Positions 1 to 64,000 of a stretch of DNA of 64,000 nucleotides are shown piece after piece (positions within the stretch are counted from its first letter, which is position 1; every line of letters begins with the position of its first letter). Both the position numbers and the translations under genes were made by a program. The stretch is from positions 1,289,001-1,353,000 of the forward strand of contig NC_019676.1 of NCBI RefSeq assembly GCF_000316625.1, read 5' to 3'. The notes under the pieces were generated by a model. It saw only the letters and a program-made list of their open reading frames with translations. It had not been told where the DNA came from and did not search any database. Source of the DNA: Nostoc sp. PCC 7107 (GTDB lineage Bacteria > Cyanobacteriota > Cyanobacteriia > Cyanobacteriales > Nostocaceae).

Positions 1-2547
1 CTTACAGCATCCCAACCTTTTTGGGGTCAATTTGCCCCTTTTTTAGTCACACTACTCATTACTTTCTCATGTCTGTTGAGTTGTGCTACGGCTGTTACCA
101 ATTCTCCCCGCATTCTTTACCAACTTGCCTTAGATGGTCAGTTGTCTCCCGTATTCACGGTAGTTTCTCGTCAAGGGATCTTGGGGCCTGCTATCTTCAT
201 TACTTTTTTACTCAGTCTGCTTTGTTTGAATTTAGGCAATGTATCTCAACTTGTCACCGTAGCAGGTACATGTTATTTGTTATCGATTATGGGACTGCAT
301 CTAGGATTGTGGTTATGTCGCCATCAACCAGAAGTTTTATGGCCTTGGTGGTCATTGGGTTTTTTTTTCGTAGAAGCAGTAGTTTTAGTAGTTGGGGGTT
401 TAGCTTGGAGTTGGTATGAGTTATTAATTGGGCTATTTGTACCCTTTGCATTGATGATAGGAGATGAGGTGCTGCGTCGCTGCAACTTTGCACCATTTGA
501 TTCTCAATGGTGGACACAGCGTGACGAAGGACAGTTTAGTAGTTATAATCCAGACTTTGTTGTACTTCAGGTAATTGTTCTAGTTTCTCTTATTTGTAGT
601 TCTGCTATTGGCAGTTGGTTTCTGCGTAATTTATTGGATGGAGACCATAATACCTCGCGGAACTCTTTACTAGCGATCGCTTTAGTCATGCTTTCGTTTG
701 TTGGGGTAGCGATCGCTTGCTGGACTACCCTACCACAAATTGCGGCTATTGATGAAGCACGCCAACAGGCAAAAAACCTATTTATTACCACCCTCAATAC
801 TGTTCCCGATATTGTTTTAGTTCTTGATGAACAAGGTATCATCCTTCAGACCAATGTAGCGGCTGAAGAATTATTTCAAATTAGCACCCAACAGTTAGTC
901 GGGCAGAACTTGAATCAATTCCTCATAGACCATTATGGCAAACCAGAGCAATGGGCTATGAGGAGTGAACAAACGCTCAAAACTAACCAAGGCTCATACA
1001 TTGTTGAATCTACTGTTTCCCAACCATCTAATCTCCAACTACGACAATACGTTGTCATTTTGCGAGATATCACTCAGCGCAAACTAGCCGAAGAAGAACT
1101 CAAACAATACCGTTGTCAGCTAGAGCAGTTGGTAGCAGAACGTACCATTGAACTCATGAGAGTTAATCAACAACTGCAACAAGATATTATCGAACGACAA
1201 CGCGCACAAGAACTATTGCTACACAACAGTTTACATGATGCTCTCACAGGACTACCCAACCAATCGTTGTTCATGGAGCGAGTCAAACAGGCTCTAGAAC
1301 GCACTAAACAACAAAAAGATTATGTATTTGCCGTACTCTTCTTAGATTTAGACCGTTTTAAAGTCATTAATGACAGCCTGGGACATTTACTCGGAAATCA
1401 ACTGTTAATTGCCATTTCCCATCGACTCCAGTCAGTTCTACGTGCAGGAGATATGATTGCACGGTTTGGCGGGGACGAGTTCACAATTTTACTTGACGAA
1501 ATTGATGAAATTAATGATGCAATACACGTAGCCGAGCGAATTCAAAAGTTACTAGCTTTACCATTTCAATTAAATGAACATAAAGTTTTTACCAACGCAA
1601 GTATAGGAATCGCGGTGGGTAAAAATAACTATGAGCAAGCTGCCAATATTTTACGGGATGCTGATGTGGCAATGTATCGTGCCAAATCCCTTGGTAAAGC
1701 ACGTTATGAAGTATTCCATCCCAAAATGCACGAAAGTGCATCTCTGCTATTGCAGTTAGAAACTGCTATGCGCCATGCACTCATCCAGCAAGAAGAATTT
1801 CGCCTCCACTATCAACCCATTGTTTCGCTGCTGACGGGCAAAATTATCGGATTTGAAGCGCTGATTAGGTGGCATCATCCAGAAAGAGGTATCATTTCCC
1901 CAGAAGATTTTATTCCCCTCGCAGAAGAAACAGGAATGATTGCTTCTATTGGTCAATGGGTGCTTTATGAAGCCTGTCGTCAATTGCAAGCATGGCATCA
2001 ACAATTTCCCATTTACCCACCCCTAACAATTAGTGTCAATTTTTCTGGCAAACAAGTTATGCAGCCTGATATTGTCAAACAGGTTAAACAAGTTTTGCAA
2101 GACACTGGTTTGGAAGCAGGTACTTTAAAGTTGGAAATTACTGAAAGCTTGCTAATGGATAATTTTGAATTGGCAACAGCCATGCTTTCCCAGCTAACAA
2201 CCCTGAATATAGAATTGCACATGGATGATTTTGGCACAGGTTATTCATCTTTAAGTTATTTGCACCGCTTACCACTAAAAACTATTAAAATCGATCGCTC
2301 TTTTATTAGTAATATTGGCAGTCGAGGGGAAAATTTAGAAATTGTCCGAGCTATTGTGACATTGGCTCACAATTTAAATATGTCAGTCACCGCCGAAGGG
2401 ATAGAAACATTGCAACAGTTAGCCCAACTCAAAGCATTACAATGCGATCAAGGACAAGGATATTTCTTTTTTCCAGCTTTAGAAGGTTCCGCGGTAGAAG
2501 TACTACTTGCTAGTAATTTATCTGACATGAACTTTTTAGAGGTGTAA
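1..2547 (+). CDS. APC-type permease fused to PAS-GGDEF-EAL (c-di-GMP turnover), 5' end outside window
   Basis: The frame is open from base 1, so the start lies upstream. The first ~240 visible residues are hydrophobic, with several membrane helices. They contain the stretch NSPRILYQLALDGQLSP, which is typical of amino acid/polyamine/organocation permeases, and correspond to the C-terminal half of such a transporter. A PAS-like domain follows (DNA ~780-1090), then a coiled coil (~1090-1220), then a GGDEF domain with intact RFGGDEF near 1461 and an upstream RAGD inhibitory-site motif at the right distance. Last comes an EAL domain with EALIRWHHPERG near 1855, EITES, DDFGTGYSS, KIDRSF and AEGIE. 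Both catalytic halves therefore look intact, so synthesis and hydrolysis of cyclic di-GMP are both possible. Inference: a transporter-like sensor that couples uptake or ligand sensing to c-di-GMP. The permease half may be sensory only. Confidence 0.85.
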   Translation, partial: LTASQPFWGQFAPFLVTLLITFSCLLSCATAVTNSPRILYQLALDGQLSPVFTVVSRQGILGPAIFITFLLSLLCLNLGNVSQLVTVAGTCYLLSIMGLHLGLWLCRHQPEVLWPWWSLGFFFVEAVVLVVGGLAWSWYELLIGLFVPFALMIGDEVLRRCNFAPFDSQWWTQRDEGQFSSYNPDFVVLQVIVLVSLICSSAIGSWFLRNLLDGDHNTSRNSLLAIALVMLSFVGVAIACWTTLPQIAAIDEARQQAKNLFITTLNTVPDIVLVLDEQGIILQTNVAAEELFQISTQQLVGQNLNQFLIDHYGKPEQWAMRSEQTLKTNQGSYIVESTVSQPSNLQLRQYVVILRDITQRKLAEEELKQYRCQLEQLVAERTIELMRVNQQLQQDIIERQRAQELLLHNSLHDALTGLPNQSLFMERVKQALERTKQQKDYVFAVLFLDLDRFKVINDSLGHLLGNQLLIAISHRLQSVLRAGDMIARFGGDEFTILLDEIDEINDAIHVAERIQKLLALPFQLNEHKVFTNASIGIAVGKNNYEQAANILRDADVAMYRAKSLGKARYEVFHPKMHESASLLLQLETAMRHALIQQEEFRLHYQPIVSLLTGKIIGFEALIRWHHPERGIISPEDFIPLAEETGMIASIGQWVLYEACRQLQAWHQQFPIYPPLTISVNFSGKQVMQPDIVKQVKQVLQDTGLEAGTLKLEITESLLMDNFELATAMLSQLTTLNIELHMDDFGTGYSSLSYLHRLPLKTIKIDRSFISNIGSRGENLEIVRAIVTLAHNLNMSVTAEGIETLQQLAQLKALQCDQGQGYFFFPALEGSAVEVLLASNLSDMNFLEV

Positions 2548-2562
2548 TATAGCACTTTACTA

Positions 2563-2698
2563 TATAGCGGTAGTCAGATATGTTAGGACAATTTGAAAGC
2601 TTGAATGCCAGGAATGGTAAGACTTTTCCTCCTGCCTCTCTACAGTCGCTACAACGGGGGGAACCCCCGCAACGCGCTGCTCTCTGCCTCCTGCTATA
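2563..2698. repeat. MITE-like intergenic repeat, copy A, with nested palindrome
   Basis: It shares about 75 bases of near-identical sequence with 7664-7754: both begin TATAGCGGTAGTC, contain GAAAGCTTGAAT and ACTTTTCCTCCTGCCTC, and end CTGCTATA. The ends are a short inverted repeat (TATAGC/GCTATA). This copy is longer because about 45 bases, including the hairpin CGGGGG-GAA-CCCCCG near 2656-2670, interrupt the CCTCCTGCCTC region. No coding potential is seen. Confidence 0.7.
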
Positions 2699-2737
2699 TT
2701 TCAGTTTTTTCAAAAACATACCCTATGTAAAGCCTGA

Positions 2738-3502
2738 TTACTGTACTGTATATCCCCCATCAATTACAAGTGATGTTGCTGTAATATATGAAGCTTTGTC
2801 AGATGCCAGAAACAGAATAGCCTGAGCCACTTCTTGTGGTTTTCCTATACGTTTCATGGGAACTGTTGCAGCGAGTTGATCTATGACTTCTTCCTTTGTC
2901 AGACCTTGCCAATCGGCGAATTGTTGGGTTTGGAATGTCTCAATTACACCTGGACAAACACAATTTACTCTGATGTTTTCAGTCGCTAGGTCATGAGCCA
3001 GACTTCGGGTTAATTGGAGAACTGCTCCTTTAGTGGTGTTATATAATGCAAAACCGGGAAAGGCAATTAATGCAGCTATAGATGCTACGTTGACAATAGT
3101 GCCACCACCACGCTTGCGGATATGTGGAATGGCATATTTAGCGCAAAAAGCATAGCCTTTAACATTTGTTCCTAAAACTTTATCCCAATCCAAATTGGAA
3201 GCTTTTTCCAGAGAACCAATCGCTAAAATTCCTGCATTAGCAACTAAAATATCTATACTTTGCCATTGATTAACAACATTTGTGATCCAATCTTGCACCT
3301 GGTTTTCATTACTAACATCGCAGGTGCAAAACATTGCATCTCCACCACTATTTTTTATTTCTTCCAGCAGTGATAAACCACCACTGGTATCAATATCAGA
3401 GATCGCCACTCTAGCACCTTCAGCGGCAAAAAGTTTAGCTGTCTCTCGGCCAATACCAGAACTACCCCCAGTAACTAAGGCTACTTTATTTACTAGCTCC
3501 AT
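2738..3502 (-). CDS. short-chain dehydrogenase/reductase (SDR), classical type
   Basis: 254 residues, the normal length for a classical SDR. The nucleotide-binding motif TGGSSGIG is at 11-18. Asp37 at the end of beta-2 favours NAD(H) over NADP(H). The NAG motif is at 89-91, and the catalytic Ser141, Tyr154 and Lys158 (YNTTK) are present. The C-terminus VIDGGYTVQ is typical of the family. The ATG is preceded by AAGGA at good spacing. The gene lies 41 bp behind the histidine-decarboxylase-like gene on the same strand, so the two are probably co-transcribed. The substrate cannot be told from sequence. The enzyme could act on a small alcohol or ketone in the same pathway as its neighbour, but that is inference. 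Confidence 0.88.
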   Translation of the reverse strand: MELVNKVALVTGGSSGIGRETAKLFAAEGARVAISDIDTSGGLSLLEEIKNSGGDAMFCTCDVSNENQVQDWITNVVNQWQSIDILVANAGILAIGSLEKASNLDWDKVLGTNVKGYAFCAKYAIPHIRKRGGGTIVNVASIAALIAFPGFALYNTTKGAVLQLTRSLAHDLATENIRVNCVCPGVIETFQTQQFADWQGLTKEEVIDQLAATVPMKRIGKPQEVAQAILFLASDKASYITATSLVIDGGYTVQ

Positions 3503-3543
3503 AAATTCACAGTCCTTTTAAATAAAACTAGACAGCTTTTTAA

Positions 3544-4695
3544 TTAAGAGAATACTGGTTGCAGATGTAAATATTCCGATTCCGGTAATATTCCCTCTTG
3601 TAAGACAAGCTCATTCACGAAAGTATCAATTTTTTGCCGATCTATATTTTGCATAACTATCAGATGGGCAAAATTATCGAGAGTCGCCAATTGCCATTTT
3701 TTAATCAACACTTGGTTCGGCTTTTGAAACACGACTGTATTGGAGAATTTATTCAGCATACAAGGATATTCTCGCAATTGAAGTTGCTGGAATAAATATT
3801 GAGCATTCTGAATACATGTCTTGGCCTCTTGGGCAAATCCTTCATAACCTTTGGTTTTGAGAGCATACCAAAGTATCAGTGGCGTGTGACCATTGCGAGA
3901 ACCAAGAATAGTGGTATCTTTTGAACCGATGTATTCAATCATGGTTTCAACTTTTTCTACCCATTTTTTCTTGGTTAAAACTACACCACAAGGGATGGGA
4001 GAGCCAATAAATTTACCAGAGATAGCCACACTATCTATAGGTTTTTGAAAGTTGATTTGGGGTGCATGATCTAAAAAGGGTAAAATCATCCCTGAAAGTG
4101 CGGCATCACAATGTATATAGTAATCTTTAATTTGATGGCGCTTTAAAATTTCTAAAATTTTGTCTAGGTCATCAATTGCACCTTTGACGGTAGTACCGAT
4201 ATTTAGGCTAATAATGACTGGTTTGTGAGAATTTTGCTGAATTGCTTGGGATAAATATTCATAACTGATCTCGCCATTAATTTGGGAATTAATTACTTGA
4301 TGTTGAACACCAAACAGTCTAGCTGCTTTAGCAATTGAGTAATGAGAGTCTTGGGATGAATAGAGAATTCCATCAGGATAAATTTCTCTAGCTAATAAGA
4401 TTCCATATAAGTTCCCTTCAGTTCCACCAGCGGTTACATAGCCCCAAAACTCATTTTCAGGAATTTTATATAGTTGGGCAAAAAATGATAAAACTTCTTG
4501 TTCAAATTTGCGAGAATGGAGACCAAAATTCGGCTCTATATATGGGTCTCCAGCATTATTTAATAAAAAACTAAAAAACTTATTTATACAAGTGAAGTCA
4601 CAACTTAAATTATATGGATAACCTGCGTGGAACTGCGATCGCTGTTCTATTTGTTGCCAAAAAATTGCTAACTCCTTGCTCACAGTATCTAACAT
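3544..4695 (-). CDS. hdc: histidine-decarboxylase-like PLP enzyme (group II), with one residue missing before the PLP lysine
   Basis: 383 residues, matching bacterial PLP-dependent histidine decarboxylases, which convert histidine to histamine and CO2. Visible family features are the early FHAGYPYNL, TAGGTEGN (88-95), the PLP-stacking His118 in SQDSHYS, Asp197 in HCDAALSG that pairs with the pyridine nitrogen, and the carboxyl-side SPIPCG. The PLP lysine would be Lys228 in SVAISGKFIG. Group II enzymes normally have a histidine directly before this lysine (SGHKFIG). Here that residue is absent, an in-frame loss of one codon near 4012-4017. The gene is otherwise intact. It is first in a unit with the SDR gene. 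No clear ribosome-binding site precedes the ATG. Substrate and activity are uncertain; glutamate- or aromatic-type decarboxylase is less likely. Confidence 0.75.
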   Translation of the reverse strand: MLDTVSKELAIFWQQIEQRSQFHAGYPYNLSCDFTCINKFFSFLLNNAGDPYIEPNFGLHSRKFEQEVLSFFAQLYKIPENEFWGYVTAGGTEGNLYGILLAREIYPDGILYSSQDSHYSIAKAARLFGVQHQVINSQINGEISYEYLSQAIQQNSHKPVIISLNIGTTVKGAIDDLDKILEILKRHQIKDYYIHCDAALSGMILPFLDHAPQINFQKPIDSVAISGKFIGSPIPCGVVLTKKKWVEKVETMIEYIGSKDTTILGSRNGHTPLILWYALKTKGYEGFAQEAKTCIQNAQYLFQQLQLREYPCMLNKFSNTVVFQKPNQVLIKKWQLATLDNFAHLIVMQNIDRQKIDTFVNELVLQEGILPESEYLHLQPVFS

Positions 4696-5346
4696 ATTTT
4701 CTGATTTATTATCTTTATGAGTTCACGCAAGTTTTACTCTAGGTTATAAGTATCAATTCAATATTTTTAGATTTTCTTAATGAATATAATAATACATTTA
4801 AAGTTTTAATGAAGCAGTGATTATACTGAGGATATTCAGGAAGTTTGTGTGGATGAAGCAAGCTTATCTAGTTGAATTACGTTGTACAAATAGGCTCTCT
4901 ATAGTTGCTAATAAACAGTATCAGTATTTGACAAAAATAAGCTAGTGAATTTCACTGAATTAATAATCTTGATATGCTTGAAATTAAGCATAATTACAGG
5001 AAATTATTAGTTGATACTTAAAAAGAATTACGAAGTTAGTAAATATACTTTAGTTACGGAAAATAGGAAAATTACTTAAAGTTTTGACAAAGTTATTGGA
5101 GTATAGCGATCGCTGCTGATCAAATATATTCAAACGCTCTAAATTGCAGAAGCAAACTTATGCGGCATTAGGCAACTAATACCCTTTATCCCTCTCAATA
5201 ACCCATAATATCTTGTGTACGCCTCTTGTTTCTGGAGTGCGATCGCTACTTTATTCTTTACCGCCTTGGGTTGGTTAATTACTAAATACAAATAAAAATG
5301 GGCAAGGTATAACACCCTACCCATTTCTAGAAATATATTTTAGGAA
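4696..5346. other. intergenic, AT-rich, no gene seen
   Basis: This spacer lies between hdc (which reads away to the left) and the end of ftsH. It is AT-rich with two HIP1-type sites near 5107 and 5241. The only open frame (5139-5324, minus) has no family resemblance and no ribosome-binding site, so I do not call it. It presumably holds the hdc promoter and the 3' end of the ftsH transcript. No clear terminator hairpin was found. Confidence 0.5.
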
Positions 5347-7233
5347 TTACAGCTGCGGTACATACTGTTGTTTTTCGGGTACATCAGTGTATTCAGCCAC
5401 GATCTGACGAAATTCTTCGCCATCAATGGTTTCTTTTTCAATCAGCAAATCAACGATGCGGTCTGTCACAGTGCGATTTTCACGCATGATTTTCTTGGCA
5501 TTTTCATAGCATTCTTCAACGATCGCTCTTACTTGAGCATCAATTCGAGATGCGATCGCTTCAGAATATTCAGATCGAGTTGTCCAGTCACGACCAAGGA
5601 ATACTTCTCCTTGTTGGCTTTCCAAGGACAGAGGCCCTAAATCAGACATCCCAAACCGTGTTACCATCTGCCTTGCCATTCCAGACAATTGCTGCAAGTC
5701 TCCACCCGCACCAGTTGTCACTTCCGCCGCACCAAAAACTACTTCTTCCGCTGCACGACCACCCAAAGCGCCAGTAATTCTGGCTTTTAGTTGACTGCGG
5801 GAAATTAAGCCTTGTTCTTCGTTGGGGGTGAACCAAGTTAAACCCTGTGCTTGTCCCCGTGGAATCAAAGTTACTTTTTGTACTGGGTCATGGTCTTTGA
5901 GCAGAGTACCCACTAAAGCGTGACCAATTTCGTGGTAAGCAATTAAGCGTTTGCTCTTGCTATCTACTAAGGGTGTACCTTCCATCCCTGCAACTACACG
6001 GTCAACTGCATCATCTATTTCCCGCAGGGTGATGGCTTCCTTACGTCTTCTCGCTGTAAGAATTGCGGCTTCGTTGAGTAAGTTGGCTAAGTCAGCACCA
6101 GTAAACCCAGGAGTACGACGAGCGATCGCATCTAAAGAGACACTGGTGTCTAATTTTTTGTTGCGTGCATGAACGCTTAAAATTTCCAAACGGCCTTTGA
6201 TGTCTGGTGCATCGACAGTTACTTGTCTGTCAAAGCGTCCGGGACGCAACAAGGCTGAATCTAATACGTCAGGACGATTGGTAGCGGCAATAATGATGAT
6301 GCCTGTGTTACCTTCAAAACCATCCATTTCGGTCAGCAACTGGTTGAGGGTTTGTTCTCGTTCATCGTTACCGCCACCGATACCTGCACCCCGCTGTCTA
6401 CCCACAGCGTCGATTTCATCGATGAAGATGATACAGGGAGCATTATCTTTGGCTTTCTTAAACAAGTCGCGGACGCGGGAAGCACCCACACCAACGAACA
6501 TTTCCACAAATTCCGAACCGGAAATGCTGAAGAAAGGTACGCCAGCTTCCCCGGCGATCGCTTTTGCTAGTAAAGTTTTACCTGTACCTGGTGGCCCAAC
6601 TAACAACACACCTTTGGGAATGCGTGCGCCGACAGCAGTAAATCTTTCTGGCTGTTTCAAGAAGGTGACAACCTCTTGTAGTTCTTCTTTGGCTTCTTCA
6701 ATACCAGCCACGTCATCAAATTTCACCCCAGTTTTGGCTTCCATTTGAAAACGCGCTTTGGATTTCCCAAAGCTCATAGCTTGTCCAGGGCCACCAGGCA
6801 AGTTGCTGGAGCGCCGAAACAAAAAGAACAACCCAGTTATCAATAAAATTGGGAAAACAAGATTGCCTAATAATCCCCAAATTGCGCCATCATTACGCAT
6901 AGGGTGAGCATCAAAACTAATTTGTTTTTCTTTAAGCTTGCTAATTAACTCAGGCGCGCTAATTGGCAGATCTACCCGCCACCGCTGAATGCGATTTTCG
7001 ATATCAGGATCAACAGCTTCGACAATTGCTGTTCTACCGCCTTCATACAGATCTACGCTAGTGACGCGATCGGCATCCAAGTATTCTAGAAAACGGCCAT
7101 ACGTCATGCGGGTATTGGCGGTATTCTTACCCATATCCGCAGGAGCGCTCGCAAATGCTCCTTGCCAGAAGAAAAAGCCAATTACCAAAGCAGGCAATGT
7201 CCAGAGTACCAGGACTCTCCAAGAGAATTTCAT
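5347..7233 (-). CDS. ftsH: ATP-dependent zinc metalloprotease FtsH (intact, FtsH2-like)
   Basis: 628 residues starting at the ATG at 7233 ([10 protein letters not shown]), which has AGAGG about 9 bases upstream. An in-frame start 24 bases earlier is possible but has no such site. Membrane anchors lie at about 7-25 and 118-140, with a lumenal/periplasmic segment between them. The AAA+ domain has Walker A GPPGTGKT (213-220), Walker [10 protein letters not shown] and the second region of homology [17 protein letters not shown]. The protease domain has HEIGH at 434-438 and Asp512 as third zinc ligand, so it should be active. The N-terminus resembles Synechocystis FtsH2, the thylakoid protease that removes damaged D1. 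A paralogue lies in opposite orientation at 8771-10732. Confidence 0.95.
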
Positions 7234-7663
7234 CTTAATTTGCCTCTGCCAATACAATTAATCATTTCTAGTGACTTGATGGCTTGACATTTATCTGGGG
7301 AATCATCTTCCCCACGATATGCCTCACTTTGTCACTAGATTTAGTTTGCAACGGATGTTTATTAATCCATTTTGTTTAATTTGATGTCTAATCACGCGTC
7401 ACCATTAATTATGTGCCGATGAAAAGATTCTTAATTAAATTTAACTTAATTTTAATACAGCTTGGCTGAAGACAACAAAATTTAAGATGTAGAGGGCGAT
7501 CGCGGGTGGAGACGCTAAACCAGCGATATCGTTCACTGGGACTGCGATCGCGTAGTTTTGAGTAAAATAAACTGTCTACTCACTCCAGTAATCTAAATTT
7601 AACTCCGTAACAAAAAATACATTAAAAAATAGCTAATTACTAATAAAAAATGAATTTAATTAA
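7234..7663. other. intergenic between ftsH start and MITE-like repeat
   Basis: It holds the ftsH upstream region. The stretch is AT-rich, with HIP1-type GCGATCGC sites near 7497 and 7544. No open frame of interest and no clear sigma-70 box pair was picked out by eye. Confidence 0.4.
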
Positions 7664-7754
7664 TATAGCGGTAGTCGCATATCTTAGGACAATGTGAAAG
7701 CTTGAATACCAGGAATAATAAAACTTTTCCTCCTGCCTCCTGCCCCCTGCTATA
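7664..7754. repeat. MITE-like intergenic repeat, copy B (uninterrupted)
   Basis: This 91-bp element is bounded by TATAGC and GCTATA, and most of its length matches 2563-2698. It lacks the GC-rich palindrome found in copy A, so it probably shows the original form. It lies between ftsH and the FMN reductase gene. Confidence 0.7.
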
Positions 7755-7799
7755 GTTGCCAGCTTGTAGGGTGGGCAAAATCTTGCTCACCCTACGGGT

Positions 7800-8345
7800 T
7801 TAATTGATGCCTTGGAGTTTGCGAGTACTATCAACTAAGCTTTGAGCAAATTCGTCAAATCGTTGAGAGAGTTTTTCATCTAACAACTTACCTTCCGGGT
7901 TAAAAGCACTCCATGCTTGTCCAATGGCAATTTGTTCAGGAATTACCCAACCATGCACCCAGCGGACAATTAACCGTAAATCATTGAGAGCGTTGCTATT
8001 AGATTGACCTCCCAAAACGCTAATGAGTCCTGTAACTTTCCCTGAAAGTTCTGTAAAACTCATTAAATCAAGAGCATTTTTCAGCACGCCACTCACGCCA
8101 CCATGATACTCTGGTGTCGCCAAAATTAATCCGTTAGCACCACTGACAGTCTCACGTAAGCGCTGCACATCTGGATATTCTGGATATTCTTTTTCACCGT
8201 TGCAAAATGGTAGCTGTAATTGCCGTAAATCTAAAATTTCCACATCTGCGCCTATGGCTTCTAACCTTTTTGCTGCCACTTGTAAAGCTAACTGTGTATA
8301 GGAGTTATGTCTTAAGCTACCACCAATGCCCACAATCTTGACCAT
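7800..8345 (-). CDS. NAD(P)H-dependent FMN reductase family (flavodoxin-like fold)
   Basis: 181 residues from the ATG at 8345 (MVKIVGIGGSLR), with GGGGAA just upstream. The open frame extends further 5', but that extension has no family resemblance. GSLRHNSYTQLAL is the phosphate-binding loop of the NADPH-dependent FMN reductase family. PEYHGGVSGVLKNALD is its second conserved block (typical P-E-Y-x-x-x-x-x-x-L-K-N). GLISVLGGQSN follows. The protein is cytosolic and likely uses FMN to reduce quinones, azo compounds or flavin. It lies between the two divergent ftsH genes, and that neighbourhood does not identify a specific substrate. Confidence 0.88.
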   Translation of the reverse strand: MVKIVGIGGSLRHNSYTQLALQVAAKRLEAIGADVEILDLRQLQLPFCNGEKEYPEYPDVQRLRETVSGANGLILATPEYHGGVSGVLKNALDLMSFTELSGKVTGLISVLGGQSNSNALNDLRLIVRWVHGWVIPEQIAIGQAWSAFNPEGKLLDEKLSQRFDEFAQSLVDSTRKLQGIN

Positions 8346-8770
8346 AAATTCCCCGTCCATTACAAATATGAAGTCTGAAGCCTGAAAATTAAGAAAGAAT
8401 AATACTAATGAATTATCAGTATAGAAACATGATTGCAAGTCGTAGTCGTTACGACTATGTTTATCATAGCGAGTTATGGTTTTGCAGTCAAATTTGTTTA
8501 ATACCGAGTGATTAAAGAGAAAAAAATCAATAAAAACTGTACTAATGTTTATAGTCGGCCAAGCTTTGTTTATCAACATCCTACCCAGGAGTATAATTTA
8601 TCCCACTAAGATAGGATTCCTTGAGTAGCATGGGTAAAGAGAGTAGGGAATAGTTTTGTGATGAAGTTAGACTAGATAAAAACAGTCATTTCCAGTTATT
8701 GCAATTTTTGCTAGAAAAATAGGCATAAAACCAGCGCGAAGCTCATGCCAGCAGAACAAGGGTAAATAAT

Positions 8771-10732
8771 ATGAAAATTTTCAGGAGAAAGGCATTGATG
8801 CAACAGCGATCGCCCATAATCAAACCAACTACGGCCAAGCCAGAGTTAGGCAAAATGAACCAAAAGCGAACGCCCAAATCTGTTGCTTGGTCTGGGGCGC
8901 TAATCGCCAGTTTAATGATGTTGCCAAATATTCTTGGCGGTACACCTGCCTTGGCACAAAGAGCAGAGCGCGAAATAAGTTATGGTGAGTTGATTAAAAG
9001 AACCGAAAAAGGCGAAGTCAAAAAAGTCGAGTTAGACGAAACCGAACAAACAGCCAAAGTATATTTACAAGGGCAGAAGCCAGATACACCACCTCTACAA
9101 GTCAGGCTTTTAAATCAAAATACAGAGTTAATTAATAAACTCAAAGCGAAAAACGTCGATTTTGGTGAGGTGTCTTCAGCTAACAGTCGAGCCGCAGTCG
9201 GTTTGTTAATTAACCTGATGTGGATTTTGCCTTTAGTAGCTTTAATGTTACTATTCCTGCGTCGTTCGACAAATTCTTCTAGCCAAGCCATGAACTTTGG
9301 CAAATCCAGAGCGCGGTTTCAAATGGAAGCCAAAACCGGCGTAAAATTTGACGATGTGGCAGGTGTTGAAGAAGCTAAAGAAGAACTCCAAGAAGTCGTT
9401 ACTTTTTTGAAGCAGCCAGAAAGATTCACCGCTGTCGGCGCACGCATTCCTAAAGGTGTGTTGTTAGTTGGGCCGCCAGGAACAGGTAAAACCTTACTCG
9501 CAAAAGCGATCGCTGGGGAAGCTAGCGTACCATTTTTTAGTATTTCCGGCTCAGAATTTGTGGAAATGTTTGTTGGTGTGGGTGCTTCCCGTGTCCGCGA
9601 TTTGTTTAAGAAAGCCAAAGAAAATGCGCCCTGTCTAATATTTATTGATGAAATCGACGCTGTAGGTAGACAACGGGGTGCGGGTATTGGTGGCGGTAAC
9701 GATGAACGAGAACAAACTCTCAACCAGTTGCTGACCGAAATGGATGGTTTTGAAGGTAATACAGGCATCATTATTATTGCCGCTACCAACCGTCCCGATG
9801 TTTTAGACGCAGCCTTATTGCGTCCCGGACGTTTTGACAGACAAGTAATGGTTGATGCACCAGATTTAAAAGGGCGATTAGAAATATTGCAAGTTCACGC
9901 CCGTAATAAGAAAATTGACGAGAGTGTGTCATTAGATGCGATCGCTCGTCGCACACCTGGGTTTACTGGTGCAGATTTAGCCAACTTACTCAACGAAGCC
10001 GCCATTCTCACCGCCAGAAGACGCAAAGAGGCAATCACCATCTTAGAAATCAACGATGCAGTTGACCGAGTAGTTGCGGGGATGGAAGGTACACCCTTAG
10101 TAGATAGTAAAATTAAACGCTTAATTGGCTATCACGAAGTTGGCTATGCCATAGTCGGAACCTTGCTCAAAGACCATGACCCAGTACAAAAAGTATCCTT
10201 GATTCCGCGCGGACAATCACGGGGTTTAACTTGGTTCACTCCTGACGAAGAACATTTTTTAATGTCGCGATCGCAACTAAAAGCCAGAATTACCGCTGTC
10301 TTAGGTGGTAGAGCCGCCGAAGAAGTCATTTTTGGTTTACCGGAGATCACTGGCGGGATGCGCGAAAACCGCAAATTAGAATATGCTACATCCATAGCAC
10401 GGCAGATGGTGACACAGTATGGGATGTCGGAAATCGGGCAATTTTCCTTAGAAGCTCCCAACAGTGAAGTATTTCTGGGGCGTGACTGGATGAGCAAATC
10501 CGAATATTCCGAAGAAATTGCCTCTCAAATTGATCGGAAAGTACGGGAAATTGTCAGCCAATGCTATGACACCGCAAAACGCCTGATTCAAGAAAACCGC
10601 ACATTAGTTGACCATTTAGTAGAGACTTTGATTGAGCAAGAAACAATTGATGGAGAGCAATTTAGACAAATTGTCTCTGAACATCAGGATAAGCAAGTAG
10701 TGGATGCAGTGACTGTCGCTGTACCTAATTAA
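8771..10732 (+). CDS. FtsH-like AAA+ protein with broken zinc site (predicted pseudoprotease)
   Basis: 653 residues with a membrane anchor at about 40-57 and a second helix at about 141-163. The AAA+ module is intact: Walker A GPPGTGKT (234-241), Walker [10 protein letters not shown], and [17 protein letters not shown]. The protease domain is aligned over its whole length, but the zinc motif reads HEVGY (455-459) instead of HExxH. By gapless alignment to its neighbour, Lys535 stands where the Asp zinc ligand should be. Two of the three zinc ligands are thus lost while the frame and ATPase are kept. This resembles the FtsHi proteins of chloroplasts, which keep ATPase function without proteolysis. 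Inference: a membrane unfoldase, or a subunit that forms mixed hexamers with active FtsH. AAGGG lies upstream of the chosen ATG. Confidence 0.9.
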
Positions 10733-10750
10733 AGGTTTAAGATTGCCGAT

Positions 10751-10783
10751 ATGTAGAGATGTTGCATGACAACATCTCTACAT
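10751..10783. repeat. 14-bp-stem palindrome between convergent genes
   Basis: ATGTAGAGATGTTG and CAACATCTCTACAT form a perfect 14-bp stem with loop CATGA. It lies between the ends of the FtsH-like gene and the HdeD-like gene, so it can end transcription in both directions, although no T-tract follows. The GTAGAGA...TCTCTAC design is common as a dispersed palindrome in Nostoc-type genomes (from memory). Confidence 0.65.
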
Positions 10784-10795
10784 AATTATGCGACT

Positions 10796-11374
10796 TTACA
10801 ATAGTCTGCGTTGTTCTCCCCACTTGCGTAGTCTTAAAGCCAACAACAACATTAAAACCCCAAAGACAATCGCATAAGCAGCCATTATCCACAAAATTGC
10901 CAATGCTCCAGCTATAGGCCAAATAATTAGCAGAACGCCAAAAATTAGGGATGCAATACCTGCTGCTATGAGCAACCATTCATTTTCAATGTCTTGGCGC
11001 AGCTGATTTGCTGTAATAATCTCGAATATACCAGTGATAATTGCCCAAGCAGCTATTAAATAAAGCAAAATTAGTGCAGTGATTCCTGGCCAAATAAATG
11101 CCATGACTCCCACTGCAACTCCAATTGCGCCTTCTATTACCAACAACCATCCGTGGATATTGCCAAGATGATCTTTAAATCCAGCGATCGCTAATAATAT
11201 TCCACCACCTAGCGCAAACGCAGCAAACAGAAATACCAAAGCTGTTAAAGTAATTCCCGGCCAAAATAGTGCGGTTAAGCCAAATATGATAGCGAGTGTT
11301 CCACGCAATGCGAGTGTCCACCAATTTCTTGCTAACCGGATTCCTATCCTCATCGGATCAAAATTCTCTGTCAT
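10796..11374 (-). CDS. HdeD/DUF308-family membrane protein
   Basis: 192 residues from the ATG at 11374 (MTENFDPMRIGIRLARNWW). Six hydrophobic helices occur in three repeated pairs. The recurring pattern FGLTALFWPGIT, GVMAFIWPGIT and FGVLLIIWPIAGA is the repeat signature of the HdeD (acid-resistance) family. The protein is in the plasma membrane and its exact role in cyanobacteria is unknown. An IS element sits 40 bp upstream of the start, in the same orientation as this gene, so the native promoter is probably displaced. Expression may now depend on read-through from the element or on what remains in the 40 bp. A longer start (11428) would read out of the IS inverted repeat and is unlikely. 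Confidence 0.85.
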   Translation of the reverse strand: MTENFDPMRIGIRLARNWWTLALRGTLAIIFGLTALFWPGITLTALVFLFAAFALGGGILLAIAGFKDHLGNIHGWLLVIEGAIGVAVGVMAFIWPGITALILLYLIAAWAIITGIFEIITANQLRQDIENEWLLIAAGIASLIFGVLLIIWPIAGALAILWIMAAYAIVFGVLMLLLALRLRKWGEQRRLL

Positions 11375-11404
11375 AGATTTAATCCATGAAATTAGAGAGC
11401 AGAA

Positions 11405-11413
11405 GGAAAAGTA
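11405..11413. repeat. 9-bp target-site duplication, left copy
   Basis: GGAAAAGTA directly abuts the left inverted repeat of the IS element at 11414 and is repeated at 12688-12696. Confidence 0.9.
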
Positions 11414-12687
11414 CTGAAGGGGTGACAAAAAAGTTATAAAGCAGACTGGATAAGAGTCATAGCCCGTAGACCTTGTTGAAAATATGGCAGTTTACTGGGC
11501 TTGAGGCGCATCAATTCATGAGCTAAATCAGCCCAAAATTCCATTGCCCCTACCCATAACTGACCATACAAACCAATCCAAAAAGCACTATGTCGGCGGT
11601 GCAATCGTTGTAACTCCTTCAGACGACCAACATATTTTTGTAGTCCAGAGGAGCGAGAATTACGACCAACTAAAATAGCACAAGTATAGGCAATAGCAAT
11701 TAATAAAATCAGTGCTATCAAACGTTGACCATCAGCATAAGTAGATTCGAGATTATACCCCCCAGTTTTACAATCTTTAAACATGGCTTCGATACCACTC
11801 CGCAACTTAAATGCTTTAATGGCATCTTTGAGACTATCAAGGTTAGTTAATAAAAACCAGCCAGCAGGCTCAACAACTCCACGATATTTGCGCTTGTAAT
11901 ATCCGGCGAGATTAAAAATTGGCAAACCCTTTCTGTTTAGTTGCTTGAATCCCTGTCAAAAAAAACGAGATGCCAGGAGTTAATCCCAAAGATTGTAAGC
12001 GTTGGTGTGATTGGTTTTCTTGCCGAATATAAGTACCTTGTTTCTGACGCAATACAAAGTCAATGCCCTTGCTATGTAACCAATTTGCTAGTTTTATACT
12101 GTGGAATTCTCTATCTCCCAGTACCAGCATTTGATATCCCTTAAATAACTGCAATAGTGGACGAATTAATTTTTTCTGCTCTCCCAAATTGCTACATCCT
12201 TTTTTAGGTAACAATAGCCAGTACACAGGTATTGCTCTTTTTTGTTCTATTAAACTAATTACAAATACATTTTGTGAACGCCATTGTGTTCTATCAATCG
12301 CAAATATTAGCCGTTTCTCTCCTCTTTTCAGACTATTTTTCACCCATCGTTTGAGCAGGGGAAACCACAGATATGGAATCGACAACTGAGGTAGTAGTAA
12401 AAAATCTTTGTATACTCCGCCTCCGACTTTCAAATTTTATCGGTTGTGGAAATACTGTTGCTAGTTTCTCAATTGTCACAGTTTTATGAAATTGCAATAG
12501 CATTAGTAAGATTTCTAGCATCTTGTACTGTGCGGGTGTCAGTACATTTTGAAAGCAGTTTTGGTAGAATTTAGGTAACATTATCATTTGATAGGTCTTG
12601 TTGAGAATACCTGACCTATCTTTTTTTACCCCAAAACGGTCACGCTCCTCTATTTTCTTGGCTTCAGCCGCTTTGTCACCCCTTCAG
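11414..12687 (-). mobile_element. IS4-family-like insertion sequence, copy A (1274 bp)
   Basis: It is bounded by perfect 16-bp inverted repeats CTGAAGGGGTGACAAA / TTTGTCACCCCTTCAG and flanked by a 9-bp duplication, GGAAAAGTA. The same element lies at 46571-47840 (1270 bp). The two copies appear identical except for four homopolymer runs, each one base longer here. The transposase runs on the minus strand and is broken in this copy. The intact 9-bp duplication shows that this copy arrived by transposition and has not recombined since. Confidence 0.93.
11434..12587 (-). pseudogene. IS4-type DDE transposase, copy A, frameshifted
   Basis: It would encode about 384 residues starting MIMLPKFYQN. 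Catalytic candidates are Asp in AIDRTQW, Asp in VLGDREFHS and Glu in SGIEAMFKDCKTGGY. The reading frame is broken twice relative to copy B: a run of 6 A at 12399-12404 (5 T in copy B at 46853-46857) and 5 A at 11914-11918 (4 T in copy B). A third run, 8 A at 11958-11965, is in frame here but out of frame in copy B, where it is 7. Full-length transposase is therefore not expected unless the run lengths are sequencing errors. Confidence 0.88.
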
Positions 12688-12696
12688 GGAAAAGTA
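12688..12696. repeat. 9-bp target-site duplication, right copy
   Basis: GGAAAAGTA follows the right inverted repeat directly, matching 11405-11413. Confidence 0.9.
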
Positions 12697-13195
12697 TTTG
12701 GTGGTTCACCCATTTCCTCACAAGTGCTGCGGTTTAGGGTTTGCACACTATTTGTATAAAAATTTGTTCTTTAACTGTCATTAAATACGCATATTTACGC
12801 ACAAGTTCCTTATAAGTGCGTGTATCTATATCATGTTGAAAAATCAATTATTACTCAGTAATTTAAAGATTCTTGGTTCAGCATCACTATGTGAGCTAAG
12901 ACTCATCGCTATTACACCTATTTAATAAATGGCGTTGCTTGCTAAACTCAGCATAAAAATTTCTTACTCTTCTTCCATCTGACTAATGGTGCATGGTGCT
13001 AGATAGATTAATCTTCCTGGGGAAAGACGTACGTGAGAAAACTTTTAATATGGCCTTGCGATTTTTACCTTGGTTGTGACATACTCAAAACAATAAATAC
13101 GGTAAATCTATCGAGTTGGTGGTGTTTAGACTTTGAAAGTTTGGCGGGTGGACAAGCGTTTGACCCGTTGCTAACCGTACAGCCAGGAATAAACA
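12697..13195. other. intergenic, original hdeD upstream region plus TPR gene leader
   Basis: Before the IS insertion this sequence lay directly in front of the HdeD-like gene, so its promoter is probably here. An inverted repeat, ACGCAC/GTGCGT, spans about 12798-12822. The short frame at 13033-13221 overlaps the next gene's start and has no family resemblance. Confidence 0.4.
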
Positions 13196-14506
13196 ATGCT
13201 AAAAGACGCGCAAGGACTTGAAGTAACAACCGATTCACCAGCAGCGATCGCAGCCATCAACCAGTTTATGGAACAATCCCTCAGTTATGGCAAAGATACT
13301 GAAGCTGTGATTCTTGAAGGTGTAAAAGCAGATCCAGGCTGTGCAATGGTTTATGCCTATACAGCGGCTTATTATCTGACGCAAGAAAATGCTCAGGCGT
13401 GGAAACAAGCGAGACCTTATTTGCAAGCGGCGCAATGCCATTTAGTCGGAATCACAAAACGAGAACGATTGTATATTCAGGCGATCGCCGCTTGGGCGAT
13501 GGGAGCAATTGATCAGGCGATCGCCCTACACGAAGAATTAGCCGCAAATTATCCGCGTGATTTAATTTCGGTACAACAGGGACAATATCACTACTTCTAT
13601 TTAGGCGATAAAGAAAGATTACTCAAAATCGCCCAAAACGTTCTAATTGCTAATCCAGAAAATCATTATTTATACGGTATGGTGGCCTTTGGTTTAGAAC
13701 AATGCCATCAACTAGAACAAGCCGAAGCAATGGGTCGAAAAGCAACCACCATCAATCGCTATGATCCTTGGGCGCATCATGCAGTTGCCCACGTTATGGA
13801 AACTCAAGGCAGAGTAGATGAGGGTATCGCTTGGATGGAAAGCCTGGCTGATACCTGGGAAAACTGCAACTCTATGTTGTACACACACAATTGGTGGCAT
13901 ATAGCGCTTTATTACCTAGAGCGAGGTGATATGCAGAAGGTATTAGCTATATACGATACTCATGTGTGGGGTCGGGCAACCAAAGAATCTCCCAAAGATC
14001 AGGTAGGAGCGATCGCATTGTTGTTAAGGCTAGAGTTGCGCGGAGTTAATGTCGGTAATCGTTGGCAAGATTTAAGCACTTATTTGTTGCCGCGGATTGA
14101 TGAACATGCCTTACCCTTTCAAGATTTGCACTATATCTATGCCTTAGCCAGAGCTAGACGATTTGACTGGGTGAATGAGATGTATCTGAGTATGCAAAAA
14201 CATTCTCAGAGCATTAATCCATACTTGCGTCAGAACTGGTTAAAAGTAGCAATTCCGGCAGCCAGAGGGATGATTGCCCATGCCAAAGGTGAGTATTCCA
14301 TCGCTAAATCTGAATTAAAAATCGTCTTACCACTACTGCATCGGATCGGTGGTAGTCATACTCAACGAGTCTTATTTGAGCAGATATATCGAGATGCAAT
14401 TTGGCATAGTGAAAAACAAACTCAGGTTTATGCCATTGCTACTGCAAAAGAAAAGGTAACTACTTCACAACAACTCGTAGCAGGTATCCTCAATGACCGA
14501 CAATAA
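13196..14506 (+). CDS. TTC38-like tetratricopeptide repeat protein
   Basis: 436 residues of all-helical sequence with degenerate TPR units. It begins KDAQGLEVTTDSPAAIAAIN, a start characteristic of the tetratricopeptide-38 family. Conserved blocks are AWHHAVAHVMETQGR-like (here PWAHHAVAHVMETQGR, ~197-212) and HNWWHIALYYLERG (~232-245). There is no signal peptide or membrane helix, so it is cytosolic. The biochemical role of TTC38 proteins is not established; they probably act as scaffolds. The ATG at 13196 fits the family start. The next gene starts 36 bases or fewer after the stop, on the same strand, which suggests co-transcription. Confidence 0.85.
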   Translation: MLKDAQGLEVTTDSPAAIAAINQFMEQSLSYGKDTEAVILEGVKADPGCAMVYAYTAAYYLTQENAQAWKQARPYLQAAQCHLVGITKRERLYIQAIAAWAMGAIDQAIALHEELAANYPRDLISVQQGQYHYFYLGDKERLLKIAQNVLIANPENHYLYGMVAFGLEQCHQLEQAEAMGRKATTINRYDPWAHHAVAHVMETQGRVDEGIAWMESLADTWENCNSMLYTHNWWHIALYYLERGDMQKVLAIYDTHVWGRATKESPKDQVGAIALLLRLELRGVNVGNRWQDLSTYLLPRIDEHALPFQDLHYIYALARARRFDWVNEMYLSMQKHSQSINPYLRQNWLKVAIPAARGMIAHAKGEYSIAKSELKIVLPLLHRIGGSHTQRVLFEQIYRDAIWHSEKQTQVYAIATAKEKVTTSQQLVAGILNDRQ

Positions 14507-14542
14507 TTGAGTACTATTTCCAGCTTGAGGACTAGATTGATC

Positions 14543-15034
14543 ATGATTCGTTCACTCACAGCGATCGCCCAGCGACATCTATTAAAGATTACTCTTGTAA
14601 TATTTATCACCATAGCTAGTAGCTGCATCCTACCTACTCCTACTTGGGCAGATTCTTCTAACTTGGGAGTTGATCATGGTCATCTAACTTCTTGTCCAAG
14701 TTCTCCAAACTGCGTTGTTAGTCAAGACGCTGATGTCGAACATAGCATTGACGCGATCGCATATCATACAGACCGCGATACAGCACGAGCCACCTTACTC
14801 AAAGTTCTCACTGTTGTGCCGCGCACAGAGGTGATAGAACAGACAGATAATTACATCCACGCTCTTTCTAAAAGCCGGATATTCAAATTTGTTGATGATG
14901 TGGAGTTTTATTTTCCTACTGATGAGTCAGTGATTCATATTCGTTCTGCGTCTCGCGTTGGACAGTCTGATCTTGGTGTGAACCGCAGACGTTTAGAGCA
15001 AATTCGTTTAGCTCTGCGCGATTTAAATATTTAG
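14543..15034 (+). CDS. DUF1499 family secreted protein
   Basis: 163 residues from the ATG at 14543. A TTG start 36 bases earlier is possible, but the ATG leaves a cleaner signal sequence. The N-terminus has basic residues followed by the hydrophobic stretch LVIFITIASS, and probable Sec cleavage after PTWA. The mature part has the DUF1499 hallmarks LTSCPSSPNCVVSQ, DDVEFYFP and IHIRSASRVGQSDLGVNRRR. The function of DUF1499 is unknown. The protein is expected in the periplasm or thylakoid lumen. It is probably in an operon with the TPR gene. Confidence 0.85.
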   Translation: MIRSLTAIAQRHLLKITLVIFITIASSCILPTPTWADSSNLGVDHGHLTSCPSSPNCVVSQDADVEHSIDAIAYHTDRDTARATLLKVLTVVPRTEVIEQTDNYIHALSKSRIFKFVDDVEFYFPTDESVIHIRSASRVGQSDLGVNRRRLEQIRLALRDLNI

Positions 15035-15051
15035 TATATTACTGGCGATCG

Positions 15052-15864
15052 CTAACCAATTACCTCATAACCTGCCTGAATTGCAGTATTGTAGATTGTA
15101 GCGATCGCCTGATAATCTGACCAATCCATAGTAGCGAAACGCTTCACACCAACTTTTTGCATCGCGGTTTGAAGTTCTGCATCTGGGTGGAGTAAAGCTG
15201 CTTGCACCTGCTGAATCAATGATTGATCTAAATGTTGGGCTGCGACTAAAGGCGGCATCGGACATGGGCCGATAGATTCTACTACTCGTATATGCTGCGA
15301 TAAATCGGGACAATCTCGTAGTTCTTGCTCCAAGACTACACTATCAATACCTGCACAATCCGCCAGCCCCTCAATTACCCAACGAATTGAACGCTGATGA
15401 AACCCCGATTGTATCGTCTTTCCAAAAAACCTTTTTGGGTGTTTGCCTTGTATTAACCGATGTCGAAGTAAATTATAGCCACTATTAGAGCCAGGGTCGT
15501 TGTAACACAGGACTTTATCAGCCAAATCTGCAAAGCTGTATAAATAGCTGTTTGCATTGACAATCACATCCGTAAAGTAAACCGGACGATTTTGATAGCG
15601 TGGTGCTTCCATCACTGGCGCAACTATAGGCTGCAACTGATTTGCCACCACTTGATGATATCTAACTAAAGGTAAGCCACAGATAAATGCTAGGTCTAGC
15701 TGCTCTGTTAATAGTATTGGGTCTGCTAGGGGGTCATATTTACTGGCTTGCAGTTGGGTTTCCACTCCCACAATCCGACCAATGTAAGCCATAATTGCTT
15801 CATAAAACCAGAACCAATTAGGTGCTAAGTGAGATACAACCCGCAGCTTTATTCGTTCACTCAC
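15052..15864 (-). CDS. PhnD-like phosphate/phosphonate binding-protein fold, no signal peptide
   Basis: 270 residues with a GTG start at 15864 that overlaps the stop of the upstream gene (GTGA), so it is translationally coupled. The sequence has the PhnD (PF12974-type) layout: LDLAFICGLPLVRYHQ, YFTDVIVNANSY, CYNDPGSNSGYNLLRHRL, then GLADCAGIDSVVLEQ. Free-standing PhnD proteins carry a signal peptide and lie beside phnC/phnE. Here there is neither signal peptide nor transporter genes. Inference: a cytosolic ligand-binding protein or sensor of an oxyanion or phosphonate-like ligand. The paired small membrane protein may tether it. Confidence 0.78.
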   Translation of the reverse strand: MSERIKLRVVSHLAPNWFWFYEAIMAYIGRIVGVETQLQASKYDPLADPILLTEQLDLAFICGLPLVRYHQVVANQLQPIVAPVMEAPRYQNRPVYFTDVIVNANSYLYSFADLADKVLCYNDPGSNSGYNLLRHRLIQGKHPKRFFGKTIQSGFHQRSIRWVIEGLADCAGIDSVVLEQELRDCPDLSQHIRVVESIGPCPMPPLVAAQHLDQSLIQQVQAALLHPDAELQTAMQKVGVKRFATMDWSDYQAIATIYNTAIQAGYEVIG

Positions 15865-16124
15865 TTACTACTCTCCATATCCAATTCATCTTGCTGTGTG
15901 GTAAATATCAGCAACTTGCGATAAGACCAATGAATGCTGAGGAACATTAGACTCATTAAGGTTAAAAACATAATGCTGAAAACTATTCCGTAGCTTTTAG
16001 TGTGCCACCACAAGCGGCGGGTAAATGCTGTTGCCAACAGCGCTGGCTGCAATATTTGATGAATATTTTGAGAATTATTTAAGCTGATAGTCAAGGATGC
16101 TGTGTTTTGCTGTGCAATTGCCAT
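15861..16124 (-). CDS. small single-pass membrane protein, coupled to PhnD-like gene
   Basis: 87 residues with one strong membrane helix at about 45-66 (VFSIMFLTLMSLMFLS). It is preceded by a polar N-terminal region (TASLTISLNNSQN) and followed by a short charged tail. The stop codon overlaps the start of the PhnD-like gene by 4 bases, so the two form an operon with translational coupling. I do not recognise a family. A role as membrane partner of the binding protein is inference from the coupling only. Confidence 0.65.
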   Translation of the reverse strand: MAIAQQNTASLTISLNNSQNIHQILQPALLATAFTRRLWWHTKSYGIVFSIMFLTLMSLMFLSIHWSYRKLLIFTTQQDELDMESSK

Positions 16125-16313
16125 TTTTACTACCTTTTACGGCTAAATATCAAATACGGTATTTCGATAGAGTTAGTGATGTATATTAAATATCGCATAG
16201 CTTGAGGCAACAAGCAAGTTTTCAGCAAAGTATTTACATTGCCCCGTTTCTTCTTGATGATGTGTCACGCTGGTAATGAAGAATTTAATGCCTTATTTCA
16301 AGTCCCAGCGAGA

Positions 16314-16946
16314 ATGTCTAATCAAGATTGGTTATCAAATTTGCGAAAAAACAGAGCGATCGCCGTTATCCGTGCCTCAAAAATAGAATTAGGAGAGCAG
16401 ATGGCAATGGCGGTAGCATCTGGGGGAATGCAGCTAATAGAGATTACCTGGAATAGCGATCGCGCCGCAGAATTGATCGCTAAATTACGCATGAAATTAC
16501 CTGATTGTCTGATTGGGACAGGTACATTATTCAACGTGCAGCAGTTACAAGATGCGATCGCCGCTGGATCGCAATTTTTATTTTCGCCTCATCTTGACAT
16601 AGAAATGATTAACGCCGCCGTTACCAAAGATGTGCCGATTATTCCAGGGGCGCTGACTCCCACAGAAATTGTGAATGCTTGGCATCATGGCGCTAGTTGC
16701 GTGAAGGTATTTCCAGTGCAAGCCTTGGGAGGAGTCAGTTATATCAAGAGCTTACAAGCGCCGTTGGGGCATATTCCTTTAATTCCGACTGGTGGGGTAA
16801 CGCTGGAAAATGCCCCAGAATTTATCCAAGCTGGGGCTGTGGCTGTGGGGTTAAGTAGTGAATTATTTCCGAAAAAGTTGGTAGCGGCAGAAAATTGGCA
16901 AGCGATCGCTCAACACACTAGTAACCTAATACAGAAATTAGCGTAA
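16314..16946 (+). CDS. eda: KDPG/KHG aldolase family (2-keto-3-deoxy-6-phosphogluconate aldolase)
   Basis: 210 residues from the ATG at 16314 (MSNQDWLSNLRKNRAIAVIR). An earlier in-frame start adds 25 residues with no family match. The catalytic Glu is in LIEITWNS and the Schiff-base Lys in SCVKVFPVQALGG. The phosphate-binding region is LIPTGGVTLEN, and GTGTLFN and FSPHLD are also conserved. The enzyme splits KDPG to pyruvate and glyceraldehyde-3-phosphate (Entner-Doudoroff), or acts on 4-hydroxy-2-oxoglutarate. No phosphogluconate dehydratase gene is adjacent. The protein is cytosolic. Confidence 0.88.
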   Translation: MSNQDWLSNLRKNRAIAVIRASKIELGEQMAMAVASGGMQLIEITWNSDRAAELIAKLRMKLPDCLIGTGTLFNVQQLQDAIAAGSQFLFSPHLDIEMINAAVTKDVPIIPGALTPTEIVNAWHHGASCVKVFPVQALGGVSYIKSLQAPLGHIPLIPTGGVTLENAPEFIQAGAVAVGLSSELFPKKLVAAENWQAIAQHTSNLIQKLA

Positions 16947-17029
16947 CAAAATACACACTTACTGAATTTTTAGGCTACAAAGTAAAAAGGAAACAGTTCT
17001 TAAGACTCCCTCTTTCAACTGCATACATC

Positions 17030-17542
17030 ATGAAAAGTCTGATTAATTCTCACCCCATACACCACTGGAAAAAATTGGTTATGGGTGCAGCAATATGTTT
17101 GAGTGTGATTGGTGTTGGCACAAATACAGTCACGGCCAGTTCCAAAAACGAGACAATCAAACAAAACATCCAAACTCTACAAAAATCTGACCAACGTTGG
17201 ATTCAAATTAATCTCTCAACCCAAAGATTAACAGCATGGGAAGGGAGAAAATCTGTTTATGCAGTGACTATTTCCACGGGTAAACAATCCACTCCCACAA
17301 GGATTGGTAGCTTTAAGATTCAATCTAAGCATAAATCAACCCGAATGCGCGGCAGAGACTATGACGTTCCCAACGTTCCCTATGCAATGTTTTACCAAGG
17401 TAACTACGGAATTCATGGAGCCTACTGGCATAAAAAATTTGGCACACCAGTAAGTCACGGTTGCATCAACGTCGCGCCTAACCATGCTAAATGGCTATTC
17501 AATTGGGCATCGTTAGGAACACCTGTGGTCATCCACAAGTAA
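17030..17542 (+). CDS. L,D-transpeptidase (YkuD), first of two neighbours
   Basis: 170 residues: a signal peptide (AAICLSVIGVGTNTVTAS) followed by a YkuD catalytic domain. The catalytic signature is GIHGAYWHKKFGTPVSHGCI, with the His, Ser-His-Gly-Cys nucleophile and Arg/Asn context intact. SVYAVTISTGKQSTPTRIG is the conserved substrate-side stretch. Exported enzymes of this family make 3-3 crosslinks in peptidoglycan or attach proteins to it. A close paralogue lies about 490 bp downstream on the same strand. The domain is short, without LysM or other wall-binding modules. Confidence 0.9.
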   Translation: MKSLINSHPIHHWKKLVMGAAICLSVIGVGTNTVTASSKNETIKQNIQTLQKSDQRWIQINLSTQRLTAWEGRKSVYAVTISTGKQSTPTRIGSFKIQSKHKSTRMRGRDYDVPNVPYAMFYQGNYGIHGAYWHKKFGTPVSHGCINVAPNHAKWLFNWASLGTPVVIHK

Positions 17543-18034
17543 AAAGTAAATCACAGCAAATCAAGACATTAGTGATTCCGGCTCCGGAATCGCAACAACT
17601 AGACTTGAAGTAAGAAATATAAGAGTAGAGTACTCTAGTCAGTTTATATATTTTTGCGTAAGTCCTGTGTAACACTACAAGTGCAAATATCAAATACAGT
17701 GGTTTGCACTTTTTCAACTCACAAAGTTAAATAAATCGCCGTCAATACTCGAATAAAGTTTAGATAACTTCAGCAGCGAGAGGCAAATCAACTCTAGGCA
17801 CCAAGGTATAGAAATATAGGGGTATAAGTGATGAAAACCCGGATATTCTTACTTCTTCAGACCTAGTTACAAGATCCAACCTTGGTACGTAGCTGTTTTA
17901 GTAGTCTCACTTGATACTAGCATTGGCAGATGATTAACGTAGACATTCCATAAACAACTAGAAATTATTTTGGCAATTTGGAGTGTTTATGAAAACTACA
18001 ACATATCTTTCGCGTTGTTAGCAGGTGATGCAGA
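17543..18034. other. intergenic between the two L,D-transpeptidases
   Basis: A small palindrome, GATTCCGG-CT-CCGGAATC, lies near 17573-17590 without a T-tract. Otherwise the spacer is AT-rich with no open frame of interest. The length suggests that the second transpeptidase has its own promoter. Confidence 0.45.
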
Positions 18035-18568
18035 ATGCAAACCCGAAGTAGAACTGTTGGAATTCGTCGCTCAGGAAACTTTTGTACAGGTGTCGCGCTG
18101 CTGTTAGCAACTTTTTTATCCTCAGCGCTACCAACGGCTGACCCCAATTCTGTGATAGCTACAGCCGCGTCACTCAACAACAACATTAAAATATCTGACA
18201 GTCGGGGAGTATCCCAACCTCGCCGGATTGAAATTGATTTATCCCAGCAACGCTTACGAGCTTGGGATGGCGAAAAGCTGGTTTACAACTTCCCTGTATC
18301 TACAGGTAAACGCGCTACCCCTACACCCATTGGTAGATTTCATATTCAGTCGAAGTATCGCACTAATAGAATGCGGGGTAGGGGCTACGACATTTCTGAT
18401 GTTCCTTATGCAATGTATTTTTATGAAGGCTATGCGATTCATGGCGCTTATTGGCATAACCGTTTTGGCACTCCAGTCAGCCACGGTTGTGTGAATTTAC
18501 CAGTAAAGCAGGCGCGGAAGTTGTTCAACTGGACGAAGCCAGGGACTGTAGTAGTGGTGAAACGGTAA
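18035..18568 (+). CDS. L,D-transpeptidase (YkuD), second of two neighbours
   Basis: 177 residues: a signal sequence (GVALLLATFLSSALPTA) then a YkuD domain with IHGAYWHNRFGTPVSHGCVN as the catalytic signature. PVSTGKRATPTPIGRFHIQSK and RMRGRGYDI match the first paralogue closely, so this is a local duplication. The mature N-termini differ. It likely acts on the cell wall in the periplasm. A strong terminator follows at 18589-18628. Confidence 0.9.
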   Translation: MQTRSRTVGIRRSGNFCTGVALLLATFLSSALPTADPNSVIATAASLNNNIKISDSRGVSQPRRIEIDLSQQRLRAWDGEKLVYNFPVSTGKRATPTPIGRFHIQSKYRTNRMRGRGYDISDVPYAMYFYEGYAIHGAYWHNRFGTPVSHGCVNLPVKQARKLFNWTKPGTVVVVKR

Positions 18569-18588
18569 AACTTAATTTTGATGATTTG

Positions 18589-18628
18589 ATTGAGGATAGG
18601 CTGCTGGCTTATCCTCAATTACTTTTTT
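18589..18628 (+). terminator. rho-independent terminator after second L,D-transpeptidase
   Basis: ATTGAGGATA and TATCCTCAAT form a 10-bp stem (18589-18598 / 18610-18619), followed by ACTTTTTT. It sits 20 bases behind the stop codon. Confidence 0.85.
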
Positions 18629-18670
18629 GTGGGATTTATAACTTACACAAAAAACCTCTCAAACTGCTTT

Positions 18671-18704
18671 TCTCTGTGAACTCTGCGCCTCTGCGGTTGA
18701 TTAA
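18671..18704. repeat. dispersed CTCTGCG-type repeat, copy 1
   Basis: The segment contains CTCTGCGCCTCTGCGGTT and ends TTAA. Similar segments lie at 20224-20256 (opposite orientation) and 23098-23130, so one copy lies at each end of treH and one between treY and treZ. Confidence 0.6.
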
Positions 18705-20218
18705 TCCCTTAAGTCAAATGATTGCAGCGCCAAAAGTTCTAAAATGACTCCATTAGTCCAGCCAAAACCTATTTCATTAGAACTGTAACCAAAGCAAATC
18801 TCGTCAGAAACTTGTGCAGAACATCGCTCAACGTCATATTTTTCGACAAAAAAACCACATCTGGTAAATTCTTTAATCGCCATAGTGAGGAATTTATCAG
18901 CAATGTCATTGGCCTCTAAATGATATCCATAACGGTGCAGTCCTTGGACAGCAATCAATGTTAGTGGCCCCCAGCCAAAAGGCGCATCCCATTGATTTCC
19001 TGTAATGTGGGTACTGGTGAAAATTCCCCCAGGTGCGGCGAATAAAGTCAAATTTTTGACAATCTTTTGGGCTTGGGTAGGAGAAGCCAGTCCTGTCCAC
19101 AGCGGATAAAAAGTAGTGGCAAACTCATAATGACGACGTTGGTCACTGTGGAAGTGATAGTCTAGGTAAAGCCCTTGGTCTTCATCCCATAAGTATTGAT
19201 TGATACGCTCACGCCGGAGATTAGCGCGATCGCTCCATTGTTGTCCAAGTTCGGGATTTCCTAAAATCTCGTGAATTTGCGCCAAGTCTTGTTCCATTTG
19301 ATAAAGCAGACTGTTTAAGCACACTGGCGCATAGTGAATGATATCAACACTAAAGGGGCCAAAGCGGTTGGTGATATCAAAACCAGACTCGCGCATGGAG
19401 CGATCGCCTTTGTAAAATAAGTCTGTTAGTTCGTCTTTTTCTCGGTCATAATACAGACTCACATCATAGTCATCAATCTCAAATTGTTGATAATATTCCT
19501 TGACGCGTTCGTAGTGGCTGCGTCCGGCTTCATCTAGTTCTGAGAACAAAACTTCTGGTGCGGGCCCTTCGCCTAAAGCATAATACCGAGACAAGCCTGT
19601 TGCCGAATTGAGATGGGGCGGGACTACCCAGTAGTAATAAAATTGTTCTAATAATGGCAGAGTTGATTTTAACCATGCTTGGTCTTGGGTGTGTTGGAAT
19701 AATGCCAGCACCATCATACTCAGGACGGGGGGTTGCGATCGCGTCAGCATATAGGTACGGTTGGCATTGAGGATAGTACCGTAATGCTGGACTTGATAAA
19801 GTAGTTGATCAACTTGGCTTTGGGCTAGTTCCCATTCTTCATCCCGCAGTAAACCGAGCAAGATAAAATAGCTATCCCAGCCATACATTTCGTTAAAACG
19901 CCCGCCAGGAACAACATAAGCGCCAGGGAGATATAACAACCCGTGTTCTTCGATGGCTTCAACTTCGCTAGGTAAGGTGCGAATTTCTATTTGCTGCATT
20001 TCTTGGGTAGACAGCGATCGCTCTAATACAGACTTGACTGTATTACAGTCTTCTTGGGGGGAGATGTAAACTAACCACGGGGTGTTGGGTTTGTGTTCTA
20101 GTTTGGTGTCTTGGGCTGATTCTAGTAAGTGTTGGTGGGAACGGGTGAGGGTTTTCCAGGTTTGTTTGATGTAGGTGCGGACGCTGGTTATTGGGGGGCT
20201 GGTGAGTTTTTGGGTCAT
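18701..20218 (-). CDS. treH: trehalase (GH37)
   Basis: 505 residues, cytosolic, hydrolysing trehalose to two glucose. The two GH37 signatures are present: PGGRFNEMYGWDSYF (~103-117) and QWDAPFGWGP (~408-417). NEIGFGWTNGVILEL near the C-terminus is the usual GH37 ending. The length fits bacterial trehalases. It is the last gene of treZ-treY-treH, 79 bp behind treY. In Anabaena PCC 7120 the same three genes lie together and respond to dehydration, with trehalase controlling the trehalose level (established). Confidence 0.93.
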   Translation of the reverse strand: MTQKLTSPPITSVRTYIKQTWKTLTRSHQHLLESAQDTKLEHKPNTPWLVYISPQEDCNTVKSVLERSLSTQEMQQIEIRTLPSEVEAIEEHGLLYLPGAYVVPGGRFNEMYGWDSYFILLGLLRDEEWELAQSQVDQLLYQVQHYGTILNANRTYMLTRSQPPVLSMMVLALFQHTQDQAWLKSTLPLLEQFYYYWVVPPHLNSATGLSRYYALGEGPAPEVLFSELDEAGRSHYERVKEYYQQFEIDDYDVSLYYDREKDELTDLFYKGDRSMRESGFDITNRFGPFSVDIIHYAPVCLNSLLYQMEQDLAQIHEILGNPELGQQWSDRANLRRERINQYLWDEDQGLYLDYHFHSDQRRHYEFATTFYPLWTGLASPTQAQKIVKNLTLFAAPGGIFTSTHITGNQWDAPFGWGPLTLIAVQGLHRYGYHLEANDIADKFLTMAIKEFTRCGFFVEKYDVERCSAQVSDEICFGYSSNEIGFGWTNGVILELLALQSFDLRD

Positions 20219-20223
20219 GTTTT

Positions 20224-20256
20224 TTAACGCAAAGGTTGGCGCGGAGGTACGCGGAG
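20224..20256. repeat. dispersed CTCTGCG-type repeat, copy 2 (inverted)
   Basis: On the minus strand it reads CTCCGCGTACCTCCGCGCC then CTTTGCGTTAA, matching 23098-23130 at most positions. It fills the treY-treH spacer and is AT/GC-contrasting with its surroundings. Confidence 0.65.
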
Positions 20257-20297
20257 AGGGGGAAAGAGAGATTTTTTGATTACTTTGGTTGTATAAG

Positions 20298-23063
20298 TTA
20301 CTCAGAAACTAGTAAAGCTACGGGGAGGTGGGAGAGGGCGGTGGCGATGGGTAGGGTGTCTTCTGTGTGGAGGGTTTGCTGGGTGAGGAGGTTTTGCCAA
20401 GTTTTGCTAGGGAGTTTTAGGTGTGTATCTTGCCATACCGACTCGCCTAGTGGGGTTTGTCCGGGTTGGATGAGGGTGGTGAGGAAACGGGGGATAATGG
20501 CGATCGCAGTTTGATTGTGATGTTGTCTGGCAAAGGCAATGATATGGTTGGCGTGGGTTCCGTGGATTTCTATTGGTTGGTATTCGCCGTTTTGGAACAA
20601 TGAGAGATATTTGATTCTGGCGGTGAGTGCTTGTAGTGTTAGAAACAGTTTGATTCTCCCGTCAGTTTTATTGGTGAGGAGTTCTGCAATTAAGCTGAGA
20701 ATATCGGTTTTGATTTGCTCTTGGATGGTACTCAAGTAAGTACGTCGTAATTCAAAATCTACGGGACGGCGGTTATCTGGATCAACTAAGCTTAAATCCC
20801 AGAGTTCTGTTCCTTGGTAGAAGTCGGGGACACCAGGTGCAGTAATTTTAAGGAGAGTTTGAGAGAGGGAGTTAAATATGCCATATTCGGCAATTTTTTG
20901 TTGAAAAGGGCGGAACCTTTCGAGAAATTGCGGTGATAAGTTGGTGTCAAGAACTTTCTGGATGAAGGTGGTACAGGCTGCTTCATATTCATCATCAGGA
21001 CGCAACCATGCAGTGTGAACTTTTGCTTCCCGGATGGCTTTAATCATATATTCTTGCACCCGTTCCACAAAAGAGGCTTGTTCGTGTTCCGCAAAAGGAA
21101 GTGCGCCGACTAGGGTTTGATAGAGAAAATATTCATCGTTGCGATCGACAAGGTTACGATGTTGTTGATTGAGTTCACTCCATCTATTTACTTGTTGTTC
21201 CCATTCTTGGGGAATTTCTGACAATACATTTAACCTCGCTCTGACATCTTCGCCGCGCTTGGTATCATGGGTAGCTGTGGCGTTCATGGTGTGAGGCCAG
21301 TTTGCTTGATGCTGTTGATTAAAGTGATGAAATTGCTCGATCGTAATTCCAAAATGACTAGGGTTCCCTCCGACTTCGTTGAGCGAAATTAGTCGGTTAT
21401 AAACATATAAAGTAGTATCTTCCACACCTTTAGCCATGAGGGGGCCTGTGTATTGCTGCATCCGCAAGACAAAATAGATCCACTGTTCTTTTTCTGTTTG
21501 GCTGAGAGATTCATCAAACTGCAACAGCATAACTTTTTCTAAAAAGTTCATTTCATGCTGTAACAGAGGTACTTGTTTTTTCGCCTTGTTAATTACTTGT
21601 TGAATACAGGCTTTATCACTATCTGGGATTGTATCGGGAGTGATATAAGTACGATAGACGGGGAATAACATCAGAACTTCGGCGATCGCTCGTTTCAATC
21701 CATTCAATGTAAAATCATTACCATAGCGGTATTTGCTGGCAATATTCTTCAGTAAGTTGGCTAAATTATCCACGTCACCCGCTAAATTCTTTTCGAGAAT
21801 TAGATGTTTTTTCTCTTGCACAAGTGAGGAATAATTAAAGCGTGAACCAATAAAAGAACTATATATCTTATCAAATGATCTTTCATTTTGAACTTGACAA
21901 AATACACCATTGACGTAATTCAAAAAATCATATCCTGATGTACCTTGAATCTGCCAATAATTGGGTAAATCTTCTGTTAGTTCTAAAATCTTCTCGACGG
22001 TAATATAAACATCGCCCATTTTTTCCCGCAGCCGTTCTAAATACTGCGTCGGGTTATATAGTCCATCAATATGATCAATTCTTAACCCAGTAAATACACC
22101 CTCTTCTACCAATTTATGAATTAAACTATGAGTATTGTTAAACACGCGCATTTCTTCAACTTTCACCGAAATAAGTTCGTTAACAGTAAAGAAACGGCGA
22201 TAGTTCATTTCCTCCGCGCCAACTTTCCAGAAAGCGAGACGATAAAACTGGTCGTTGAGTAAGTCATCCAGTAAGTTAAAACTTTCAGAATTACCTGGTT
22301 CTCCATTAAAGATTTTCAGATTTTCGGTAATGAATTCTCGGATATCATCATTACTGTTATACAGTTCCCAAATCAAACCTTTAATAAAAGCAATTTGGTC
22401 TTGACACTGCTTCCCTGCAACTTCCGAGGGAACACTTTTGAGAATATAGAGAATACCTAAAAGTTTAATAAAATCAGGATGATTTCTGCCTAATGTGCGG
22501 GTGAGTTTCCCTAAATTATAACTAATAAACTTAGTATAAGACTCTAAACGCAAAGGTAATTTTAAACTGTAATAGTTAACAGTTAAACCATTCTGCCCAT
22601 ATTGCAGTTGAATATCTCCCTTTTCCAGAGCTTCACCATAAAAATCTCCCAACAAAGGTGCAAGGATTCGCTCTTGACTATTAGCAAATGGAGAATTCCA
22701 ACAAACATCAAAATAATCAGTATAGCTAGAATCTGCACCATGCTCCAACACATCCATTAAATAGGGATTTTCGCTACTATAAGCATTATGATTCGGCACA
22801 ATATCCTGTAGCCAACCCATCCCCAAAGATTGTAATTTCGCCACTAAATTAGCAAAATCTTCCGTAGTTCCCAATTGCGGATTTAACTGCGTAGCGTCTA
22901 CCACATCATAACCATGTGTACTATCAGTCCTCGCCTTAAAAATCGGCGAAGCATATAAATCAGAAATACCTAAATCTGATAAATAAGATGCGATCGCTCT
23001 AGCATCATCAAACCCAAACTGGGGTGTAAACTGAATCCTATAAGTTGCCTTCGGTATCCGCAT
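20298..23063 (-). CDS. treY: maltooligosyl trehalose synthase (GH13, TreY)
   Basis: 921 residues. TreY turns the reducing-end alpha-1,4 bond of maltooligosaccharides into an alpha-1,1 bond. It begins PKATYRIQFTPQFGFDDA, typical of the family. GLRIDHIDGLYNP (~326-338) carries the catalytic Asp nucleophile, and VYITVEKILELTEDLP the acid/base Glu. Near the C-terminus KITAPGVPDFYQGTELWD and LVDPDNRRPVDFE are TreY hallmarks. The length is normal. The gene lies 74 bp behind treZ and 79 bp before treH. With TreZ it makes trehalose from glycogen-derived dextrins, and it acts in the cytosol. Confidence 0.95.
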   Translation of the reverse strand: MRIPKATYRIQFTPQFGFDDARAIASYLSDLGISDLYASPIFKARTDSTHGYDVVDATQLNPQLGTTEDFANLVAKLQSLGMGWLQDIVPNHNAYSSENPYLMDVLEHGADSSYTDYFDVCWNSPFANSQERILAPLLGDFYGEALEKGDIQLQYGQNGLTVNYYSLKLPLRLESYTKFISYNLGKLTRTLGRNHPDFIKLLGILYILKSVPSEVAGKQCQDQIAFIKGLIWELYNSNDDIREFITENLKIFNGEPGNSESFNLLDDLLNDQFYRLAFWKVGAEEMNYRRFFTVNELISVKVEEMRVFNNTHSLIHKLVEEGVFTGLRIDHIDGLYNPTQYLERLREKMGDVYITVEKILELTEDLPNYWQIQGTSGYDFLNYVNGVFCQVQNERSFDKIYSSFIGSRFNYSSLVQEKKHLILEKNLAGDVDNLANLLKNIASKYRYGNDFTLNGLKRAIAEVLMLFPVYRTYITPDTIPDSDKACIQQVINKAKKQVPLLQHEMNFLEKVMLLQFDESLSQTEKEQWIYFVLRMQQYTGPLMAKGVEDTTLYVYNRLISLNEVGGNPSHFGITIEQFHHFNQQHQANWPHTMNATATHDTKRGEDVRARLNVLSEIPQEWEQQVNRWSELNQQHRNLVDRNDEYFLYQTLVGALPFAEHEQASFVERVQEYMIKAIREAKVHTAWLRPDDEYEAACTTFIQKVLDTNLSPQFLERFRPFQQKIAEYGIFNSLSQTLLKITAPGVPDFYQGTELWDLSLVDPDNRRPVDFELRRTYLSTIQEQIKTDILSLIAELLTNKTDGRIKLFLTLQALTARIKYLSLFQNGEYQPIEIHGTHANHIIAFARQHHNQTAIAIIPRFLTTLIQPGQTPLGESVWQDTHLKLPSKTWQNLLTQQTLHTEDTLPIATALSHLPVALLVSE

Positions 23064-23097
23064 AAAATTCCACTTGTGATAAATAAACTCAAAAAAA

Positions 23098-23130
23098 CTC
23101 CGCGCCTACCTCAGCGCACCTCTGCGTTAA
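23098..23130. repeat. dispersed CTCTGCG-type repeat, copy 3
   Basis: It reads CTCCGCGCCTACCTCAGCG then CACCTCTGCGTTAA, and occupies the treZ-treY spacer. It is similar to 20224-20256 in inverted orientation and to 18671-18704. Confidence 0.65.
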
Positions 23131-23137
23131 AAACCTT

Positions 23138-24967
23138 CTAAACCTCCACCTCATACAAAACCAAACTTGTGAGTTGTAATCTAACTTTTTCCCCCACAGA
23201 TAGTTTGTCAGAGGCTTGAGAACTGTCTGCTGAGTCCAATAACTTCCGCGCATTCTTCTGAATAGGTAAACTCACCTCCACTAACGACGAATTAAAATTC
23301 ATCGCCAATATCACTTCCTTCGACTCACCCCAACGCCTCACCACAACTATCTTTTTCTCCTCATCACTCGTTGCGGCGATACTGTCGCGGTCATAATTCA
23401 ACAACGCCGGATGAGTTTTGCGTAAATGAATTAACTTACGATACCAATCCCATAAAACCTTGTGCTGTCCTTGGTGGCGTAATTCCCAGTTCAATTTACA
23501 TTGCAAAAAAGTTTCCGCAGATTCCGGGTCTGGTGGGTCTTCAGCATAGTGGAACGCCTCAAACTCTTGTTTGCGTCCAGCACGCACAGCTTGAATCAAA
23601 TCGGGGTCGGAGTGGCTGACAAAGTACATAAAAGGTGCAGTTTCGCCGTATTCTTCACCCATAAAGAGTAATGGTAAATAGGGTGATAACAACACCGCAC
23701 CAGCCGCTAACTTCAAACCAGCAAAGGAAATTCGCTGACTTAAGCGTTCCCCCTTCATTTGATTACCGATTTGGTCATGATTTTGAATACAGACAGAAAA
23801 CTGAGATAATGGGCGATCGCGACAAGATATCCCATGAAACCGTTTACGGTGTGGCGCATACCGCCAATCGTAGACAAAAGTATCTTGATAAGCTTTAGCT
23901 AAATCTGCACATTTACCGAAGTCTTGATAATAACCTTGGCGATCGCCTGTTAACAATGTGTGCAAGGAGTGATGAAAGTCATCACTCCACTGTGCGTCAA
24001 TTCCATAGCCACCCAATTCTGATGGACGGATGATTTGGGGATTATTCAGGTCACTTTCCGCAATTAAATGACGTTTCCATGTCTCCCCACGAGAGAAATT
24101 ATGTACAACTTCCGCCAGTTCTCCCAAAAAATGCTTTGCACCCAAATCATAAATTGCTTGAATCGCATCTAGTCGCAAAGCATCTATGTGAAAGTCTCTC
24201 AACCAATACAAAGCATTTTCAATAAAATAATTGCGTACACCTTGACTATGAGCATCATCGAAATTCATCGCGTTGCCCCAAGGTGTCTTATATGTTTTCG
24301 TAAAATAGGGCGCAAATTGACCCATATAATTACCTTCTGGGCCAAAGTGGTTATAAACCACATCCAACACCACAGCAATTCCATTGGCGTGACAAGCATT
24401 CACAAACTGCTTTAAATCCGCTGGACTACCGTAAGAATTCTGTACTGCATAAGGATAAACGCCATCATATCCCCAGTTACGGTATGCTAAATCAGGCTGA
24501 ATATGAGTATCGCCGGGAAATTGAGCGATCGGCATAATTTCGATCGCATTGATTCCTAATTCCCGCAGTTCCGGTAGACAGGGAATAATCGCTGCAAAAG
24601 TTCCTTCTGGCGTGAATGTCCCTACATGGAGTTCATAGAAAATCATCGCTTCCAAAGGAACACCAGCCCAAGTTGTATCTGTCCACTCAAATTGATGATC
24701 GATAACTTGAGAAGCACCGTGAACACCCTGGGGTTGAAACTGCGAAGCTGGGTCAGCAAAGGCTTCTAGGTCATTTAATCTATATCGATAAAGTGTATCT
24801 GGATACACATCATTTACTTTTATCTGCCAGTATCCTTCTGCTTGCGGTTTCAGCGGAATTAACTGTGGCTCTGGCGTTAAAATTTCTACTGCAATACTGT
24901 TTAATATGGGAGACCAAACAGTAAACTCACACTCTCCGTTACCTAAGTAGTGAGCGCCAATTTTCAC
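23138..24967 (-). CDS. treZ: maltooligosyl trehalose trehalohydrolase (GH13, TreZ)
   Basis: 609 residues. TreZ releases trehalose from the maltooligosyl trehalose made by TreY. An N-terminal beta-sandwich (CBM48-like, first ~90 residues) is followed by the GH13 barrel: VVLDVVYNHFGPEGNY, ALRLDAIQAIYD (catalytic Asp), HLIAESDLNNP (catalytic Glu) and CIQNHDQIGNQ. LLFMGEEYGE is a TreZ marker. It is the first gene of the trehalose cluster. The ATG is preceded by AAAGGGAGG at good spacing. Confidence 0.95.
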   Translation of the reverse strand: MKIGAHYLGNGECEFTVWSPILNSIAVEILTPEPQLIPLKPQAEGYWQIKVNDVYPDTLYRYRLNDLEAFADPASQFQPQGVHGASQVIDHQFEWTDTTWAGVPLEAMIFYELHVGTFTPEGTFAAIIPCLPELRELGINAIEIMPIAQFPGDTHIQPDLAYRNWGYDGVYPYAVQNSYGSPADLKQFVNACHANGIAVVLDVVYNHFGPEGNYMGQFAPYFTKTYKTPWGNAMNFDDAHSQGVRNYFIENALYWLRDFHIDALRLDAIQAIYDLGAKHFLGELAEVVHNFSRGETWKRHLIAESDLNNPQIIRPSELGGYGIDAQWSDDFHHSLHTLLTGDRQGYYQDFGKCADLAKAYQDTFVYDWRYAPHRKRFHGISCRDRPLSQFSVCIQNHDQIGNQMKGERLSQRISFAGLKLAAGAVLLSPYLPLLFMGEEYGETAPFMYFVSHSDPDLIQAVRAGRKQEFEAFHYAEDPPDPESAETFLQCKLNWELRHQGQHKVLWDWYRKLIHLRKTHPALLNYDRDSIAATSDEEKKIVVVRRWGESKEVILAMNFNSSLVEVSLPIQKNARKLLDSADSSQASDKLSVGEKVRLQLTSLVLYEVEV

Positions 24968-25131
24968 ACAGTATCCTCCCTTTAAATAATGTTATGGATG
25001 AATGTTTGCTAATTGCAAATGTCATCAAATACACACTTTTTAGTCATTTTCCAGATAGCATCATGGTCTGTTTCTCAGTTATTTCACCAGTGCCAAAAGA
25101 CAGATTTATGAGTAAGCATTTCTTGGCAAAT

Positions 25132-25159
25132 AAAAAGACCAGCCTCCCACAGCTGGTCT
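25132..25159 (-). terminator. rho-independent terminator reading leftwards
   Basis: On the minus strand AGACCAGC-TGTGGGAG-GCTGGTCT forms an 8-bp stem followed by TTTTTATTT. It stands 253 bases behind the RqcH stop and 165 bases before the treZ start. It could end the rqcH transcript, end a short RNA, or act as an attenuator in a long treZ leader. Confidence 0.85.
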
Positions 25160-25242
25160 ATCAAATGTTTTTTCGCGTTGTCTTCTCAATAGAGTTAAAA
25201 CCCGATTGCGCGTTCCCAAAAATGCAACGGGCAACTTTTCTT
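25132..25242 (-). ncRNA. candidate small RNA upstream of treZ
   Basis: A TACAAT box on the minus strand (25249-25254) lies about 100 bases before the strong terminator at 25132-25159. A weak TTAAGA element lies 18 bases further upstream. No open frame lies between. The transcript would be about 110 nt. No known RNA family was recognised. A rqcH 3' extension or treZ leader would explain the terminator equally well. Confidence 0.3.
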
Positions 25243-25411
25243 AACAATATTGTAACAGCCAACACAGTTTTTTCTTAAAAATTTACTAAAAAAAGATAAA
25301 ACCATTTCGGATTTACTTCCATCTTTGAGAATATTTCACCAAACCGCAGGAGATAGGGGAAAACGGGATATGAGGGTATGGGTTATATGCAAGATATGTG
25401 AGAACTATTAA

Positions 25412-27139
25412 CTATTGACCCTTGACTAACTGCGGTTTCCCCCAAAGAATACGCTCTTGTTTGTAAATCGCAATTCCTGGTTTGGCTCCTTTGGGTTTGT
25501 AAACGTGCTTTGGTTGAGTATAGACTACTGGTACTTGGTCACTTTGTCGGGCGCGACTGTAGTAAGCAGCGAGGTTAGCCGCAAATTGCAGGTCATCTTT
25601 GTCGGGAACAGTCCCCGGTTCTAAACGCATGAGGAGATGGCTTCCGGGAATTTCTTGGGCGTGAAACCATAAGTCATAATCTCCGGCTATGCGAAAAGTT
25701 AATTGGTCATTTTGCCCATTATTCCGGCCAATTAAGATTTCTACGCCGTTAGGGGTGCGATAACGACGGAAGTTAGTGATAGCAGTTTCGTTAGTACTAC
25801 GATTACGATATCCTGGGTCTTCTAAATATTTTTGTCCAACTAGCTCATCGCGGATTTCTTCTAAAGCTTGCAAGTCTTCGGCTGTTTCGTAGTTTTCGAT
25901 TTGCGCGATCGCAGCTTCTACTTGTTCTAAATAATCAATTTCTGACTGTACTTCCAATAATAGCGGTTCCACCGCAGAACGAGCGCGTTTGAGTTTTTGG
26001 TGCTGCTTGTAAAAATATTGAGCATTCTGCACACCGTTTTTATCAGGTTGGAGTGCGATCGCTACTGGTTCCCCTGTCTCAAAATCAGCTAAAATGATTT
26101 CTTTCATTCCTGGTTCCCAGTTTTGCAAGTTAGCCATCAACAAATCTGCTTTTTGGCGATAATCATCAGCTTGATCTGATTGCTGCAACCGGGTTGTAAA
26201 GGCTTGCGCTTTAACTTTTAACTTTGCCAGAATGTTGTTTAATTTCTGACTCAGTTGATGGCGCAGTTGGCTAAATACCTGTTGATTTAGTTGGTCAGTA
26301 TAATACTTATTCAGTAAGGCTTGGGTATCTTTGACTGGTGCAACAGCACCCCAACCCATCACGGTGTAACCCGTTGCTGTCCAAGCTGGGTGGAATTTAC
26401 CTAAATCTAAAGCTTGCAACCATTCTTGCCAACGTTGAAACAGTTTTTGCCAATCTTCAGAACTAAGTTGATCAGTTGTAGTTTCTGGTGCAATATTCGC
26501 CGCCAACAGCAGAGAATCTACCAGCGCCGCACTTAAACCGCTATAACTTTTGATTATTTGACGCTTAATTGCACCGGGAACCAAGCTCACCCTTTCTTGC
26601 CAACGTGCAGGAGATTCGCTCAAACTGGGAACTGGCCCAGTCAGTTTGGGTGGAAATTCGTAAAGCTGTCCAGTTTGAATCGGCCTGACACTCGATTGTT
26701 GCTCACTAACTTGATGGGCAGCTGTAATGATGAAATTATTAGCATCAGTGAGAATAGCATTACTGTATTTGCCCATAATTTCCACATACAAGTGATATAG
26801 GGCAGATTCTCCCGGACGACGAGCAAATTGTAAATCAATCGCCCTCTCCCAAGGAGCGATCGCTTCAATACCGATTAGAGCCAAACCACCCAATTGGTGT
26901 ACTAATTGCTGGCTGAAAGTAAAAGTATCCGGCGATCGCGGCGGCGGATCACCAATACAAATCCGTGCAGCTTGGGGATGCCAAGAAACTTCCAGCCAGC
27001 CCCGTTGTTTGAGGGTGCGTAAGGCGATAGAAATAGTGTAGCGATCGCGCTGATAAACTTGTTCTAAACGCGATGGCAGCCAGTAAGCGCGTAGTTCGCT
27101 ACAAGCAGATTTAAGGGTCGTAAAGTCAACTGGTTGCAC
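25412..27139 (-). CDS. rqcH: NFACT family protein, RqcH/Rqc2-like ribosome quality control factor
   Basis: 575 residues with the full NFACT layout. The N-terminal NFACT-N domain starts MQPVDFTTLKSACSEL and contains LYVEIMGKYSNAILTD. A helix-hairpin-helix and a long coiled-coil middle (~280-430) follow. The C-terminal NFACT-R domain has GVEILIGRNNGQNDQLTFR and DLWFHAQEIPGSHLLMR. In bacteria RqcH binds stalled 50S subunits and adds alanine tails to nascent chains. Older annotation calls it fibronectin-binding protein A. It is cytosolic and has no obvious functional link to the tre genes. Confidence 0.92.
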   Translation of the reverse strand: MQPVDFTTLKSACSELRAYWLPSRLEQVYQRDRYTISIALRTLKQRGWLEVSWHPQAARICIGDPPPRSPDTFTFSQQLVHQLGGLALIGIEAIAPWERAIDLQFARRPGESALYHLYVEIMGKYSNAILTDANNFIITAAHQVSEQQSSVRPIQTGQLYEFPPKLTGPVPSLSESPARWQERVSLVPGAIKRQIIKSYSGLSAALVDSLLLAANIAPETTTDQLSSEDWQKLFQRWQEWLQALDLGKFHPAWTATGYTVMGWGAVAPVKDTQALLNKYYTDQLNQQVFSQLRHQLSQKLNNILAKLKVKAQAFTTRLQQSDQADDYRQKADLLMANLQNWEPGMKEIILADFETGEPVAIALQPDKNGVQNAQYFYKQHQKLKRARSAVEPLLLEVQSEIDYLEQVEAAIAQIENYETAEDLQALEEIRDELVGQKYLEDPGYRNRSTNETAITNFRRYRTPNGVEILIGRNNGQNDQLTFRIAGDYDLWFHAQEIPGSHLLMRLEPGTVPDKDDLQFAANLAAYYSRARQSDQVPVVYTQPKHVYKPKGAKPGIAIYKQERILWGKPQLVKGQ

Positions 27140-27304
27140 AACAAAAAGTCCGATGCTCAGTATATGCTATCTTGTCTATAGGGTTCCTACGGGATTTTTG
27201 TTAAAATTCCGTACTGCGGCCAAAGTTTTTCCTGTTCCCTGTTGCCTTCCGAGAAAATAATTTCAGGAACCAAATCAGATTGCTATAGCTCTGCTTGGCA
27301 CAAC

Positions 27305-27628
27305 ATGAAAAATATGAAATACTCCATATCCTCCCGCCTAGTTATGGCTACATTGGTGGCTACAGGAGCATTGTTATCCATCACTCCAGTCAATGCTCAA
27401 CAGACCCCAGAAACTGTAGCTAATGGAATATACCATCCCAGAGAGTCCAGATTTTTCCGCGAGGGAAGAGAAAAATTTGAAAGAGAAATCGGATTTTTGC
27501 AAAAAGATAGTATTTCTTCTCTAGAGGGTATCCTCAAAATTACTCCACAACCAACACCCATCATCAAGCAGCCACTTCTTGAAAATCCTCAATATTTACC
27601 GAATAACAAAGCTCTACCATCAGATTAA
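27305..27628 (+). CDS. small secreted protein of unknown function
   Basis: 107 residues from the ATG at 27305; an ATG nine bases later is equally possible. A Sec signal peptide is clear: basic start, hydrophobic LVMATLVATGALLSI, and probable cleavage after PVNA. The mature part is polar with REGREKFEREIGFLQ and a proline-rich end (TPQPTPIIKQP). No family recognised. A palindromic terminator follows at 27674-27697, which supports a single-gene transcript. Confidence 0.65.
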   Translation: MKNMKYSISSRLVMATLVATGALLSITPVNAQQTPETVANGIYHPRESRFFREGREKFEREIGFLQKDSISSLEGILKITPQPTPIIKQPLLENPQYLPNNKALPSD

Positions 27629-27673
27629 TCAGAGAATCATCCAGTGGAAGATGATTAGTCAGAAATGAATGAC

Positions 27674-27697
27674 AAAAAGCTGCGATCGCAGCTTTTT
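27674..27697. terminator. bidirectional terminator built around a HIP1 octamer
   Basis: AAAAAGCTGC-GATC-GCAGCTTTTT forms a 10-bp stem with a GATC loop and a T-run built into the right arm. The centre is GCGATCGC, the HIP1 octamer. It stands 46 bases behind the small secreted protein gene. Confidence 0.8.
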
Positions 27698-27774
27698 GCT
27701 TATTACAGGTCATATACTAAGGAGAATAAAAATAATTCAGTATAAACGAAAATAACTATTGAGGGCAATAAATT

Positions 27775-28395
27775 ATGATTCAAGCTTTAAATAAACTAGT
27801 AACCTTTGAAGATTTTGCAGCTTGGCGACCGGAAGGTGGAAGATACGAATTACATAATGGCATTATTATTGAAATGGCACAACCAGTTGGAGACCATGAA
27901 GATGTTGTTGGTTTTTTAGCACTAGAAATATCTGCCGAAATCAAGCGTCTAAATCTACCTTATTACATTCCAAAAACTGTATTAGTCAAACCACTTGAAT
28001 GTGAATCAGCTTATTCACCAGACATATTAATAATCAATCGAGCAAATTTAGTAAATGAGCCTCTATGGAAAAATAAATCAACTGTATCTCAATCTGCATC
28101 TATTCCATTAGTTATTGAAGTTGTTAGTAGTAACTGGCGGGATGACTACTACAAAAAATTAGCTGATTATGAAGCTATAGGCATTCTTGAATATTGGATT
28201 ATAGATTACGCAGCTTGTGGTGCTAGAAAGTTTATTGGTAATCCTAAAGTACCTACTATATCTATTTATCAACTAATCGATGGTGAGTACCAAGTTACTC
28301 AATTTAGAGGCGATGCCCATATTGTCTCATCCACTTTCCCCGAATTGAATTTAACCGCCAGACAGATTTTGCAAGCTGGCGGTCTGCCAACGTAG
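27775..28395 (+). CDS. Uma2 family (DUF820) putative endonuclease
   Basis: 206 residues, the typical length. The PD-(D/E)xK-like core is visible: PEGGRYELHNGIIIEM, SPDILIINR (catalytic Asp), PLVIEVVSSNWRDDYYKKLADYE (Glu and Lys, here split as IEVVSSN then DYYKK) and GILEYWIID. This family is greatly expanded in cyanobacteria and its substrate is unknown. It stands alone, followed by a strong hairpin shared with the convergent pilQ. Confidence 0.9.
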   Translation: MIQALNKLVTFEDFAAWRPEGGRYELHNGIIIEMAQPVGDHEDVVGFLALEISAEIKRLNLPYYIPKTVLVKPLECESAYSPDILIINRANLVNEPLWKNKSTVSQSASIPLVIEVVSSNWRDDYYKKLADYEAIGILEYWIIDYAACGARKFIGNPKVPTISIYQLIDGEYQVTQFRGDAHIVSSTFPELNLTARQILQAGGLPT

Positions 28396-28437
28396 CCAAA
28401 ACCGCACATCTAGCAGAATAGCAGAGGCTCTTCAAAT

Positions 28438-28475
28438 CAAGAGACTGAATGCTATTTTGAGCATTCAGTCTCTTG
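28438..28475. terminator. 16-bp-stem hairpin between convergent Uma2 and pilQ genes
   Basis: CAAGAGACTGAATGCT and AGCATTCAGTCTCTTG form a perfect 16-bp stem with loop ATTTTG. The gene ends converge on it, so it may stop both transcripts. T-tracts on either side are weak. Confidence 0.75.
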
Positions 28476-28551
28476 ACTTTTGAATTGAGCTTAGTTTCTG
28501 TTCAACAATTAGGGTGCAGAAAGTGGGTTATATTGCTGCTTTTTTAACAGC

Positions 28552-30963
28552 TTACCGCTTAGGCGCACTCAAACCACGACGCTCCAGAATTTGCCGCACC
28601 TCTGGGCTGGGGGTGTAGTTATAGCCGTAAGAAGAATTTTCCGAATCATCCATAACTTGAGGTGTGAGTAACACAATTACCTCATTACGCTGATTATTTT
28701 TGTTTGTTCTTCTAAACAGTGAACCAATTAGCGGTAAATCTCCCAAAATAGGGATTTTAGAAACGGTTACTCGGTCTTGGTCTTGAATAATCCCTGAAAG
28801 AATTAGTGTCTGACCATCACGTAACCGAATTAAGCCAGAATTGAGCGATCGCTCCGATACTAAGAATATACTTTGAGTATTACCGCCTCCGAGATTAATT
28901 TCTGCTGAAGATTGGGGGGCTTTTACAATTGGAGCTACTGATAATGACACAAAACCATTGTCATCAATTCTGTCAACTTTGACAGCTAATGTGAGTCCCA
29001 CACTTGTTTTCTCGGCGGTCACTGTTTGTATAGCAGTATCACTACCACGAGTTATTTCATTCTTAACGTTTCCTACTACTTCTTGAGTCAGGTTAACATT
29101 AGCGGTTTGACCTTCTTGCACAATTAATGTTGGGTCTGTCAAAATCTTGGCATTACCACTTGTCACCTGAGCTTGCAAACTAGCAAGAAAACGTTTGGGG
29201 AATTGAAATAAAGTTGGCAAAGAGGTAGTAGCTGTACCAAGAGCGCCTTGTGAAACCGTCGATGTACCATCAGCGTTTCTTGTAATGATAGTATCTGTTG
29301 CTGAAGTAATATTGGAAAACCCTGGTTGTAAAGGGTCTCCAGTAGGCGCAACAGGTTGATAGAAGGTAGCAGATCCTGAATTAGCTACTCTAGTGATGTT
29401 ACCATTTGCGTCTACTACTACAGTACCTGGGCTAGTTCCTGGAATAGATACAGTATTATTTGGATCTAAGAAAGGCGATCCTTGAATTGGGTTTGTAATG
29501 ACTGGTGTACTAGTTACACTGCTGCTTGCTTCAGCACTAGTAGCTGGTCGAGAACCCCCAAAATTCAAAGATGCAGCACCGCCATCATTCACAAAAAAGT
29601 TATTGCCAACACCAAAAGAAAAACTGGTGTTAGTGTTGTGGGTGTTTAAAAGGTTAACATCAACAATTTTGACGTTAACTGCTACTTGACGGCGACGAAT
29701 ATCAAGCTGTGTAAGCTGAGAAATGGCTATATCAATCTGTTTGGTAGGGCCAATCAAGGTTATAGAATTTGTCCGTTCATCACCTAATGCCTGCAAACCT
29801 CGTAATAAAGGTGTTGTGTATTTAGAATCATCAAGAGTGAGACGTTCAATTCTTGTTTCTGTTGTTGTCTGACTTTGAGTGACTGGGTTAGCTCCAGCAC
29901 CCACAGGTACAGCAGTCACATTGGTTACTTGTCTTTCTCTGGTAACTGCACTTTCAGCCCCCATTCCAACTAAAAAGTTCAACGCCACTCCTACATTTAC
30001 CTGATTTAGTCGCAAGCTACGCACAACAACATCACGAGTTGAATTAGGTAACTTAGTCCCAACAAAAACTGTACGACCATTGCGGTTAGCTTCTAAACCA
30101 CTTAAACGCAAGACATAGTTAAACACATCTTGTACAGGCTCGTTCTCTATATCTAAAGAGATTGTTTGAGAGCCGGTGGTAGTAGGAGCAGCACCTTGCT
30201 GGCCTCCAGCAGGATCACCACTGATATAAGCCAAATTGAGGTTAGCTGCACGCGCCAAAAGCGATAATACTTCCCGTACTGGTGCATCTCGCAGCACCAA
30301 CCGAGGAACACGTTCTTGGGTTCCTAAATCAATCACACTCGGAGAAGCATCTGTAGCCGAAACCGCAATATCTCCTACTGGTGGAGCAACGGCTCTAGGC
30401 AAAAAAGGAGGGGCTTGGTTTACCGGTTGACCAGGGCCAGCGGCTTGAGCAGGTCTGCTATCAATACTAATTTCCGGGTTAGGAACAAGAACATCTGGCT
30501 TTTGATTTGGTTGCACTGAAACCGGAACATTTGCAGACGGCGCTGATGCGGTGGTTCCTGTTGATGGGGTAAAGCCAAGGGTGAGTCTGTCATCTTTTCG
30601 TACCACTGGTTGGCTACCTGGTGCATCGTTGTCACCAGTTACTATCACCCGAATGCTATTAGCGTCTAGTTGAACAACTTCAACAGAAGCAATTCCCGAT
30701 GTGGGTTTATCTTGACGGAAGTTACCCCTTTGTGGTAAACGTAGTTGAGCATTAATAATATCAGAAACTAAAGTTTTACCTCTTTTAGTCGTAAAAACCT
30801 GTGGGCGAGAACCTAAAGATGTCTTTAGAACAACATCAATGCCACCATCAACAGCATTTAACTTGACATCATTAATTTGCGTTACCTGCGCCCACCCCGG
30901 TTGAGCTGCCAAAAATGTCAAAGCAGCACCCAATATTAAACTATTACCGTGAAGCTGTTTCAC
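28552..30963 (-). CDS. pilQ: type IV pilus secretin PilQ
   Basis: 803 residues from a GTG with GAGGA 8 bases upstream. A signal peptide (LILGAALTFLAAQPGWA) precedes an AMIN domain (~28-110, peptidoglycan binding). A proline/glutamine-rich linker follows, then a secretin N0/STN-like domain (~215-300) and an N1 domain that includes NSITLIGPTKQIDIA. The C-terminal secretin domain ends with the conserved VSKIPILGDLPLIGSLFRR. It forms the outer-membrane pore for pili used in motility and DNA uptake. It is the last gene of pilM-pilN-pilO-pilQ, with a 102-bp gap after pilO. Confidence 0.95.
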   Translation of the reverse strand: MKQLHGNSLILGAALTFLAAQPGWAQVTQINDVKLNAVDGGIDVVLKTSLGSRPQVFTTKRGKTLVSDIINAQLRLPQRGNFRQDKPTSGIASVEVVQLDANSIRVIVTGDNDAPGSQPVVRKDDRLTLGFTPSTGTTASAPSANVPVSVQPNQKPDVLVPNPEISIDSRPAQAAGPGQPVNQAPPFLPRAVAPPVGDIAVSATDASPSVIDLGTQERVPRLVLRDAPVREVLSLLARAANLNLAYISGDPAGGQQGAAPTTTGSQTISLDIENEPVQDVFNYVLRLSGLEANRNGRTVFVGTKLPNSTRDVVVRSLRLNQVNVGVALNFLVGMGAESAVTRERQVTNVTAVPVGAGANPVTQSQTTTETRIERLTLDDSKYTTPLLRGLQALGDERTNSITLIGPTKQIDIAISQLTQLDIRRRQVAVNVKIVDVNLLNTHNTNTSFSFGVGNNFFVNDGGAASLNFGGSRPATSAEASSSVTSTPVITNPIQGSPFLDPNNTVSIPGTSPGTVVVDANGNITRVANSGSATFYQPVAPTGDPLQPGFSNITSATDTIITRNADGTSTVSQGALGTATTSLPTLFQFPKRFLASLQAQVTSGNAKILTDPTLIVQEGQTANVNLTQEVVGNVKNEITRGSDTAIQTVTAEKTSVGLTLAVKVDRIDDNGFVSLSVAPIVKAPQSSAEINLGGGNTQSIFLVSERSLNSGLIRLRDGQTLILSGIIQDQDRVTVSKIPILGDLPLIGSLFRRTNKNNQRNEVIVLLTPQVMDDSENSSYGYNYTPSPEVRQILERRGLSAPKR

Positions 30964-31065
30964 AGTTCATTCCTCACTTTATAAACATTTTTAAGCAACA
31001 CTTGTTGAGAAAAAGCAGCCCTATTAGCTCTAAAACTCTTCTTTTTTTCTACTCAGCACTCAGTA

Positions 31066-31833
31066 CTATTGTTTAGGCGGCGCTTTAGGAGCAGCCGCAG
31101 CTAGTTCTTCTGTCGTAAGCGGTATTAAAGCCTGTAATTGGAAAGATGTAGTAATTGGCGGAGGCCCTACTTGACGTACGACTTTGCCTGATTGGGTATT
31201 AGCTTGTACTGGAGCTAAGACTGACTGATAATCTCTAACTATTAACAAAGGCTGTAAACGCTCTATATTTCGCAGAATAGATTGAGTTTGCTCATAAGTG
31301 CCAACAAATTCGACATTTATGCTTATGCGTTTCAGTTTGTTATCGACGGCTACACCCAAAGAGCCATCTGTAATCGGTTCTGCTTTATTAGTAGTTGGTG
31401 CAAACTTTTGGAGTTTGGCTTTAACAGCATTAGGTGGAACTTGAGCATTACCAGACTCAACCAATCGATTTAAATCTAGTAGCAAAGTATCTAAAGTTTT
31501 TTCGTTAGAAAACAAGCCTAAAACTTGAATTTTTTGTTGTTTTGCATCAGCCAAGTCTTTTTTTACTTGGTCGATTTGTTTGAGGGTGGCTTTTTTCTGG
31601 TCAATTTGTCCTTGTAGTTCTCCAGTTTTTGCTTGCTGCTGTTGATAGTTTTCCCATGCTGGCATTACCATGTTGAGCAGTATAAATAAAGCTCCAAACA
31701 GCCCTACTACCCCCGCGATCATGCCAATAATTTGGGGAGTGAAGCTAATACCAAAAACTACAGGGTAGGGCGATGCACCTGAATCAAATTCTTCGCCCTG
31801 ATCGGCGAAATTCAAATCTTCACTCAGCGTCAT
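31066..31833 (-). CDS. pilO: type IV pilus alignment protein PilO
   Basis: 255 residues: a cytoplasmic start, one membrane helix at about 34-56 (IIGMIAGVVGLFGALFILL), a periplasmic coiled coil (YQQQQAKTGELQGQIDQKKA region) and a ferredoxin-like C-terminal domain. It pairs with PilN to link PilM to the secretin. The start overlaps the pilN stop by 4 bases (translational coupling). The C-terminus is alanine/proline-rich (ELAAAAPKAPPKQ). Confidence 0.88.
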   Translation of the reverse strand: MTLSEDLNFADQGEEFDSGASPYPVVFGISFTPQIIGMIAGVVGLFGALFILLNMVMPAWENYQQQQAKTGELQGQIDQKKATLKQIDQVKKDLADAKQQKIQVLGLFSNEKTLDTLLLDLNRLVESGNAQVPPNAVKAKLQKFAPTTNKAEPITDGSLGVAVDNKLKRISINVEFVGTYEQTQSILRNIERLQPLLIVRDYQSVLAPVQANTQSGKVVRQVGPPPITTSFQLQALIPLTTEELAAAAPKAPPKQ

Positions 31834-32594
31834 TTCGGGATGACTCCTGTTTGTTGCATAGTGCGAATTCTAGCGACTAGTCCTATCGTGCCTTTTTGTT
31901 CTAACTCCCGGACTAATTCGGAAGCTGGAACATCACTTAAACTCGATTGGATTGTGTATTTAACTATTTGCGGCGGTTTGATGGGAACTTTAGATGTATT
32001 TGTAGTTGGTGGTAGCGGTGCATCTATTAAGCTTGCAGTGGTAATTCTGCTGTCTGAAGCTTTCAAAAATTGAGACTGTTGCAGACTCAATAAGAAGTCG
32101 TTGACATCGTTAAAAGACCGAGCTACTCCGGTGATTTCGATACCACCAGCCGGATTGCTTGGCGGTTGGCCTTCAGCGGCTGGAGTGGGTAGAAGTTGTT
32201 TGACGTTCTCGATTTGGACTGGGCCGGGAATGCGATCGCGCAAATCTTGTAACATTGCTGACCAAGGCCGAATTTGGTCAAATACAGTTACTAAACTTTG
32301 GGTTTCCCCTTTAACTGCATTCGTTTCTTCCTTGATTTTGTTAACATTTCCTATTTCTGTATCTAATTTAGTGACTTCTTGCTGTAACTGTGCTATGTTC
32401 TGCTCTAGTTCACCATTTTTACTTTGCAGTATCCACCAACCAGCCCCTGCAAAAATCGGTAAACATAAACCCAAGCCAACTCCTAAAAAAATAGGTTTAC
32501 GATCTCCTGCTGGAAGTTTTCGACCCCCTTTTTTGTCACTCTTATTTTGATAAATCGGGCGGTCTTTGAGAAAGTTAACATCTAAACTGTACAT
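31830..32594 (-). CDS. pilN: type IV pilus alignment protein PilN
   Basis: 254 residues from the ATG at 32594 (MYSLDVNFLKDRPIYQ), 4 bases behind the pilM stop, with GGGAGG upstream. A longer frame starting inside pilM is less likely. The N-terminal DVNFLKDR stretch binds PilM (the INLLP-like motif of PilN). One membrane helix follows at about 36-56, then a coiled coil and a periplasmic ferredoxin-like domain. Its operon position and layout support the call. Confidence 0.88.
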   Translation of the reverse strand: MYSLDVNFLKDRPIYQNKSDKKGGRKLPAGDRKPIFLGVGLGLCLPIFAGAGWWILQSKNGELEQNIAQLQQEVTKLDTEIGNVNKIKEETNAVKGETQSLVTVFDQIRPWSAMLQDLRDRIPGPVQIENVKQLLPTPAAEGQPPSNPAGGIEITGVARSFNDVNDFLLSLQQSQFLKASDSRITTASLIDAPLPPTTNTSKVPIKPPQIVKYTIQSSLSDVPASELVRELEQKGTIGLVARIRTMQQTGVIPK

Positions 32595-32598
32595 TCTG

Positions 32599-33705
32599 TC
32601 ATACCTCCCGCATTCCGAGGCCAAGTACAATCGCTAAAGCAGAGCGTTGTAAAGTTGGATATTTTTGTTCATCAACTTGCAAAGATAACGCCCCAACCGG
32701 GTCTATTTGGGTCGTTGGCAAACTCAAGCGTTGTGTAAAAAACTCATCTAGCTGTTGCAGACCGCCACCTGGCCCAGCCAAAATAAGCTGCGCTATTTCT
32801 AAGTTTTCACTCTGATTCAAGTAAAAATCGATAGAACGGCGCAGTTCATCTGTGAGTTCCCCCAAAACTCTCATCATCGCCGCCATACCAGGGTTAATTC
32901 CTGTAACCCCAGTTTGCCCACCATCCATAGGGGTCGCAGGAATAGTCATTTCCTGTAAAAGTTCCATATCTCGTGATGTGGGTAAACTCATAGCCCTTGC
33001 TAAGGCTTCTTGCATTTGATAAGTGCCAATTGGCACTGTCCGTGAAAATTGTGGGACTCCATTCACGATGATGGCTATTTCTGTACTATCAAACTCAATG
33101 TCAACAAGTACAGCCGCTTCCTGTGGGCCAAATTGCCGCAGTTGTTCACGGATTGTCCGAATCAGCGCAAAACTGTTAATCTCTAAAACATCGATTTGCA
33201 ATCCTGCCTGCTCAAACGTACTCAGATATGTATCTGTCACTTCCTTGCGAGTAGCAACTAACAATACTTGTACTTTTTCAATGCCATCCTCATCTACAAA
33301 ATACCCAAGTTTTTGATAATCTACATCAGCCTCCTCACGGGGATATGGTAAATACAAACCAGCTTCATGATTTAACACCATGTCCCGTAATTCTTTGTCA
33401 TCTAACTCAGCTGGCACTGGGATAAGACGTACGATAGAATCTCGTCCAGGTACACCGGTAGCAACACGAGAAGCCTTGATTTTGCTTTCAGCCAAGCCTT
33501 GCTGAATGATTTGCGCCATTGTTGGGGGGTCAGTAATTTGACCATCTGTCACCACACCTTCGGGAACTGGTATAGATGTCAAAGATTCTAGTTTTAAGCC
33601 TTGGCGCATCTTGCGTAACTGAACGATATTTACCCGTTCTGAAGCAAGTTCGATGCCAACCCCTTTATTAGATTTGCCAAACAGACTATTGAAGCTTTTC
33701 ACCAC
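32599..33705 (-). CDS. pilM: type IV pilus inner-membrane platform protein PilM (actin-like)
   Basis: 368 residues of actin/FtsA-like fold: KGVGIELASERVNIVQLR (phosphate 1), AAVLVDIEFDSTEIAIIVNG (phosphate 2) and AQLILAGPGGGLQQLDEF (adenosine motif). It binds ATP in the cytoplasm and the N-terminus of PilN. It begins with two adjacent GTG codons (33705 or 33702); CGGAA upstream fits the second one better. It is the first gene of pilMNOQ and is divergent from the binding-protein gene at 33845. Confidence 0.92.
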   Translation of the reverse strand: MVKSFNSLFGKSNKGVGIELASERVNIVQLRKMRQGLKLESLTSIPVPEGVVTDGQITDPPTMAQIIQQGLAESKIKASRVATGVPGRDSIVRLIPVPAELDDKELRDMVLNHEAGLYLPYPREEADVDYQKLGYFVDEDGIEKVQVLLVATRKEVTDTYLSTFEQAGLQIDVLEINSFALIRTIREQLRQFGPQEAAVLVDIEFDSTEIAIIVNGVPQFSRTVPIGTYQMQEALARAMSLPTSRDMELLQEMTIPATPMDGGQTGVTGINPGMAAMMRVLGELTDELRRSIDFYLNQSENLEIAQLILAGPGGGLQQLDEFFTQRLSLPTTQIDPVGALSLQVDEQKYPTLQRSALAIVLGLGMREV

Positions 33706-33844
33706 AGTTCCGCCGGACTACTAAATTGGAAATTTAAATTGTCAACGCAGTATATTGCGTCTTTACGGGTAATTGATTTAGCCTATAATCTCGTTAATTC
33801 TCCATAAGCTTTTCATTTCTATCAAGGGTGAAAATACTGGTAAA

Positions 33845-35143
33845 ATGATTCGATTGCAAAAATTCAAACAACTAACAGCTTGGGCAATAATTGGTTTATT
33901 GACCAGTTGGATTGTCAGTTGCAGCACAGGTAACGTCGGCACAAGTCCAAAACAAGGTACAACGGAAGTAGCCAATATTGAGTTTTGGACAATGCAACTC
34001 CAACCTCAATTTACTGACTACTTTAAAACTTTGATTTCTAATTTTGAGTCACAAAATCCCGGTGTAAAAATTAACTGGGTTGATGTGCCTTGGTCTGCTA
34101 TGGAGAACAAAATTTTAACAGCTGTCTCCGCAAAAACGCCACCTGATGTTGTTAACCTCAATCCAGATTTTGCGTCCCAACTAGCAGGACGAAATGCGTG
34201 GTTAGACTTAGATACCACAATTCCCCAAGATGTGCGTTCTGCATATTTACCTAATATTTGGAAAGCCAGTACACTTAATGGCAAAAGTTTTGGAATTCCC
34301 TGGTATCTCACAACACGGTTAACTATTTATAACACTGATTTATTGAAACAGGCAGATATCAGTAAACCACCGGGTACATACACAGAATTAGCAGAGGTAG
34401 CACAACAAATTAAAAATAAAACTGGTAAATATGCCTTTTTTATCACTTTTGTACCGCAAGACTCCGGGGAAGTGATGGAGTCTTTGGTACAAATGGGAGT
34501 GACTTTAGTCGATGCTGAAGGTAAAGCAGCTTTTAATTCACCACAAGGTAAAGCTGCATTTCAGTATTGGGTTGACTTGTACAAAAAAGGACTACTACCA
34601 AAAGAAGTATTAACCCAAGGTCATCGTCATGCTATTGATTTATATCAATCTGGTGAAACTGCATTTTTAGCGTCGGGGCCGGAATTCCTCAAAACAATAG
34701 CTAATAATGCGCCAAAAATTGCTCAAGCATCAGCCATAGCACCACAAATCACTGGCGATACTGGTAAGAAAAATGTGGCGGTGATGAATGTAATTATTCC
34801 TCGCGCTACTAAACATCCTGATGCAGCTACTAAGTTTGCCTTATTTGTCACGAATGACACAAATCAATTAGCTTTTGCTAAAGCTGCGAATGTTTTACCT
34901 TCGACTACCAAAGCATTATCTGATAGTTACTTTAAAGATATGCCAGCTAATGCCTCTACAGTTGAAAAAGCCAGGGTCATTAGTGCTACACAATTACAAC
35001 AAGCTGAGGTATTAACTCCAAAATTAAAAGATTTCAAGAAATTACAAAAAGCAGTTTATGACAATTTACAAGCAGCTATGTTAGGGCAGAAAACTGTAGA
35101 TAAAGCTGTTGAAGATGCAGCGCAACAGTGGAATAACCGTTAA
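33845..35143 (+). CDS. sugar-type ABC transporter substrate-binding lipoprotein
   Basis: 432 residues, an extracellular solute-binding protein family 1 member. The lipobox IVSC puts the lipidated Cys at 26. The mature part has IEFWTMQLQPQF, NPGVKINWVDVPW and PPDVVNLNPDFASQLA, typical of maltose/glycerol-3-phosphate-type binding proteins, and GIPWYLTTRLTIYN. It presumably binds a sugar or polyol. No permease or ATPase gene is adjacent, so its partners are encoded elsewhere. A terminator follows directly. Confidence 0.88.
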   Translation: MIRLQKFKQLTAWAIIGLLTSWIVSCSTGNVGTSPKQGTTEVANIEFWTMQLQPQFTDYFKTLISNFESQNPGVKINWVDVPWSAMENKILTAVSAKTPPDVVNLNPDFASQLAGRNAWLDLDTTIPQDVRSAYLPNIWKASTLNGKSFGIPWYLTTRLTIYNTDLLKQADISKPPGTYTELAEVAQQIKNKTGKYAFFITFVPQDSGEVMESLVQMGVTLVDAEGKAAFNSPQGKAAFQYWVDLYKKGLLPKEVLTQGHRHAIDLYQSGETAFLASGPEFLKTIANNAPKIAQASAIAPQITGDTGKKNVAVMNVIIPRATKHPDAATKFALFVTNDTNQLAFAKAANVLPSTTKALSDSYFKDMPANASTVEKARVISATQLQQAEVLTPKLKDFKKLQKAVYDNLQAAMLGQKTVDKAVEDAAQQWNNR

Positions 35144-35156
35144 CTTTGAAAGTCTC

Positions 35157-35195
35157 ATAACCTCGATTTCTTGAAGAAGTCGGGGTTATTTTTGT
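35157..35195 (+). terminator. terminator after binding-protein gene
   Basis: ATAACCTCGATTTCTT and AGAAGTCGGGGTTAT pair around GA, with one G-T and minor mismatch, followed by TTTTTG. It begins 14 bases behind the stop codon and ends next to the convergent folC stop. Confidence 0.8.
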
Positions 35196-36437
35196 TTATG
35201 CGTGATTTAATGTTGCTAAAAAATGACCAATTAAATAAAGGGAACCACACAAAACTACTAAATTATCTGTGTCAGTAAATGCTGATTCTAATGCTGAGGA
35301 TAAATCACTGTATGTTTGACACAAACTTAGTTCTGGAAAAATATTATTAGCTAGATTTGCTAATTCTACGGGATTGGCTGAACTATTATCTGGTACTGGG
35401 AGTAAATATAATTTATCGCCTGTTCGGAGTAAAGCTTGAAAAATTTCGCTATGCTCTTTTGTCGAGAGCATTCCCATGATCCAAGTTACATTTTGAGTAT
35501 TTAAACTATCTACATAATTGCGTAAAACTTTAGCTGCTGCGGGGTTATGTGCGCCATCAATTAATAATTGATAATTGTGCCAAGTCAGCCATTGCATTCG
35601 TCCTGGCCATTTGGTTTTTGCCATACCGTTGATTATGGCTGATTGAGAAATTTCCCATCCTTTTTGTTGGAGAATTTCTAATGTTGTTAAGGCTAAAGCT
35701 GAATTAGTTAATTGAATTTGCCCTTGTAATGGTAAAGGATATTGAAGTGTCTGATATTCTGCCCATCCGGGAGAGATTTGCAGCGCAGGTTGGGGTGTAA
35801 ATATTGGGCATTGTAATTCGTCGGCACGCGATCGCACAACTTTTTCTGCATCAGCTGGCAATGAACCCATGACAACAGGACACCCAGGCTTGATAATTCC
35901 GGCTTTTTCTCTAGCAATATCGCCTACCGTTGGCCCTAATTGTTGCCAATGTTCGCGGCTAATGGAAGTAATAACTGTCACCAAGGGTTCAGAACAGACA
36001 TTAGTCGCATCTAAACGGCCGCCTAACCCAACTTCTATTACTGCAATGTCAACTTGTTGCTGGGCAAAATACAACCAAGCAGCTGCGGTAATAATTTCAA
36101 ACTGAGTGGGATATTCATCATCAGAGGAAACAGCCGCCTGGACTGTTTGCAAAAGTTGACTCAATTCCTCTGAAGAAATTGGCTGTTCATTGATACAAAT
36201 CCGTTCTGTCCAATCAATGAGATGGGGAGAAATGTAACGCCCTGTCCGATAACCAGCTTCTGTAAGTACTGAAGAGAGATATGCACAGACAGAACCTTTA
36301 CCGTTTGTACCAGCAACGTGAATCACAGAGATGCGATCGTGGGGGTTGCCCAGGTTTGCCAACAGTTTGACAATACGTGAAAGTCCCAGATTTACACCAA
36401 AATGTTGCAAGGGTTGAAGTAAAGAATCAATATTCAC
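35196..36437 (-). CDS. folC: bifunctional folylpolyglutamate/dihydrofolate synthase
   Basis: 413 residues of Mur-ligase type. VIHVAGTNGKGSVCAYLSS (~38-56) is the P-loop block, SPHLIDWTERICIN the folate-binding loop, VEVGLGGRLDATN the second ligase block and LLIDGAHNPAA the C-terminal domain hallmark. It adds glutamate to dihydropteroate and folates in the cytosol. It lies 145 bp behind psbY on the same strand, but with a terminator and tandem repeats between them, so it is probably transcribed on its own. Confidence 0.93.
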   Translation of the reverse strand: MNIDSLLQPLQHFGVNLGLSRIVKLLANLGNPHDRISVIHVAGTNGKGSVCAYLSSVLTEAGYRTGRYISPHLIDWTERICINEQPISSEELSQLLQTVQAAVSSDDEYPTQFEIITAAAWLYFAQQQVDIAVIEVGLGGRLDATNVCSEPLVTVITSISREHWQQLGPTVGDIAREKAGIIKPGCPVVMGSLPADAEKVVRSRADELQCPIFTPQPALQISPGWAEYQTLQYPLPLQGQIQLTNSALALTTLEILQQKGWEISQSAIINGMAKTKWPGRMQWLTWHNYQLLIDGAHNPAAAKVLRNYVDSLNTQNVTWIMGMLSTKEHSEIFQALLRTGDKLYLLPVPDNSSANPVELANLANNIFPELSLCQTYSDLSSALESAFTDTDNLVVLCGSLYLIGHFLATLNHA

Positions 36438-36440
36438 AAA

Positions 36441-36513
36441 TGAAGTATGAAGTATTAAGTATGAAATGTGAAATTTTATTTTTTAACCTTCTGCCTTCTG
36501 CCTTCTGCCTTCT
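36441..36513. repeat. heptameric short tandem repeats (two families)
   Basis: TGAAGTATGAAGTATTAAG at 36441 on is a degenerate GTATGAA array. CCTTCTG occurs four times in tandem at 36487-36513 (the last unit CCTTCTA). These are typical heptameric repeats of heterocyst-forming cyanobacteria, here between folC and psbY. Confidence 0.75.
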
Positions 36514-36520
36514 ATCAACA

Positions 36521-36557
36521 AAACCGACTGCCCAGATTTACCAGAAACAGTCGGTTT
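36521..36557 (-). terminator. terminator behind psbY
   Basis: On the minus strand AAACCGACTG ... CAGTCGGTTT forms a 10-bp stem with a 17-base loop and is followed by TGTTG after the T-rich arm. It starts 25 bases behind the psbY stop. Confidence 0.75.
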
Positions 36558-36581
36558 AAAGGTGATAATGTAAATTTATGT

Positions 36582-36707
36582 TTAGGCTTCTCTGTTTAAA
36601 AAGCTTTGAACTTGTCTCAAAGCTGCTGCACCGATGTTAAACACAGCCCAGCCAGCTGCAACAGCGATAGGCGCTAAAACGATCGCTACACGAAAATCGA
36701 TATCCAT
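36582..36707 (-). CDS. psbY: photosystem II protein PsbY
   Basis: 41 residues: [20 protein letters not shown], then [20 protein letters not shown] and a final Ala. This is the cyanobacterial PsbY: a single membrane helix with the conserved AAGWAVFNI and RQVQxFLN segments. It is a low-mass thylakoid membrane subunit at the edge of photosystem II near cytochrome b559. AGAGGGG stands 8 bases before the ATG. It is a single-gene unit with its own terminator. Confidence 0.93.
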
Positions 36708-36869
36708 AATTTAGAACCCCTCTGTTAAGTAGAAATTAAAGTTTTATCAACTCTTCTCATTTTTATTTTTAGCTGAAGTGGGCATTTTTTCCCAACTTCT
36801 ATGTAAAGAAAGATTAAATTTTGTCATTAGTCATTAGTTCTTCTCCCTTCCCTTATTCCATTCTCTCCT

Positions 36870-37397
36870 TCATGGAGCATAAAAACCCAAGTCACTACCC
36901 TTGCCAGCATGAACTAAGGCTAACTTTTTGTAACGTTCAGCGTGTTCGATTAGTTCTGCGGCTTCGGTTTCGCTCAGTTGACGTAAAACTTTACCAGGAA
37001 CACCAACAACTAAAGATAAAGGCGGTACATCTTTGGTCACGACTGCGCCTGCACCGATAATACTACCACTGCCCACTCTGACACCATCTAAAACTACTGC
37101 CCCAATGCCAATCAAACTGCCGCGCTCAATATAAGCAGAATGTATCACAGCACGATGTCCTACAGTCACATGATCTTCTAAAATGGTGGGCAACCCAGGA
37201 TCACCATGTAGAATGGCTCCATCTTGGATATTAGTGCATTCACCAATCTCAATCCGTTCGACATCTGCCCTAATAACTGCTCCATACCAAATACTAGCTC
37301 CTGTATGGATTTTCACAGCACCGATGACAACAGCATTGTCTGCGACGAAGGCTGCTGGAGAAAAATCAGGAGATGGCCAGTAAGAAGCAGTAGACAC
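36870..37397 (-). CDS. gamma-carbonic-anhydrase-like hexapeptide protein
   Basis: 175 residues from a GTG at 37397 (STASYWPSPDF). The frame stays open to a TTG at 37442, but the extra 15 residues have no family look. The left-handed beta-helix repeats run from AAFVADNAVVIGAV to VGSGSIIGAGAVVTKDV. Three candidate zinc His are present, in AILHGDP and TVGHRAVIH. An amphipathic C-terminal helix ends the protein. The family includes gamma-carbonic anhydrases and the non-enzymatic YrdA/PaaY type. It is a cytosolic trimer. Whether it hydrates CO2 is uncertain. Confidence 0.85.
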   Translation of the reverse strand: MSTASYWPSPDFSPAAFVADNAVVIGAVKIHTGASIWYGAVIRADVERIEIGECTNIQDGAILHGDPGLPTILEDHVTVGHRAVIHSAYIERGSLIGIGAVVLDGVRVGSGSIIGAGAVVTKDVPPLSLVVGVPGKVLRQLSETEAAELIEHAERYKKLALVHAGKGSDLGFYAP

Positions 37398-37640
37398 GAT
37401 AGAATAGGAATATGGTACCCAGGAACACTGGAGAAACTCCAACCGTTAACGGGCTGGTTGCATAACCAGAATATCATGTTGTTAGGCCTCTACACTGAGG
37501 AAAACACAGTCTACAATTGTTCTAAACTGCTAATACGTTTCCGTGCAGTTACAAAACAATTCGCCCAAAGTGGAGGAGCCGAAGTGTAAAATCGAACCTA
37601 ATGGTGCTAGTGAAGAAGAAATTATGTTTGTACGCACTTC

Positions 37641-38153
37641 ATGATTAATCCAGGTTTGCAGTACCCAATATTTGGTCACGAAATTCAGTGTCCCCATTGT
37701 CGGCAAACTATTCCGGCTTTGACACTCACAGATACCTATCTTTGTCCTCGTCATGGCGCGTTTGAAGCCAACCCTACGACTGAGGAGTTAATTCATCTAC
37801 AGTCAGGTCGTCATTGGCGCAGATGGAATGGGGAATGGTATAGACAACACACTCATCCTGATGGGATACGGTTTGAAATTCACGAAGCTTTAGACAAACT
37901 GTATACCCAAGGCTACCGAGCAACAAGGGTAATTATCGCCAGACGTTATCAGGAGTTGATGAGTGGCTACTTAGAACGCAGCACTCCTTGGCGTTCTGGA
38001 CAGCCAGAGACGACATCGGCGCGGCTATATGGCTTACCAGTAGAATTTAGTCCCGATTCCGCAGAAGAACCGTGCTGGGAAGTGATTAATTTCGATTTGG
38101 AAAAAGAGCCGGGGGTTCCTGTCCGCTACCCTTATTTTAGGTTGTTTGAATAA
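37641..38153 (+). CDS. conserved cyanobacterial protein with zinc motif (TIGR02652-type)
   Basis: 170 residues. The N-terminus has CPHC (17-20) and CPRHGAF (35-41), a likely zinc site. A conserved region follows, with HWRRWNGEWYRQHTHPDGIRFEIHEALD, here seen as HWRRWNGEWYRQHTHPDG then IRFEIHEALD, and RYPYFRLF at the end. I recognise the layout of the cyanobacteria-specific TIGR02652 family, whose function is unknown. There is no signal peptide or membrane helix. It is divergent from the hexapeptide gene. Confidence 0.75.
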   Translation: MINPGLQYPIFGHEIQCPHCRQTIPALTLTDTYLCPRHGAFEANPTTEELIHLQSGRHWRRWNGEWYRQHTHPDGIRFEIHEALDKLYTQGYRATRVIIARRYQELMSGYLERSTPWRSGQPETTSARLYGLPVEFSPDSAEEPCWEVINFDLEKEPGVPVRYPYFRLFE

Positions 38154-38156
38154 GAC

Positions 38157-38181
38157 TGAAGTATGAAGTATGAAGTATGAA
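38157..38181. repeat. heptameric tandem repeat GTATGAA x3
   Basis: TGAA is followed by three perfect GTATGAA units directly behind the zinc-motif gene. About 85 bases later CTTCATACTTTACACTTCATACTT is the inverted counterpart, seen here as two CTTCATACTTT-type units, so the two arms could pair into a hairpin between the genes. Confidence 0.75.
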
Positions 38182-38291
38182 ATTACTTTAACTATTAAAT
38201 CTGGAAATTTTTCTAGGTATAAAAAGTGAACAAGTACAAAGGATTTCTTAACTTTATCCTTCATACTTTACACTTCATACTTTTTTAAACT

Positions 38292-38735
38292 ATGCACCAC
38301 GCCTCTATCCGCACTGCGAATATTCATCGAGCGATCGCATTTTATGAGTTGTTGGGGTTTACAGTATGTGAACGCTTCACTACAGGCTATACCCTGGCTT
38401 GTTGGATGGAAGGATTAAGCAGTCGAATTGAACTGATTCAAATTCCCGAACCAAAACCAGCACCGGATGCTTTTGATGATGAGCATTATGTAGGGTATTA
38501 TCATTTGTCATTTGATTTAACGGATGTTACCCCAGATTTACCTAGCTGGCTGATAGATTTAAAAACACGCTTCGCATTAGCAGCACAAAATCAGCCAGAA
38601 CAATTATCACCCCTCAAAGTCCTGTTAGAACCAACACAACAGCAAATAGGCGATCGCATCTGGGAAGTGACCTTTATTGCAGACAGTGATAATTTACCTT
38701 TAGAATTTATTCGGCTTTTAGCTCAACTTGGTTAA
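38292..38735 (+). CDS. VOC (glyoxalase/bleomycin-resistance) family protein
   Basis: 147 residues. The start HHASIRTANIHRAIAFYELLGF is a typical vicinal-oxygen-chelate domain beginning, with a metal-ligand His near the N-terminus. EDDEHYVGYYHLSFDLTD carries the second half-motif and LEFIRLL the C-terminal Glu. It is cytosolic. The substrate is unknown; lactoylglutathione lyase is possible but not indicated. It stands between tandem repeats and the M16 peptidase. Confidence 0.8.
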   Translation: MHHASIRTANIHRAIAFYELLGFTVCERFTTGYTLACWMEGLSSRIELIQIPEPKPAPDAFDDEHYVGYYHLSFDLTDVTPDLPSWLIDLKTRFALAAQNQPEQLSPLKVLLEPTQQQIGDRIWEVTFIADSDNLPLEFIRLLAQLG

Positions 38736-38881
38736 GTTAGCTGCTATTTTTATATACTTTTATTACTAGACTAATTTTTCTTTGGTAGTGTCGCTGATTT
38801 CACTGATCCCGAAGAAAGACTAGACTATTGTGAACCGCGCTTATAAATATGTAATTTAATTTAAATACATCTACCAAAAAA

Positions 38882-41785
38882 ATGGCTGTGTTTTTTAGAG
38901 GGTATAGATATCGTTGGTCATTATTACTGTTAAGTCTCTGGATAATTACAGTATTTTGTCTAGTTGATCAACCAGCTAACAGCAAGTATACAGCTATATT
39001 AAAATCCGAAAATATTAAAACAAAATTGATTGCAAGTCATATAAATAACTCAACTATCACAGCAAACGTGCGTAAAACAGTATTAGAAAATGGTCTGACT
39101 ATTCTCACTAAAGAAGTACATACTGCACCAGTTGTGAGTGTGCAAATGTGGTACAAAGTTGGTTCACGCCACGAAACACCAGGCGTAAATGGTATTGCAC
39201 ATCAACTAGAACACATGATGTTCAAAGGTACAAAAGACCGTCCAGTTCAATTTGGTAAGTTATTTAGTGCTTTAGGTAGTGACTCAAACGCTTTTACTAG
39301 TTACGACCAAACAGCTTATTACAGCACAATAGAACGAGATAAACTTAAAGCATTGCTAATTCTAGAAGCAGATAGAATGCAAAATGCTCTCATTGAGCCT
39401 GAGCAACTAGCAAGTGAAAAACGGGTAGTAATATCAGAATTACAAGGCTACGAAAATAGTCCGGAATATCGCCTCAACCGTGCTGTTATGCAAGCACTAT
39501 TTCCCAACCATGCTTACGGATTACCTGTTGGTGGTAACAAAGCAGATGTAGAAAAGTTCCAAGTTGAGCAAGTTCGGGAATATTATCAGAAATTTTATAC
39601 TCCTGATAATGCTGTATTAGTGATTGTCGGAGATTTCCAAACTACAAAAACTCTAGAAACAGTCAAAGAAATATTTGGTAAATTACCAAAAACTCAGCAC
39701 TCCTCACTCAGCACTCAGCACTCAGCACTCAGCACTCCTCACTCAGCACTCAGCACTCAGCACTCAGCACTCAGCACTCAGCACTCCTCACTCAGCACTC
39801 CCATCTTACTGAGAGAACAGGGAGCTACAGCAATGCTGCAAGTAGTTTATCCATTACCTGATTTAAATCACCCAGATATCCCTGCTTTAGAAGTGATGGA
39901 TTACATTTTGACAGAGGGAAGGAATTCGCGGCTATATCAGGCTTTAGTGGAATCTGGTTTAGCTAGTGAAGTCACAGCATCTGTCTCCACCTTGCAAGAT
40001 GCTGGCTGGTATGAGTTGCTAGTTACAGCAGATGATCATCAAGATTTGCAAAAGATTCAAACAGTATTAAATCGAGCGATCGCTAATTTAGCGCAAAAAG
40101 GAGTCAAGCCAGAGGAAATCACTAGGGCTAAAATGCAGCTAGAAGCTGGAGTGATTTTGAGTAATCGTGATATCACCAGCCAAGCAATGCAATTAGGTAA
40201 CGATGAAATAACTGCTGGTGACTATCGTTATACTGAACGTTATTTAGCCGCTGTTAGTCAGGTGACAGGCGCAGATATTATTAATGTAGTCAACAAATAC
40301 CTCAAACCAGAAACCCGTGTAGTTGGATTGTTCCAGCCAACTGCTCCAGATCCAAACGAAACTGGTAAAAAATTACACTTAAACCAAACTACAGAAAATT
40401 TAGCTGCTGCTACCTCTGCAACTGCATCCGAGTTAGATAAGTACCTACCGGCAATCGAGGAAACCACAGAGGTTGTTAAGCAAGCCTCCCACAGTGCAAA
40501 TCATAAAACTTCTAACCCAGCGCTACCAGAGCAATTCACTTTAGCTAACGGTCTAAGAGTCTTACTATTACCAGATAAAAGTACTCCTACTGTGACTTTA
40601 AACGGCCATATCAAAGCCGGAACAGAATTTGATTTAGAAAATCAAGCTGGACTAGCATCTCTGGTGGCTGATAACTTAATGAGTGGGACAAAAAGCAAAA
40701 ATGCCTTAACGTTGGCTAAAGCCTTAGAAGATAGAGGCGCATCGCTTGATTTCACGGCTTATCGTGAGGGTGTCAGAATTGAAGGTGATGCTTTAGCCGC
40801 AGACTTACCCATCTTGATTCAAACTTTAGCAGATGCTGTGAAAAACAGTACATTTCCCAAAAAAGAATGGGAATTGAATCGCCAGCAAGCTTTAACTGAC
40901 TTAAAACAAGAACTGGATGATCCCGGAGAAGTAGCCAAAAGAATTTTTGTCCAATCAATTTACCCGAAACAACATCCCTTACATACTTTTCCCACTCAAA
41001 AGAGTCTGCAAAGAATTAAGCGTGAGGATGTGATTGCTTTTAAAGCCAAACATTATCGTCCAGATACAACAGTGCTAGTAATTGTAGGAGATTTTGCACC
41101 TATGGAAGTGCGATCGCTCATCCAAGAAGCATTAGGCGACTGGCAAGTTAGTGGTCAAGCACCAACAATACAATATCCACCAGTGAATATACTTAATAGG
41201 GGATTAAGCATAAACCCTGTGATTGTTGGTAAAGCTCAGTCTATTACTTTTATGGGTAACACAGGTATTAACCGTCAAGACCCAAGATATTACGCGGCTT
41301 TAGTATTGAATCAAATCTTGGGAGGCGATACCTTATCTAGTTACCTAGGTGCAGAAGTGCGCGATCGCCAAGGTTTAACCTATGGTATTTATAGCTACTT
41401 GCAAGCGCAAAAAAATGTCGGGACATTTTGGATAGAAATGCAAACTAGTCCTGAAGATAGTCACAAAGCGATCGCTAGTACCCGCAAACTCTTACAAGAA
41501 ATTCATCAACAAGGCGTAACAGCAAATGATATTGAAACAGCCAAGAACACCTTAATTAGCACCTACAAAGTTTCCCTCGCTGACCCAGAAGAATTAGCAC
41601 ATACAATGCTGATGAATCAGGTACGAGGTATGGACATCACAGAACTACATTTCTTCGCTGATAAAATCAAACAAGTTACCCTTGCCCAAGTCAATCAAGC
41701 CGCCCGTGAGTTACTCCACCCAGATAAAATTGTGGTGGTGACAGCAGGGCCGACTGTTGTCGCAGATAAAAATCATCGTGAGTAA
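38882..41785 (+). CDS. M16 family zinc peptidase, two-domain fusion with heptamer-encoded insert
   Basis: 967 residues. A signal-anchor (LLLLSLWIITVFCLV) leads to two M16 modules. The first has the inverse zinc motif HQLEH (107-111) and the downstream ELQGYENSPEYR Glu, so it should be active. The second (from about 550) keeps the fold, with TFMGNTGINRQDPRYYAAL and GQGLTYGIYSY-like segments (here DRQGLTYGIYSY), but lacks HxxEH. This is the usual active/inactive pairing of processing peptidases, found here in one chain. Residues about 271-305 are a pure repeat of HSALSTQ-type units from a 105-bp heptamer array, in the linker between subdomains of module 1. Likely periplasmic. Confidence 0.9.
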   Translation: MAVFFRGYRYRWSLLLLSLWIITVFCLVDQPANSKYTAILKSENIKTKLIASHINNSTITANVRKTVLENGLTILTKEVHTAPVVSVQMWYKVGSRHETPGVNGIAHQLEHMMFKGTKDRPVQFGKLFSALGSDSNAFTSYDQTAYYSTIERDKLKALLILEADRMQNALIEPEQLASEKRVVISELQGYENSPEYRLNRAVMQALFPNHAYGLPVGGNKADVEKFQVEQVREYYQKFYTPDNAVLVIVGDFQTTKTLETVKEIFGKLPKTQHSSLSTQHSALSTPHSALSTQHSALSTQHSSLSTPILLREQGATAMLQVVYPLPDLNHPDIPALEVMDYILTEGRNSRLYQALVESGLASEVTASVSTLQDAGWYELLVTADDHQDLQKIQTVLNRAIANLAQKGVKPEEITRAKMQLEAGVILSNRDITSQAMQLGNDEITAGDYRYTERYLAAVSQVTGADIINVVNKYLKPETRVVGLFQPTAPDPNETGKKLHLNQTTENLAAATSATASELDKYLPAIEETTEVVKQASHSANHKTSNPALPEQFTLANGLRVLLLPDKSTPTVTLNGHIKAGTEFDLENQAGLASLVADNLMSGTKSKNALTLAKALEDRGASLDFTAYREGVRIEGDALAADLPILIQTLADAVKNSTFPKKEWELNRQQALTDLKQELDDPGEVAKRIFVQSIYPKQHPLHTFPTQKSLQRIKREDVIAFKAKHYRPDTTVLVIVGDFAPMEVRSLIQEALGDWQVSGQAPTIQYPPVNILNRGLSINPVIVGKAQSITFMGNTGINRQDPRYYAALVLNQILGGDTLSSYLGAEVRDRQGLTYGIYSYLQAQKNVGTFWIEMQTSPEDSHKAIASTRKLLQEIHQQGVTANDIETAKNTLISTYKVSLADPEELAHTMLMNQVRGMDITELHFFADKIKQVTLAQVNQAARELLHPDKIVVVTAGPTVVADKNHRE
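39692..39796 (+). repeat. in-frame heptamer array (ACTCAGC)15 inside the M16 gene
   Basis: Fifteen 7-bp units: twelve ACTCAGC and three ACTCCTC (units 2, 7 and 14). The total of 105 bp is a multiple of 21, so the reading frame is kept and five 7-residue units are encoded. Flanking sequence resumes the M16 fold on both sides. Confidence 0.95.
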
Positions 41786-41854
41786 TTTGAAAGGGTAAAA
41801 GTTAGAGGTTAGATAAGATTAATTGATGATTTTTATACAGGAGTCCAAAAACTA

Positions 41855-42346
41855 ATGAAAAAATTTTTAGTAACAATATTCAGACTTCAGACTTTAGACT
41901 TCATACTTAAATTCTCTTTGATACTCAGCCTAAGTTTTATCAATTTCATTCCTTCAGCTATTGCAGAAAATGTATCTAGTGATTTGCTAAAGCAACCAGC
42001 TACAGAAATTACAGTCAGCTTAAGTAATTCTGCTAACGAACTCAAATTTGTACCAAATCACTTAGAGTTCATCGCAGGTAAACGTTACTTACTACAACTC
42101 AAAAATCCTAGTCAATTAAAGCACTACTTTACAGCTAAAGATTTCGCCGATGGCATTTGGACACAAAAGGTAGAAGCTGGCAAAGTCGAAATTAAAGGAG
42201 CTATTCACGAACTAGAATTAAAGCCAGGTGCTGAAGCTGAATGGGTTTTTGTCCCTTTAAAAACTGGAACATATAGTTTACGCTGTACCATACCAGGGCA
42301 TACTGAAGCAGGGATGACAGGAGAAATTATTGTCGGTAATTTGTAA
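41855..42346 (+). CDS. secreted cupredoxin-domain protein
   Basis: 163 residues. The N-terminal helix leads to cleavage near PSAIA. The mature part has a cupredoxin fold with type-1 copper ligands: His in LKHYFTAKDF, and Cys, His and Met in LRCTIPGHTEAGM. Candidates for electron transfer or copper binding in the lumen or periplasm. The length and loop differ from plastocyanin. GGAG stands before the ATG. Codons 9-18 are made from four heptamers (TTCAGAC-type), so the n-region of the signal peptide is repeat-derived. The M16 gene lies 69 bp upstream on the same strand. Confidence 0.85.
   Translation: MKKFLVTIFRLQTLDFILKFSLILSLSFINFIPSAIAENVSSDLLKQPATEITVSLSNSANELKFVPNHLEFIAGKRYLLQLKNPSQLKHYFTAKDFADGIWTQKVEAGKVEIKGAIHELELKPGAEAEWVFVPLKTGTYSLRCTIPGHTEAGMTGEIIVGNL
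41879..41906 (+). repeat. heptamer array inside a signal-peptide coding region
   Basis: TTCAGAC, TTCAGAC, TTTAGAC and TTCATAC in tandem (28 bp) lie in codons about 9-18 of the cupredoxin gene. Confidence 0.8.
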
Positions 42347-42532
42347 TTACCTTGAAAAAATCAGTTATGAGTCACTTGTGAGATGAGGACATAAACTAAT
42401 CATCAAACATAGACAACAACTGACTTTCAATTTTATTACCTGTTATAAATTAAATATAGATATAGTTTCTCAATTATCCTAGAAAAAGCACGGACTTCGT
42501 AGCGACAAAGTATCAATAATTATTATCAGCAC

Positions 42533-43360
42533 ATGAACATTTTTAGCAACTTGCTTTCTCAACCAGTTAAAATCGCACCCGCCAAAAAACAACGCCGAGG
42601 AATAGAAATTAAATCTCCGCGTGAAATTGATATTATGCGGCAATCAGCGAAAATAGTTGCAACGGTATTAAAAGAAATTTCTATACTGGTAAAACCAGGA
42701 ATGACAACAGCCGACTTGGATGCTTATGCAGAAAAACGCATCCGGGAAATGGATGCAACACCCAGTTTTAAAGGATATCACGGGTTTACTGGTTCTATTT
42801 GTTCCAGTATCAACAATGAAGTGGTACATGGTATCCCCAGCCCCAAAAAAGTCATCCGTGCGGGAGATGTATTAAAAGTAGACACAGGCGCTTATTATCA
42901 AGGTTTCCACGGCGACTCTTGTATCACAATTGCTGTTGGTGAAGTCACCCTAGAAGCAGCTAACTTAATTCGCATAGCTGAAGAAGCTTTATATAAAGGT
43001 ATAGAACAAGTTAAAGCTGGTGCATATCTCCTTGACTTGGCTGGAGCGATTGAAGACTATGTAAAAGCCAATGGTTATAGTGTAGTGGAAGAATTCACTG
43101 GACATGGTGTTGGTCGAAACTTGCACGAAGAACCATCAGTATTTAACTTTCGCACACGAGATATGCCAAATGTGAAATTGCGTGCGGGAATGACTTTAGC
43201 AATTGAACCAATTTTAAACGCAGGTTCTAAACACACGCGTACATTAGCTGACCGTTGGACAGCTGTAACAGTAGATAATTCCCTATCGGCTCAGTTTGAG
43301 CATACAGTTTTGGTGACAGAAACTGGTTATGAAATTTTGACCGATCGCACTAAAGTTTAG
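42533..43360 (+). CDS. map: type I methionine aminopeptidase
   Basis: 275 residues. It removes initiator methionine from new proteins in the cytosol. The five metal ligands are visible: Asp in KVDTGAYY, Asp in FHGDSC, His in [14 protein letters not shown], Glu in AIEPIL and Glu in [22 protein letters not shown] is the substrate-pocket block. A basic N-terminal extension of about 30 residues (PAKKQRRG) precedes the catalytic core, without zinc-finger Cys. A terminator follows. Confidence 0.95.
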
Positions 43361-43379
43361 TTTCTTTATAACCATTGCT

Positions 43380-43423
43380 ATTCATCCTAACGCCTATTTA
43401 AAAAGAAAGATGTTGGGATGAAT
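43380..43423 (+). terminator. hairpin behind map
   Basis: ATTCATCCTAAC and GTTGGGATGAAT form a 12-bp stem with one G-T pair and a 20-base loop, followed by TTTATGTTG. It starts 20 bases after the stop. Confidence 0.65.
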
Positions 43424-43527
43424 TTTATGTTGTCTAAATCAACTATCTGGAGAATTCATCCTAGAGAGACTTAGCAGAGAAGGCAGAAATTATTTCAATC
43501 AAAAAGTAGGCATTAGCATTTGCAAAC

Positions 43528-44475
43528 ATGACAACTATCCAGTGCCAAAATTTAGCGAATCAACACCAACAACCACAAACTACTCTGCCAAACTTAGGCT
43601 TAGTTTGTATCACGGTTTCTCAACAAGTCCGCTTTAAAACAATCACACGCACACGTTACTTAAAATTCTCCCTGGCGGAACGGGAAAGGACATTACGACA
43701 ACTTTATCAACATAACTTGCAGCGGTTGCATGATGCTCTTTCTTTTTGTGAGCAAAATCAAATTCGCCTCTATCGTATGACTTCTAATTTATTCCCTATG
43801 AATGATTTAGAAGACCAGATTGGCGAAAATATTTTAGAAGAAATGAGCGATGATTTGAGCAAAATCGGTCAACGAGCCTTAGCCTTGGGTATCAGAATGG
43901 TACTGCATCCGGATCAATTTGTGGTGCTGAGTTCCGATTCACCAGAAGTTGTCCAAACCAGTATTAATATATTAGCTAGACACGCGCGTGACTTAGATTT
44001 ACTTGGTTTACCTCGTTCACCTTGGTCATTAATGAACATTCATGGCGGTAAATCGCAACGCGCCGAAAAGTTGGTAAAAGTTATTTCACAATTATCAGAA
44101 GCGATTAAAAGTCGCTTAACTTTAGAAAACGACGAATACGCCTATAGTGCTAGTGAAATTTTAGCAGTCTGCCAACAAGCCGAAATTCCGCTGGTATTTG
44201 ACGCCCATCACCATATTTGTCACGAAAATCTAGATAGCTATGATGATCCGAGTGTAGCTACTATGTTTGAAGCGGCGCGATCGACTTGGAAAAATCCAGA
44301 TTGGCAATTAGTTCATATTTCCAACGGTGAAACAGCCTTTAAAGATAGAAAACACAGTGATTTAATTACTGACATGCCCAGTATCTATCATCAAGCACCG
44401 TGGATAGAAGTGGAAGCCAAACGCAAAGAAGAAGCGATCGCCTATTTGCGTAGTTGCTGGCTTATGGGACAATAA
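43528..44475 (+). CDS. uvsE: UV DNA damage endonuclease UvsE
   Basis: 315 residues, TIM-barrel UVDE family. NLGLVCITVSQQVRFKTITR begins the barrel. RLYRMTSNLFPM, MVLHPDQFVVLSS, MNIHGGKSQRAE, LTLENDEYAYS, VFDAHHHICHENLDS and EVEAKRKEEAI carry the three-metal ligand set (His, Glu, Asp). It nicks DNA 5' to UV photoproducts, giving light-independent repair. The length is normal. The downstream Hsp70-like gene begins 50 bp later on the same strand. Confidence 0.92.
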   Translation: MTTIQCQNLANQHQQPQTTLPNLGLVCITVSQQVRFKTITRTRYLKFSLAERERTLRQLYQHNLQRLHDALSFCEQNQIRLYRMTSNLFPMNDLEDQIGENILEEMSDDLSKIGQRALALGIRMVLHPDQFVVLSSDSPEVVQTSINILARHARDLDLLGLPRSPWSLMNIHGGKSQRAEKLVKVISQLSEAIKSRLTLENDEYAYSASEILAVCQQAEIPLVFDAHHHICHENLDSYDDPSVATMFEAARSTWKNPDWQLVHISNGETAFKDRKHSDLITDMPSIYHQAPWIEVEAKRKEEAIAYLRSCWLMGQ

Positions 44476-44525
44476 TATGTTTGTTGAGAAAATTTTGCGC
44501 CTTTCGATGAAATAATAAAGAGACT

Positions 44526-46124
44526 ATGGCGATCGCAATCGATTTTGGAACTAGTAACACAGTCATAGCCCGTTGGAACCCCGTCACCCAACAGGCGGAA
44601 ACGCTGAGTTTACCTGGGTTATCAATTCAACAAAGTCTCAATCCTCCACTGATTCCCAGCTTGGTGTATGTGGAAGAAGCTTCACAAGGTAAAGTTTTAG
44701 TAGGGCAACAAGTACGCGATCGCGGTTTAGATATCAAAGGCGAATCTCGATTTTTTCGCAGCTTCAAACGCGGTATTGGTGCAGAGATTCAAGGCTTTTT
44801 ACCAGAATTAGACGGACAAACAGTCACCTTTGAACAAGTTGGACAATGGTTTCTCAATCAAGTGATTGAACAACTAGCACCTTTGGAAGGCGGCTTAGAC
44901 TCCCTGATATTAACTGTACCCGTCGATAGTTTTGAAGCTTATCGCCACTGGTTAGGAACGGTTTGTCAAAGCCTCCCTGTCGAACAGGTGCGGATGTTAG
45001 ATGAACCCACCGCCGCCGCCTTGGGTTATGGCTTGGCTGATCAAGAAAATCTCTTGGTGATTGATTTTGGTGGCGGTACTTTAGATTTATCTTTAGTCAG
45101 CTTGGATAAAGGCACACAAGGTAATACTAAACCTATCGGATTTTTGCTGAAGTGGGGGAATAAATCTTTAGCAGAAGACTCAAAGCAAAAAGTCAAAACA
45201 GCCCGTGTATTGGCAAAAGCTGGGCAAAATTTAGGCGGTACAGATATTGATAATTGGGTAGTTGATTACTTTGCCAAAACTCAAGAATTGGCGGTGAGTC
45301 CGTTGACAACAAGATTAGCCGAAAAAGTCAAAATTCAGCTATCAACCCAAAACCAAGCCAGTGAAGTTTATTTTGATGATGAAACATTTACTAGTTACGA
45401 ATTAAATTTAGACCGTGATAACTTAGAAAATATCCTCAAAGAACACGGATTTTTTGAGCGCCTCGACGAGTCGATGACAAATCTGTTGCAGCAAGCACGC
45501 CGCCAGGGAATTGAACTCGCAGATATTAATGCAGTGTTGTTAGTTGGTGGAACTGTGCAACTACCAGCAGTGCAGACATGGGTAAAACAGTATTTTGCAC
45601 CGGAAAAAATCCGTTGCGAAAAGACTTTTGAAGCGATCGCCCAAGGTGCATTACAGTTATCTCAAGGCGTGGAAATCAAAGACTTTCTCTACCACAGTTA
45701 CGGGATTCGTTACTGGGATCGACGCAACCAACGCCACAGTTGGCATCCGATTATTAAATCAGGGCAAGCTTACCCGATGAATCAAGCTGTAGAGTTATTC
45801 TTAGGTGCATCTGTAGAGAATCAACCCAGCATTGAGTTAATTATTGGGGAATTAGGCGCAGATACAGGTAACACCGAAGTTTATTTTGATGGCGATCGCT
45901 TAATTACCCGCCGCCTCGATAGCGGTGAAACCACTGTTAAACCCCTGAATGATAGCGCAGGCGCGAGAACCATTGCTCAACTTACACCACCAGGATATCC
46001 GGGGAGCGATCGCGTGAAGATCCTCTTTCAAGTTGATGACCAACGCTTTCTACGCATCACCGTTGAGGATTTGTTGACAAATGACACCTTGTTGGAAAAT
46101 CAACTCGTCGCCCAGTTGAGTTAA
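44526..46124 (+). CDS. Hsp70 family protein, DnaK-like
   Basis: 532 residues. The actin-type ATPase is intact: AIAIDFGTSNTVIARWN (phosphate 1), LLVIDFGGGTLDLSLV (phosphate 2), DEPTAAALGYG and VLLVGGTVQLPAVQTWV (adenosine). A substrate-binding-like beta domain follows (~410-525), but the helical lid of DnaK is missing, which explains the length deficit of about 100 residues. It is probably a cytosolic chaperone-like protein. It ends at the border of the IS-rich junction. Confidence 0.88.
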   Translation: MAIAIDFGTSNTVIARWNPVTQQAETLSLPGLSIQQSLNPPLIPSLVYVEEASQGKVLVGQQVRDRGLDIKGESRFFRSFKRGIGAEIQGFLPELDGQTVTFEQVGQWFLNQVIEQLAPLEGGLDSLILTVPVDSFEAYRHWLGTVCQSLPVEQVRMLDEPTAAALGYGLADQENLLVIDFGGGTLDLSLVSLDKGTQGNTKPIGFLLKWGNKSLAEDSKQKVKTARVLAKAGQNLGGTDIDNWVVDYFAKTQELAVSPLTTRLAEKVKIQLSTQNQASEVYFDDETFTSYELNLDRDNLENILKEHGFFERLDESMTNLLQQARRQGIELADINAVLLVGGTVQLPAVQTWVKQYFAPEKIRCEKTFEAIAQGALQLSQGVEIKDFLYHSYGIRYWDRRNQRHSWHPIIKSGQAYPMNQAVELFLGASVENQPSIELIIGELGADTGNTEVYFDGDRLITRRLDSGETTVKPLNDSAGARTIAQLTPPGYPGSDRVKILFQVDDQRFLRITVEDLLTNDTLLENQLVAQLS

Positions 46125-46193
46125 ATATAGAACCCATTTGACATCTTTTAGGGTATTGAAGTAAAGTGGCGGCAAAAGCCATATCCAGAAGCC

Positions 46194-46328
46194 ATGCCGT
46201 ACTCTAGCAGCCTAACAGATGAAGAATGGGAAATTCTAGAACCCCTACTGCCGACTATATTGCCTGCGAAGAAACAGACTAGACCCTCGAACTGGACAAA
46301 AAGAGAACTCTTAGATGGCATCTTCTAT
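46194..46328 (+). pseudogene. IS5-type transposase fragment (N-terminus only)
   Basis: It encodes MPYSSSLTDEEWEILEPLLP, then PAKKQTRPSNWTKRELLDGI and FY, the standard N-terminus of an IS5-family transposase. Homology stops at DGIFY, and the frame closes a few codons later. The rest of the element is missing, so this is a remnant. AAGTGGCGG-type sequence upstream is probably the element's left part. Confidence 0.85.
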
Positions 46329-46570
46329 CCCAATCATAATCAATAATTTCTTGAACCATGAACCAAGTAAAGTGATGTCCCATTCCAAGACCTTTATTTT
46401 CAAAATAGTCCTGATAAATAGGATTCATATCTTCTGGTAAACCACGCGGTTCTGAAACTGGAACTATTTTCTCAGTATGCCAGTGATAATAACTCAGAGA
46501 GTGATGATGATAACCAACAAGAGCAGCGTATAACTCGTATGGTGTGCCGGGATTCATGTAACATACTGGT
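46323..46570 (-). pseudogene. internal fragment of an unrelated gene between two IS remnants
   Basis: The minus strand has an open frame through this whole segment without a proper start or stop. It contains MNPGTPYELYAALVGYHHHS, then VPVSEPRGLPEDMNPIY, and FTWFMVQEIIDYDWD. This order (YELYAALxG, SEPRGLPxD, HxxTWxxxxExxDxDWD) resembles a conserved hypothetical protein found in phages and bacteria. Both ends are cut, by the IS4-type element on one side and the IS5-type fragment on the other. Confidence 0.7.
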
Positions 46571-47840
46571 CTGAAGGGGTGACAAAGCGGCTGAAGCCAA
46601 GAAAATAGAGGAGCGTGACCGTTTTGGGGTAAAAAAGATAGGTCAGGTATTCTCAACAAGACCTATCAAATGATAATGTTACCTAAATTCTACCAAAACT
46701 GCTTTCAAAATGTACTGACACCCGCACAGTACAAGATGCTAGAAATCTTACTAATGCTATTGCAATTTCATAAAACTGTGACAATTGAGAAACTAGCAAC
46801 AGTATTTCCACAACCGATAAAATTTGAAAGTCGGAGGCGGAGTATACAAAGATTTTTACTACTACCTCAGTTGTCGATTCCATATCTGTGGTTTCCCCTG
46901 CTCAAACGATGGGTGAAAAATAGTCTGAAAAGAGGAGAGAAACGGCTAATATTTGCGATTGATAGAACACAATGGCGTTCACAAAATGTATTTGTAATTA
47001 GTTTAATAGAACAAAAAAGAGCAATACCTGTGTACTGGCTATTGTTACCTAAAAAAGGATGTAGCAATTTGGGAGAGCAGAAAAAATTAATTCGTCCACT
47101 ATTGCAGTTATTTAAGGGATATCAAATGCTGGTACTGGGAGATAGAGAATTCCACAGTATAAAACTAGCAAATTGGTTACATAGCAAGGGCATTGACTTT
47201 GTATTGCGTCAGAAACAAGGTACTTATATTCGGCAAGAAAACCAATCACACCAACGCTTACAATCTTTGGGATTAACTCCTGGCATCTCGTTTTTTTGAC
47301 AGGGATTCAAGCAACTAAACAGAAAGGGTTTGCCAATTTTAATCTCGCCGGATATTACAAGCGCAAATATCGTGGAGTTGTTGAGCCTGCTGGCTGGTTT
47401 TTATTAACTAACCTTGATAGTCTCAAAGATGCCATTAAAGCATTTAAGTTGCGGAGTGGTATCGAAGCCATGTTTAAAGATTGTAAAACTGGGGGGTATA
47501 ATCTCGAATCTACTTATGCTGATGGTCAACGTTTGATAGCACTGATTTTATTAATTGCTATTGCCTATACTTGTGCTATTTTAGTTGGTCGTAATTCTCG
47601 CTCCTCTGGACTACAAAAATATGTTGGTCGTCTGAAGGAGTTACAACGATTGCACCGCCGACATAGTGCTTTTTGGATTGGTTTGTATGGTCAGTTATGG
47701 GTAGGGGCAATGGAATTTTGGGCTGATTTAGCTCATGAATTGATGCGCCTCAAGCCCAGTAAACTGCCATATTTTCAACAAGGTCTACGGGCTATGACTC
47801 TTATCCAGTCTGCTTTATAACTTTTTTGTCACCCCTTCAG
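46571..47840 (+). mobile_element. IS4-family-like insertion sequence, copy B (1270 bp)
   Basis: The same 16-bp ends as copy A at 11414-12687 (CTGAAGGGGTGACAAA). The flanks CATACTGGT and AGCGATTGC do not match, so there is no 9-bp target duplication. This points to later recombination or deletion next to the element. The transposase runs on the plus strand. Confidence 0.93.
46670..47820 (+). pseudogene. IS4-type DDE transposase, copy B, in two overlapping frames
   Basis: The first frame (46670-47299) ends after ISFF at a run of 7 T (47291-47297) followed by GAC. The second frame (47296-47820) continues with LTGIQATKQKG. With 8 T, as in copy A, the two join into one chain of about 384 residues that carries all DDE residues. 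This is either a one-base loss, or a slippery run that yields full-length protein by -1 slippage or transcriptional slippage. A sequencing error in the run is equally possible. Confidence 0.85.
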
Positions 47841-48329
47841 AGCGATTGCATCAGGAAATTCACTTTTCTTTTTTCCTGATTCTGAAAATGGTGGTTTAGC
47901 TTGAAAATATTTTTGTATTAAATCACTAACGATTAGATAGTTTTGAGCCTCTATAACTTCTAGAGATGTGGTATCTATAAATTTACTAAATCTCTCTAAT
48001 GTAATTTCTTGTGCATCACGTCTATCAAAAACTAATTTTTTAATATTTTCAATCTCACGATTCTCAAGTTGCCAATAATCCTTAGCCTGTTTTAAAGATT
48101 TCTCAAGTTCTCTTTGTGCGTTTTTTGTTTTTTCAGTTATGTGTGATAATACTTCTTCTTTCACTATCTCAGAAATAATCACCTTAGTAGAACTATCTCG
48201 AAATTGCTCTAATTGTTTAATTAATCCAGATTCCAGCCTCAAACCTTGAGCATCAAAAACTGAAGTGTCTAGAGTAATTGCTCCAATTTTTCCCTTTCTG
48301 ATGAGACTTTTCAGTTCTTCTAGTTCCAT
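47829..48329 (-). pseudogene. PIN-domain protein (DUF4935-like), C-terminus cut by IS copy B
   Basis: 166 residues remain. AITLDTSVFDAQGLRLE (first acidic residue), VIISEIVKEEVLSH (second) and SEFPDAIAL (third) are PIN-nuclease motifs of the DUF4935 type. Directly after PDAIAL the sequence enters the IS inverted repeat, whose CTGAAGGGGTGA supplies Lys-Gly and a stop. Full-length relatives are much longer, so the C-terminal part is lost. The gene lies 123 bp behind the HNH nuclease gene on the same strand and may have belonged to the same defence cassette. Confidence 0.8.
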
Positions 48330-48452
48330 CTCTTTTGCTCACAACGATTCAGAAGGCTATAAGGTATTAATTATATAAATGTAATAATTTACAGCTTGCT
48401 TCGGGCAATCACTGTTCGCTTTTCAACAGCTATTGTGTTAGCGATCGCCATT

Positions 48453-49172
48453 TTATCTCATTTCCCGTTCAATAATTTCCTTGATAAATTTAGGAATTTC
48501 TTTTTTCAGAATGATAGCCTGTTGTTTTAATTTTTCATAAATCTCAATATCCTCTCCTTGCCACATTAAATCTATTCTCCTAATCTCTTGCATTGCGATG
48601 TGCGTGTAATTTTCTGGATACGCCCAATAACATGACAAACAAATAGATTTATCCTTAATGCTAGTCCAATTTTCACAATGCTCACATGACCAAGACTTAG
48701 CTCGATTAGCAGAACCACAAAGTAACATAAAACTTTCTGGTGCTAGTTCTGGTTCTCCATCAACTTCAAACGGAACACGATGATCAATCTGTAACTCACG
48801 CTCTTCAACTTTTTCTAAATATATAAAGCATTGACAACCACATCTCCTGATTAATTCATCTTTGATCTGTTTTGATAAGCCTGTCCTGCCAGATAAACGA
48901 GAAAACCTTACCTTACTAACATCTCCAAATCTGTAGGCAGCTATTTTTCTTCCATCACTTCCTGTTACACGGAAAGTTTCTAGAGGAATTCCATGTTCTC
49001 GAACATCTCTAGCTGCTCTTGGAGGATGATTGTAGCCGTATCTTTCCTTCAGTTCTTCCGTTGTAATAAAACCATATTGCAAAATATGATCAATAACAGC
49101 TTTTGGCCTTTTGGCAGTTACTGATTGACAAATTTGTATAAAATCATCTGGCAACTGCTGAGAATTTTCCAT
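48453..49172 (-). CDS. HNH endonuclease, restriction enzyme of a type II system
   Basis: 239 residues. A winged-helix-like N-terminus (AVIDHILQYGFITTEELKE) precedes the HNH core: LQIDHRVPFEVDGEPE (His131) and LLCGSANRAKSW (Asn156). Cys163/166 and Cys178/181 form a zinc ribbon (CEHC, CLSC). Its start lies 29 bases inside the methylase gene, so the two are co-transcribed. Partnership with a D12-class methylase makes it the likely restriction nuclease. Its recognition sequence cannot be read from the protein by eye. Confidence 0.85.
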   Translation of the reverse strand: MENSQQLPDDFIQICQSVTAKRPKAVIDHILQYGFITTEELKERYGYNHPPRAARDVREHGIPLETFRVTGSDGRKIAAYRFGDVSKVRFSRLSGRTGLSKQIKDELIRRCGCQCFIYLEKVEERELQIDHRVPFEVDGEPELAPESFMLLCGSANRAKSWSCEHCENWTSIKDKSICLSCYWAYPENYTHIAMQEIRRIDLMWQGEDIEIYEKLKQQAIILKKEIPKFIKEIIEREMR

Positions 49173-50082
49173 GCTTTTTCAAATGAGTAAGTTGTTTCGG
49201 TGCTTTGTTAATATAGCTCTCTATCCCCGTAGATTTTTCAACTAGTAAATTTGGTGACAAATATAAAGACTCTACTGTTATTTCCTCCCTCCCTAGTAGC
49301 GTTGCTTGTGACGATCTACCTACTTCGATTTCGAGCTTCTTGAGCCTTAATTCTTTAGGTAATGGAATACCAAAAGTTTTATTGCCTCGCTTGCCATCAT
49401 AGCTAATGGCGAACGCTACTCCACGTTGATTTAATTGTTCAATAGCTAGAACAAAATCATCAAAATTAATTCCTGAAAAATATCTTGAATCCTTATCTCC
49501 GCACACACCCTGGTAGGGAGGATCTATATAGACAAAATCACTACTTTTCGCTTCGGCTAACACTTCCCTATAATCCAAGTATGTAAACTTACATTTACCC
49601 TTTAATAAAGCAGAAACTCCTTCTATATTTTTCCTCATCTTATTAGGCTGAGTTCCCTTTCGTCTTTTATCCGGACTTTGATTAAATAAACCGTCAGAGT
49701 TATAACGAACAGACCCTTTTACGCATCGAGCTAACAAATATAAAAAAAGCGTTGGATCATTAGTATGATTAAACTTTTCTCTAACTTCCAAGTAATGGCT
49801 GATAGAGTCAATATTTTGAGTATTCCAGATATCTGCATACGCATTTATGATTTCCTCTGGTTTTTCTACAATTAGCTCTAACAGTTCAATAAGCGGTTTA
49901 TTTAAATCATTAAGCCAGAAGTTTTGAGAAATATCATTATAGGCAACAGCTATACTAACTGCGGCTGTTCCTGCAAAAGGTTCTATAAATCTCTCAACTT
50001 TGCTAGGCAAAAAATTGAGAATGTCTGATGTAAGTTTTCTCTTACTACCTTGATACTGAATTGGATGCGGTAAGCTAACCAT
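49144..50082 (-). CDS. D12-class DNA adenine N6-methyltransferase (type II modification)
   Basis: 312 residues. PIQYQGSKRKL and FIEPFAGTAAVS (32-43) form the AdoMet motif. YIDPPYQG (185-192) contains the catalytic DPPY. The motif order is that of Dam/DpnM/M.EcoRV-type (MethyltransfD12) enzymes. It methylates adenine and protects the site cut by the overlapping HNH nuclease. It is the first gene of the pair. The C-terminal ~40 residues are basic. Horizontal acquisition is likely given the neighbouring IS and mosaic junction. Confidence 0.9.
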   Translation of the reverse strand: MVSLPHPIQYQGSKRKLTSDILNFLPSKVERFIEPFAGTAAVSIAVAYNDISQNFWLNDLNKPLIELLELIVEKPEEIINAYADIWNTQNIDSISHYLEVREKFNHTNDPTLFLYLLARCVKGSVRYNSDGLFNQSPDKRRKGTQPNKMRKNIEGVSALLKGKCKFTYLDYREVLAEAKSSDFVYIDPPYQGVCGDKDSRYFSGINFDDFVLAIEQLNQRGVAFAISYDGKRGNKTFGIPLPKELRLKKLEIEVGRSSQATLLGREEITVESLYLSPNLLVEKSTGIESYINKAPKQLTHLKKHGKFSAVAR

Positions 50083-50311
50083 CTCAACAAGAGAAACAAT
50101 AATTTCGATTTCAATTTAGTAGTCTACCATGAGAAATAAAGTAATTTCTAAATGGATATTATTTGTTTTGAACCACGACTGAGGATTAAGACAACTAAAT
50201 AATAAATTTATAAAAATTAGCAATATTGCTACTACAATGATGAAATGTGTCGAATGCTATTTCTCAAATTGTCATAGATTAAGGGATTGGTGGTGTAATC
50301 GCTAAATTAGG

Positions 50312-50764
50312 CTATGAAACTGAACAACTGAGAAAATTTGGGTCAAGAATCTGATCTATTGTATACGGGCATTCAGTTGGAAATATTTCTAGTGGTTTTT
50401 GCGTTTCCTTAGCAGCATCTCTACGCGCACGTCGATAGTATTTCTCCCTCCACTCTATATCTTGAATAAAACGTTGCAAACTTGGTGTATCTTCTAAACA
50501 ATCTTGAATTTTATCTCGACAGTTAGAAAGTGTATTATTCCAACTTTGCGTTCTTTTCTCAGGTTGGTACTGACATTTTAGTAAGTGCATCATTAGCACT
50601 TGTAAGTAACTACTAAGTTCCCTTTGTTCACTGCGCCCCAATGCTTCTAATTCCTCTACCAAATGTTCAACGTCTAATTCTGCCCAACGTCCCTTTTTTA
50701 AATATTCAGCTTGTTGTTGCGTCCATTCTAAGAAGTCTTGATCATAGAGTTCTGCTTTACCCAT
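50312..50764 (-). CDS. DUF29 family protein
   Basis: 150 residues. ELYDQDFLEWTQQQAEYLK, ELDVEHLVEELEALGRSEQR and LMMHLLKCQYQPEKRTQSW are the DUF29 signature blocks. It is a cytosolic, all-helical protein expanded in cyanobacteria, with unknown function. It stands alone between the methylase and the hydrolase. Confidence 0.9.
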   Translation of the reverse strand: MGKAELYDQDFLEWTQQQAEYLKKGRWAELDVEHLVEELEALGRSEQRELSSYLQVLMMHLLKCQYQPEKRTQSWNNTLSNCRDKIQDCLEDTPSLQRFIQDIEWREKYYRRARRDAAKETQKPLEIFPTECPYTIDQILDPNFLSCSVS

Positions 50765-50890
50765 TAGCTATTACTCTCTTGTTTAGTCAAAGTGAGTTTA
50801 TTAAATATTCAATTACACTCAATCTAGCACCTACAGCTACTTTGAGTAGTTTTGTAATACTGCCTGACTGGGGTAGTTGAGTGCGATCGC

Positions 50891-51721
50891 CTATTTCCTA
50901 TTTTGTTTCTTAATTAGTTGCTCAAATGCTGCTAAACTTTTTCGATGTTGCTCATTTGCAACCCACGTAAAATCATCATGACCTGCACCATCTACCCACA
51001 ATGACATTTTAGGATCAGGTGCGGCTGTGTATAGTGTATATCCATGCTGAATCGGAATAGTTTGGTCAGCTTGACCGTGCATAACTAAGATTGGACAGTT
51101 AACCTGCGGAAGTTTTTTCAGGTTAGAAAACTTATCAAAGGGAAGTAAGGGAAAAGGTACAACAACGCGAAAAGCAGATGTAAATGTACTCTCCAATATC
51201 AAGCCAGCAACGGAATGACGAGTTGCTAAATCAACTGCTGATCCTCCGCCAACAGAACGTCCATATACAATAATTTTCTTCGGTGGTACTTTTAGCTGCT
51301 GTGTGAGATAGATGTATGCGGCTTCAGCATCTTGATAAGCATTTGATTCGCCAGGTTTACCATTGCTAGTTCCATAACCGCGATAATCATAGGCAAAAAC
51401 GCTAAATCCCCATTGATGTAGACGTTCTAAAAACGGCTGAACATCACCAATATCTTCGGCGTTACCGTGGATGTAGAGCATTGTATACTCTCCTCTGGGA
51501 TTAGGTAGATGCACAGCCGAAATCTTTTGTTTGTCAGTAACGGGTACTTTCAAAATACTGGCATTGTCTTGATAAGTAGCAGGCTGAGGCAGAAAAATCA
51601 TGCTATCTGCTCTAAAAAAGACATAAAACGCGAAAAAACCGTAAATAAACAATAACGAGCGAACTAGCCGTTTCCAACTGAGTTCACCAATCAATAGCTT
51701 TCTAAGTTGCGATCGCCACAT
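50891..51721 (-). CDS. alpha/beta hydrolase, membrane-anchored
   Basis: 276 residues. An N-terminal helix (LLFIYGFFAFYVFF) acts as a membrane anchor. The nucleophile is in VYGRSVGGGSAVDL (GRSVGG), the acid in HGQADQTIPI and the His in GAGHDDF. YIHGNAEDIGDV is the oxyanion-side block. The order matches the ABHD17/YfhR-like group of serine hydrolases. The substrate is unknown; a lipid or thioester is possible. Confidence 0.87.
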   Translation of the reverse strand: MWRSQLRKLLIGELSWKRLVRSLLFIYGFFAFYVFFRADSMIFLPQPATYQDNASILKVPVTDKQKISAVHLPNPRGEYTMLYIHGNAEDIGDVQPFLERLHQWGFSVFAYDYRGYGTSNGKPGESNAYQDAEAAYIYLTQQLKVPPKKIIVYGRSVGGGSAVDLATRHSVAGLILESTFTSAFRVVVPFPLLPFDKFSNLKKLPQVNCPILVMHGQADQTIPIQHGYTLYTAAPDPKMSLWVDGAGHDDFTWVANEQHRKSLAAFEQLIKKQNRK

Positions 51722-51854
51722 GAATGTATGGGAAGTTTATGAGGTAATAATCAATTTTTCCCAAAACTCATACTCAAACTTCTAGAACGATTGAACTCTG
51801 TGCTGTTGCTGTCTTAATCATCAATCTTTCACCGGAGGCGATATTACAAGACTA

Positions 51855-52712
51855 TTAGCCTTGATAATGTTGGGTGGAAAGAGGTGGGATGTAGCGTTTA
51901 CGCCGACTTTGAATACTTTTACAAATTAGTACGCAGCCAAAAATTAAGGTTGACAGTAAAACCACACTAGCGCCAGAAGCAATATCTAAATAGTAACTTA
52001 GGTAAATTCCCACAAAGGCGATCGCAGCGCCTAAAATGCCGGAAATGATCATAATATAACCAAAGCGATCGCTCAACAGTCGAGCAATAGACGCAGGGAT
52101 CACAACCGCAGAGATAATTAATGTCACGCCTAAAACGTTAAGTGTCGCTACTAGCAAAGTTGCCAGCATTAGGGCAAATAACGTATCCATCGCCACCACA
52201 GGTACGCCATGCACCTGTGCAACTTCTCTATCAAAACACCAAAATAGTAAAGGGCGGTAAAACAAAAATACTAAGCTCAAAATAATAATTGTTACCCCAG
52301 TGACGAAGTACAAATCCGTAGGGGAAACACCCAATACATTACCAAATAAAGCCGCCTCAAAGTTTTGGCTAAATTTGCGATAGGTACTAATTACGGCTAC
52401 ACCCAAAGCAAAACTAGCAGTTGTCACAATTCCAATTGCGGCATCTGAGTAGACTTTACGCCCAGTTAAATATTGAATGAGTAAGGCTGCGGCGAAACCC
52501 CAAATTCCAGAGCCAATGTAAAAATTGAGTCCTAAAACATAACTCAGTACCGCTCCGCCCAAAATGGCATGGGAAAGGCCATGAGCAATGTAACTCATCC
52601 GGCGCGTAATGATATATACCCCCATTACACCGCACAATAACCCCGCCATCATCCCAACAATAACGGCGCGACTGAAAAATTCATACTGAAAAGGTTTGAG
52701 CAGAAACTCCAT
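51855..52712 (-). CDS. metal ABC transporter permease (ABC-3 family)
   Basis: 285 residues from the ATG at 52712 (MEFLLKPFQYEFF). The longer frame runs into the ATPase gene. Eight or nine membrane helices are visible. GVMGVYIITRRMSYIAHGLSHA, here read as GVYIITRRMSYIAHGLSHA, is the conserved ABC-3 start, and GVTLIISAVVIPASIARLL the second block. It imports Zn2+, Mn2+ or Fe2+ together with the two upstream genes; the gap to the ATPase gene is 22 bp. It is the last gene of the operon. Confidence 0.9.
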   Translation of the reverse strand: MEFLLKPFQYEFFSRAVIVGMMAGLLCGVMGVYIITRRMSYIAHGLSHAILGGAVLSYVLGLNFYIGSGIWGFAAALLIQYLTGRKVYSDAAIGIVTTASFALGVAVISTYRKFSQNFEAALFGNVLGVSPTDLYFVTGVTIIILSLVFLFYRPLLFWCFDREVAQVHGVPVVAMDTLFALMLATLLVATLNVLGVTLIISAVVIPASIARLLSDRFGYIMIISGILGAAIAFVGIYLSYYLDIASGASVVLLSTLIFGCVLICKSIQSRRKRYIPPLSTQHYQG

Positions 52713-52734
52713 GTGCTTAATTTCAAATTGAGGA

Positions 52735-53580
52735 TTAAGGCTTGTGTCCGTTGTGGTTTGATTGCACTTTTCGCAAAATATCCGGCAAATTATCTTGCAT
52801 TTGATGGCGTAAAGAAGTACCTGCGTTAGCAATCAGAATGCGATCGCTTTGATGAAAAACCACCATTTCTGCACCAAAAGTCTCTTTTAAAATGGCAGGT
52901 GTAAACACATCACTAGGTTCTCCTTGGGCAATAATGCTGTGGTTAAAACACACTACCCAAGGTAAATGAGTCGCCACAGAGTTGAGGTCATGGGTAGAAA
53001 GCAGAATCGTCAAACCTTGTTGATTAAGTTCTGCTAACAGGTGTAATAGTTCGTGCTGCACGCGCAAATCTGAACTACTGGTTGGTTCATCTAAAAGTAC
53101 AATTTCTGGTTCGCCCACTAGCGCCCTAGCGATAAACACTCGTTGCTGTTGTCCGCCAGATAATTCACCTATGGGTCGATGAGCGACATGGGCTATTCCT
53201 ACCCGTTCTAAAAGTGCCTTGGCCATGATGCGATCGCGTCGTGATGACCAAGGTAAAAATTGCTGTTTGCGGTAACGCCCCATCATCACTACTTCTAGTG
53301 CTGTGACTGGAAAATTCCAATCTACCGTTTCTACCTGCGGTACATAGCCGACTTTTGCTGGTGCAGTTCCTGGTTTTAAGCGTTTTCCTCGGAACCAAAT
53401 TTCCCCAGTCCAAGGTTGAACTAACCCTAATATTGCTTTGATCAGGGTTGTTTTCCCACTACCGGAAGACCCCACTAAACCAGACAGTTGTCCAGGATAT
53501 AAGGACAAATTGACGTTCGTCAATACTGGTTGAGATTGGAAACCACAGGTAAGGTTTCTAATTTCTAATATTGTTTCCAT
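52735..53580 (-). CDS. metal ABC transporter ATP-binding protein
   Basis: 281 residues. Walker A GSSGSGKTTLIKAI, signature LSGGQQQR, Walker B EIVLLDEPTSS and the switch His in LLSTHDLNSV are intact. GRYRKQQFLPW is characteristic of the Zn/Mn ABC-3 group. It powers import with the permease at 51855 and the lipoprotein at 53599; the gap to the latter is 18 bp. Confidence 0.93.
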   Translation of the reverse strand: METILEIRNLTCGFQSQPVLTNVNLSLYPGQLSGLVGSSGSGKTTLIKAILGLVQPWTGEIWFRGKRLKPGTAPAKVGYVPQVETVDWNFPVTALEVVMMGRYRKQQFLPWSSRRDRIMAKALLERVGIAHVAHRPIGELSGGQQQRVFIARALVGEPEIVLLDEPTSSSDLRVQHELLHLLAELNQQGLTILLSTHDLNSVATHLPWVVCFNHSIIAQGEPSDVFTPAILKETFGAEMVVFHQSDRILIANAGTSLRHQMQDNLPDILRKVQSNHNGHKP

Positions 53581-53598
53581 GCACTAGTTTGGTAATTG

Positions 53599-54666
53599 TT
53601 ATTGAGTCGTTGTAGTGGCTGTTGCGGTTGGGCCAACGACATTGGTAGTGTTTAGCTTGTCCACTAACTGGGGATTTCCCCCCAGATTTTCGGCAATGAT
53701 CCGCAAATTATTCGCCATCATGCCAATGTAAGTATGTTGAGGATTAGTATTTTCGATGGCATTAGCTGATCCTGTTCCAGGTAATTCATCATCAGCCGTG
53801 TTTGCTATTTTAACTTTCGCTTCTCTGGCAATTTGTTCTTCGACTTTGCTAGGGTAGACTTCCGAACCAAAAATCGCCGGTACACCAGTTTTGCGAATCT
53901 GGTCGATGAGTTTGGCTACATCTTGCGCGGAAGGTTCTTTAAAATCTGAGGGTTGGATTGCGCCAATAATCTCAAAGCCATATTCTCTCGCCCAGTAAGC
54001 CCAAGAATCGTGATATGTCAAAAGTTTGCGATTTTTGGACGGAATACTCGCTACGACTTCACGGCTAACTTTGTCTAATGCGTCCAGGCGCTGCAAGTAG
54101 TTATTTAAGTTTTTTTCGTAGTATGCTTTCCCTTCGGGATCTAACTGTGTTAACTGTGTAGCGGCTAATTTAGCGTAAGCTTCTGCGTATTTGGGGTTTA
54201 CCCATAAATGGGGATTGGGGTCTCCTTTTTCTTTGGGAAAGCTAAAGTCAAAAATCCACTGAGCTTCCTTAATAGTATTGTTACCTAGTTCATAGATATT
54301 TGTCTCTTTAGGTTTGGAAGTTTTCGCCAGTTTTTCGGTTGGGACTTCTAACCGGAGTCCATTAACGATAATTAAGTTAGCCTTAGAGAGTAAGTCGGCA
54401 TCACTAGGACGCGGCTCAAAGGTGTGAGAATCCGTACCTTCGGGAATAATGCCTGTGATTTCAGTGCGATCGCCTGCAATATTACTCACAATATTGGTTA
54501 TGGGTGCAACTGTTGTCACAACCATTAGTTTGCTTTTGGTTTGGTTCTGTACAGGTTGTGCAGTTGCCTTATTTTCCGTGGGGCTGGGGGCTACTGCTGC
54601 ATTTTGAGGCGCATTACAAGCTGTGAGACATAAACCAAGTATTAATAACAATGCAGATTTTTTCAT
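53599..54666 (-). CDS. metal ABC transporter substrate-binding lipoprotein (ZnuA/TroA-like)
   Basis: 355 residues. The lipobox LTAC makes Cys17 the lipidated residue. Cluster A-1 ligand candidates are His in GTDSHTFEP, His in NPHLWVNP, His in LTYHDSWAYWAREYG and Asp in NTADDELPG. This His3-Asp set matches TroA. In the manganese proteins MntC and PsaA the third ligand is Glu. The long His/Asp-rich loop of many ZnuA proteins is missing. Zinc is therefore somewhat favoured, but the metal remains open. It is the first gene of the operon. Confidence 0.9.
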   Translation of the reverse strand: MKKSALLLILGLCLTACNAPQNAAVAPSPTENKATAQPVQNQTKSKLMVVTTVAPITNIVSNIAGDRTEITGIIPEGTDSHTFEPRPSDADLLSKANLIIVNGLRLEVPTEKLAKTSKPKETNIYELGNNTIKEAQWIFDFSFPKEKGDPNPHLWVNPKYAEAYAKLAATQLTQLDPEGKAYYEKNLNNYLQRLDALDKVSREVVASIPSKNRKLLTYHDSWAYWAREYGFEIIGAIQPSDFKEPSAQDVAKLIDQIRKTGVPAIFGSEVYPSKVEEQIAREAKVKIANTADDELPGTGSANAIENTNPQHTYIGMMANNLRIIAENLGGNPQLVDKLNTTNVVGPTATATTTTQ

Positions 54667-55731
54667 TATTTCGATAGTAGTAATTTCTTGGGTGTTAATT
54701 TATCCACTAGTACAACAAGGCAAAAGTAAAAAGAAAGAATAGTTATACCACAAGCCTGTTAGGAATTCCAGATGATTTGTTTATTTACGCCGACCTGTAC
54801 TAGTAAATATTTTTACTCCTAGCTAATACAATCCCCTCTTAGAGGATTTTTCTCCAACTTTTAGATTTTTTTAACATATCTATGGACGGAGTATTAATTC
54901 TATCTTAAAAACCCTTGCTAATTCATGCTTAAGATAGATGTTTCTAGATACAATGGCATCTTTTTTGGGATAAATTTAAGGCAACAATTATTTTTCGTCT
55001 GTAACATTAAACTAATTTAACTAATCAATAAAAAATCTAATGTTGAAACATCCGGCTATTTAATATACCCCAACATATTTGATTTTAAAATTAATTAATA
55101 TTTATATTCAAAATAACTTTTAATAAAATTATTATTTTTTAATAATCAGCAAATATTATTCTTGATTTTCAATATTGTTTGGTATTTATTCAATTTGACT
55201 TTAAAATAAATATTAATTTTTCAATTTCATATACTTGCAAAAGCCATACATCAAAAGTCTGTACGGAGGCTGTCGTAATTTTTGTGACAATTGTATTGTC
55301 GGTAACTTTAGTATATCCGACAATATAAATGCAAAAGTATTAAAACTTCGTAAATATAGCTAAAATTTATTCTGAGTTATTGAGATTTTTCTATAAACAT
55401 CTACACTAAATGTAGAACATAATTATTGCCGAAAAATCTGTTTAGATTACTTAAATTATTTGTGTAATGAGGAAACAGGCAACATCAAAAAAATCAAGTA
55501 AAAATATACTGAAATTATTGAAAAAATTAAGCATAGTTCCTATCAGCGCGAAATATTTTCATAAATATTTATTTTATTACATTATTCTCAATATATTTAA
55601 TCTACAATAAGGTCGAGTTAGGCGAAATAAATTAAGCAGTTACAAAAATAACAATAAACTCATCAAGCAAAACCTTGACTGAATCTTATCAAGACTAACA
55701 CAATTTTTCTTAGCCAAATTAACTAAATTAT
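54667..55731. other. 1-kb AT-rich intergenic region with palindromes, between divergent genes
   Basis: No gene was found on either strand. An inverted repeat TCTATCTTAA / TTAAGATAGA (54899-54908 / 54929-54938) lies 230 bp upstream of the metal transporter start. A second group, GACAAT (55286-55291), ATTGTCGG (55295-55302) and CCGACAAT (55317-55324), can pair in two alternative ways. Both are candidate operator sites. No clear Zur-type TGATAATnATTATCA box was seen. Confidence 0.5.
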
Positions 55732-56652
55732 ATGGAAGCGGATAATTGGACACAAACACGGCAAAGGTCACTACCAGTAAATTCCCGCGCATTGCTATTA
55801 GTTAATCGTCATGCCCGTGAAGGAGAAAAGCGGTTAATAGAAGCAACTTATTATCTGGATCAACTTGGCTTTAAATTAACGGAAGAATCTACAGAAAATC
55901 CTAAACATCTTTCAGAAATTATTCGCCGTTACCAACATGAAGTCGATTTAGTAATTGTGGGTGGTGGTGATGGAACTTTGAATGCAGCAGTAGATGGCTT
56001 AGTAGAAACTCAATTACCTTTAGGAATTTTACCTTTAGGAACTGCAAATGATTTAGCCAGAACTTTAGCAATTCCTAATTCCTTAGCTGAAGCTTGTCAA
56101 ATTATTGCCTACGGAGAATTGCGTCGGATTGATTTAGGCTGGGTAAACGGGAAGCACTTTTTTAATGTTGCCAGTATGGGGCTGAGTGTAAAAATTACGC
56201 AACGACTGACGAAAGAAATGAAACGTCGTTGGGGAATATTTGCTTATGTGGTGACTGCGTTAAAAGTTATTTGGGAATCTCGCCCTTTTAGCGCCGAAAT
56301 TAAAATGAAGGATCAATCATTTCTTGTCAAAACTGTGCAAATTGCGGTAGGTAACGGTCGTTATTATGGTGGTGGTATGGCAGTGGTTCACGATGCCACT
56401 ATTGATGATCAAAGGTTGGATCTCTACAGTTTGGAAATAGAACACTGGTGGCAAATTATACCTTTGCTGCCAGCAATGCGTCAAGGCAAGCATATTCGTT
56501 GGCGTAGTGTCCGGGCGCTTCAAGGACAGAAATTTGAAATTTATACTCGTAAACCACGCCCAATTAATACTGATGGGGAAATCACGACTTATACTCCGGC
56601 AACTTTTCAAGTTATACCCAAGGCCATAACTGTTTTAGTACCGCCACTTTAG
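55732..56652 (+). CDS. diacylglycerol kinase family lipid kinase (YegS/BmrU-like)
   Basis: 306 residues. VIVGGGDGTLNAAVDGL (~76-92) is the ATP-binding GGGDGT motif of the diacylglycerol/sphingosine kinase fold. LPLGTANDLARTL follows, and NTDGEITTYTPATFQV near the end is the C-terminal hallmark. It phosphorylates a lipid at the membrane; the lipid is unknown. An ExoD gene follows on the same strand. Confidence 0.9.
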   Translation: MEADNWTQTRQRSLPVNSRALLLVNRHAREGEKRLIEATYYLDQLGFKLTEESTENPKHLSEIIRRYQHEVDLVIVGGGDGTLNAAVDGLVETQLPLGILPLGTANDLARTLAIPNSLAEACQIIAYGELRRIDLGWVNGKHFFNVASMGLSVKITQRLTKEMKRRWGIFAYVVTALKVIWESRPFSAEIKMKDQSFLVKTVQIAVGNGRYYGGGMAVVHDATIDDQRLDLYSLEIEHWWQIIPLLPAMRQGKHIRWRSVRALQGQKFEIYTRKPRPINTDGEITTYTPATFQVIPKAITVLVPPL

Positions 56653-56780
56653 GACTTTGGAAATAGAATTTCTGAATTCTTTGCTGTCCTCATTTTTATT
56701 TGGGTGTATTAGTCTCCATATTCACCTTGATATACTGGATAAAGCTAGGTCTTGTGGCAATTTACTCTAACTCACGCCCA

Positions 56781-57386
56781 ATGGATCTGAGATTTTCTCA
56801 AGAAATTAAATCCTTGCTGCAACGCTTATCTGATCATCACTTAACTTTAGGTGATATTTTGACAGAAACGGCAGAAAGAGGTTTCAGTCTGGTAATAGCC
56901 TTATTAGTTTTGCCTTTTTTGTTTCCCATGCCGCCTGGATTGGCTGGGCCTTTTGGTGCTGCCTGTTTACTAGTTTCTGTGCAGATGATTTTTGGCAGGC
57001 GATCGCCTTGGCTACCTAAACAAATCGCCAGGTATAAATTTCCGCGCCCGTTTGCCCAAATTCTCTTAAAAAATCTGCAACATCTCACCAAGATAGTCGA
57101 AAAAATTACTCGCCCTCGCTTAAAAAAAATAGCAAGAAATCCAGTAATTTGGCGGCTCAATGGACTATGTATTTCTTGGTTAACAATATTATTAATGTTA
57201 CCAATTCCTTTCACCAATCCGATTCCCACTGTGGGAATTTTATTATTAGCAGTTGCCACAATTGAAGCAGACGGTTTGCTGATTTGTATTGGTTATATTA
57301 TCACTGTTGTCATTACTTCATTCTTTGCTTTTATAGGCTATTCCTTATGGTTAGCGCCTGGGTTACTACCAGCAATTTTGAAATAA
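56781..57386 (+). CDS. ExoD family membrane protein
   Basis: 201 residues from the ATG at 56781. A TTG at 56700 would add 27 hydrophobic residues without family match. Membrane segments lie at about 34-70, 121-140 and 150-195. TLGDILTETAERGFSLVIALL and LPFLFPMPPGLAGPFG are the conserved ExoD start, and FGRRSPWLP the loop. ExoD proteins affect exopolysaccharide production; the mechanism is unknown. It lies 128 bp behind the lipid kinase gene. Confidence 0.83.
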   Translation: MDLRFSQEIKSLLQRLSDHHLTLGDILTETAERGFSLVIALLVLPFLFPMPPGLAGPFGAACLLVSVQMIFGRRSPWLPKQIARYKFPRPFAQILLKNLQHLTKIVEKITRPRLKKIARNPVIWRLNGLCISWLTILLMLPIPFTNPIPTVGILLLAVATIEADGLLICIGYIITVVITSFFAFIGYSLWLAPGLLPAILK

Positions 57387-57403
57387 TGAGTTGCTATATT
57401 ATA

Positions 57404-57515
57404 GAAAAAAGCCCTCAGTCATTCGCTGAAGGCTGTCACTTAATAAGGGTGCATCTACTACTATTTGTGTTTACATGTAAAGACTGACCATATCCGGAAG
57501 AATTATCAGTATGGA
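57404..57515 (-). ncRNA. candidate small RNA, ~110 nt, with own promoter and terminator
   Basis: On the minus strand a TTGGCA box, 17 bases, and a TATAAA box (57522-57550) predict a start near 57515. A hairpin AGCCTTCAG ... CTGAGGGCT followed by TTTTTT (57405-57434) would end the transcript near 57404. No open frame longer than a few codons lies between. No gene on the minus strand would otherwise need this terminator, since the neighbouring exoD and acnB genes run on the plus strand. I did not recognise a known RNA family. Confidence 0.5.
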
Positions 57516-57521
57516 TGAGGT

Positions 57522-57550
57522 TTTATATAAATGATAAAAACTATTGCCAA
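57522..57550 (-). promoter_or_regulatory. sigma-70-type promoter for the candidate small RNA
   Basis: On the minus strand TTGGCA (57545-57550) and TATAAA (57522-57527) are separated by exactly 17 bases, close to the consensus of the housekeeping sigma factor. Confidence 0.5.
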
Positions 57551-57914
57551 TATTTATAGTTAAATATAACTGTAGGAATATAGTGGAAAAATTTCGGAGC
57601 CAGAGACTGATTAAATTGGGTTCAGCTACTTAATTTAGCATTATATTTACTGAAAAAGCATTTTTATAGGCGATTAAATTTACATAAGAGGCTGTGGGAA
57701 AATAATTCATCACTCAACAATAGCGATCGCAGTAGTTAAAATATCTTCAGTTGGAATTGGTAGTAAAAAATATACTTTAAGTGTAAAACAGAAAGACTGA
57801 TAAGCAATTACCAGTAAGGCTTTCAGGCATAAAATAAAGTAAATTTTTATAGCCAAGTCTTATCTAAAAATATTTCATAATTAAGGGAAGAACATCCCAA
57901 CAGAGAATACAAAA
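57551..57914. other. intergenic leader of acnB
   Basis: The stretch is AT-rich, with one HIP1 site near 57722. No open frame of interest. It presumably contains the acnB promoter; no clear box pair was selected by eye. Confidence 0.4.
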
Positions 57915-60548
57915 ATGCTAGAGTCATATCGTCAACACGTTGCAGAAAGAGCAGCATTAGGAATTCCCCCCTTACCGTTGGATGCGAAGCAAACCTCAGA
58001 GTTATGTGAATTACTGAAGAATCCGCCCAAGGGTGAAACAGAAACATTATTACATTTATTGCGCGATCGCGTCCCCCCTGGAGTTGATCCAGCGGCTTAT
58101 GTGAAAGCTGGGTTTCTCACCGCCATTGCCAAAAAGGAAGTGAAAAGTCCCATCATTTCCCCCATTGAAGCTGTGGAATTGTTGGGAACAATGATCGGCG
58201 GCTACAACGTACAATCTCTAATTGAGTTGCTGCAATTTGCTACCACATCTGTCTCCGACTCTTCCGAAACACCTTTGGTAATGGGAGGAGAAGGTAAAGA
58301 ACCAATTGCTGGTTATGCCGCCGCTGCCCTCAGCAAAACCTTGCTGGTGTACGATGCTTTTCATGATATTTTGAAGTTAGCTAAAACTAATCCCTACGCC
58401 AAGCAAGTAATTAACTCTTGGGCTGAGGCTGAATGGTTTACTGCACGTCCGAAATTGCCCGAATTTATCACTGTGACAGTTTTTAAAGTCCCCGGTGAAA
58501 CCAACACCGACGACTTATCCCCCGCTACCCACGCCACCACCCGCCCAGACATTCCTTTACACGCTTTGGCGATGTTAGAAACGCGCCAACCGGGAAGTTT
58601 AGAAACCATTGTGGAGTTGAAAAAAATCGGACATCCAGTGGCTTATGTTGGTGATGTAGTAGGAACAGGTTCTTCTCGTAAGTCGGCTATTAACTCTGTG
58701 TTGTGGCATACAGGACAAGATATCCCCTTTGTCCCAAATAAACGTGCTGGCGGATACATTTTAGGTGGAGCGATCGCGCCTATCTTTTTTAATACAGCCG
58801 AAGATGCTGGTGCTTTGCCAATACAATGCGATGTTACCAAGCTAGAAACTGGTATGGTAATAACCATCTATCCCTACAAAGGCACAATTATCAACGAAAC
58901 TGGCGAAGTTATTTCTACTTTCAACCTCAAACCCGACACCATCCTTGATGAAGTCCGTGCCGGTGGACGTATCCCCTTATTAATTGGGCGTACCCTTACC
59001 GACAAAACTCGCCAAGCATTAGGGTTAGAACCAAGCACCATCTTTATTCGTCCCGAACAACCAACAGATACAGGTAAAGGTTACACCCTCGCCCAAAAAA
59101 TGGTGGGCAAAGCCTGTGGTTTACCTGGTGTTCGTCCCGGTACATCTTGCGAACCCATCATGACTACCGTTGGTTCTCAAGATACCACAGGGCCAATGAC
59201 CCGTGACGAACTCAAAGAACTTGCTTGTCTCGGTTTTAGTGCAGATTTGGTAATGCAGAGTTTCTGTCATACCGCCGCCTATCCCAAACCTGTTGACATC
59301 AAAACCCACCACGACTTACCTGACTTTTTCTCTCAACGTGGCGGCGTTGCGTTGCGTCCTGGCGATGGTATTATCCACTCTTGGCTAAACCGGATGCTGT
59401 TACCCGACACCGTAGGTACAGGTGGCGACTCTCACACCCGCTTTCCTTTGGGCATTTCCTTCCCTGCTGGTTCTGGGTTAGTAGCCTTTGCGGGTGCGTT
59501 GGGTGTTATGCCTTTGGATATGCCAGAGTCAGTATTAGTAAGGTTCAAAGGTGAATTGCAACCCGGTATCACCTTACGGGATATCGTCAACGCCATTCCC
59601 TACGTCGCCATGCAAAAAGGCTTACTAACAGCAGAGAAGCAAAATAAAAAGAATATCTTCTCTGGCAAAATTTTAGAAATCGAAGGCTTACCAGACTTAA
59701 AAGTAGAACAAGCCTTTGAACTCACCGATGCTTCCGCCGAACGTTCTTGTGCAGGTTGCACAATTAAGCTGAGTATCGAGACAGTTTCTGAATATCTGCG
59801 TTCTAATATTGCACTGTTAAAGAACATGGTAGCCAGAGGCTATCACGATGAGCGCACCATCATGCGCCGCGTCGCCAAAATGTCAGAATGGTTAGCCAAC
59901 CCTGTGTTACTAGAAGCTGATGCAGATGCGGAGTATGCAGAAATAATTGAAATTGATTTGAACGAAATCAAAGAACCAATTGTTGCGGCTCCTAACGACC
60001 CCGATAATGTTAAATTATTATCGGAAGTTGCTAATGATCCAGTACAAGAAGTCTTCCTTGGTTCTTGTATGACAAACATTGGTCATTATCGAGCAACAGC
60101 AAAAGTTTTAGAAGGTGCAGGAGAAGTCAAAACTCGCCTGTGGATAGCACCACCAACCCGCATGGATGAACACCAATTAAAAGAAGAAGGTGTATACAGC
60201 ATTTTTGGTGCGGCTGGTGCAAGAACTGAAATACCCGGATGCAGTTTGTGTATGGGAAATCAGGCGCGAGTTGCTGATGACACAACTGTATTTTCTACCT
60301 CAACCCGCAACTTCAATAACCGTATGGGTAAAGGTGCGAGAGTGTATTTAGGTTCTGCCGAATTAGCCGCAGTTTGCGCCTTGCTAGGACGTATTCCCAC
60401 AGTCCAAGAATATCTTGATATTGTGGCGAATAAGATTCATCCTTTTGCTGATAATTTATATCGATATTTGAACTTTGATCAAATTGCTGGTTTTGAGGAT
60501 GAAGGGCGGGTGATTTCTAAGGAGGAGCAACAAGCTTTGTTCGTATAG
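57915..60548 (+). CDS. acnB: aconitate hydratase B
   Basis: 877 residues. It converts citrate to isocitrate in the cytosol through a [4Fe-4S] cluster. The AcnB order is seen: an N-terminal HEAT-like domain, a swivel domain ([19 protein letters not shown] and [12 protein letters not shown]), then the catalytic domains. Cluster Cys are in [13 protein letters not shown] and in [28 protein letters not shown] is also conserved. The length is normal for AcnB. A terminator follows 5 bases after the stop. AcnB can also bind RNA when the cluster is lost (established in other bacteria). Confidence 0.96.
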
Positions 60549-60552
60549 TTTA

Positions 60553-60583
60553 ATTAAGGTGAGCCATCAAGACTCACCTTAAT
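60553..60583 (+). terminator. terminator behind acnB
   Basis: ATTAAGGTGAG and CTCACCTTAAT form a perfect 11-bp stem with a 9-base loop, followed by ATATTTC. Confidence 0.75.
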
Positions 60584-60605
60584 ATATTTCAAGAGAGTTA
60601 AGTAT

Positions 60606-60740
60606 GTGCAGTACAAAATAGAATTTAAGCCCAAAGCCATTAAATATTTAGAGTAATTCCCTGAAAATATTAGAGAACGCATTATCAGTAAAATTGAAGC
60701 AGTGCAAGATGATTTACAGGGAGGCTTAAAACGAGTATAG
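60606..60740 (+). pseudogene. decayed RelE/ParE-type toxin
   Basis: From a GTG the frame encodes VQYKIEFKPKAIKYLE, a stop (TAA at 60654-60656), then FPENIRERIISKIEAVQDDL and QGGLKRV. This is the N-terminal half of a RelE/ParE toxin. The premature stop and the missing C-terminal beta-strands show it is dead. No antitoxin gene is seen nearby. Confidence 0.75.
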
Positions 60741-60786
60741 GATTAATTGCTGTTTCAGCTAAAGCAATATCTAGTTGTTCTCAAGT

Positions 60787-61629
60787 TTAGGGACGATACT
60801 GATTCATTCTTACCCAATCTTGAGTTGAGCCAACATTCGGATTTTCACTATTGTCATTTGTACCATATATTTGTCCTTGACGATTGATCCAATAGTAGTT
60901 GTAGTTTGTTGGTAACTCGACTATGGGATAACCGTAAGGATTTGTCCAAGTTGTGACATTGCCTAGGTTCTCACGAAACTGGAAATTTTGCCGATCTATG
61001 GATTCATTGCGTTGGCGGGTTACTTCATCCCAAGTATTTTGAGACCATTCGCGGTATTCTCTGTGCCTATGTCCCTCATCTTGTGAGATTTGGAGATTCT
61101 GCGCCATAACTCCTTGCATTCCAAAAGCGGCTCCATTGGTGGCGGAAACCTGAGATGCTACTTGGGGCAACCATGAAGCATAATTAGTCCACTGTAACTG
61201 ATGGGATGCAGCACAAGTCATCACCATCGTACAGATGTTGTAGCTATATGCGACACTGCATTTGGCTACTCCTTGGCAGGGAATACCATTTTGTATATAT
61301 GTGTAATCAAATTCATAAGCAACTGAACATCCAGCAATTGGTTGAGCTTGGCGAGGCTGACTCATCCGCAGATCATAAGGCTGGATTGTCATAAGTTTCT
61401 CGTACACAAACTGCCCAGGATTGTAGTTTACAGACAGTCCAGAATTTCCTACCATAATTGTCAAAGCAGCATTATCTTGGGAAACTAGGACAACAGCAAA
61501 CTGACCATCCTCAAGCACTCGCCAACCATTTGGGACTACGTAGTTAAAGTAATTTCCATATCGAATTTCCAGTGAACCAGGGGTAGGAAAAGAAGACTGA
61601 TTGTAGTTATACATTTGGCTTTGTGGCAA
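60787..61629 (-). CDS. hypothetical protein, Asn/Gln-rich
   Basis: 280 residues, rich in Asn, Gln and Tyr. No signal peptide or membrane helix is visible. The first half (GNYFNYVVPNGWRVLEDGQF, LTIMVGNSG, GQFVYEKLM) looks like a compact beta-rich domain of the type found in stress-related or PsbP-like proteins, but this is weak. A polar helical segment (HRHREYREWSQNTWDEVTRQ) follows, then the motif NPYGYPIVELPTNYNYYWIN. Six Cys lie in the middle (GCSVAYEF, IPCQGVAKCSVAY, ICTMVMTC). I do not recognise the family. Confidence 0.65.
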   Translation of the reverse strand: MPQSQMYNYNQSSFPTPGSLEIRYGNYFNYVVPNGWRVLEDGQFAVVLVSQDNAALTIMVGNSGLSVNYNPGQFVYEKLMTIQPYDLRMSQPRQAQPIAGCSVAYEFDYTYIQNGIPCQGVAKCSVAYSYNICTMVMTCAASHQLQWTNYASWLPQVASQVSATNGAAFGMQGVMAQNLQISQDEGHRHREYREWSQNTWDEVTRQRNESIDRQNFQFRENLGNVTTWTNPYGYPIVELPTNYNYYWINRQGQIYGTNDNSENPNVGSTQDWVRMNQYRP

Positions 61630-61963
61630 ACGTTGACACTAATACTGGATACATTTTGACTATGGAGTTTTACGTATTAAATGACAAAAGTGCTATGGCT
61701 GACGCAAGAAGGGCAAAACTTCAGCTTTCCGGTAGGTCTGAACGTGATATGGTGACACAGATTAAGCTTGGTAGTAACTCTTACTTAGCCAGTGAGGAAC
61801 ATTAACGATATAATATTTTTAAAATCATACGAGACACTAAAGACTATATGGTCTATTTTTCCAAAAAAGTAAGTGATTAAATTCTTTTTGAGAAAAATTA
61901 TAATATTAATTTACACAAATATTTTTTCAGTATGAAGCGATCGCCTAGTCCAAACATAAAACT

Positions 61964-62197
61964 ATGAAGTATCACATTTGCGACTTGGAAGCGACTCCAG
62001 AATGGCTCAAAATAGAATCAACTGATTACATTGCCGAATGCTTAGAGGCTTGTGAAACTCTAGAAATGGTAGCTGACTTACGGGAAATATTTCCTCGACG
62101 GGCGCTCAGTTCGGCAAGTATTAAGGTAGAAGAGGTGCAACGTCAAAGGCTTGTTAACTGGTTGCAGGTGTTGAACCAAGAAGAAAAAGCTGCATAG
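61964..62197 (+). CDS. small cyanobacterial hypothetical protein
   Basis: 77 residues, acidic N-terminal half (CDLEATPEWLKIESTDYIAE) and a helical, Arg-rich centre (FPRRALSSASIKVEEVQRQR). No membrane helix. The codon use and the spacing of 127 bp before the kinase gene suggest a real gene. No function can be assigned. Confidence 0.6.
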   Translation: MKYHICDLEATPEWLKIESTDYIAECLEACETLEMVADLREIFPRRALSSASIKVEEVQRQRLVNWLQVLNQEEKAA

Positions 62198-62323
62198 AAT
62201 TTTCAAAAGAGGAAAAGCAAGCATTTTTCTCCATTGTCAATTGAAATTACATTTAGCAAATATCAGCACTCTTCTGCCAAGGAAAGGGGACAATAAAGAC
62301 AAGTATCCCTCAGTCCGCAACGC

Positions 62324-63469
62324 ATGAGCTACTGCCTTAATCCTCGGTGTCCCAAATCTGAAAATCCGGCTGATGTTAATTTCTGTACGACTTGTGGTTC
62401 TAAGTTGCTACTCAAAGAACGCTACCGCGCCATTAGGCCGATAGGACAAGGTGGTTTTGGCAGAACTTTTTTGGCTGTAGATGAAGATAAACCGTCAAAA
62501 CCATGTTGTGTAATTAAGCAATTTTATCCTCAAGCCCAAGGCACAAACACAGTCAAAAAAGCTGTGGAATTATTTAACCAAGAAGCTGTGCAGTTGGATG
62601 AATTGGGTAAACATCCACAAATTCCTGAACTTTTGGCATACTTTACTCAAGATGATCGACAGTATTTAGTCCAAGAATTTATCAATGGGTTAAATTTAGC
62701 GCAGGAATTAGCAAAAAATGGAACTTTTAGTGAAACGCGGATTTACCAATTATTGAATGATTTATTATTAGTATTGCAGTTTTGTCATACAAAACAAGTA
62801 ATCCACCGCGATATTAAACCAGAAAATATTATTTTACGTGAGAGCGATCGCAAACTAGTTTTAGTTGATTTTGGTGCTGCTAAATCTGCAACTGGCGCAG
62901 CATTAAATCAAACTGGTACTAGTATTGGTAGTCCTGAATATGTTGCACCAGAACAAATCAGAGGTAGAGCAGTTTTTGGCAGTGATATTTATAGTTTAGG
63001 AGCTACTTGTATTAACTTATTAACTGGGCGATCGCCTTTTGATTCTTATGATACTAATTACGATACTTGGGTTTGGCAGAAATATTTAACAACTCCTGTG
63101 AATAATCACCTGAGCAGCATTCTCAATAAAATGCTCGAAAGTATCCCAGCTAAACGCTACCAAACAGTCGATGAAGTTCTGCACGACTTAAATACACAGT
63201 CACCAGTAGCCAATCAGCCACAGATATCTGTACAATCTCCTGTTCAGTCATCACCTACCTTACCGCCGACCGTTGTGAGCAATACACCTAGCCAAATTGA
63301 TTTAGAACTAGAAGAACTAAAAACTCAATTTATGGGCGGGAAACCTCAAGCAAATCAAGTTCAGCCAATCAATCCAACATCTCAACCTGCAAGTAAAAGC
63401 GAAATAGATCAAGAGTTAGAAGAATTAAAAGCGAAATACTTAGGTAAAAATAACTCACAAAATCCATGA
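62324..63469 (+). CDS. Ser/Thr protein kinase with N-terminal four-Cys motif
   Basis: 381 residues. The N-terminus has Cys4, Cys9, Cys21 and Cys24 (CLNPRCP ... CTTC), a zinc-ribbon-like motif seen in many cyanobacterial kinases. The kinase has GQGGFGRTF (41-49), the Lys in CVIKQF, HRDIKPENI, DFGAAKS and SPEYVAPEQIRG, all intact, so it should be active. The C-terminal ~90 residues are Pro/Gln/Ser-rich, with two copies of a DxELEELK motif (IDLELEELKTQFMGG and IDQELEELKAKYLG). No membrane helix is seen, so it is cytosolic. Confidence 0.92.
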   Translation: MSYCLNPRCPKSENPADVNFCTTCGSKLLLKERYRAIRPIGQGGFGRTFLAVDEDKPSKPCCVIKQFYPQAQGTNTVKKAVELFNQEAVQLDELGKHPQIPELLAYFTQDDRQYLVQEFINGLNLAQELAKNGTFSETRIYQLLNDLLLVLQFCHTKQVIHRDIKPENIILRESDRKLVLVDFGAAKSATGAALNQTGTSIGSPEYVAPEQIRGRAVFGSDIYSLGATCINLLTGRSPFDSYDTNYDTWVWQKYLTTPVNNHLSSILNKMLESIPAKRYQTVDEVLHDLNTQSPVANQPQISVQSPVQSSPTLPPTVVSNTPSQIDLELEELKTQFMGGKPQANQVQPINPTSQPASKSEIDQELEELKAKYLGKNNSQNP

Positions 63470-63760
63470 ATTATGAGTGTGATGCCTCAAGCCCCAGTTA
63501 CGCAACTTTTAAATATTCTTTCTAATATACTCATATTGAAATTTAACTATATGCTTGTGTAGTAATTAACTAAGTAAAGAAAAATTATGATAAATAATTA
63601 GTTGGGCATTATGTGAGAACGCATAAAGATGAAATACATCATATAGAACTCATATTTGACTTTGTAAACATTCCACTATACATACTTAATTTTGTTGTAA
63701 CAATCAAATCTGACTGCTATATAATACCTAAGTCATCCTCAGTTATGAAAATTAAATTTT

Positions 63761-64000
63761 ATGACTAAAAAATATATACCTAACGCTTTTTTGAAAATTG
63801 CAGATTCTCAATTATATGCAATTTTTGCTTGGAGTCAACGCACTGCGGAAGTTGTTCCTAAAAAATCATGGCTCACAATACTTGAAATATTTGTGCATGA
63901 ACATGAATTAGATAAAGCTTACCAAATATTTCAAAAACATCATCTGACTGTCATTACCGATGAAGTTTTTCAAGAACTGAACCAATATGAATGCTTGATT
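63761..64000 (+). CDS. hypothetical protein, 3' end outside window
   Basis: 80 residues up to the window end, starting MTKKYIPNAFLKIADSQLYA. The frame is open to the last base. The visible part is mixed alpha/beta (FAWSQRTAEVVPKKSW, LEIFVHEHELDKAYQIF). No clear ribosome-binding site. The family is not recognised. Confidence 0.55.
   Translation, partial: MTKKYIPNAFLKIADSQLYAIFAWSQRTAEVVPKKSWLTILEIFVHEHELDKAYQIFQKHHLTVITDEVFQELNQYECLI

Follow-up and report, generated by a model that had tools for sequence, protein, structure and literature searches.

A putative FtsH1-type subunit of Nostoc with a destroyed zinc site and intact ATPase motifs

In chloroplasts, FtsHi pseudo-proteases are important in vivo, according to PMC8197885 and PMC6460958. 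The same papers report a presumed inactive FtsH (FtsHi) in Prochlorococcus marinus SS120; the small survey involved lists no FtsHi in chlorophyll-a cyanobacteria, among which Synechocystis and Anabaena cylindrica are named. The H769Y mutant of FtsH12 retained import (PMC8197885). For the cyanobacterial proteases, PMC11287208 places FtsH1 and FtsH2, the most alike pair, in type B and FtsH3 in type A, with FtsH4 standing apart. FtsH1/3 and FtsH2/3 are described there as hetero-oligomers and FtsH4 as a homo-oligomer, and in Synechocystis FtsH1/3 is essential and acts as a protease that degrades Fur and controls nutrient regulators such as Fur. Inactive FtsH is thus already known in chloroplasts. 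Searches of an open-access library brought up no report of a dead-protease FtsH1 in Nostoc.

The gene lies in a window of 64,000 nucleotides from Nostoc sp. PCC 7107, to which the coordinates given below refer. The open reading frame at 8771..10732 (plus strand) starts with ATG, reads through without internal stops and encodes 653 amino acids followed by a stop codon. Pfam domains FtsH_ext, AAA, AAA_lid_3 and Peptidase_M41 were recognized, and the whole protein scored 773.7 bits against TIGR01241 (FtsH, AAA + M41), for which the curated cut-off is 600. The N-terminal part (residues 1-186, 8771..9328) holds the membrane anchor(s) and the extracytoplasmic domain, with FtsH_ext at residues 40-134, and the start region resembles the intact rows G004 and L115. 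The AAA+ ATPase module (residues 187-432, 9329..10066) contains AAA at residues 230-361 and AAA_lid_3 at 385-424. Within it, sequence comparison with G004, an intact relative from the same genus, located Walker A (GPPGTGKT, residues 234-241, 9470..9493), the pore loop FVG (residues 267-269, 9569..9577), Walker B (LIFIDE, residues 289-294, 9635..9652) and the second region of homology with the arginine fingers (residues 344-358, 9800..9844), all on the plus strand. Walker A, pore FVG, Walker B, sensor 1 and, in the arginine-finger region, LRPGRFDR are identical to those of G004, in agreement with the initial annotation, which had described a full-length frame with Walker A, Walker B and the arginine-finger region conserved.

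The M41 peptidase domain that follows is degenerate (residues 436-640, 10076..10690; Peptidase_M41 at 444-634, 213 bits). HEVGY replaces HExxH at residues 455-459 (10133..10147), where His455 and Glu456 are retained and the second His has become Tyr459; codon 459, at 10145-10147, reads TAT as had been reported. The third-ligand loop (residues 529-538, 10355..10384) is rewritten, with NRKLE in the loop and two extra residues relative to the intact neighbour ([11 protein letters not shown] versus [10 protein letters not shown]). Lys535 had been placed at the Asp position by gapless alignment. The loss of the Asp stands, but the alignment is not gapless: phmmer sets Lys535 opposite the lost ligand, whereas MAFFT sets Asn533 there and treats R534-K535 as the insertion. 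Under either alignment the third-ligand position is without Asp, so that the protein has neither the HExxH nor the third-ligand Asp of an active zinc protease. The product of 8771..10732 is a full-length FtsH in which the zinc site is destroyed and the ATPase motifs are intact; the loss of both ligands beside a preserved ATPase, as first proposed, is borne out by sequence comparison.

For the structure, a model of residues 186-640 with a mean pLDDT of 74 was used, an earlier model with a mean pLDDT of 50 having been set aside. The model has the FtsH fold, with a TMq of 0.83 to the deposited E. coli FtsH model (9a2p) and of 0.72-0.74 to a crystal structure of apo-FtsH (3kds). Against the remaining FtsH entries the TMq was about 0.5 and the rmsd near 10, because the domain arrangements differ.

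The source genome carries four FtsH genes, this one and three others, which are intact. The neighbour at 5347..7257 (minus strand) has HEIGH and the Asp and is most likely FtsH2. The dead protein is 68% identical to this neighbour, 55% to a 614-aa FtsH and 43% to a 656-aa FtsH among its own paralogues, and 68-74% identical to FtsH2-type proteins. Its nearest paralogue is thus the probable FtsH2, and an FtsH3-type gene is present and intact; all 11 genomes of the genus, and also G043, a genome discussed below, keep the FtsH3 type intact. Because this pattern of identities fits the account of type B in PMC11287208, the dead protein was concluded to be most probably an FtsH1-type (type-B) subunit. 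Identity with FtsH4 was considered and dropped on the four-paralogue comparison, FtsH1 and FtsH2 being the most alike pair and FtsH4 standing apart (PMC11287208). Note that in G009 the FtsH4-type gene occurs twice (G009:C129:92700-95100 and G009:C150:19700-22100), and each copy retains HEVGH as well as the Asp.

A divergent gene for an NADPH-dependent FMN reductase (7800..8579, minus strand) is found next to the ftsH1-type gene at 14 of the 16 loci that were compared. Its family accompanies dead and intact genes alike and is absent at the G006 and G043 loci; a second neighbour family is common to six of the 16, again dead and intact. Together these families suggest that one and the same locus is involved. 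At the G043 locus, no neighbour family is held in common with the 15 other loci. The persistence of the FMN reductase gene beside ftsH1 in rearranged surroundings may point to shared regulation. Downstream of the gene, at 11434-12433 (minus strand), there are open reading frame fragments that look transposase-like by eye; they are absent at the same place in G002 and are possibly a recent insertion.

An orthologue is present as a single ftsH1-type copy in each of the 11 genomes of the genus (Nostoc/Fortiea), the ten besides the source being 86-98% identical. Nine of these carry HE[VI]GY together with the rewritten NRKLE loop, and the other two, G003 and G004, keep HEVGH and the Asp; a dead FtsH1 is thus not required throughout the genus. 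The initial annotation had suggested a search for an orthologous group sharing Tyr at the second His; these nine genomes constitute one. It had also raised the prospects of a private mutation in one strain and of a CAT misread as TAT at 10145. A private mutation is ruled out by the finding of both ligand losses in nine of 11 genus assemblies, and for the same reason a sequencing error behind HEVGY and the missing Asp is very unlikely. In the dead gene of G001 the frame is broken near codon 35 (about 9180-9260 of locus L212), at a run of A whose length differs by one from that in G005; the assembly may be at fault here, or the change may be real.

Of 60 family genomes sampled, two of them in the genus, 59 gave a match. 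The exception, G017, is 99% complete and is the sole genome of the 60 without an FtsH1-/FtsH2-type match at E <= 1e-230. Outside the genus 57 family genes were read, of which 56 are intact and one, from G043, is dead, with HEVGK as its zinc motif and no Asp at the third-ligand place. For genus and family together, the second His is lost in 10 of 68 genes of the ftsH1 type and kept in 58. Larger sets were screened with a DNA pattern that required the codon of the second His not to start with C, and which is therefore blind to Gln, Leu, Pro, Arg and to changes in the other ligands. It matched 12 of 217 family genomes (nine genus genomes, G043 and two with non-FtsH genes) and nine of 388 class genomes, where FtsH was hit only in G000, the source genome, and G043. 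The other seven class matches, judged by eye at one locus per genome, were an oxidoreductase-like frame (G322), TPR-like frames (G207, G120, G242) and loci with no motif-bearing frame (G290, G147, G072). A dead-M41 profile, built from ten rows with G043 included, was run over 291 class genomes and gave 481 bits for G000, 401 for G043 and at most 342.2 for others among the matches listed.

Values of dN/dS were taken as medians of pairwise NG86 estimates. For the dead M41 the median is 0.082 (32 of 36 pairs used), and the same domain in 30 intact relatives has 0.081 (126 of 435 pairs); for AAA it is 0.012 in the dead genes (36 of 36 pairs) and 0.031 in the intact ones (150 of 435 pairs). The M41 of the genus FtsH2 gave 0.043 (53 of 55 pairs), so the rate of change in the dead M41 is roughly double that of the FtsH2 M41 in the same genomes. 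Since its median matches that of the intact relatives, purifying selection on the dead M41 is as strong as theirs and the domain is not drifting. The dN/dS calculation proposed at the outset thus returned a low value, and the low dN/dS, the group of nine sharing Tyr and the kept ATPase therefore bear out the early suggestion of selection for a non-proteolytic role.

Group-specific residues were sought over residues 60-653 against 69 comparison rows (58 intact FtsH1-type and 11 FtsH2-type). Seventeen columns, the two inserted residues among them, hold a residue that all nine dead genus proteins have and none of the 69 other rows has; every one of these columns falls in M41 or its tail, and none falls in AAA or in the N-terminal part (from residue 60). 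Six residues are common to all ten dead proteins, G043 included, and found in 0 of the 69. H495, F496 and M498 of HFLM (residues 495-498, 10253..10264) and I555, Q557 and F558 of IGQF (residues 555-558, 10433..10444), both on the plus strand, have this distribution.

We consider it rather probable that the dead protein is an FtsH1-type (type-B) subunit of the FtsH1/FtsH3 membrane complex that has been turned into a pseudo-protease. Its likely partner is FtsH3, encoded at another locus, because FtsH1 and FtsH2 each pair with FtsH3 according to PMC11287208. A non-cutting ATPase subunit paired with FtsH3 is expected given an FtsH1-type protein by paralogue pattern. By extrapolation from Synechocystis, the dead subunit would still join FtsH3 in a hexamer, would hydrolyse ATP and help to pull substrates through the pore, and FtsH3 would supply the cutting sites. 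About half of the proteolytic sites would be left, and degradation might become slower or more selective, or unfolded substrate might be released. Work by Zhang et al. 2010, reportedly on plant type-B FtsH to judge by its title, is taken as a precedent, and so is the H769Y mutant of FtsH12.

The protein might instead form its own homohexamer, a membrane-bound unfoldase/translocase without proteolysis, comparable to the chloroplast Ycf2-FtsHi motor. The combination of an intact ATPase and pore loop with a dead protease is compatible with this, and the fold search also matched chains of Ycf2-FtsHi motor complexes (8xku, 8xqw). We nonetheless regard it as unlikely: no dedicated partner gene stands out beside it, the compared neighbours varying between genomes except for the FMN reductase; PMC11287208 has the type-B subunits in hetero-oligomers with FtsH3; and the lack of group-specific residues outside M41 and its tail suggests that the old partners were kept. 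Mixing with the intact neighbour, the probable FtsH2, which the initial annotation had raised as a possibility, is less likely than pairing with FtsH3, and on our estimate is decidedly improbable. The two genes are adjacent and divergent in G000 and G002, and the identity to FtsH2-type proteins is 68-74%, but adjacency is found in only these two of 11 genus genomes, and FtsH2 is itself described as a partner of FtsH3 (PMC11287208).

Two further readings concern the domain itself, and we give both very little credence. If the gene were decaying and heading for loss, the broken frame close to the 5' end of the G001 gene and the long branch of the G043 gene would be in keeping; however, the match runs without a stop in eight of the nine dead genus genes, and pseudogene decay was rejected on dN/dS, at 0.08 for the dead domain and 0.012 for AAA. 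The protein could also still be a metalloprotease whose metal site is rearranged, with a side chain from the new loop joining His455 and Glu456. None of the 10 dead proteins has lost His455 or Glu456, and Glu532 is available in the new loop; against this, Tyr or Lys stands in place of the second His and the loop has lost its Asp. No M41 enzyme is known to work with such a rearranged site.

As to how the FtsH1-type subunit came by its dead domain, different markers give different trees of the genus. In the rpoB+gyrB tree (30 genomes; gyrB of 29), the two intact genomes, G003 and G004, branch apart from each other among the dead ones, and G043 sits with G023 and G034. The FtsH2 tree joins G003 and G004 inside the genus; the FtsH3 tree also pairs them and places the pair outside the nine dead genomes (SH-aLRT 90), a topology that would fit a single loss after this pair had split off. 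Note that G003 and G004, with intact FtsH1, have the most similar FtsH3 and FtsH2, yet rpoB and gyrB put G003 with G005 and G010; the FtsH subunits, or else rpoB and gyrB, were possibly exchanged jointly. Between G003 and G005/G010, dS is 0.61-0.76 in the N and AAA parts of the ftsH1-type gene, 0.53-0.64 for FtsH2 and 0.57-0.59 for FtsH3, and 0.21 over rpoB+gyrB, and G003 is nearest to G004 (dS 0.40 for FtsH2, 0.26 for FtsH3). A replaced ftsH1-type gene in G003 was considered and dropped, the G003 FtsH2 and FtsH3 being equally distant from G005/G010.

A comparison that is independent of the genome tree was made at codons for the same amino acid. When each of the nine dead genus genes was paired with each of the two intact ones, synonymous differences came to 0.28-0.38 in N+AAA versus 0.45-0.56 in M41 (18 pairs, Fisher p 0.038 to 4e-6). 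The ratio of M41 to N+AAA is at least 1.33 in 17 of these 18 pairs. Among pairs within set distance limits, which are not independent of one another, it reaches this value in one of 190 standard-standard, 0 of 22 variant-variant, one of 35 dead-dead, 0 of 68 genus intact-other intact standard and seven of 306 dead-other standard pairs. When the comparison was narrowed to codons that every standard and dead row conserves (73 in M41), dead-genus intact pairs gave a ratio of 1.49, standard-standard pairs 0.98 and dead-dead pairs 1.13; noise in this set is not small, because the single intact pair G003-G004 gives 1.34. The variant just mentioned is a second type of M41 on the FtsH1-type gene, present outside the genus in 22 of 57 family genes, with ligands intact and motifs such as NKVTIIPRS and GGASNDLK. 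Against the standard type its synonymous excess is confined to M41 in 20 of 21 pairs, and it is possibly another domain swap.

The contrast between the two parts of the gene suggests that the dead M41 is older in history than the rest and that the domain was replaced near the AAA/M41 junction. A chi-square break scan agrees with this only in part: the best break over all positions fell at codons 416-496 in nine of nine dead genes; with third positions it fell at 424-496 in six of nine and at 108-260 in three, and five intact control rows gave lower maxima (third positions). These breaks are without p values, each having been picked by its maximum. When the genus was constrained to one clade on M41, the AU test was not decisive (p 0.052 with amino acids and 0.515 with third positions). 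No foreign signature was seen in GC3.

In the M41 protein tree built without the zinc-site columns, the ten dead rows are joined (SH-aLRT 98), which together with the shared residues suggests common descent of the dead M41 of G043 and the genus. Placing G043 with G034 and G036 on M41 was not rejected with amino acids (AU p 0.128), so the two may also have arisen by convergence. With third positions this species grouping had the higher likelihood (AU p 0.664), and the third-position tree with G043 inside the dead group was set aside on that account. On N+AAA, the ten dead as one clade were not rejected (p 0.247; third positions 0.533). As a tentative reading, the protease half of FtsH1 could be an exchangeable cassette in Nostocaceae: an old dead M41 with its own conserved non-proteolytic job would have been joined through recombination to the FtsH1 ATPase already present in this genus, with a relative on the FtsH1 of G043, which belongs to a distant genus. 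If so, an exchange of domains, as opposed to gradual decay, would have switched FtsH1/3 from cutting to non-cutting. The initial annotation had counted two independent ligand losses. Both ligands are indeed lost, but two events need not be assumed, since M41 may have come as a unit.

The likeness to chloroplast FtsHi that was noticed at first holds in kind: at sequence level the Nostoc protein combines FtsH architecture, a lost zinc motif, a kept ATPase and selection. It shares with FtsHi1, 2, 4 and 5 of Arabidopsis the FtsH architecture, the mutated zinc motif and the presumed inactivity, but its site was lost in a narrow lineage beside three other, intact FtsH types, and the plant FtsHi proteins form the FtsH12 import motor. 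Its identity of 78-86% to 12 aligned intact Nostocaceae orthologues argues for an origin independent of plant FtsHi. With cyanobacterial FtsH1 (FtsH1/3) it shares the pattern of paralogue identities, one copy per genus genome and an intact FtsH3 type. The difference lies in the zinc site, lost here, where Synechocystis FtsH1/3 is described as a protease (PMC11287208). Like the presumed inactive FtsH of Prochlorococcus marinus SS120, it would be an FtsHi in a cyanobacterium (PMC6460958 and PMC8197885). The case suggests that the conversion of one FtsH protease subunit into a pure motor part, known from chloroplasts, is open to bacteria as well. Dead and intact FtsH1 within one genus offer a direct test of the shares of motor and protease in the type-B role, a question also raised for chloroplast FtsH, and the dead FtsH1 of Nostoc would provide a bacterial parallel, in chlorophyll-a cyanobacteria, for how the FtsHi motors could have begun.
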